Source: Candidatus Falkowbacteria bacterium CG10_big_fil_rev_8_21_14_0_10_39_11
Lineage (GTDB): Bacteria > Patescibacteriota > Patescibacteriia > UBA11705
Direction of reading: 5' to 3'
Assembly: GCA_002773615.1 (NCBI GenBank)
Contig: PFAP01000003.1
Span: 18,234 to 51,465, forward strand
DNA length: 33,232 nt
Below are positions 1 to 33,232 of this stretch, piece after piece. A program made the position numbers and the translations under genes. The notes beneath the pieces were generated by a model. That model was not told the DNA's origin and searched no databases. It worked only from the letters and a program-made list of their open reading frames with translations. The first letter of the stretch is position 1; every line of letters starts with the position of its first letter.

Positions 1-174
1 ATTGATAGTTTTGATGAACTTCAAACCTTTATCAATGATCCGAAGCTTAAAATCCCTAACAACAATCGGGATTTGAGTAATAAACGCAACATTTTGTGGT
101 TACTGAGAAACCCTATTGATCCGCCGCTACCACTAAATTATAAAAATGCCTTGATTAGAGCGGCTAGAAAGTAA
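1..174 (+). CDS. C-terminal part of a truncated CDS, function unknown
   Basis: Open frame from base 1 (IDSFDELQTFINDPKLKIPNNNRDLSNKRNILWLLRNPIDPPLPLNYKNALIRAARK) to TAA at 172-174; start lies outside the window. Confidence 0.6.
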   Translation: MDSFDELQTFINDPKLKIPNNNRDLSNKRNILWLLRNPIDPPLPLNYKNALIRAARK

Positions 175-178
175 TATT

Positions 179-772
179 ATGGACTCAAATTTACAACAAT
201 TTAAAGATCATGTAATTAAAGCTGCAGCTAATCCTGATTTCATTCACCATGCTTGGTTTGTTGATTATCATTTAATAATAGTGGAACAAATTGCCTTGGA
301 ATTATGTAAAAAACATCCAGACGCGGACAAAAACATTATTTTGTTATTGGTTTGGCTCCATGATTATGGGAAAATCCTAGATATTAATCATGAACATAAA
401 ACAACTTTATCCATGGGACCAAAAGTATTGACTGAATTTGGTTTTAATAATGAAGTCATCAAACTGGCCTTGGATTATATTCGACAAATTGATGCCCATG
501 CAGAAATGGATTTATCCAAAGCGTCTATTGAAGTCAAAATTGTGTCTTCAGCTGATGCTGCAGCTCATTTAATCGGGCCGTTTTATCAGGTTTATCTTCA
601 TGAAAACCCTAATAAATCTCTAAAAGACCTAATGAGTAGTAATAAACTAAAAGTGAAAAAAGAATGGTCGGAAAAAATAGTGCTGCCAGAAATCAAGAAA
701 GCTTTTTTAGATCGATATAACTTAATTCTTGAACAAAATGGCGACTTACCAAACAATTACCTAACAAAATAA
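179..772 (+). CDS. HD-domain phosphohydrolase-like protein
   Basis: 197 aa ORF with H...HD motifs (WLHDYGKILD; conserved downstream D in SSADAAAH). Confidence 0.8.
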   Translation: MDSNLQQFKDHVIKAAANPDFIHHAWFVDYHLIIVEQIALELCKKHPDADKNIILLLVWLHDYGKILDINHEHKTTLSMGPKVLTEFGFNNEVIKLALDYIRQIDAHAEMDLSKASIEVKIVSSADAAAHLIGPFYQVYLHENPNKSLKDLMSSNKLKVKKEWSEKIVLPEIKKAFLDRYNLILEQNGDLPNNYLTK

Positions 773-780
773 AAACTGAG

Positions 781-1173
781 ATGAATACAATTACCTACGG
801 ATATAAAAAACAACTAAATATATCTTTTGAAGAAGCAGTAACCATGGTCAAAAAATCTTTGCCGCAACAAGGTTTTGGAGTATTAACTGAACTTGACGTC
901 AAAGCCACTTTGAAGCAAAAACTGAGTGTAGACTTTGATAATTATGTAATTTTGGGCGCCTGTAATCCACCACTAGCATATCAAGCTTTGCATGCTGAAC
1001 GTGACATTGGTTTATTTCTTCCATGCAACATTGTGATTTACGAACAAGATAATACTGTCTGGGTTTCTGCAATAATCCCAACGGTAGCTATGAGTTCAGT
1101 TCAAAATGACAGCTTGGGACCGGTAGCCATGGAGGCTGAGATCAAACTAAAAAATGTTATTGACAATTTATAA
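781..1173 (+). CDS. DUF302-family protein
   Basis: 130 aa; LGACNPPLAYQAL...ERDIGLFLPCNIVIYE pattern typical of DUF302. Confidence 0.8.
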   Translation: MNTITYGYKKQLNISFEEAVTMVKKSLPQQGFGVLTELDVKATLKQKLSVDFDNYVILGACNPPLAYQALHAERDIGLFLPCNIVIYEQDNTVWVSAIIPTVAMSSVQNDSLGPVAMEAEIKLKNVIDNL

Positions 1174-1193
1174 AAAAAAGAATCTCTCACCAC

Positions 1194-1239
1194 GTGTCAC
1201 CCTGAACCTGCCTACCGGCAGGCAGGCTCAGAGTGACAC
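1194..1239. repeat. Nested palindromic repeat between convergent genes
   Basis: GTGTCACCCTGAACCTGCCTACCGGCAGGCAGGCTCAGAGTGACAC; outer GTGTCAC/GTGACAC, inner CCTGCC/GGCAGG. Confidence 0.8.
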
Positions 1240-1257
1240 ATAAATAGTAAAAATAAA

Positions 1258-1281
1258 AGAATCTCCAATTTGGAGATTTTT
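1258..1281. terminator. Bidirectional intrinsic terminator
   Basis: AATCTCC-AATTT-GGAGATT followed by T-run, A-rich on the other side; between convergent ORFs. Confidence 0.65.
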
Positions 1282-1548
1282 AGGTGGTAAAAACCATATT
1301 TGCGTAAACGTATTTTAGTTCCACCGGCTGTTGGCCGGTTTTCTTTTCAATGGCATCGCAAATCAAATCTGCAATGGAGTATCCAACATTCAAACCGGCA
1401 TAAGCAACAAAGGCCATTTCTTCTAAGTCACAAAGCTCAACTCTGAGTCCATTGCCGTCAGATGTCTTCGCGACTTCACCAATTTTTTCACCAATTACAC
1501 TCAAACTCAAACCAAAAAAGTAACTTGCGTACCATTGATAATTGCCAT
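1280..1548 (-). CDS. Small orphan protein; SD-preceded ATG at 1548 is in a different frame from the main ORF (1280..1618)
   Basis: ORF track 1280..1618 begins at a TTG that coincides with a promoter -35; GGAGG-TCTCA-ATG at 1548 precedes a short frame (MAIINGTQVTFLV*) that joins the ORF by -1 shift at T TTT TTG. Confidence 0.5.
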
Positions 1549-1590
1549 TGAGACCTCCATTCATTGGTTGTGATTGGAAGAGAATGATAA

Positions 1591-1618
1591 ATAATATTAA
1601 TATTGTATTTTTTGTCAA
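1591..1618 (-). promoter_or_regulatory. sigma70-type promoter
   Basis: Minus strand TTGACA - 16 nt - TATTAT. Confidence 0.55.
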
Positions 1619-1624
1619 TTCTAT

Positions 1625-1724
1625 AAAAAAACCCTAAAGTAGAACTCCTTTCCGCAGACACATAAAGCGACGGCGGACAAGTCATAGTTCAATTCAGGGC
1701 ACGCTAGCGTTGTTAGCTAGTTGA
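1625..1724 (-). terminator. Structured 3' element E1 (upstream hairpin + terminator-like stem + U-tract)
   Basis: Minus: CTAGC-taacaac-GCTAG, GCGTG, CCCTGAA-tt-GAACT ... AGTTC-tac-TTTAGGG TTTTTTT. Confidence 0.65.
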
Positions 1725-1745
1725 AAAAAATTTGAAAGTGTGAGA

Positions 1746-2111
1746 TCAGGTCTTGTCCAGAATCTCATCTCCACCCATGATGGATACACTCTCGCGGATG
1801 TGAATACGCTGCTGAGCTGTCAGCTTGTAACTGTTCAAAAACATCCGATACAGAACTCGCAAATCTGACAGGCAAAGCTTGGTTAGTTTGTAGCCGTTGG
1901 GCAGCTTGCGCATACCCTGGTCAGCTAGCCACTGTTTCTCGCGCTCAACGAGCTTGGCCACCCGAATGAACCCTCCTTCGACCGGGAGTACCATGTCAGC
2001 GTTGCAGATTGGCAGATGGGAGATCTGACAGTATTCCGGCCTTTTGCCGAAATTATGCCCACGAAACTCCCGGTGGATAAAATCCACGCCTTGAGAACCG
2101 ACCGTCATCAT
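1746..2111 (-). CDS. Hypothetical protein
   Basis: 121 aa ORF, GGAGGAC-ATG start context, strong upstream promoter. Confidence 0.65.
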   Translation of the reverse strand: MMTVGSQGVDFIHREFRGHNFGKRPEYCQISHLPICNADMVLPVEGGFIRVAKLVEREKQWLADQGMRKLPNGYKLTKLCLSDLRVLYRMFLNSYKLTAQQRIHIRESVSIMGGDEILDKT

Positions 2112-2167
2112 GTCCTCCGTTTGGCGGTCAGGAATGGGGCTGTCTGGAATACTAGCCCACAGATATA

Positions 2168-2196
2168 ATTATATGCAGTTCCAAGTTAATAGTCAA
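2168..2196 (-). promoter_or_regulatory. sigma70-type promoter
   Basis: Minus strand TTGACT - 17 nt - TATAAT. Confidence 0.75.
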
Positions 2197-2257
2197 GAAT
2201 AAAAATTGGTAATATGTTAATGGAGGCAGTATCTGAATTGAAAATTAATAAAGGTAT

Positions 2258-2340
2258 AAAAAAACCCGAAGCAGATATAATCTCCGCCTACGCATAAAGA
2301 TATATCACTTCAGGTCACGCCAGCATTTTATGCTGCTTGA
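2258..2340 (-). terminator. Structured 3' element E2, homologous to E1
   Basis: Minus: CAGCATAAAATGCTG, GCGTG, ACCTGAAG-t-GATATA ... TATATC-tg-CTTCGGG TTTTTTT. Confidence 0.65.
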
Positions 2341-2879
2341 TTATAGTTGTTCCAAATGATCTGCCTGATCTTTGAGTGCTGGCATCAAAATTTTATCTTC
2401 ATAATACTCATATGCCTCATCTGCGATATCAACATACCGCTTGCACATGTCTTTTCTGGTTTCACAGGCTGGATCATCACGAAGCTCAATAATTGTCACC
2501 CGTCCATTTTTTTCTTTGATCACTACTTTGGCTAGCCAGACATTACCAAATGTTGTTATATCTCCACTATTCAATTTTATATACAACGTAAGGTATCTCT
2601 TATCACGGTGCAAATTCATGATCACTGTACTTCTTCCAGTTTTTATAGTATCAAGAATATCACCCGAGCTTAGAGTAATCTTTGGTTTGTAGTATCCAGA
2701 ATAAAGAGCTCCTAGATCATATGCAGATTCATGTTCTTCTGCCCTGTTGGAGACATATGAAAAATGCGTATTGAAATATACAGCTCCCAAAGGTATCCCA
2801 ACTATACATAAACCCAAAACCAAATAATAACAGAAACAACAAAGACCTTATGATTGACAATACGCATAAGAAGATCCAT
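2341..2879 (-). CDS. Membrane-anchored hypothetical protein; N-terminus appears frameshifted
   Basis: 160 aa ORF (2341..2823) lacks an ATG; AGGAGG-CGTATA-ATG at 2879 opens MDLLMRIVNHKVFVVSVII.. in a frame that ends at TAG, while the rest of the TM segment is in the other frame. Confidence 0.5.
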
Positions 2880-2980
2880 TATACGCCTCCTGGTTTTGTT
2901 GAACTGACTGACTTATCACTTTTAATGTTTTTTGTCAAGAGAAAAAAAACAGCCCTTAGACAGGTTAATGTCAATTAAAG

Positions 2981-3022
2981 CCCCCTTGAAAGCGCAACGT
3001 CGACATCGCGCTTTCAAGGGGG
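2981..3022 (-). terminator. Strong hairpin just 3' of recG
   Basis: Perfect 15 bp stem CCCCCTTGAAAGCGC / GCGCTTTCAAGGGGG; weak U-tract (CTTTAATT) on minus. Confidence 0.6.
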
Positions 3023-3027
3023 TTAGT

Positions 3028-5094
3028 TTATTCAAAATGTAGGGTAATTTCCTGCTTTTCCACCATTCTTTCCAAAGCTGAATAGTCTTTTAATTTGTAT
3101 TTTTCGATAAATAGTCCAGCGGCGTCTTGGACTTTTTTGATCAAGTTGATATCACTCAGGTCTGCTAATTTTAGGTCTGGCAAACCTGACTGTTTGACGC
3201 CATAAACATCGCCCGCTCCGCGGAGTTGTAAATCTTTCTCAGCCAAAGCAAAGCCGTCTTTGGTGGAGACAAAAAATTTCAATCGCTCCAAAGTTTTTTG
3301 GCTGGTATTGTCGGTGAAAATCAAACAGTATGACTGATGTTCGCCGCGACCGACACGACCACGGAATTGATGTAATTGGGCCAGGCCAAATCGGTCAGCG
3401 CCTTCGATCATCATAATGGTCGCATTGGGGACGTCGATTCCGACCTCGATAACTGAAGTGGAAACCAAAATGTCATACTTTTTGTCATAGAAATCTTGCA
3501 TGATCTGATTTTTTTCATCTGCTTTTAATTTTCCGTGTAACATTTTTACTCTCAAATCTGGGAATACGTCTTTTGACAATCGTTCATAAACTTCGGTCAC
3601 AGATTTGACGCCAAGCTTGTCTGAGGGATCGATCAAGGGGCAGATAACAAAAGCTTGACGACCAACGGTGATTTGTTCGCGGGTAAATTGATAAGCTTTG
3701 TCGCGGTTAATTTCCTCAACTAGGCGGCTGATAATCGGTTTACGGTTGGCCGGTAATTCTTTGATAATGCTTAATTCTAAATCACCATATAATGCTAGAG
3801 CCAAACTGCGAGGAATTGGGGTGGCGGTCATTGATAGGAAGTGAGGAATCAAATTTTGTTCTTTATCGATCAAAGTTTTTCTTTGTTTAACTCCGAATCG
3901 GTGCTGCTCGTCGATAATAACCAAACCGAGATCTTTTAACTTCACTTTGTCTTGAATCAAAGCCTGAGTACCGACAATAATTTGCATTTCTTGGTTGTCA
4001 ATGGCTTCTTGGAGTTTTTTGGCAGTCACTTTTTCACCGTTAATTTCCTTGCGACTGCGAGTGAGCAAGCCAATGGATAATTTTTCTTTTTGATAGAGTT
4101 TAACAAAATTTTTGTAATGCTGAACGGCCAATATTTCTGTTGGTGCCATCATGATGGCCACATAACCGTTTCTGGCTACATTTAACATCGACAAGGCGAC
4201 TACAATAGTCTTACCAGACCCGACATCGCCCTCCAAAAGGCGATTCATGGGTTTTTCCTGGCCAATCCCTTGAATTATTTCCCAAGCAGCTTTTTTTTGA
4301 TCATTCGTTAGTTTAAATGGCAAACGGTCAACAAATTCTTTGGTGGGTTTTTCTAAAAATTTCATGGCAATTGAGTTGTTGTTTTGTAAATCAGCCCGGG
4401 CTTTTTTAATCAAATACTGAACGATGAACATTTCTTGGAAGCTCAAGCGTTGTTTGGCCAACTTTAAAGTTTCATAATCTTTGGGGAAATGAATGTTTAA
4501 TAAGGCGTCGGACAAAGACATTATTTTGGCTGTGGAAATAATTTCAGGTGGTAAATTTTCTTCGATATTTTTGATCAAAGGAACTGCAAGAGAAATAAAA
4601 TATCGCAATTGTTTTTCAGTCAGACCAGCAGTCAAAGAATAAACTGGCACAATCCGAGCGGTGTGAACATTGTCTTGGTGTGCTTTTTCTTTTTCATAAT
4701 CCGGATTCAACAGTTGCGTGCCATAATTGTTGACTTCGACTTTGCCGGAAAAATATACATATTCACCTTGTTTCAAAGTTTTCGCAATATATGGCTGGTT
4801 GAACCAGACGACTTTCATCTGGCCGGAATTGTCATTGATGATGGCTTCAACTAGGACTTTGCGCTGGCGGCGGCTCCGCCGGCTGGCGATAATTTCAATC
4901 TGGCCGTGAATGGTCACCATGTCGCCATCTTGAACATCTCTAATTGGTCGAATCTGACTAAAATCTTCATATCGAAAGGGGAAATACCAAACTAGGTCTT
5001 CAATGGTTTGAATCCCGAGGTATTGCAAGCGTTTGGCAGTAGTTTTGCCCAAACGAGGCAATAATTCGATTTTGCTTGATAGTTTCATGCTCAT
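3028..5094 (-). CDS. recG: ATP-dependent DNA helicase RecG
   Basis: 688 aa; LLEGDVGSGKTIVV Walker A, IIDEQHRFGV, FRGRVGRG motifs. Confidence 0.97.
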   Translation of the reverse strand: MSMKLSSKIELLPRLGKTTAKRLQYLGIQTIEDLVWYFPFRYEDFSQIRPIRDVQDGDMVTIHGQIEIIASRRSRRQRKVLVEAIINDNSGQMKVVWFNQPYIAKTLKQGEYVYFSGKVEVNNYGTQLLNPDYEKEKAHQDNVHTARIVPVYSLTAGLTEKQLRYFISLAVPLIKNIEENLPPEIISTAKIMSLSDALLNIHFPKDYETLKLAKQRLSFQEMFIVQYLIKKARADLQNNNSIAMKFLEKPTKEFVDRLPFKLTNDQKKAAWEIIQGIGQEKPMNRLLEGDVGSGKTIVVALSMLNVARNGYVAIMMAPTEILAVQHYKNFVKLYQKEKLSIGLLTRSRKEINGEKVTAKKLQEAIDNQEMQIIVGTQALIQDKVKLKDLGLVIIDEQHRFGVKQRKTLIDKEQNLIPHFLSMTATPIPRSLALALYGDLELSIIKELPANRKPIISRLVEEINRDKAYQFTREQITVGRQAFVICPLIDPSDKLGVKSVTEVYERLSKDVFPDLRVKMLHGKLKADEKNQIMQDFYDKKYDILVSTSVIEVGIDVPNATIMMIEGADRFGLAQLHQFRGRVGRGEHQSYCLIFTDNTSQKTLERLKFFVSTKDGFALAEKDLQLRGAGDVYGVKQSGLPDLKLADLSDINLIKKVQDAAGLFIEKYKLKDYSALERMVEKQEITLHFE

Positions 5095-5112
5095 ATTTTA
5101 GCAATTTTTGGG

Positions 5113-5141
5113 AAAAAATAAAACAACCTTGTTAAAGTTGT
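5113..5141 (-). terminator. Intrinsic terminator of the 5161..6100 gene
   Basis: Minus ACAAC-tttaacaag-GTTGT followed by TTTATTTTTT. Confidence 0.65.
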
Positions 5142-5160
5142 CATATCGTTGTTGTATTAA

Positions 5161-6100
5161 TTAACCCAAAATATCATGAGCACAGTCGATATCTCTCCGT
5201 TCTCTATTATGACCAGCAGTCTGAAATTCCATACGCTGAAAGTCAAAAGGAACGCGAGTTGCTCCAAGTTTAGCCACAAGACCATTGAGCTCGTTATAAT
5301 ACATTTCATGAAAGTGAAACTTCACCACCTTCAGTTCGAGCTTATCGCCGGAAGAAATAAGATGTACCAAGTTGGAGCACCCGCCGAGTTTCGCCAGGAA
5401 ACCTCTGAAGGTACGTCCACGCCAATGAATGGCGACCACTGAAATCTTATGAACCTCGATTGCCCGAGCCCCAATCTTAAGCTGAACAATAGCCGCCTGC
5501 TGCTGAAGCTGATAAACTGGTTCAGAGAGAGGACGCGCTTTTTCAACCTCATCACTGAACAGCGGATAGGGTTGACCATTCTGCCAACCAAGGTAAACAT
5601 AATTACCAGTATGCAAGATTTCTACTCGAATATCAAACATACTTAACGCCTTGGCTTGCTCGTTATCACCAAACATGAATTCCTTTTGATAAAAATCAAA
5701 GGGAACCCGAGTGGCGCCAACCTTAGCTACCAGTCCATAAATGTCATCGTACTGAAGACAGTGAAACTTGAATCTCACAGTCTTGATTCTCGGCTGCCGA
5801 GTGTGAGTATCATTTTGACAGTAAATCAGCTGCTGATAGACTCCAGTCTCAACCAGAAAACCTCGGAACTGGATCTGCTGCCATCGAACCATGATTACTG
5901 AAATTTTGTGTCCCTGAATCACATCTCCGAACATATCCAAATAATTCAAAGAACCATTTTTGATAAGTTTGGACTGCGGCACACAAAATTTCGCAGAATC
6001 TTTTTGCTTCATCCTTGAACAGAGGGGTAAACTGACCATTGATCCATTGCATATAGACCGTATCATTGATAGCAATCGGCTCGACTCTGATCTCAAACAT
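5161..6100 (-). CDS. Protein with two tandem homologous ~150 aa modules; N-terminal frameshift
   Basis: ORFs 5161..6096 and 5849..6100 are two frames of one gene: MFEIRVEPIAIND..WINGQFTPLF matches the internal MFDIRVEILHTGN..WQNGQPYPLF; HKISV..FRGFL and GLVAK.GATRVPFDF occur twice; SD GGGAGGAGCAT-ATG at 6100. Confidence 0.7.
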
Positions 6101-6132
6101 ATGCTCCTCCCTTTCCTTTATGGAGACATATT

Positions 6133-6161
6133 ATGATATCATTATTTTATTATTTCGTCAA
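6133..6161 (-). promoter_or_regulatory. sigma70-type promoter
   Basis: Minus TTGACG - 17 nt - TATCAT. Confidence 0.55.
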
Positions 6162-6232
6162 TAATCAATATATGTCAATATGTATATAATTTATATAATA
6201 CATCTACATTTATCCTAAAACCGGCCAAATAC

Positions 6233-6261
6233 TTGACAAATACTTAAATATATGATATAAT
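6233..6261 (+). promoter_or_regulatory. Consensus sigma70 promoter
   Basis: TTGACA - 17 nt - TATAAT. Confidence 0.85.
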
Positions 6262-6288
6262 TTAAGGTAACAAAAATGGAGGAAAGAC

Positions 6289-6525
6289 ATGACTGTCAAT
6301 GGCAAGAAGATCGAAATTCTGGGCAACATCTACCGCCCGATTAGGCGCACCTGGATCCGCTACCTTGAAGAAGGAGATGTGTTCTTTTCTGTTGACCTCG
6401 AAGAGTACTTTCAGGTCACTGGTGATAATGACACTGGCTGCGCCGTGTGTCTGCACCTCAAATCCGGAAAACCGAGACGCCTGCACTTCTACCGAGACGT
6501 GGTGGAATGTGTCAGCGAGATCTGA
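6289..6525 (+). CDS. Small hypothetical protein
   Basis: 78 aa; SD GGAGGAAAGAC-ATG, downstream of consensus promoter. Confidence 0.65.
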   Translation: MTVNGKKIEILGNIYRPIRRTWIRYLEEGDVFFSVDLEEYFQVTGDNDTGCAVCLHLKSGKPRRLHFYRDVVECVSEI

Positions 6526-6532
6526 GGAGATC

Positions 6533-6817
6533 ATGATGAGCAACAAAGATCAGTGCTGGACCGGAAAAGAACGCAAGCGTCTGCTCCGAGAGATGACAGA
6601 ACTGCTGGCCGGTGAAGAGCTGGACGCCTACTCGGCTGTCCATAATGCACGAACGTGTTTGGGCGAAGGTAAGCTGGAGTTGGCTCTCTGCTTTCTGGCT
6701 ACGGACCTGGACAAGTTCTGCAGTTTTCGCCGGGATATTCGCGACTACTGTCAGCCGTTGAACGAAACCCTTCATGCCTGGAGAACCGAACATGGCTACT
6801 TCCCCTATCTTCCCTGA
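6533..6817 (+). CDS. Small hypothetical protein
   Basis: GAGGAGATC-ATGATG; MMSNKDQCWTGKERKRLLREMTELLAG...; in the frame of ORF track 6299..6817 from its internal ATG. Confidence 0.6.
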   Translation: MMSNKDQCWTGKERKRLLREMTELLAGEELDAYSAVHNARTCLGEGKLELALCFLATDLDKFCSFRRDIRDYCQPLNETLHAWRTEHGYFPYLP

Positions 6818-7060
6818 GCCCGAGCGAACCCAGTTGGCATCTGAATTCAAGACCTTGCTCGAAGCAGCAACTGAGTTCCGAGCTGGACGCTTCGCCTTCC
6901 CAAACTCAAAGAGGGGTTGATTGAGAAGGCTCTCAGCATGGTCATGGATCAAGACAAAGGCGAGCCAGAACTCAAGAAATTCATCATGCCACTCGCGCCG
7001 CGGATCTTTCGCTGGCGTGACGCTCAACGAGCGATCGAACGAGCGCGCGAACAAGCGTAA
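6792..7060 (+). CDS. Small hypothetical protein with probable -1 frameshift (0-frame stop at 6918-6920)
   Basis: MATSPIFPEPERTQLASEFKTLLEAATEFRAGRFAFPN then -1 frame LKEGLIEKALSMVMDQDKGEPELKKFIMPLAPRIFRWRDAQRAIERAREQA*; C CCA AAC heptamer at 6899-6905. Confidence 0.5.
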
Positions 7061-7064
7061 GCTC

Positions 7065-7092
7065 AAACCCTGATCAACTGGTCAGGGTTTTA
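7065..7092 (+). terminator. Intrinsic terminator of the 6289-7060 operon
   Basis: AAACCCTGA-tcaactgg-TCAGGGTTTT. Confidence 0.8.
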
Positions 7093-7127
7093 TGATAAAA
7101 AAATACCCCTATTTATTAAAGGGTATA

Positions 7128-7592
7128 TTAGCTTATAGTATGAGAGAATTCATCATCCTCAGTATTAGGACTACTAGCCATAACCAAAATTATGGTTGGT
7201 ATAATCAAGGGCACGACTGCGTGAGCAATTCTGGGTTTGACGTGAATAATTCTATTTTTTCTGCCATCAAGAGTAGCGCTCCGAATCTCATCAGCTTCAA
7301 TATCTTTAAAAAGAAATCTGGCTGATCCGGAAACGACCATCATTAACTCATGCTTCTGATGGTGATAATGGTGTCCAGGCTCGCTGCCAAATTCTTTAAT
7401 TTCTACCAGATACATATAGTTGAATTCAAAGCCTTCAACCAAGGGGAATCTTTTATCAAAAGGAACCAAAAGTTTGCGTCCAGACTTGCCACTGGCTTCT
7501 CGCTCAGGAAGAGCAAATAGAGTGTAAAGCTTTCGGTCATCAACTACAACTGGAATAGCCAACTTGTTCACGTCTGACTCTTTATAGATCAT
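7128..7592 (-). CDS. Cupin-fold protein (sugar 3,4-ketoisomerase QdtA/WxcM-like)
   Basis: MIYKESDVNK...GHHYHHQKHELMMVVSGSARFLF...; start trimmed to the ATG with AGGAG SD; upstream part of the ORF track runs through tRNA-Arg. Confidence 0.65.
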   Translation of the reverse strand: MIYKESDVNKLAIPVVVDDRKLYTLFALPEREASGKSGRKLLVPFDKRFPLVEGFEFNYMYLVEIKEFGSEPGHHYHHQKHELMMVVSGSARFLFKDIEADEIRSATLDGRKNRIIHVKPRIAHAVVPLIIPTIILVMASSPNTEDDEFSHTIS

Positions 7593-7677
7593 TTGGTCTC
7601 CTTTTTTCCTGGGTTTCGCTAATAATTTATCACAACTAAACAAAAAAACAAGTTTATAAACTTGCATTGATGTGAAA

Positions 7678-7755
7678 TGGTGTGCCCGGCCCACCTTCGT
7701 CAAGGCTTCGGCGGACAGGCATGATAGGCTTCTTCGTCCTGCGAAACAATTTAAG
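7678..7755. repeat. Duplicated tRNA-Arg 3' end (13 nt) plus CPR-type palindrome
   Basis: TGGTGTGCCCGGC at 7678-7690 repeated at 7756-7768; intervening CCACCTTCGTCAAGGCTTCGGCGGACAGG. Confidence 0.8.
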
Positions 7756-7832
7756 TGGTGTGCCCGGCAGGACTCGAACCTGCGACCTTTGGCTCCGCAA
7801 GCCAACGCTCTATCCAACTGAGCTACGAGCAC
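7756..7832 (-). tRNA. tRNA-Arg (anticodon GCG), encoded CCA
   Basis: GTGCTCG...CGGGCAC-A-CCA; anticodon arm TTGGC-TTGCGGA-GCCAA; GGTTCGAACC T-arm. Confidence 0.92.
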
Positions 7833-7879
7833 ATAATATAAATTAGAAAAACAGAAAACTGGCTAGTCGTCCATGTAAT

Positions 7880-8398
7880 TTATAATTTAATCCTGCGTGA
7901 AAGATAATCTTCAATGGGTTCATTTTCACGAGCCAAATCTTCTTCCACAAATTGCTCCAAGGCGCTTCGAACCTCTAAAGGATTTAATTCTCCTAATGGC
8001 AGACTAAGTTTATCCCTTCGAATTCCATTGAACTCAAGATACAAATTTTTTACCTCAGGTGGAAAATACGCCAACCAGAAAACTTTGAAATCGTGGAAAT
8101 GGTAGAACTTTTGTCCCACGAGAACACCACCGGTAGAAATTTTTACTTCAATGTCTTTTGGGTCAAGGTAATGTTGCATAATCATGATCAGAGCAACCAA
8201 TAATGTAATCACAATGAATAAAAAATTCAAAGTGACAATCGCGTAGATCAAAATCGCCGCCATGACAACTCCAGCCAAGATATACCAAAGCTTACTCCTG
8301 TCGTGTTTTTCAAATTCTGGGGCAGACCATTCAAACAAAACATCACCGATATCATCAGGAGCTTGAGTAAAAATAATTGACTCAAACCATTTTTTCAT
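7880..8398 (-). CDS. Membrane protein, hypothetical
   Basis: MKKWFESIIFTQAPDDIGDVLFEW... two TM segments; start trimmed to the internal ATG because the ORF track runs into tRNA-Ser. Confidence 0.7.
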   Translation of the reverse strand: MKKWFESIIFTQAPDDIGDVLFEWSAPEFEKHDRSKLWYILAGVVMAAILIYAIVTLNFLFIVITLLVALIMIMQHYLDPKDIEVKISTGGVLVGQKFYHFHDFKVFWLAYFPPEVKNLYLEFNGIRRDKLSLPLGELNPLEVRSALEQFVEEDLARENEPIEDYLSRRIKL

Positions 8399-8457
8399 AT
8401 TTTTATTTTTTAATTTTTGTAACGATTGTTTTATTTGGCTTGCCATGAATACATTCA

Positions 8458-8547
<90 letters not shown>

Positions 8548-8790
8548 TTAATCTATTATAACTTTGTCTAAATATTTTCTACCTTGTCCACTTTTTAAAA
8601 ATCTTTCTCGTTTCATCGCCTCATTTCTAGTTTTATATTTTTCTGAGTAAACCAATATCCACGGCTTTCGTCCCTTGGTATATCGGCATCTACCATTATT
8701 ATGTTCGATTATCCTGACACCAATATCTTTTGTGCTTCCTATATATCTTGTTCCATATCTTATACTTTTTATAACGTAGATAAAAAACAT
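8548..8790 (-). CDS. GIY-YIG nuclease-family small protein
   Basis: 80 aa: FIYVIKSIRYGTRYIGSTKDIGVRIIEHN...; stop codon abuts the tRNA-Ser 5' end. Confidence 0.88.
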   Translation of the reverse strand: MFFIYVIKSIRYGTRYIGSTKDIGVRIIEHNNGRCRYTKGRKPWILVYSEKYKTRNEAMKRERFLKSGQGRKYLDKVIID

Positions 8791-8801
8791 AAGTTACAAA
8801 A

Positions 8802-8956
8802 TAAGGATGGGATTCCTCGCCAAAGGACGAGTGCGCCCTTGGCACAGAACCCACGGTCCCCGTTAAGGGACTCTAGTTTTCAAGACTAGCACATTCCTAG
8901 CCGAAGGACTAGTCCGTCCTTTGGCGGAGACCACTCTGTCACCTCTCCTTAATCTA
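8802..8956 (-). pseudogene. Second copy of tRNA-Ser(TGA) interrupted by two palindromic inserts
   Basis: 50 nt (8847-8896) identical to 8478-8527; inserts 8816-8846 and 8897-8928, both at TTC^GA; 5' flank TTAATCTA also duplicated. Confidence 0.9.
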
Positions 8957-9033
8957 GAAATTGGTGGATAGTAATAAGAAGTAAGAACAATCAAGCTGCG
9001 GCATTCGAAACTTGAACGCAGTGAGAGCTAATA

Positions 9034-9170
9034 ATGGCAGAGAGGGAGGAATTTCTAGCGTCACTGCGCTCCTTTGGGAAACCCATGGTTTCCCAGCCTT
9101 CCTCTGCGGGAAACTACCGTTTCCCGAACCCTTCCCGTTCGGATCCCAATAAAGGATCCTATTTATACTA
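9034..9170 (-). pseudogene. Degenerate tRNA-Ser(GCT)-like 3' fragment with 71 nt palindrome-bearing insert
   Basis: TGGCaGAGAGGGAGGaaTTTC | insert 9056-9126 | GAACCCttcccg..CCCAATAAAGGatcc versus intact TGGCGGAGAGGGAGGGATTCGAACCCTCGGTACCAATAAAGGCAC. Confidence 0.75.
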
Positions 9171-9262
<92 letters not shown>

Positions 9263-9274
9263 AAAATAATATAG

Positions 9275-9868
9275 TTATTTCTCTAGTATGTAATAATTCC
9301 ACTTCCCACTAATTTCACCCTTGCTAATAATTTTAAATCCAATTTTTTTAATTAATTCACTAAATGTTTTTTTGGTAATATTTTTTTGTAAAATTAAATC
9401 TCCAGTTTCATGCATATCTATCATTGACTCTTCATCATTTCTATTATGACGAACCGATATAAACAAGACACCTCTGTCCTTAAGCAAACTATATATACGC
9501 TGTAGAAAACGACTTTGTTCTTTTAGACTTATATGATGAAAAACACGATGACACCAAATTCCGCCAAAATTACTTTTCTTTACAGAAAAAATATTTTGTA
9601 CTTTGAACTGACATTTAGGAAATCGTTTTTGAGCGATTTTAATCATTTGGTGTGAAGGATCAATTCCCAGTTGTAAAAAACCTTTTCGTCTGAAGAATTC
9701 ACTGTCTTGCCCCCCACCACAACCGACATCTAGAATACTTACTCCTTTAGCAATATTTTGGATAAATAAATTATGAAGACTTTTATCCCATTTATACTGC
9801 CCAAAATTAGCCACGTATTCTTTAGCCGTCTTATTATAACTTGCGAGAGTTCGTTTTGAATCATTCAT
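9275..9868 (-). CDS. Class I SAM-dependent methyltransferase
   Basis: 197 aa; VSILDVGCGGGQDSEFF motif I. Confidence 0.9.
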   Translation of the reverse strand: MNDSKRTLASYNKTAKEYVANFGQYKWDKSLHNLFIQNIAKGVSILDVGCGGGQDSEFFRRKGFLQLGIDPSHQMIKIAQKRFPKCQFKVQNIFSVKKSNFGGIWCHRVFHHISLKEQSRFLQRIYSLLKDRGVLFISVRHNRNDEESMIDMHETGDLILQKNITKKTFSELIKKIGFKIISKGEISGKWNYYILEK

Positions 9869-9917
9869 AATCGAAAAACTAACACTATTTTAGCATAAAA
9901 TAAAGATTTGTAAAGCC

Positions 9918-10829
9918 CTAAACCTTGAGGTAACGGCGGATGGCAAAAGCACTACTAAGAATGGTTAGAACCACGGCCAGAACGAATTCCAGACCGAAAA
10001 TAAGCAGGAAGCGATCACTAAAATAGGCGGTTAAATCAAAATCATAATTAGCTAAAAATGTCCCCAAATAAGGTGTTAAAATGTTGATAAATAGATAGAT
10101 CAAACCGATGTTGATCAACAAAGCGACAAAAGCATACAAAACACTCTCTAGAATAAATGGCATTCGAATAAACCAGTTTGTTGCCCCGACCAAGCGCATG
10201 ACACCGATCTCCTCTTTGTGAGTATAAATTGTCACTCGAATAGTATTAAAAACAATCAGGAAAGCAATCAAACTGAATAAAACAGCAATAAAGATACCAA
10301 ATTTTTCAACTTTATCCGAAACGCTTTGAACAAATGAAATAATCTTTTGCGGGTCAGAAAAATCATTATTATCAACCAATGATGAGTACTCCGATGCTTG
10401 GATTTTTTGCAGAATCAAATCATAGTCTGACGGATCACCAGCTTTGACCACTAATGTGTCATTAAAAGGATTGTCTTCTAATTCAGAAATTGCGGATTGG
10501 ATATCAGGGTTGCCAATATTTTTTTGTTTGAATTGCTCAAGCACCATTTCTTTTGACAGAAAACTGACAGTATCAACCTCGGACGTATTAGAAACAAAAG
10601 TTTTAAAATTATTGACGTCAACTTCGGTGGCTTCACTCACAAGCATGATATTGATATCAACCTTGTCATGGACACTGTCAATAATATTGTCGGACACTGC
10701 TTTTAATGTAATCAATATATTGACCGAGAATAATGCTAAAACTAAAACTGATACCGTCACCAGTGTTAACCAAAAATTGCGCCAAAAATCCTGCAAGGCA
10801 AATTTTAGAACACGCAAAAATGTAAGCAT
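9918..10829 (-). CDS. ftsX: Cell division protein FtsX
   Basis: 303 aa, FtsX-like N-terminal topology, EEIGVMRLVGATNWFIRMPFILES motif; adjacent to ftsE. Confidence 0.93.
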   Translation of the reverse strand: MLTFLRVLKFALQDFWRNFWLTLVTVSVLVLALFSVNILITLKAVSDNIIDSVHDKVDINIMLVSEATEVDVNNFKTFVSNTSEVDTVSFLSKEMVLEQFKQKNIGNPDIQSAISELEDNPFNDTLVVKAGDPSDYDLILQKIQASEYSSLVDNNDFSDPQKIISFVQSVSDKVEKFGIFIAVLFSLIAFLIVFNTIRVTIYTHKEEIGVMRLVGATNWFIRMPFILESVLYAFVALLINIGLIYLFINILTPYLGTFLANYDFDLTAYFSDRFLLIFGLEFVLAVVLTILSSAFAIRRYLKV

Positions 10830-10863
10830 AATAGATATTGGTCAATATTAGATAAGCTCTAAT

Positions 10864-11544
10864 TTACAGCATGTACTTTCCAACCTTTTGATCACTAACC
10901 ACTTTTCCATGATCAAGAGTAATAACTCGTTTTTTGAGCAAGTTGACCACCTCTTTGTCGTGAGTTACAAGCATAACGGTGGTTCCCAGTTCGTTAATTT
11001 TCTTGAGTAATGCAATAATTTCTCGAGTATTGATGGAATCCAGGTTGCCGGTGGGTTCATCAGCCAGTAAAATCTTTGGATGGTGAATCAAAGACCGTGC
11101 AATTCCGACTCGTTGCTGTTCACCACCTGACAATTGCCATGGGTAACGACTAATCTTGGATTCTAACCCGACAATTCTCAAAACTTGGGGCACAACCTTC
11201 ATAATTTTTGATCGAGAAGTACCACAAACCTGCAATGCAAAGGCAATATTTTCAAAAATAGTTTTTTGTGGCAACAACTTGAAATCTTGATAGATGACAC
11301 CAATCTGGCGACGCAAAATCGGTATATCTCGTCGATGAATACGAGAAATATCCCAACCACCAACAATCAACTCGCCATTAGTGGGCTTTTCCTCAGCGGT
11401 AAGCATCCTGATCAAAGTAGTCTTTCCGGTACCACTTTGACCAATAATTGAAACAAACTCCTTATCTTTGATATGCAAATTCACGCTATGCAAGGCATAA
11501 GTATTTGGTTTGTACAACTTAGTTAATTGCCGAAGTTTTATCAT
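10864..11544 (-). CDS. ftsE: Cell division ATP-binding protein FtsE
   Basis: 226 aa ABC ATPase: GQSGTGKTTLIRML, LSGGEQQRVGIARS, LLADEPTGNLD. Confidence 0.95.
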   Translation of the reverse strand: MIKLRQLTKLYKPNTYALHSVNLHIKDKEFVSIIGQSGTGKTTLIRMLTAEEKPTNGELIVGGWDISRIHRRDIPILRRQIGVIYQDFKLLPQKTIFENIAFALQVCGTSRSKIMKVVPQVLRIVGLESKISRYPWQLSGGEQQRVGIARSLIHHPKILLADEPTGNLDSINTREIIALLKKINELGTTVMLVTHDKEVVNLLKKRVITLDHGKVVSDQKVGKYML

Positions 11545-11547
11545 ATA

Positions 11548-12309
11548 TTATTGTTTTATTGGCACGACAGTAACATTTGATAAGATCCCCTGCCAGATTT
11601 CACCAATAGCAGAAAAGGCGACCTTGTCGAGATCAATGACTCTATCAGGATGAATAGCTCGATCTGGTCCGTAATCATTTACCACAACCTCAACTGATTT
11701 ATTATTATCTAAATTGGTTACTAATAACTTTGTCCCCTTGGGATAGTCGGGTGATGCAGCACAGTTACAATGCTTATAAGCATACCAACTGGCAGCACCC
11801 TGGCTCATTTTCTGGTCCTCCAAAACAACCATTTTGGCATATGGCAAATGAATAATACCTTTGACTGACATCGCATCTTGATATGCGGTTGGTAACAACA
11901 CCCATTCGTCTATAACTCCATTGTAAAAATATACTTGACGAAATAAAGTTGGCGCTTCAGAAAAATTAAATTTGAGCATCAGAGGCAGTTTATTTTGAAA
12001 AGCCTCTTTGTTGAATATATCAAACTCATAAACATCACTAACTGGGACCAATTCAGCCGGAAAAGAATAGGTGTTGGCGTCAAAATGCTTAATGATTACT
12101 CTAGTCTCCTCAGCCAGTACTTCAGGGCGAATACCAACCAAAAAATTACTGTCATCGGAGGCAACCGTATATCCCTTGACCAAGGTTGGAGTATCAATAT
12201 GCAAATCAACCATATCCAACAAGACATCACCGGCATTACTTGACGAAATTGGGACTAGAACAGAAATAAGGAATAGTCCCCCTAAAAATACTTGTAATGA
12301 TTTTGACAT
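11548..12309 (-). CDS. RlpA-like double-psi beta-barrel (DPBB) protein
   Basis: 253 aa, signal peptide; C-terminal ASWYAYKHCNCAASPDYPKGTKLLVTNLDNNKSVEVVVNDYGPDRAIHPDRVIDLDKVAF. Confidence 0.8.
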   Translation of the reverse strand: MSKSLQVFLGGLFLISVLVPISSSNAGDVLLDMVDLHIDTPTLVKGYTVASDDSNFLVGIRPEVLAEETRVIIKHFDANTYSFPAELVPVSDVYEFDIFNKEAFQNKLPLMLKFNFSEAPTLFRQVYFYNGVIDEWVLLPTAYQDAMSVKGIIHLPYAKMVVLEDQKMSQGAASWYAYKHCNCAASPDYPKGTKLLVTNLDNNKSVEVVVNDYGPDRAIHPDRVIDLDKVAFSAIGEIWQGILSNVTVVPIKQ

Positions 12310-12357
12310 AATAATGTTGCAATTTTTTTTGGTTCAAAATATAATAGATTAGTTCGT

Positions 12358-12433
12358 GCCACCTTAGCTCAGTTGGTAGAGCAGTCCCTTCGTAAGGGAA
12401 AGGTCATCGGTTCAAATCCGATAGGTGGCTCCA
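12358..12433 (+). tRNA. tRNA-Thr (anticodon CGT), encoded CCA
   Basis: GCCACCT...AGGTGGC-T-CCA, anticodon loop TTCGTAA, GGTTCAAATCC T-arm. Confidence 0.92.
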
Positions 12434-12580
12434 GTCTTTAACCGCACCAGGTTGAAGCTATGGTCTATTCTTGTTGCGAGAATACATGTAGCACTAGAGG
12501 TCAGAACAACGGTGGTCAGACGCGGCCATGTAATATGAATATCATTTGAGACTAATTCAGGTCACCCGCAGCTGTTTTTT

Positions 12581-13570
12581 TTATATCTTGATAAATTTAA
12601 TCACCTTGGCTTCCTCAACCGCCTTGTCCAGGACAGATTGGAAGGTTTCTGGAGAAATAAGAATATGACTAACATTTACCTCTTCATCGGTCTCGTCAGT
12701 TGCTTCAGTCTTATCTTCAAGGTAGAGAATATGATAGCCATAATCGGTCTGAATGATATCGCTTAACTGCCCAGGCTCCAAGGCAAAAGCTGCATCTTCA
12801 AATTCTTTGACCATAATGCCACGACCAAACCAGCCCAAATTACCACCGGATTCGGCTGAGCCTGGATCATCACTATTCTGTTTAGCCAGGGTTGCAAAGT
12901 CCGCACCCGATTTTAGCTGAGTGAGAATATCTTCAGCTTTTACCTTGGCTTGGTCTAAATTATTTTGATCCTTACTGTAAATTTCGCCTAATTTTTGATT
13001 GGCCAATGAGTTGTAAAGAATTCGTGATTTGAACTCTTCAAGACTCCAGCCAAATGTCTTGTTGATTTCTTGTTCAAAATTTTCAACACTGCCGAAATCT
13101 TGTTTGGCCAGATTGACTAATTCGTAATTCAGCTCGTCTGCAGAAACCTTGACATCATTATCCTTGGCAAAATCAAGCAGTACGACATCGTAAATAAGTT
13201 TATTCAGAACATCACTTTTGATTTGGCTGTCTGGGACCTGAGAGCCTCGTAGTTCACTGGCTTTTTTCCAAGCAAAATACTCGTACTGCCAATCGTGCAA
13301 AGTGATATTGTGGCCGTTGACCGCTGCGGCCGGGTAAGGGAATATTTTAATCACAGCGGTAACAACCTTGGAATCAGTTGGTTGACGATAAGCCAACAAA
13401 CCTAGGGCGGAGAAGATAAACGCTAAAGCGACGACAAAAAGTAAAGCCATCACGCTGTATTTTTTTTTATTTCTTGATTGTTTTAATTGATTGTACATTT
13501 TGGGCCAAAACGTTTTCTGATGATGCCAAATGTGAGCAAGAAAGAAGTGAAAACTGTTTTTATATTTCAT
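12581..13570 (-). CDS. SurA/PrsA-type peptidylprolyl isomerase (parvulin)
   Basis: 329 aa, N-terminal TM, LTQLKSGADFATLAKQNSDDPGSAESGGNLGWFGRGIMVKEFEDAAFAL parvulin signature. Confidence 0.92.
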   Translation of the reverse strand: MKYKNSFHFFLAHIWHHQKTFWPKMYNQLKQSRNKKKYSVMALLFVVALAFIFSALGLLAYRQPTDSKVVTAVIKIFPYPAAAVNGHNITLHDWQYEYFAWKKASELRGSQVPDSQIKSDVLNKLIYDVVLLDFAKDNDVKVSADELNYELVNLAKQDFGSVENFEQEINKTFGWSLEEFKSRILYNSLANQKLGEIYSKDQNNLDQAKVKAEDILTQLKSGADFATLAKQNSDDPGSAESGGNLGWFGRGIMVKEFEDAAFALEPGQLSDIIQTDYGYHILYLEDKTEATDETDEEVNVSHILISPETFQSVLDKAVEEAKVIKFIKI

Positions 13571-13582
13571 ATGATTTGATTA

Positions 13583-13987
13583 TTAGTTAAAAAAATAATT
13601 CCACCAAAGAACTAAATTGTTTTGTGATGAGTTGGAACCAGGATCACCAACTTTACTCGAATCATCTGAATTGACACTGTTGATATCATCCAGTTTTACA
13701 ACAACAATATTTTCGCCAGGCTTTTTCAAATTTAATTTTGTTCGAGCCTCTTTTTCAACAAAAAAGTCACTGTTATAATGGTCAATTGTTTGTAAAAATT
13801 CTTGTTTTTGACTACTTAGAGTTTCTATTTCTTGATTCAAATTAGTGATTTCGGCATCAAGTTTCTTTTTGTTAACATACTCCTTTATACTAAAAAAAAC
13901 CAGAAAAAACACAAAAACAAAAATCACAACGATTGTTATTTTAGACAAATTCTTGATTGATTTAGTAGAACGAGATTGTAAACTCAT
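13583..13987 (-). CDS. Septum formation initiator (FtsB/DivIC-like)
   Basis: 134 aa, single TM followed by coiled coil and EKEARTKLNLKKPGENIVVV. Confidence 0.8.
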   Translation of the reverse strand: MSLQSRSTKSIKNLSKITIVVIFVFVFFLVFFSIKEYVNKKKLDAEITNLNQEIETLSSQKQEFLQTIDHYNSDFFVEKEARTKLNLKKPGENIVVVKLDDINSVNSDDSSKVGDPGSNSSQNNLVLWWNYFFN

Positions 13988-14027
13988 ACTCTATTAAGCT
14001 ATTATAGCATACTTTGTTATTTTGGGT

Positions 14028-14801
14028 TTAATTGCCCTGCGTTTCGTCATCATTGCCGAGCTGAGCCTTGAGCGTTTCAATGATAAAATGTTGGTCCTCA
14101 ACCGGTAAAGAATTTATTTGATCCAACAGGTTCTCAACCGGATCAAGAGGCTTGCTGGTAAACGCCAAAGTGTCTTCTTTTTCTTCTGGTGGGTCCAAAG
14201 CGGTCTCATCAGAATAAAACTCTAAGACATTGTGGTCAGTCTGGATTTGGGAGGTCTCAACAACCACAGCTTCGTCAACCTCTCCGTCAGAAAGGTCTTC
14301 GGTGGGATTATTGCTCTTGTATATTTGAGCGTTGATTGCTTCTAATATTTTTTCTGGCTGCTTGTGATTATATATGACATAGGGTTTTGATAATTTTTCA
14401 ATCACCAATTTCAACTGCCCATATTTAAATATCTTTTGTTTCCATGATTTATAATCTACGGAAATATTTTTAATTTTTGACAAAGCAACAAATTTTATAA
14501 TTGGTTTTCCAATCTTTGACTGCTGAACGTCAATCAATCGCTGATTGGTCAGACAAATCAAATTTGACTGCCAAAGATGCATTATTTTGAATAAATACCC
14601 AATAGATATACCCAACACTACCAAAAAAATAATCAAACCACCAAGACCAAAAGTAATAAAATAAAACATCAGGAAAAAATCCAACAAAATAATCAAAACA
14701 CTGATGGTGACATGAGGCAAAACCACATACCCTGAGTGCTTGGAAATCAACACGATTTTTTCATCATCCTGCCAATTGATTTTCTTGAGCAATACTTTCA
14801 T
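14028..14801 (-). CDS. PH-domain-like (bPH2) membrane protein
   Basis: MKVLLKKINWQDDEKIVLISKHSGYVVLPHVTISVLIIL...LTNQRLIDVQQS; start trimmed to an internal ATG; overlaps the upstream ATPase end. Confidence 0.7.
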   Translation of the reverse strand: MKVLLKKINWQDDEKIVLISKHSGYVVLPHVTISVLIILLDFFLMFYFITFGLGGLIIFLVVLGISIGYLFKIMHLWQSNLICLTNQRLIDVQQSKIGKPIIKFVALSKIKNISVDYKSWKQKIFKYGQLKLVIEKLSKPYVIYNHKQPEKILEAINAQIYKSNNPTEDLSDGEVDEAVVVETSQIQTDHNVLEFYSDETALDPPEEKEDTLAFTSKPLDPVENLLDQINSLPVEDQHFIIETLKAQLGNDDETQGN

Positions 14802-17436
14802 AATTTTTATGATGCTTTGAATAAAATATAATTTTGGTAATCTCAATCAATGCGACTTGCATCACTCCAAGCCCGACTACGATAGCCCACTCCCGCAAAC
14901 CGAGAGCACGCAAACCAAGTGACTGCTGCAAAATGGGCACATATATCGGAACAAGTTGAAGAATAATACCGCCGATTACGGCCCAGATCAAATATATATT
15001 GTCAAAAATATTTATTTTCCATAATGGTTGAATCAAGCTTTTGCAGCTAAACACGTACATCAATGAATTGAGTCCCAAGCCGGCAAACATAATAGTTCGA
15101 AGATACTCCATCTCCACCCCCTGATGTAGGAACCAGTAATAGACAGAAAACAGTACCAAGTCAGAGAATATACCGATAACAAAAATCAAAGTTTTCATTT
15201 CACGATCCAGCAATTTACCCTCACGCTTGACTGGAATCTGCTCCATAATATTTTTTTCGCCAGATTCAACGGTCAAAGCAGCCGCCGGGAAACCATCTGT
15301 AATTAAATTGATCCACAAAATTTGAGCAGCGGTGATAGGGAGAGGCAAACCAAGAAACAGGCTGCCAATAACCAATATCATTTCACTAAAACTATCGGCC
15401 AATAAATACACAATAACCTTTTTTATATTGCTAAAAATAATCCGCCCCTGTTCAATCGCCATGACAATGGTCTGAAAATTATTATCAAGCAATATCATAT
15501 CAGCGCTTTGCTTAGTTACGTCAGTGCCGGTACCGACAGCAATACCAATATCAGCGGCCTTCAGCGCTGGAGCGTCATTAACTCCGTCACCGGTCATCGC
15601 AACCACTTCATTGTTGAATTGCAGCGCTTCAACAATCTTTAATTTGTCTGCGGGTGAAACCCGAGCAAAGACTGATACATGCTTGACCCTGGCTCGAAGC
15701 TGTTCTAGTGATAGTGTTAGCAACTCATAGCCATCCATTATGGAGTCTTTGGTGACCGGCAGACCTATCTGTCGAGCGATTTCTGTGGCTGTCAGCCGAT
15801 GATCGCCGGTAATCATAATAGTACGAATGCCCGCCTGCTTGACCAGATTGATTGTGTCAGCAATGCCCGAACGCAGTGGATCGTGAATAACCCAGAAACC
15901 GAGGAACAAATAATCATCTCCCATATAACCATCTTTGTCTGAAGATAAAATGTCTTTTTTGGCTACAGCCAAAATCCGATAACCACGTTCGGAGTATGAA
16001 TCAAATAATTTTTGCCACATCAAACGTATACTTGGAGTCAGCTCTTGTTTCTTTTTACCGGTAAAGTATGAGTTACATTCCGACAACACAACCTCTGGTG
16101 CTCCTTTCATGGCCCAAGTGTACTGATCATTATGCTGACTCAATGTCAGCATTCGTTTGTCTCGAGAATTGAATGGGATTTCAAATAACCGCTTGGCTAA
16201 ATCGACTTTTCCCGGATCAAATCCAAGTTTAAGACTCCCGCTGAGTAAAGCTTTTTCTGTTGGTGAGCCGATCAATTCATGTCCGTCAAAATGATCAATC
16301 GTAGCATTATTTACTAGCAATGATGTGTTGATAAAATCAGAAAAATCATGGTAATCATCCTCATCAATCAATACTCGACTATGCCAAAAAACAATTTCCT
16401 TGGCTTGCATTTGCCCCTGAGTGATAGTGCCGGTCTTGTCAACGCAAATAACAGAAGTACTACCCAAAGTTTCAGCGGCAACTAATTTTCGGACCAATGC
16501 CTGTTTTTTTAATATCCGCTGCATGCCAATAGCTAATACTACTGTCACGGCAACCAATAAACCCTCAGGAACAGCTGAAACAGCGGCTGCCATTGCTACG
16601 AGGAAAATATCCCAAAATGAAAAACCTCGAAGCAAACCCACGGCAACGATCAGAAAAGCGGCTCCAATAATAGAAAAACCCAAGACCCGACTAAAGGCTT
16701 TGAGGCGTTGCTGAAGAGGAGTAACTTCATCTTCAGTTTGCTCCAACATCTCAGCGATTTTTCCCAGTTCAGTCATCCGACCGGTTGCCACTACGATACC
16801 ACGACCTCGACCGTCAGTGATCAAGGTTCCCTTCAAAACCATGTTTTTGCGTTCTGATACCAATATTTTTTTTGTTTTATCAGTCGATATGGTACGAGTA
16901 TGTTTCATGACCGGTTCAGACTCTCCCGTCAGCACCGCTTCGGCACTTGAAAGATTGTTGACCTCAAGCAATCGAATATCAGCCGGGACCTGGTCACCCG
17001 GTTCGAGTTCAACAATGTCACCGGGAACCAGTTCTTCCGCCTTGACTATGTGTAAAACACCATCTCGAATTACCTTGGCGTTAAAACTGATAAATTCTCG
17101 TAAATGCTCAAGCTGATTTTCTGCCTTATTTTCTTGAAGAAATCCAACGATAACATTAATTAAAATAGCCGCCATAATAATGGCGAAATCAACATATTCA
17201 TTCAAAACCAACGATATTACGGCTGCTCCAAGTAAAATATAAACCAAAATACTTTTGAATTGACGAAAAAACACCAACCAGGTTGAAGCTCTTCTCTTTT
17301 GAGGCAAACGATTGAACCCAAAAGTTTTAAGCCGTCTAAGAGCTTCTTTTTCTGGAATACCAATTTCACTACTTTCAAGCAACTTGATACACTCTGAGGC
17401 TTGATAGTTGTACCAATGGACATTTTGTATTTTCAT
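14764..17436 (-). CDS. Cation-translocating P-type ATPase (Ca2+-type)
   Basis: 890 aa; CVDKTGTITQGQM, TGES, MITGDHRLTA, VAMTGDGVNDAPALK. Confidence 0.96.
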   Translation of the reverse strand: MKIQNVHWYNYQASECIKLLESSEIGIPEKEALRRLKTFGFNRLPQKRRASTWLVFFRQFKSILVYILLGAAVISLVLNEYVDFAIIMAAILINVIVGFLQENKAENQLEHLREFISFNAKVIRDGVLHIVKAEELVPGDIVELEPGDQVPADIRLLEVNNLSSAEAVLTGESEPVMKHTRTISTDKTKKILVSERKNMVLKGTLITDGRGRGIVVATGRMTELGKIAEMLEQTEDEVTPLQQRLKAFSRVLGFSIIGAAFLIVAVGLLRGFSFWDIFLVAMAAAVSAVPEGLLVAVTVVLAIGMQRILKKQALVRKLVAAETLGSTSVICVDKTGTITQGQMQAKEIVFWHSRVLIDEDDYHDFSDFINTSLLVNNATIDHFDGHELIGSPTEKALLSGSLKLGFDPGKVDLAKRLFEIPFNSRDKRMLTLSQHNDQYTWAMKGAPEVVLSECNSYFTGKKKQELTPSIRLMWQKLFDSYSERGYRILAVAKKDILSSDKDGYMGDDYLFLGFWVIHDPLRSGIADTINLVKQAGIRTIMITGDHRLTATEIARQIGLPVTKDSIMDGYELLTLSLEQLRARVKHVSVFARVSPADKLKIVEALQFNNEVVAMTGDGVNDAPALKAADIGIAVGTGTDVTKQSADMILLDNNFQTIVMAIEQGRIIFSNIKKVIVYLLADSFSEMILVIGSLFLGLPLPITAAQILWINLITDGFPAAALTVESGEKNIMEQIPVKREGKLLDREMKTLIFVIGIFSDLVLFSVYYWFLHQGVEMEYLRTIMFAGLGLNSLMYVFSCKSLIQPLWKINIFDNIYLIWAVIGGIILQLVPIYVPILQQSLGLRALGLREWAIVVGLGVMQVALIEITKIIFYSKHHKNYESIAQENQLAG

Positions 17437-17562
17437 AATGCAAAAATAGCAAGCAATATACTTGGTTTTCTGAATTAATTATACCACAACTTGCGAATAA
17501 AAAAAATTTGGCTGTTGACCATTTTTGAGGTATAATTTGATTAGATTTAACCTAAATTATTT

Positions 17563-17916
17563 ATGATAGAATTACTACTCCAACTTACAAGCACCATTGA
17601 TAATTGGCTCAATAAACCTTATATAAGAATTGATGGTCTTTTGATTGATCGCTGGAGTTGGGTTCATCTGATTACCGGTATAGTAATAGGCCTGATAGTA
17701 ATCTGGAAATTAAAAAAGGTCTCGCCATGGAAAGCGCACCCGATGGTTTTCTTGATTTTAATCCTGTGGGAAATCTTTGAGCGAGTGATGGGAAATGTCT
17801 TGTTCAAAGTCGAAACCATGACTGACAAAACCTGGGATATGATTATTGGGTTTGGCGGGTATTATTTGATATATAGTTTATATATTTCAAAAAGAAAACT
17901 AATACCTAAAGACTAA
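17563..17916 (+). CDS. Small membrane protein
   Basis: 117 aa with several hydrophobic segments. Confidence 0.7.
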   Translation: MIELLLQLTSTIDNWLNKPYIRIDGLLIDRWSWVHLITGIVIGLIVIWKLKKVSPWKAHPMVFLILILWEIFERVMGNVLFKVETMTDKTWDMIIGFGGYYLIYSLYISKRKLIPKD

Positions 17917-18688
17917 GGTTATATTCGAAGAAACTTGTTTGTCCACCCTCTTTTATAGATTCATATTTAGTCTCATATTCACTGCTATCCAAGCCACACT
18001 CTTCTAGCAATAGCATCAACTCAACATGATTCACATTCTTCGAATCCAACTTGGCCAGCTTTTTGAATGTCTGCGGAGACATAATTTCTCGAAATACTTC
18101 AAGGGCCTTAAAATCGCCATAAAAATAGGCTTTGTACAAATCAAATCTTAACTCCTTATCTCCGATAGGTCCCATGTTCTTTTTCTTGGCTATAGCCTTT
18201 ATTATTTGCTCAAAAAACAAACACAACGGCAAGTAGGCAAATTTAATATCCCCGATATTTTTACTATTGATACCTTGCTCCCACAATAAATAATCCAGAG
18301 TGATCATCTGAGTCAAAGCTTCATTTAACCCAGAAAAAGTATTTGACTTTATACGTTCAAATCCAGTTGTTTTCTGATTAACTTCGGCACCACTTGTATC
18401 CAGATCTATACGAACCAGGATTGTAGTGTTAGCCAACAAATGGGTCAATTCATGAACCAAAACACTAACATCAGATTTAAAACTCTTAAACGGGATGACT
18501 ATTTCCTGAGAATCTGTAGAGATGAAGCCATCAGACAAATTATAAATATCATCAGAAGATTTTTTATATTGATCGAAGTCTTCCCTTTTCATGAGTTTTA
18601 TTTTGTCTAAGGCTGTAATCCTACTGGCCACAGATAAACCCAATTTTAATCTTATCCACTGAGCAAATCCCTTTATTAGCTCTATCAA
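17906..18688 (-). CDS. Hypothetical protein with HExxH metallopeptidase-like motif; N-terminus uncertain
   Basis: 260 aa; SVLVHELTHLLANT; only a TTG start, same frame open upstream to a TAA. Confidence 0.6.
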   Translation of the reverse strand: MIELIKGFAQWIRLKLGLSVASRITALDKIKLMKREDFDQYKKSSDDIYNLSDGFISTDSQEIVIPFKSFKSDVSVLVHELTHLLANTTILVRIDLDTSGAEVNQKTTGFERIKSNTFSGLNEALTQMITLDYLLWEQGINSKNIGDIKFAYLPLCLFFEQIIKAIAKKKNMGPIGDKELRFDLYKAYFYGDFKALEVFREIMSPQTFKKLAKLDSKNVNHVELMLLLEECGLDSSEYETKYESIKEGGQTSFFEYNLSL

Positions 18689-18872
18689 TTGTATTTTTTC
18701 CCTAGCTGATAATTGAGTTGCTTCAATATCAACATTTTAAAATTCATGCAAAAATTCTGTAATAACTTGTTCATCTTTTTTGATAACTTGGCTTTCTTCT
18801 GAAATTTGAAGGCCGGTAAATGCTCAATATCCATATTAGATTCAAATAAAATTTATATTTATAATATACTCT

Positions 18873-19640
18873 ATGACGATCAAAAGTGCAAAATTAATTT
18901 ATAATGAACTCAAGAGCCTGGCTCAAAACGATCCCAATATTATTGGTTTTTTCCTTGGTGGTTCTAGGGTCAAAGGTTTGGACAACAAGCACTCTGATTA
19001 TGACATTTATATTATTGTAAAAAATAATAAACTGGCTGAGTATCGAAAAAAAATAATGCCGCTCAAAGACGACCGGATTGATATAATGCTTTACACCGAC
19101 AAAGGTCTGCGGGAGCATGCAGCATGGGGCGGGACAGAAGAGTGGGCGCGCTACAACATGGCTCATATCAAAGTGGAAATTGACAAAACCAAGACAATTC
19201 AGAAAATTATCAATGAAAAAGGTAAAATCCCTGAAGATAAAGTTGAAAATTTTATCAGAGGTAATCTGGATGCTTATATCAATTATGTTTATCGGTCGTT
19301 AAAATGCCTGCGAGCGAAAAATTCACTTTGCGCCAAACTGGAAGCCTCAAATTCGCTACTTTATTTTCTAAATATTATTTTTGCCCTGCATGGAAGAAGA
19401 GTAAAACCGTTTTCCAAATATCTACAGTGGGAACTGGATCATTATCCGCTCAAGAAACTGCCAATTTCCAATCAAGAATTCTTAAACATTCTAGATAAAA
19501 TAATCAGCTCAGCTGACTTAAATCCACAAAAAAAATTATTCAAAATTACCGAAAAACTGTTTGACCGGTCGCCATACAAAAGCGTTTACAACAACTGGGG
19601 AGAGAAAATCGAATGGGTTGAGAAATTTTCATTGAAGTAG
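18873..19640 (+). CDS. Nucleotidyltransferase-domain protein
   Basis: 255 aa; GGSRVKGLDNKHSDYDIYIIV. Confidence 0.82.
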   Translation: MTIKSAKLIYNELKSLAQNDPNIIGFFLGGSRVKGLDNKHSDYDIYIIVKNNKLAEYRKKIMPLKDDRIDIMLYTDKGLREHAAWGGTEEWARYNMAHIKVEIDKTKTIQKIINEKGKIPEDKVENFIRGNLDAYINYVYRSLKCLRAKNSLCAKLEASNSLLYFLNIIFALHGRRVKPFSKYLQWELDHYPLKKLPISNQEFLNILDKIISSADLNPQKKLFKITEKLFDRSPYKSVYNNWGEKIEWVEKFSLK

Positions 19641-19642
19641 GC

Positions 19643-19671
19643 TTGACAAAAGTCTATTTTTGGTTTAATCT
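19643..19671 (+). promoter_or_regulatory. sigma70-type promoter
   Basis: TTGACA - 17 nt - TAATCT. Confidence 0.7.
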
Positions 19672-19726
19672 AACATATTCTACATGCTAGGAGAAAAACT
19701 CTAAAATCAACGCCAGAGGAGGTATA

Positions 19727-20377
19727 ATGACGCCATCGATGATCAGCTTATTTTGCTTCGAATTTGCTGAAAAAATGATGCAAGATAATGATCCATCTCA
19801 CGATCTTGAACATGCCAACAGAGTTCATAAGCTGGCTCGATATTTGGCGGGAAAAGAGGGGGCTGATCTTGACATTGTCATTCCTGCTTCCATCGGTCAT
19901 GACTTGATTGTATATCCCAAAGATTCTCTAAAATCAAAACTATCTGCCACTCACAGTGCTGCTGAGGTAGCAAAATTTCTTCAAGGAATTGACGACTTCC
20001 CAAGAGACAAAATTGTAGCGGTTATGTATGCTATCCAAGTCTGTTCGTTTTCCAAAGGAATTGTGCCGACTACTCTGGAGGCAAAGATTCTCCAAGATGC
20101 TGACTTGCTAGAAGCGGTCGGCGCCGTTGCCATCATGAGGACATTTGCGTCTGCCGGTAGTATGAATAAAACTTTTTACTCCCCGGAAGATCCATTCTGT
20201 GTATATAGGGAACCAGATGCCCACAAGTATGCGCTGGATTTGTTCTATACTAGATTACTACAGGTTGAAAAGCGTTTGCATACGCAGACTGCTCGGGAAT
20301 TGGCTAGACCGCGAACTAAATTTCTACATCAATTTTTAACTCAGTTAACGTTGGAACTTCCACAGACAAACAAATAA
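19727..20377 (+). CDS. HD-domain phosphohydrolase
   Basis: 216 aa; DPSHDLEHANRVHKLARYLA...ASIGHDLIVYP; GGAGGTATA-ATG. Confidence 0.88.
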   Translation: MTPSMISLFCFEFAEKMMQDNDPSHDLEHANRVHKLARYLAGKEGADLDIVIPASIGHDLIVYPKDSLKSKLSATHSAAEVAKFLQGIDDFPRDKIVAVMYAIQVCSFSKGIVPTTLEAKILQDADLLEAVGAVAIMRTFASAGSMNKTFYSPEDPFCVYREPDAHKYALDLFYTRLLQVEKRLHTQTARELARPRTKFLHQFLTQLTLELPQTNK

Positions 20378-20382
20378 TGTTT

Positions 20383-20406
20383 CGAGATAACATCTCGATT
20401 TTTTAT
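20383..20406 (+). terminator. Intrinsic terminator
   Basis: CGAGAT-aac-ATCTCG-ATTTTTTATT. Confidence 0.8.
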
Positions 20407-20434
20407 TGACAAAATTGGCATATACTTATACGAT
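20406..20434 (+). promoter_or_regulatory. sigma70-type promoter
   Basis: TTGACA - 17 nt - TACGAT. Confidence 0.6.
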
Positions 20435-20547
20435 TTCACTGAACTACAGATATAATTCAAAGGTAGAAGTATCATGTGCGCCAGATTATTAACATTTGAC
20501 AGTAACAAATTGACGGCCCCAAACCAACCACGAAAGGACGGTAGGCT

Positions 20548-20742
20548 ATGACCCAACAGATTCATTCACTGTGTTGCAATGTTAAATTGGAATTCTCATT
20601 GGCCGATGGCGTGCAAGTCGGCAGCTGTTCCAAATGCCATAAAAATGTCGCCAGAATCAACCTCAAGACTGGGCAAGAAGAGTGGCTCGACGGCAACTCA
20701 CCGTGGACCAACAAAACACTGAGTCCGGTAGTTAGAAATTAA
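20548..20742 (+). CDS. Small zinc-ribbon-like protein
   Basis: 64 aa with CC and CSKC cysteines; own promoter and terminator. Confidence 0.65.
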   Translation: MTQQIHSLCCNVKLEFSLADGVQVGSCSKCHKNVARINLKTGQEEWLDGNSPWTNKTLSPVVRN

Positions 20743-20748
20743 CAAAAT

Positions 20749-20771
20749 CGAGATAACATCTCGATTTTTTT
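20749..20771 (+). terminator. Intrinsic terminator with same stem-loop as 20383
   Basis: CGAGAT-aac-ATCTCG-ATTTTTTTG. Confidence 0.82.
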
Positions 20772-20780
20772 GTTTAAAAC

Positions 20781-20804
20781 AAAAAATAACGACCGTATCG
20801 TTAT
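20781..20804 (-). terminator. Terminator of tRNA-Lys
   Basis: Minus ATAACGA-tacgg-TCGTTAT-TTTTTG. Confidence 0.7.
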
Positions 20805-20808
20805 CTTT

Positions 20809-20885
20809 TGGTGGGTCCTCCGGGACTCGAACCCGGGACGCCCAGCTTAAAAGGCTGGCGCTCTAACCGACTGAGCTAAGGACCC
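20809..20885 (-). tRNA. tRNA-Lys (anticodon TTT), encoded CCA
   Basis: GGGTCCT...AGGACCC-A-CCA; CCAGC-CTTTTAA-GCTGG. Confidence 0.94.
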
Positions 20886-20917
20886 TTAATGTGACAATTT
20901 GAGATCGGTATCTAAAT

Positions 20918-20993
20918 CCTTAGCGAAGTCGGAACTGTCAAAACCGACGGCCTGTCCGCCGAAGTTGTAAACGAAGGCGGAAGCTAAGGACCC
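20918..20993. repeat. Palindromic repeat copy 1 plus duplicated tRNA-Lys 5' end
   Basis: CCTTAGC...GCTAAGG; contains GTCGG..CCGAC and CCTGTCCGCCGAAG..CGAAGGCGG; AGCTAAGGACCC repeated from 20874-20885. Confidence 0.8.
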
Positions 20994-21051
20994 ATGATAT
21001 AAAATACTAAACCCGAAATAATAAATTCGAAATTGACAGCCAATATAAACA

Positions 21052-21119
21052 CCTTAGCGAAGTCGGAACTGTCATACCGACTGCCGGCCGGAGTTTTAAC
21101 AAAGGCAAGAGCTAATGGC
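21052..21119. repeat. Palindromic repeat copy 2
   Basis: CCTTAGCGAAGTCGGAACTGTCATACCGAC..., nearly identical start to 20918 copy. Confidence 0.75.
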
Positions 21120-21240
21120 TCTGAGCTAGTCTCTTGACCCCAGTTCAGGGCATAGCCCCTAATTGGATAAAGCAACTTACAATAATTTATCTCTAAAACT
21201 ACAAGTAACTACTACATTCTAGCGTAAAATGAGACCTTTG

Positions 21241-22332
21241 TCAAGTATCATATTTCCCCAATAATTCACAAATTAAATGTTCATATTTATCAGCAGCATT
21301 CTCTGGTAAAACACCCTTGATATTATGACTAAGCTCAGTCAATTTGCTGTGTCGTTCAAATAAATCATGTAATAAATTGATAATGTACTCGCCGGAAAAA
21401 TCTTGTTGTCGGACATAAACAATCGCCTTTTTGTGATGAAAAAATTCAGCGTTTTTTTCTTGTTGATTACTGGGGATCGGCATAATAACAGATGGCTTGC
21501 CCAGTGATGATAATTCGGTCAACGTTCCAAAGCCGGCTCGACCAAAGAAAACCGTAGCCGCCGCATAAACATCAGCCAATTCTACTCCGAGAAACTCAAC
21601 TGCGTGATACCTAGAATTGGAAACAATACTGGGATGATGCATCCATTTTGACTGTTCACCTCGACCCAGAGCATGAATGACTTGGCAAAACTTGGTAATT
21701 TCTTCGGAATTCTCAATAAACGTCTGGTTGATAATTTCTGATCCAATACCGCCACCCATAACCAAAAGTACAGGGAGATTATCTTCCAATTTGAACCGGT
21801 GCTTGGCTCGCTCTGCCAGGCCACCAAACAAAAATCCCCTAGTCGGATTCCCGGTGACAACCAGTTTTTCTTGCTTGGAATATTTGTCTCGCAGTTCAGG
21901 GACGGCCACAGTAATCTTGTCAGCCAGTGGCTGCATCAGTTTGTTGGCTAGGCCAATCTGGAAATCTTGTTGGTGAACAATCAGTCGTTTTTTGAATATT
22001 TTAGCCGCAAAAGCGACCGGCACACTAACAAAACTACCGGCAGTCAGGATGATATCCGGCTTGAACCGAAAAATAATCCACATCGACTTGATCAAGCCCA
22101 GTAGAATCAGAAAAATATCAGTAATATTCCGCCAATCAAAGTAACGGCGGAACTTGCCGCTGGGAATAGCGGAAAATTTTATGTGATAGCTGTTGACGAT
22201 TTCAAATTCTGGTCCGTTGGCGGTACCAATCCAAAGAGCTTCAACATGGTGCTTGTTCTTGATTTTCTCATAAATTGCTAAGAGAGGAGAGACGGATCCC
22301 ATTGTCCCGCCACCAGAAAATATAATTCGCAT
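21241..22332 (-). CDS. murG: UDP-N-acetylglucosamine--N-acetylmuramyl-(pentapeptide) pyrophosphoryl-undecaprenol N-acetylglucosamine transferase MurG
   Basis: 363 aa; IIFSGGGTMGSVSPLLAI, FGRAGFGTLTELSSLGKPSVIMPIPSNQQEKNAEFF. Confidence 0.93.
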   Translation of the reverse strand: MRIIFSGGGTMGSVSPLLAIYEKIKNKHHVEALWIGTANGPEFEIVNSYHIKFSAIPSGKFRRYFDWRNITDIFLILLGLIKSMWIIFRFKPDIILTAGSFVSVPVAFAAKIFKKRLIVHQQDFQIGLANKLMQPLADKITVAVPELRDKYSKQEKLVVTGNPTRGFLFGGLAERAKHRFKLEDNLPVLLVMGGGIGSEIINQTFIENSEEITKFCQVIHALGRGEQSKWMHHPSIVSNSRYHAVEFLGVELADVYAAATVFFGRAGFGTLTELSSLGKPSVIMPIPSNQQEKNAEFFHHKKAIVYVRQQDFSGEYIINLLHDLFERHSKLTELSHNIKGVLPENAADKYEHLICELLGKYDT

Positions 22333-22347
22333 ATAGTATAACCTATG

Positions 22348-23043
22348 TTAATTGTGAGCGACGGCCATGGCGATAACTGTGGCCGCCCCAGCCTGTTTCA
22401 AACATTTGGCAGCCTCGTTCATGGTCGTACCAGAAGTAATCACGTCGTCAACCAAAACAATTGTTTTATTTTTTAATTCATGATTGTTGATTGTGAAGGC
22501 TTGATGCAAGTTGTCGATTCGCTCCGATCGATTGAGCTTGGCTTGTTGATCAGTGTATTTTGATCGCACAATAGTTTTGTCTTGATACTGGCAACCAAAT
22601 CCCTTGGCAATAAATTGAGCCAAGACCGCGCTCTGATTGAATCCGCGCTCAGCAAAACGCTTGGGATGAAGCGGGATGGGACAAACTATGGTTGTGTGAT
22701 CCAAATGGACATTCTGATGGCTGATTTTTTCAAGCAATAAATTAGCCAAAAATTCAGCTAATTCTTCGATAAAATTAAACTTATATTCATGAATAATTTT
22801 TTCAATTACCGTTCCCTTGTAGCGAACTGAAACAATTATTTGATCAAGTGATATCCCAGGCTGGCAATTGGAACAAATACCAATAGTTGACGGCTGACGA
22901 TTGCAAATCAAGCAAACATTGTCTTTCAAATAGACTATTTTTTTTTGACAGGTCAAACAAAAATGCTCATCACCTCGTCCACAAACAAGACACTCCTTGG
23001 GGAAAAATAGGTCTATGATTAAATTTTTCCAGTTAGCCAACAT
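22348..23043 (-). CDS. ComF family phosphoribosyltransferase
   Basis: 231 aa; N-terminal CxxC zinc ribbon, IVLVDDVITSGTTMNEAAKCLKQAGA PRPP motif. Confidence 0.92.
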   Translation of the reverse strand: MLANWKNLIIDLFFPKECLVCGRGDEHFCLTCQKKIVYLKDNVCLICNRQPSTIGICSNCQPGISLDQIIVSVRYKGTVIEKIIHEYKFNFIEELAEFLANLLLEKISHQNVHLDHTTIVCPIPLHPKRFAERGFNQSAVLAQFIAKGFGCQYQDKTIVRSKYTDQQAKLNRSERIDNLHQAFTINNHELKNKTIVLVDDVITSGTTMNEAAKCLKQAGAATVIAMAVAHN

Positions 23044-23050
23044 CTAAATT

Positions 23051-23611
23051 CTATTGCCAATAAGCACCGTCAACCTTCCACAAACTATCGACTTTAACCA
23101 GATCTAATTTGATCTTTTGTTTGTAATTGACCGTTTCTTTTCCTGCTGTGATTTTTTCTCTCTGAGTTTCAATAATAACTTTTGCAGTATCAGCTTGCAG
23201 ATCAACTACTTCGATAGCAAGAGCCTTGGTGGTAATGCTGGAATAGGAATAGCTATCACCCAATTCTGATTGAAGACTGGCTTGATATTTATTCGTGGCC
23301 CAACGATAAAAACTATCGGTCATTGAACTGCTAATCTCGGCTAGAATGTTTTCTTGCAGCTGACTGGAAGCGGTACCAAATCTTTCGGCGAATGACCGAG
23401 AAATATTTGATATTTCGCGTTCATTTTTTTCAGCCAACGTTAACTCTGGAGCCTGATATTGCAAAACTCTTTTTTGAGAAACCGAGCCGGGGCCTTGATC
23501 AATAGAACCATCAGGAGTTTTATTCTTCCAGAGATAAAAAATCGTAATACCGGTAATAAGTACAGCCAGAATAACAATTGTTGTAATAATTTTTTTTCTT
23601 GTCCAAAACAT
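23051..23611 (-). CDS. Single-TM extracytoplasmic protein, candidate VirB8/NTF2-like component
   Basis: 186 aa; TM anchor, C-terminal IKLDLVKVDSLWKVDGAYWQ; fold assignment is inference. Confidence 0.5.
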   Translation of the reverse strand: MFWTRKKIITTIVILAVLITGITIFYLWKNKTPDGSIDQGPGSVSQKRVLQYQAPELTLAEKNEREISNISRSFAERFGTASSQLQENILAEISSSMTDSFYRWATNKYQASLQSELGDSYSYSSITTKALAIEVVDLQADTAKVIIETQREKITAGKETVNYKQKIKLDLVKVDSLWKVDGAYWQ

Positions 23612-23661
23612 ATTAATAATAGAATTAGGAATTAGGCTGGTAAGAGAGTTGGAATTTTTGA

Positions 23662-25551
23662 TTATACTTGTGCTTGTTCAGCGTCTTCTTGGGCTTTTTT
23701 CCGTTTTTTCTCCATTTCCAACAACTGGGCTGGATTGGAAGTGATCACAGAATCCTCGAGCCCAGAGGCAACCACCTTGATAGCGGCGTGTTTGGATCCG
23801 GCAAAGAAAATACCTTCACCAACATTACTCTCAAGTAGCAGCATTTTTTCCCCTTCGGTCAAAGCAAATGTTTTGACGATAACATCGATAGCGGATGATG
23901 ATTGTTTGAGTAAAATCTTTAACGCTGAGTTGTTGACAATACCCGGGCCATACTTTGAAGTCAAAAAGTCATTGACATCCTGAGTAATAGTGGTAATCCC
24001 AAGATAATATTTTCGTCCACGCTTGACCAATCCATGCAAAAAACGAGCTGAGTCATCATACATCATCAGCCACCAAGCCTCATCAACCACCAGAATACGT
24101 TTTTTTAGCTCTGAGCGAACAACGTTCCAAACATAGTTGATAATGTTGTACAAAGCCATTGGACGAAGCTCATCCTCAAGATCGCGAACAGAAAATGTGA
24201 CTAACTGATTGGCCATATCAACATTGGTTGGAGAATTGAACAGACCAGAAAATGTTCCGGTGGTATATTTGCGCAAGCGCAGGGCCAAATCAGCCCCACC
24301 GTCCATACCATCCAAAACCTCATACAAATCCTGCATTAAAGGCGGTTCAATCTTGTCCAGATCACTATCTGGAGTAATATCTTTTTTGGCATATGTCTGA
24401 ATCAAAGCTTGATCTAGAATTGTATCTTCCTGAAATGTCAGCTTACCAAGCATCAGCTTTAATAAACCCTTGATACTGATCACTGCACTACGGATAATGT
24501 CCTCGACAGATGAATCTTCACCGACGCCTCGGGGCAAATCAAAAGGATTAATCTTGCTCTCAGAATTGAGAGAAATGTTGACATATGTTCCACCAACAGC
24601 GTCTGACAACAGTTTGTATTCTCGCTCAGGGTCAATAATGATCACATCTGTGCCCATCATCATTGAACGCAGAACTTCAAGTTTGATCGTATAACTTTTA
24701 CCGGCACCAGAAGTCGCAAAAACTGTGCAGTTGGCATTTTGAAGACTGAAACGATCAAAAATAATCAAACTATTATTGTGCCTATTTATTCCATATAAGA
24801 TGCCTTCTTCTGAAGTCAAATCAGAAGATATAAAAGGAAATGACGATGCGATTGGCGAAGAATTCATGTTGGAAGTAATCATAAGCTCGTCATTGCCTAT
24901 GGGCAAGGTTGAATTGAACCCTTGCTCAGATTGATAGAAAACCCGTTTGGTATAAACCATTCGTGAGCCAAAAACCGCTTCGATGTCTTCGGTCAACTTG
25001 TCCAACTCATCCTCTGACTTGGCGTAAAGAGTGGTGTACAAACCAAATTGAAAAAATTTTTCAGTGCCCTGAGTCAAATCATCACGCAATTGTTCAATAT
25101 CACGCAATGCGGTCTCTCTGAGTGGATCTCTTGGCTTACCTTTTTCTGCCCCAGCATTCAATGAAGCCTGCAAAATACCAACTTGTCTCTTCAACTGCTT
25201 TAAAACTACCGGTGACTCCATGGGATAAAAAAACATACTAATATCCAGTGACGAGTTGTAGTTGATAATGGGAGAAAACCAACCGACTGAAATGTATCGC
25301 GGATAAGTCATGACAAACAACGTCCGGGCATACCAACTGCCCAATTTGATGAATGATGGCTTGACCTCAAACGCAGCCGGGGCAACCAAATCTAAAACAG
25401 ATACAACACCCTGACGATACAGTTGTTCATCTTCAATTATTTGTTCGCTTTTTTTGCTCTGTGTTTCAATTTTTTTCTCTTTCTCAATTTCATTCAATTC
25501 TTCTTTCGGGGCTGCTTTTTTTTCACTTAGAGCGTCTTTAGCATTAAACAT
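23662..25551 (-). CDS. VirB4-family conjugative ATPase
   Basis: 629 aa; FATSGAGKSYTIKLEVLRSMMMGTDVIIIDPEREY, RILVVDEAWWLM. Confidence 0.93.
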   Translation of the reverse strand: MFNAKDALSEKKAAPKEELNEIEKEKKIETQSKKSEQIIEDEQLYRQGVVSVLDLVAPAAFEVKPSFIKLGSWYARTLFVMTYPRYISVGWFSPIINYNSSLDISMFFYPMESPVVLKQLKRQVGILQASLNAGAEKGKPRDPLRETALRDIEQLRDDLTQGTEKFFQFGLYTTLYAKSEDELDKLTEDIEAVFGSRMVYTKRVFYQSEQGFNSTLPIGNDELMITSNMNSSPIASSFPFISSDLTSEEGILYGINRHNNSLIIFDRFSLQNANCTVFATSGAGKSYTIKLEVLRSMMMGTDVIIIDPEREYKLLSDAVGGTYVNISLNSESKINPFDLPRGVGEDSSVEDIIRSAVISIKGLLKLMLGKLTFQEDTILDQALIQTYAKKDITPDSDLDKIEPPLMQDLYEVLDGMDGGADLALRLRKYTTGTFSGLFNSPTNVDMANQLVTFSVRDLEDELRPMALYNIINYVWNVVRSELKKRILVVDEAWWLMMYDDSARFLHGLVKRGRKYYLGITTITQDVNDFLTSKYGPGIVNNSALKILLKQSSSAIDVIVKTFALTEGEKMLLLESNVGEGIFFAGSKHAAIKVVASGLEDSVITSNPAQLLEMEKKRKKAQEDAEQAQV

Positions 25552-25572
25552 ATATATTATATTTTGACTTAA

Positions 25573-26274
25573 TTATTCTTCTATGCGTAACTTGGCTATT
25601 TCAGGCATTTTTTGTTTATCGGCAACATCAGGATTATATACGTTGTAATATAATTCAATCAAACTTTGAGTGTCGAGTACAACTGTCTCCAGTCCCAACT
25701 CTCGAATATGCATTTTTACATGCTCAACTCGCTGATTCAAAGTATAGCGATATTTATCAAATTTTTGCTGATTCAATTTGATCACTTTACCTGGAGTCAA
25801 AACGTCGGTTAATCGAGCAAAAAAACCACGCTTGCTGTCTTCAACTGCTCGATATGGGATGACAACAAAAAACCGTTTGCTCATGATATCACCAAGGTCG
25901 ACCAATTCATTGACATAAGTTTGATAATTGATCATCTGACGCCGCAGTAATTCATTGGTGATCTCCTTTTCACGGTCAGCCAACCTTTTTTGATACTTTG
26001 AGATATCCAGTTTGCGAGATTGGATCACAACTTGAATGGGAAAGTCTAAAAAGTTCAAAAAACTAACATAGGAGGAGACAACCGCATTCTGTTCATCTTC
26101 TGATTTTAGAGCAAAATTCAAACTGGAGACCATCATCACGGCTCTCAACGAACCATCTTTCATTATCACCGTATCATTCTTGATTTCAGCTGTATCCAAA
26201 AACAATTGCGTTGACTGAGTGATTTTATTCCCAGATAATTTTTTATTTTGCATTTCTTTTTCTTTGGCTGCCAT
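25573..26274 (-). CDS. TraC/VirB4 N-terminal-domain-like protein
   Basis: 233 aa directly upstream of VirB4; MKDGSLRAVMMVSSLNFALKSEDEQNAVVSSYVSFLNFLDFPIQVVIQSR. Confidence 0.7.
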   Translation of the reverse strand: MAAKEKEMQNKKLSGNKITQSTQLFLDTAEIKNDTVIMKDGSLRAVMMVSSLNFALKSEDEQNAVVSSYVSFLNFLDFPIQVVIQSRKLDISKYQKRLADREKEITNELLRRQMINYQTYVNELVDLGDIMSKRFFVVIPYRAVEDSKRGFFARLTDVLTPGKVIKLNQQKFDKYRYTLNQRVEHVKMHIRELGLETVVLDTQSLIELYYNVYNPDVADKQKMPEIAKLRIEE

Positions 26275-26390
26275 ATGTTAGTGGGGTAGTGAATTAGTTA
26301 ATTAGTTATCAAGTTAATAAGGACTTCAGTTTTTTGACCAAAATGAAACTTTATTAACAGACTAACTTGTTTGCCGCCAGAAACGGATCA

Positions 26391-26897
26391 CTATTTAGTA
26401 TTATTGTTTTTCTGATTTAATGTTTTCTTACTCTGTATTTGGCCTTCAACAACTTGATCAGCAAAGAAATCTTCATCAGTCTGATATACACCTCCGGTAT
26501 TAATCAGTAATGATAAATCGTGCAACCGGGATTCTGAAACCGCTTCTTTGTGAGCTTCTTCTTCGTGAATAATCTCATGATCAGCTTTTACCTCTTGCAC
26601 ACCAACAACATAGGCGGCCTTGTTCCAGACACGTTGGTTGGGGCGACGTAAAGTCTGCAAAAAACTCAGAAAAAAGAAATGAATTGGGCGACCATTGACT
26701 TTGGCAAAAGCAAAGATGGCTGCTATGCCAACGGTGATGATAGCCAGAGGAATAAAGGCAACAAAACTGACCAGACGAAATTCAATGGCGCCAATAACCA
26801 ACGCAACAACCATGATCCCAAATTGACGGATCGTAATCGGTCCGAGGATTTTGTCTTCAACATCGATAAATTGGGGAACGATAAATTGATTTGGCAT
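26391..26897 (-). CDS. PrgI-family membrane protein
   Basis: MPNQFIVPQFIDVEDKILGPITIRQFGIMVVALVIG; start trimmed to internal ATG. Confidence 0.85.
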   Translation of the reverse strand: MPNQFIVPQFIDVEDKILGPITIRQFGIMVVALVIGAIEFRLVSFVAFIPLAIITVGIAAIFAFAKVNGRPIHFFFLSFLQTLRRPNQRVWNKAAYVVGVQEVKADHEIIHEEEAHKEAVSESRLHDLSLLINTGGVYQTDEDFFADQVVEGQIQSKKTLNQKNNNTK

Positions 26898-26956
26898 ATT
26901 TTTTGACGGTGAAATTAAGTAATCAGTAGATAGCGCCAAGAGGCAAAGCGACTAAC

Positions 26957-28315
26957 CTAGCTATCAAGGCGTTGGCTCAACTCCAAAATGGCTTGGAATT
27001 GATCCGGCGATAATGTTTCTTCGTTAGCGATCTGCCGATCAGTAATAATTTGATCAATTGACTTGCCACTAACAATACTGGCTACTCCCATTTGGGTGTA
27101 AAGTTTAAACACGGGTGATAATTTCCAGGCGGAAACACCTTCAAGACCACGACGCCAAGATTCGGCCTTTAATGTTTGTATTTTTTCATAAAGAGTATCG
27201 GCACTATCACGAGCTGAGGTACCTATACGATCAAAATTTTTGAGATCAAGAGTTAGTAATTCTTCAACCGGTCCCAATAAATATGGTTTATTTTGAACTG
27301 AATCAACTTCAAGACTCTTGTTTTTGACTGGAAGACTTTGTCTCATCGGAGGAGCTTTCTGCTCTCCCTGGTCATGTTTTTTGATAATAAGCTCTTCAGG
27401 CCCAAGATCAGCCTTTCCTTTACCAACAAGATCGTCAACAAAGTCATAACGAGGTGAAGGTTTTTTTTCTTCTTTAACTTTTGATTGTTCTATTGGTGGG
27501 AGATCTGGCTTTGGGGCTGGGTCTGATTTGATTTCAGCTGGTTTAACGCTAACCGGTTCTAATTTTGCCTCGATTGGCTTCGCTACTGGCTTTGAAGCCA
27601 TTAATTTTTCTTTCAATTGATCAAGGTTGGTAACATCAAAGACTGAGCTCGCCGTCTTAGTTTCAACCGGTTTTGAAGGTACTTTTACCGCTTTAACTGG
27701 CGATTCTTTTTTTACGTCAGGCTCAACCATTGGTCGTGGTGGTACTGGCTGGGTTTGATTTGTGTCATTTTTAGTCACAGCTTCAGCTGATCGATCGGGT
27801 TTGACTTCTGGCATCGGTAAATTTGGAGCCGGCCTCTTTTTGTCCATGGCATCGGTAGTGATTTGACTTTTGACCTTGGATAATTCACTTTCGTGTTTTT
27901 TCACAATTGATAAAACCAAATCTGCTTTTTGGCTGTCCAAGCCTAAGCCCCCCTCTTCTTTGGGGACTGACAACATATACTTGACCTCTTTTTCATTTCT
28001 AACCTCCCGTAACTTTGAACCTAAAATAGTATAAAAACGCTGTTTTATTTTGGTGTCAGTAAATTTTATCTTCAATTGGGCGGTGATTTTATCAATTGTG
28101 AGATCAACTTGCTTATCCAGTTCGCTCTTGGCTGCTTTCATGTGTTCGTCGTGAACAACCTCGTCATCAATAAAGGTGGCTTTTTTTTCTTTTGGAGCAT
28201 CAACTTTTTTCTCACCATTTTCAATCTCTTCAATTGAAAAATACTTACCATCTTTGTAGTATTTCATCTGGCCGTCTTTGTCTTTTACCAATATGTAATC
28301 GTAAGTGTTTGTCAT
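26957..28315 (-). CDS. Hypothetical protein with Pro/Lys-rich linker
   Basis: 452 aa; central PKP/KPVE-rich low complexity. Confidence 0.75.
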   Translation of the reverse strand: MTNTYDYILVKDKDGQMKYYKDGKYFSIEEIENGEKKVDAPKEKKATFIDDEVVHDEHMKAAKSELDKQVDLTIDKITAQLKIKFTDTKIKQRFYTILGSKLREVRNEKEVKYMLSVPKEEGGLGLDSQKADLVLSIVKKHESELSKVKSQITTDAMDKKRPAPNLPMPEVKPDRSAEAVTKNDTNQTQPVPPRPMVEPDVKKESPVKAVKVPSKPVETKTASSVFDVTNLDQLKEKLMASKPVAKPIEAKLEPVSVKPAEIKSDPAPKPDLPPIEQSKVKEEKKPSPRYDFVDDLVGKGKADLGPEELIIKKHDQGEQKAPPMRQSLPVKNKSLEVDSVQNKPYLLGPVEELLTLDLKNFDRIGTSARDSADTLYEKIQTLKAESWRRGLEGVSAWKLSPVFKLYTQMGVASIVSGKSIDQIITDRQIANEETLSPDQFQAILELSQRLDS

Positions 28316-28419
28316 AGTTTAATAAAACGTATTATCTCCTTATGAGAATAATTATTGCGTAAAATTCTAATTTCTAATCTCTAAATCCTAAACAATATCA
28401 AAAATCAAATATCAAATCC

Positions 28420-28785
28420 TTATTTACTTTTTTCAATTATAGCTCCAAATTTTTTCATTAATTCTATCGATTCTTGTAATAATTTAATTCTTTTTTCGTC
28501 AACCAAATCAATACCCGGAATATCCACTAATTTGAGCCACAAACCTGACTCCTTCGCTGCTTTTCTACAAATTTTTATTCTGTGAATAAAATCTTTTTTA
28601 CTCAGAGCCTCATTAGCTTCAATATAGTTAGCAGCCACTGAACCAGACGACCGAATTAATTGCTTACTGTCTTCAAAGTTAGATGTGGACCTGGATAATT
28701 CTTTGATAAATTGACGATAATTTTTTGCAAAAAGATAAGTACGCTCCTCCAAGTCATATTTTTTTGAATTTTGAGTTTCTGTCAT
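28420..28785 (-). CDS. Four-helix-bundle protein (23S rRNA intervening-sequence family)
   Basis: 121 aa; YDLEERTYLFAKNYRQFIKEL...LIRSSGSVAANYIEANEALSKKDFIHRIKICRKAAKES. Confidence 0.9.
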   Translation of the reverse strand: MTETQNSKKYDLEERTYLFAKNYRQFIKELSRSTSNFEDSKQLIRSSGSVAANYIEANEALSKKDFIHRIKICRKAAKESGLWLKLVDIPGIDLVDEKRIKLLQESIELMKKFGAIIEKSK

Positions 28786-28836
28786 TACAATTTATTTAGA
28801 ACTTAGTACTTAGAGTTTTGAATTTAATTCGTAGAA

Positions 28837-30333
28837 TCATAACCATTTAAATTGCTCAACCTCCATGTCATAGAAAGCCATCTGTGATAAATGTTTTTTC
28901 CCTTGAGCCCGAAAAATATTGCCAAATATCATCGCCCAACGACCACTCATATTTTCGGTCATGCCCAAACGCTCGGAAAGAATGTATTTGATAAAATGTT
29001 TGACATACGTCGGATCCGGAGCCTTGGCTTCAAACGATTTGAGCTCCTCCATCATACTATTGCGCTTGAAATATGCAATTAAAAGTTCTCGGAATCGCTT
29101 ATCCTCGGTCACGATATTGTCCAGCAAACCGGTCTCGGCCAGCAACTTCATGCCGGCAATGATTTCGATCTTTTTTCGGGATAAGATATCTTTATAAAAT
29201 TGGTCACTAAGTCGTTTGCGATCTTTCCTGGTTTTATCTACCAAAAAATTACGATATTCATTGACCGCATCATCTTCGGCGTCATTACTATGCATAATAT
29301 CAACTTCACCCGGTTTTTTGTCATCCTCACCGATTTTCGCCCGCTCTTCGACTCCCTGATAATATTGTTTAAAAAATTTATCTTGTTCCGATTCGGTGAA
29401 GGGGAAAATTTGAATTTCACTCAAATTAGTTTTTTCAACATTAAAATAAAAGTTTCTAATATTTTCATACAGATCAAAAACCCGGTCCAACAACAACTTG
29501 TTCTCCTCGGTCAATTGTTTAACATTGGGACTCTCAGCATAGTATTTGGCCTTGTGCAGGGTACTCAATTTTTCATTCTCATTGTATGGCAGAGTGCTAA
29601 TGTAGTCGGTCAGCCAGTTTTGAATGGTTGGTTCGATTTTTTCGCCCTTATGGGCAATTTTTTTGTCGCCGATTTTTTCAGCATTATGCAACAACGCTTT
29701 CATCAGCTCTTGCTGAGCGACTTTGTTGGTTTGCATCAGGGTGATAATAATAACATTGGCATCAACTCGAAATAATAACTCATCAGTGGTCGCGGTAAAT
29801 AGAACATGTTCCTTCAAAAGCTTGATCATCTCCCTCATTTCTGATTCAGGGTCGCCCACTTTAAGCTCAGGAATTCGTTCCTCAACCACATTGCGTTCTT
29901 CTTCTGGAACAAGGGTTCCCGCTGCCTTCACTCTCGGTTTGATAAATTCCTTGCGGACAGCCACTCGATATTTTTTGATTTCTTCATCAAACTTGGTGGG
30001 GTCTACATCCAACTGGGTTAACATAGCAACAACCTGCCCACCCAGATATTCATCAGCCACCAACATTCGGCGAGTTAAAACATCAATCAATAGTGGTCGA
30101 ACCTGATCCGGCTCAACATCCACCGTCTTGGTGATGGACGGTTCCACTTGATCCAAAGTCAAATCTTTGACAAAAACCTGAGCAATAATCTTGACCAAAG
30201 CGGCGGTGTCAATGATCGAAAAATAATACTTGTCTGAAATTTCTTTCATAACCTCAACGCCATAACGAGCCAATAGAATATTTTTGACTTTGGTTGGCAG
30301 GGCTTTTATTTTTACATTTATATCATCAGGCAT
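28837..30333 (-). CDS. Hypothetical protein in T4SS-like cluster
   Basis: 498 aa uninterrupted ORF, co-directional. Confidence 0.75.
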   Translation of the reverse strand: MPDDINVKIKALPTKVKNILLARYGVEVMKEISDKYYFSIIDTAALVKIIAQVFVKDLTLDQVEPSITKTVDVEPDQVRPLLIDVLTRRMLVADEYLGGQVVAMLTQLDVDPTKFDEEIKKYRVAVRKEFIKPRVKAAGTLVPEEERNVVEERIPELKVGDPESEMREMIKLLKEHVLFTATTDELLFRVDANVIIITLMQTNKVAQQELMKALLHNAEKIGDKKIAHKGEKIEPTIQNWLTDYISTLPYNENEKLSTLHKAKYYAESPNVKQLTEENKLLLDRVFDLYENIRNFYFNVEKTNLSEIQIFPFTESEQDKFFKQYYQGVEERAKIGEDDKKPGEVDIMHSNDAEDDAVNEYRNFLVDKTRKDRKRLSDQFYKDILSRKKIEIIAGMKLLAETGLLDNIVTEDKRFRELLIAYFKRNSMMEELKSFEAKAPDPTYVKHFIKYILSERLGMTENMSGRWAMIFGNIFRAQGKKHLSQMAFYDMEVEQFKWL

Positions 30334-30345
30334 ATTTATATTAGA

Positions 30346-33003
30346 TTACATCTTGCTAAGTTTTGTCAATTTCTTGTTGTAAGCAGCAATATCCTTGTCA
30401 ATTTCTATAACTTCAGTTGCAGACTTACCAGCCTTACTGCCATTAAGTTCTGCAATTTTGTTATTAATGATAGCGACAGCCGCACCTGTAGACGACCTAA
30501 GATCATCAAATTTACCGCCAATCAGACGAGGATCAAGGGCCATTTCTTCCATGTTATTGGACAACCGAGAAAGACGCTTGGCTTCCGGAGTACCAGCCGC
30601 AGGAGCTAAAGTATTTAGATGAGTAAACTCCGTAATCATTCTGTCCATCATAGCTTCAGCTTCACCAGAACCAACTTCAGAGGCGATTTCGCCCATCTGC
30701 GCTTGAGAAATACTGCTGATGAAAGCTTGGTATTGTTGTTTATTAGATGGTTGTTGAAGCGCGGTCATCTGTGCAGAGTCAATCTTGGCGATATCAGATC
30801 CTTTGGCACCTGAAACAAACTTAGCGATTTCTTGAGCTTGGTCAGCATCAGATAACCCATCAAACGCACCCGTCTCGCCCCCATGAGAAACCAATGTTTT
30901 TGTAATCTTTGCCTTGGCTTGACGCATACGGGCTTGATCTGCCGGTTTAGCTCCAGGCTTACTAATCTCAACATCGAGGGTCTGCAAGACACGTTCCTTG
31001 GCTTTGGGATTCTCTTCAACCATAAGCTGCATCTTTTGAGTAAAGACTTTGTTGCCTAGAGCACTTTGCATACCTGAGACGGCCTCTGGAATATCAAGAA
31101 CGCTTTTGTCCAGTTTAGCCGGATCAATTGTTTTATTTTTTACCGCTGCCTGGAAGTCATCCCGACCCTTTTTACTGGTAAAGTCATATTCCAGATGTTT
31201 CAAAGAATCACCCAGTTTCAACTGAGGCATGACACCCTTGCGGTTGGAATATGATGATCGAATATCCTTGACTGCGTCTGCATCTTTGCCTCCAAGATCA
31301 CCTTGTTGACCCAATATTTTCATAGCAGCAGCTCGCTCATCCATGCTCCTAGATTTATCTTTCATGGTATCCCTAAGAGCTGATTTCCCTTGAGGGTCAG
31401 TGCCTTTATATTTTTCCAGTTTCTTTTCGTATTTTTCAATATTTTCGAGTGCGGATTGTGACGCCGCATAATCCACCCGCTTGGATTGACGGTTGTAGCC
31501 ACCTCGAAGTCCACGAAGACTGCCTGACCCAACGGATTTCAATGTATCGACAGCACCATAACCGAGAGCCCCACCGACAAAACCGGCGGCTCCGGCCAAA
31601 GCGCCAGCAACCTTACGGCCGGCACCGACACCACCAGCAGCAGGAGCAAAGGACTCGTAACCTTCTTTGAAACCTTTGGTACCACCTCTAAATACATTCT
31701 CTGGAATTCGAGCCAAACCACGAGCGGCACCAGCAACGGTACCAGCAACGGCACCAGCAGCGCCAACACTTATCTTGGCTGCACCGGTCGCAAATGGAGC
31801 CAATTTTCTACCAGTATATTTTGTGACGGATTTCCCGCCTTTATAGGTTCGGACACCATATCTTTTCCAGGCTTGAGCCCCACCATATTTTTGACCCTTG
31901 GAGTAGGCCCATTTCCCAACTCCGCTGCCGACGGCACCACCGATTTCTTGACTGATCATGTAGGCGCCATAAAGCATAGCCAGTGACATAACCGCAGGAA
32001 CAAAACTCTCAATATTTTCCAGTGGATGCCTGGTTGGCGGTTCGCCACCGGCTTGAGCACTGGCGGTGAGAGCAGATTGTTGAGAGGTTTGGGTTGTATT
32101 AAAATTGTCTTTAGCATTAGACATCATCAGTAATGATAACCATAAAAAGAAAGCCACCACCGGACCGATCACAACGGTTTTACCAAATTCAGCCCACCAA
32201 CGTTTGGTATATTGGCTGATAATCGGGAATCCAATAAAGTTTAAAAATCCGATTGGTGACAAGATAATCAGAATCCAAATCATAACTATTCGGGTCAACA
32301 GAATGGCTGCCAACATGAATGTAATTATACCGGTAAAGATTAAAAAGACGATGGTAAAAGCCATTATGGCCAAAACTTTCATCCAGTCAACCGTATCCTG
32401 ATTGGCTGAGTTGGCATTGAAATTGAAATATTGAGCCATGCCAATACCCTCGATCAAGTTGGCACCAGCGGTCGCGGCATATCCGTTGACAAAGGTCATC
32501 ATAAAGACTTGCGCCACATCAATCATCAGAGCACTGGCCAATTTACTAAAATTGATCAGTACTGCAACCAAAATAATCTTGACTAGAGCTTTGTTGCCAC
32601 CGACTTTGCCTTCCAATCTAAAAATAATACCAAAAGCATACAAAAGTAAAATGAGAACAATGCCCATATTGGCGATGTCGCGGATGATTACCCAGCCCTT
32701 GGTAACGGCTACATTGCCAAAAAAATTGTCATAAGAACTGACAATAATCAAAAGGACAAAAATCTTACTGACAATTAAACTCAAAATATAAGCAAACCCA
32801 TAAGCGAGGTAAGCCAATATTTTCCCAAGTAATTGCAAAACAGACTCCACCGTTCCAGCTTGAGCAAATCCGGCAACCACAAAAGAGAAGACCAAAACCA
32901 AGATCAGGGTAACTAAAACAGTTTTCTTGTGGCGAAACCTCAGAAAATTTAAAATTCGATAGCCACTAGAACCCAAAAATTGTTTGATTCTAGTTAAATC
33001 CAT
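30346..33003 (-). CDS. VirB6/TrbL-like polytopic membrane protein
   Basis: 885 aa; multiple N-terminal TM segments, Gly/Ala-rich middle, long soluble C-terminal region. Confidence 0.8.
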   Translation of the reverse strand: MDLTRIKQFLGSSGYRILNFLRFRHKKTVLVTLILVLVFSFVVAGFAQAGTVESVLQLLGKILAYLAYGFAYILSLIVSKIFVLLIIVSSYDNFFGNVAVTKGWVIIRDIANMGIVLILLLYAFGIIFRLEGKVGGNKALVKIILVAVLINFSKLASALMIDVAQVFMMTFVNGYAATAGANLIEGIGMAQYFNFNANSANQDTVDWMKVLAIMAFTIVFLIFTGIITFMLAAILLTRIVMIWILIILSPIGFLNFIGFPIISQYTKRWWAEFGKTVVIGPVVAFFLWLSLLMMSNAKDNFNTTQTSQQSALTASAQAGGEPPTRHPLENIESFVPAVMSLAMLYGAYMISQEIGGAVGSGVGKWAYSKGQKYGGAQAWKRYGVRTYKGGKSVTKYTGRKLAPFATGAAKISVGAAGAVAGTVAGAARGLARIPENVFRGGTKGFKEGYESFAPAAGGVGAGRKVAGALAGAAGFVGGALGYGAVDTLKSVGSGSLRGLRGGYNRQSKRVDYAASQSALENIEKYEKKLEKYKGTDPQGKSALRDTMKDKSRSMDERAAAMKILGQQGDLGGKDADAVKDIRSSYSNRKGVMPQLKLGDSLKHLEYDFTSKKGRDDFQAAVKNKTIDPAKLDKSVLDIPEAVSGMQSALGNKVFTQKMQLMVEENPKAKERVLQTLDVEISKPGAKPADQARMRQAKAKITKTLVSHGGETGAFDGLSDADQAQEIAKFVSGAKGSDIAKIDSAQMTALQQPSNKQQYQAFISSISQAQMGEIASEVGSGEAEAMMDRMITEFTHLNTLAPAAGTPEAKRLSRLSNNMEEMALDPRLIGGKFDDLRSSTGAAVAIINNKIAELNGSKAGKSATEVIEIDKDIAAYNKKLTKLSKM

Positions 33004-33123
33004 AATGTATATTCAAAATTAGCCAGCATCGCATTTTATGGCTTATTTTTCTAGTAAAATTATACCATAAATTCGCTTTTCCGCCCAAGGGATTACCGAG
33101 TTAGTTATCAACACACAAAGCCG

Positions 33124-33232
33124 ACGGCTCCTCCTTCGAAGCCGTGACCTTTAGCAGAGTCCCGAATGGAGACTCTGCTAAAAAGACCTTTCAACTCCCA
33201 GCTCATAAGAGTCTCCTGAAAGGGACTCTTAT
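33124..33232. other. Cluster of three hairpins at window edge
   Basis: ACGGCT/AGCCGT; perfect 12 bp TTTAGCAGAGTC/GACTCTGCTAAA; ATAAGAGTC/GACTCTTAT. Confidence 0.6.

Follow-up and report, generated by a model that had tools for sequence, protein, structure and literature searches.

A GIY-YIG endonuclease gene between an intact tRNA-Ser(TGA) and its hairpin-interrupted remnant in a Candidatus Falkowbacteria genome, and the recurrence of this layout in other phyla

The DNA analysed here (the window) was a 33,232-nucleotide stretch of contig PFAP01000003.1 of Candidatus Falkowbacteria bacterium CG10_big_fil_rev_8_21_14_0_10_39_11. Read along the minus strand, a tRNA-Ser(TGA) remnant carrying paired-hairpin inserts was followed by a GIY-YIG gene and then by an intact tRNA-Ser(TGA). 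In ascending coordinates, the features of the locus and the neighbouring tRNA gene were:

8458–8547, minus strand: functional copy of tRNA-Ser(TGA), intact and located 3′ of the GIY-YIG gene (ARAGORN; Rfam tRNA, 61 bits)
8548–8790, minus strand: GIY-YIG endonuclease gene, 80 aa, UPF0213-like, its stop codon abutting the intact tRNA at 8547 (PF01541)
8804–8815, minus strand: remnant tRNA-Ser(TGA) nt 71–82, 3′ side of the T-stem, the rest of the acceptor arm missing (alignment)
8816–8846, minus strand: 31-nt T-loop insert at TTC^GAA, with hairpins TGTG-CCAAGGG-CGCA and CTCG-TCCTTTGG-CGAG (alignment, folding)
8847–8896, minus strand: remnant tRNA-Ser(TGA) nt 21–70, identical to the intact copy (alignment)
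8897–8928, minus strand: 32-nt D-arm insert at GGTC^GAATG, with hairpins TCCG-CCAAAGGA-CGGA and CTAG-TCCTTCGG-CTAG (alignment, folding, dispersed family)
8929–8948, minus strand: remnant tRNA-Ser(TGA) nt 1–20, one mismatch (alignment)
8949–8956, minus strand: duplicated 8-nt leader TAGATTAA, its second copy directly 5′ of the intact tRNA at 8548–8555 (direct repeat)
9173–9262, minus strand: intact tRNA-Ser(GCT) (ARAGORN)

Nucleotides 1–82 of tRNA-Ser(TGA) were copied at 8804–8948, 80 of them identical, on the minus strand (a correction to the initial annotation). The copy aligned with the intact gene in three pieces (nt 1–20, 21–70 and 71–82), with both inserts as clean gaps, and scored 132.8 against a maximum of 23.0 among 500 shuffles. 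The identity of 8847–8896 to 8478–8527, described earlier, was confirmed (50/50), and so were the two inserts, 31 nt in the T-loop and 32 nt in the D-arm. Both had been placed at TTC^GA; TC^GA was indeed common to the two sites, but the D-arm site read GGTC^GAATG and only the T-loop site TTC^GAA. Removal of the inserts had been expected to restore a tRNA-like sequence. Since the copy had lost the acceptor 3′ end after nt 82, excision yielded only the 5′ portion of a tRNA. Searches of the window with ARAGORN and Rfam detected the intact copies only, and not the split one.

The GIY-YIG gene, lying between the remnant and the intact tRNA, had been overlooked in the initial annotation. Its product matched Pfam PF01541 (3.5e-15). 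The closest solved chains were the UPF0213 proteins 1ywl (5.9e-7) and 1zg2 (1.7e-6), and matches to PHROG homing endonucleases were weak (8.9e-4 and 0.014). The active-site residues of the GIY-YIG catalytic domain (Tyr, Tyr-x-Gly, Arg, His and Glu) were present, and Tyr5, Tyr16, Gly18, Arg26, His30 and Glu62 were kept in 23/23 relatives. The interval between tRNA-Ser(GCT) and tRNA-Ser(TGA) contained neither a GIY-YIG gene nor a second Ser copy in G001 (same genus) and G002 (same family), indicating that these were empty sites. The split copy had been taken for a second tRNA gene interrupted by two related palindromes. It is no independent duplicate struck twice by chance, but the 5′ remnant left where a GIY-YIG cassette integrated at tRNA-Ser(TGA), in a layout that recurs in other phyla with hairpins in the same tRNA loops. 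Judged from sequence comparison, this cassette architecture is well supported.

Small GIY-YIG genes were surveyed in 20 genomes, all of them metagenome assemblies, of which 10 carried the hairpin family of the window inserts (family A) and 10 were of the same class and mostly without it; the genomes were read as stretches around matches. A tRNA gene lay within 330 bp at 42 of the 74 loci, and the adjacent tRNAs were on the same strand as the GIY-YIG gene in 62 cases and on the opposite strand in 1. At Y1-transposase loci, which served as a control, tRNA adjacency was 0/31. The other 32 GIY-YIG genes, without a nearby tRNA, belonged mostly to a separate clade. A partial copy of the adjacent tRNA was found at 26 GIY-YIG loci: the 5′ part stood before the GIY-YIG gene if an intact tRNA followed, and the 3′ part after it if an intact tRNA preceded. 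A few loci had both parts, and at other loci an entire 5′ or 3′ half was missing from the remnant.

Of 33 inserts in the partial copies, 21 folded better than 95% of shuffles. Such significant hairpin inserts were present at 17 of the 26 loci with a partial tRNA copy, mostly in tRNA loops, and recurrent sites were the T-loop (TTC^GAA or TTC^AAA), the D-loop, the anticodon stem (NNN^GACT) and the anticodon loop. Several unrelated hairpin sequences occurred in the remnants, all of them as two adjacent hairpins (e.g. GCCCCGTCATCCGACGGGGC and GTCCGGTCGGATGACCGGAC in tRNA-Ser(GGA) of an Omnitrophota genome, TCAATCTTCGATTGA and TCAGTCGAAGACTGA in tRNA-Glu of G013, and GCCCAGCATGCGCTGGGC and GCCCGGCGTATGCCGGGC in tRNA-Ser(TGA) of G006). 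DNA folding of the unrelated pairs gave two hairpins with complementary or nearly complementary loops. A description of this remnant-hairpin-GIY-YIG layout was not found in the open-licence literature on tRNA palindromes, GIY-YIG with tRNA, or Patescibacteria GIY-YIG.

In a tree of 71 GIY-YIG proteins, 35 of 42 rows on one side were tRNA-adjacent, against 4 of 29 on the other (support 99/90). The adjacency label changed 10 times on this tree, compared with 23.7 times after shuffling (0/500 shuffles were as low). The window enzyme grouped with those of the tRNA-Gln loci of two Omnitrophota genomes, G384 and G386 (support 97/96), with 55–59% identity to them and 29% to another GIY-YIG protein of its own genome. 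The Omnitrophota tRNA-Gln remnants carried family A as in the window: the D-loop contained a 32-mer and the T-loop a 31-mer. The three tRNA-Gln loci are probably homologous by descent and therefore count about once.

A second family, of GTCATCCGAC-type hairpins, was detected in exactly 2 of the 20 genomes, once in each, and both times at a GIY-YIG tRNA remnant (the T-loop of tRNA-Ser in an Omnitrophota genome and the anticodon loop of tRNA-Arg in a class relative of the window). The loops were kept and the stems differed between the two copies. The enzymes beside them, from different phyla, were sisters (support 98/86). In the cases compared, which form two clear groups, hairpin type appeared to follow GIY-YIG type across phyla.

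That the inserts belong to one palindromic family, as initially proposed, was borne out by further copies in the window's genome and in others. The proposed hairpin form was upheld as to palindromy, but one long hairpin gave way, by covariation, to what are probably two adjacent small ones. Stem pairs covaried across 62 distinct copies (a set pre-filtered for stem pairing) and bases paired only in the long hairpin did not, suggesting that the family-A unit, NNNG-CCNNAGGA-CNNN plus NNNG-TCCTNNGG-CNNN, probably consists of two adjacent hairpins. Among copies fetched without a stem criterion, 49/58 paired 8/8 in two 4-bp stems; in other genomes of the window's class, 1/15 matches did so. One long hairpin was rejected as the conserved form, bases 7/8 versus 25/26 being without covariation. 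Energy folding of the two window inserts alone favoured the long hairpin.

The pattern CCNNAGGA-N8-TCCTNNGG gave more copies in the window's genome and in two relatives (G001 and G002), and a reversed control pattern gave almost no matches. Family A, from single to about 40 copies per genome, was present in Omnitrophota, Planctomycetota, Brocadiaceae, Melainabacteria, Nomurabacteria and Magasanikbacteria assemblies. In a pattern search across the class ABY1, only G135 looked real outside the window's family, the other matches being without stems. The copies that were followed lay in tRNA genes, remnants and intergenic repeats. The flanks of 62 distinct sites gave the preference TTN^NAA: position −2 was T in 64% of them, position +2 was A in 64%, and −3/+3 were T/A in 45%. 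The earlier idea of a palindromic mobile element preferring TTCGA agreed with this in that TTC^GA fitted the site preference, but positions −1/+1 varied, and copies elsewhere gave a mixed picture, with T(−2)/A(+2) in most and not in all. Of the 62 sites, 17 lay inside a pre-existing hairpin loop (stem of at least 5 bp), compared with 7.5% of random positions (p=2e-6). Mirror-symmetric flanks were rejected, because −i/+i pairing was barely above partner-shuffled flanks (p=0.03) and an enclosing hairpin stem described them better.

In one Omnitrophota genome (G381; L129, L142, L175, L298–L317), most hairpin copies lay within other dispersed repeats (TTTGTCATTG^CGAGTCCCGC and GGAGC^GAAGC), which suggests nested insertion followed by spread of the composite. 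A tRNA-Lys(CTT) 3′ remnant on contig C14 of the same genome (L334) contained an insert that resembled the window hairpin pair but appeared to have an additional hairpin inside each of the two loops: TCCGCC-(TTCCGCAAAGCGGAA)-GGACGGA plus CCCGTCC-(CACCTGAGGCAGGTG)-GGCGGG, with the bulged A and T kept.

Family-A inserts were also found in other tRNA genes. In the window's genome (G000), one lay in the anticodon stem of an array tRNA-Tyr(GTA) on contig C22 (GCG^GACTG) and another in the T-loop of a tRNA-Gly-like sequence on contig C32. The syntenic array of G002 contained an otherwise complete tRNA-Ser(TGA) with a T-loop insert at TTC^GA, and ARAGORN detected the tRNA after excision. In tRNA hosts, excision restored the host sequence exactly, with no target duplication. 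Array tRNAs with inserts were redundant with CCA-bearing copies elsewhere; the C22 tRNA-Tyr also had a degraded acceptor, and an intact tRNA-Tyr exists.

These array inserts bear on the origin of the hairpins, which, as the main alternative to insertion by the GIY-YIG enzyme, could be independent dispersed repeats moved by some other enzyme, with many TTN^NAA loop sites and with tRNA insertions surviving only in redundant copies (GIY-YIG remnants and accessory arrays). Such an origin fits the dispersed 32-nt copies of family A, about 100 of them and at many non-tRNA places, as well as their TTN^NAA preference and their excess in hairpin loops. Counting against hairpin insertion by the GIY-YIG enzyme, 34 of 35 genome copies in some MAGs were far from any GIY-YIG gene, and a family-A hairpin lay beside only 4 of the about 47 GIY-YIG loci of those genomes. 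The inserts in C22 tRNA-Tyr and in the G002 tRNA-Ser, redundant array tRNAs without an adjacent GIY-YIG gene, also fit an independent origin. Such an origin does not fit the GTCATCCGAC family, which was confined to two GIY-YIG tRNA remnants, in different phyla and beside sister enzymes. The joint presence of a D-loop 32-mer and a T-loop 31-mer in the window and in the Omnitrophota remnants, beside related enzymes, also argues against it, and we regard an independent origin as rather unlikely.

In REPIN/RAYT systems an enzyme is paired with a hairpin family, and the elements are inverted pairs of short hairpins (PMC3116915). The window inserts are likewise inverted pairs of short hairpin modules, one with a bulged base; they showed no target duplication and a strand-specific looking flank, and Y1 genes were present in most of the genomes. 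Mobilisation of REPIN-like elements by a Y1 (RAYT/IS200-type) transposase is nevertheless improbable. REPs adjoin their RAYT gene (PMC3116915), but modules were near 3 of 22 Y1 genes in hairpin-bearing non-Falkowbacteria genomes (one doublet at about 600 bp), no clear module was found at any Falkowbacteria Y1 gene, and one genome with 5 copies (a MAG) gave no Y1 match. The enzyme at the present loci is of the GIY-YIG and not the Y1 type, and Y1 genes were without flanking modules. With adjacency so inconsistent, a Y1/RAYT transposase was rejected as the mover.

The inserts might also be tRNA introns removed from RNA, leaving a functional copy, in line with their precise insertion, which removed no tRNA bases at their sites; this is highly improbable, because, in distinction to intron-bearing tRNAs, the host tRNA is incomplete (its 3′ acceptor half is missing, with an intact tRNA-Ser(TGA) present), other remnants lack whole 5′ or 3′ halves, and the C22 tRNA-Tyr has a degraded acceptor and an intact counterpart. 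A functional interrupted tRNA was rejected on these grounds, the array copies being redundant and the remnant truncated. An assembly artefact, which metagenome assemblies throughout and palindromes that are hard to assemble could favour, is equally improbable since independent assemblies, produced by different projects and representing different phyla, show the layout again.

Among the closest known systems to the cassette at tRNA-Ser(TGA) is that of phage T4/T6 SegB. SegB is a GIY-YIG homing endonuclease encoded next to tRNA genes; it cuts inside tRNA genes at the motif RAWTSGAAC, which corresponds to the T-loop of the opposite strand, and through recombination it causes tandem amplification of the tRNA together with its own gene (PMC13096335). 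The window GIY-YIG gene resembles that described for SegB in adjoining a tRNA, with a duplicated tRNA. The genes of that report are phage genes, however, and the part of it available to us does not describe paired-hairpin inserts in a displaced tRNA copy (PMC13096335).

Because the T-loop inserts lie between S and G of the SegB motif, itself the T-loop of the opposite strand, we infer a sequence of cutting, duplication and closing. As SegB cuts tRNA genes, so would the nuclease, in loop motifs (GATTC^GAAC in the T-loop). Repair would duplicate the tRNA and install the cassette, leaving one tRNA copy intact, and a cognate paired hairpin would enter the redundant copy where it is cut, destroying the site there. 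In some genomes, family A may also have reached further TTN^NAA sites in trans, many of them in loops of existing hairpins. The intact tRNA-Ser(TGA) retains the same T-loop motif, which counts against the cutting model unless its escape is explained. By analogy with SegB, the window enzyme may cut the tRNA and may itself place the hairpins, with a putative protective effect. Taken whole, a GIY-YIG homing-endonuclease cassette at tRNA-Ser(TGA), with SegB-like cutting and a cognate hairpin closing the redundant copy, seems to us a reasonably probable explanation.

The same arrangement in several bacterial phyla, with hairpin type following enzyme type in the cases compared, suggests an undescribed kind of mobile element. 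This might be a system of enzyme plus DNA hairpin, in which every GIY-YIG subclade has a hairpin family of its own that it places in loops of target tRNA genes, the cassette keeps one tRNA whole, the redundant copy is inactivated, and one family also targets other hairpin loops; we find such a system conceivable but lean slightly against it. If true, such a system would cross phyla and be the GIY-YIG equivalent of RAYT/REPIN. tRNA genes are common integration sites, yet it is not self-evident how a homing nuclease can target an essential tRNA and leave its host alive; the layout is one recurring outcome, in which one tRNA copy stays whole and the loops of the other are blocked. Should hairpin and enzyme prove cognate, short dispersed hairpin repeats, which in several groups have had no enzyme to account for their movement, would gain a testable one outside the Y1 transposases. 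For annotation, truncated tRNAs that lie next to a small GIY-YIG gene and carry unusual inserts should be read as cassette remnants, not as introns or decayed duplicates.

Cyanobacterial small dispersed repeats (SDR) are 21–27 nt long, share a predicted secondary structure with compensatory changes, and insert precisely into a fixed site, with nested insertions; we know of no nuclease partner described for them. Mitochondrial double-hairpin elements are short, consist of two hairpins and are thought to be mobile; to our knowledge they have not been tied to tRNA remnants or to a cognate enzyme. Family A resembles both in its two small hairpins, compensatory stem changes (in the pairing-filtered set of 62 copies) and exact insertion without target duplication. 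Comparison with Rickettsia palindromic elements is weak, these being longer and located inside protein genes.

Two further relics were found in the window:

9035–9155, minus strand: second relic, a tRNA-Ser(GCT) 3′ remnant with hairpins at 9054–9124 in the T-loop and no GIY-YIG gene left
7678–7690, minus strand: probable third relic, a second copy of the final 13 nt of tRNA-Arg(GCG), lying 3′ of the intact gene and separated from it by palindromic sequence

The tRNA-Ser(GCT) remnant comprised pieces at 9144–9155, 9140–9142, 9125–9132 and 9035–9053, and scored 37.5 against a maximum of 23.4 among 500 shuffles. The tRNA-Arg(GCG) relic was weak (26 against a maximum of 22 among 500 shuffles).

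The syntenic accessory tRNA array (G000 C22:10900–12600, L001; G002 C1:19421–19959, L051; G001 C5:85122–86917, L094) was mostly without encoded CCA. Its members with hairpin inserts were tRNA-Tyr, tRNA-Pro, tRNA-Ser and tRNA-Arg, never the same gene in two genomes. Other palindromes of the array were CTTGCCTGCCGTAGTTTCAACGAAGGCAGG in the anticodon loop of tRNA-Arg(TCT), TTGCCTACCGGCAGGCAG in the D-loop of tRNA-Leu(CAA) and one of about 30 nt in the D-loop of tRNA-Pro(TGG) in the window's genome (L094 323–426, L095 653–758 and L001 about 2120–2240, minus strand). In the G001 array (L095 423–522), a run of N lay exactly inside the anticodon arm of tRNA-Leu(TAG), perhaps an assembly break at another palindrome. 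Elsewhere in the window, an 885-aa ORF (30346–33003, minus strand) had no Pfam match, and a 629-aa ORF (23662–25551, minus strand) contained a TraG/HerA-type P-loop domain.
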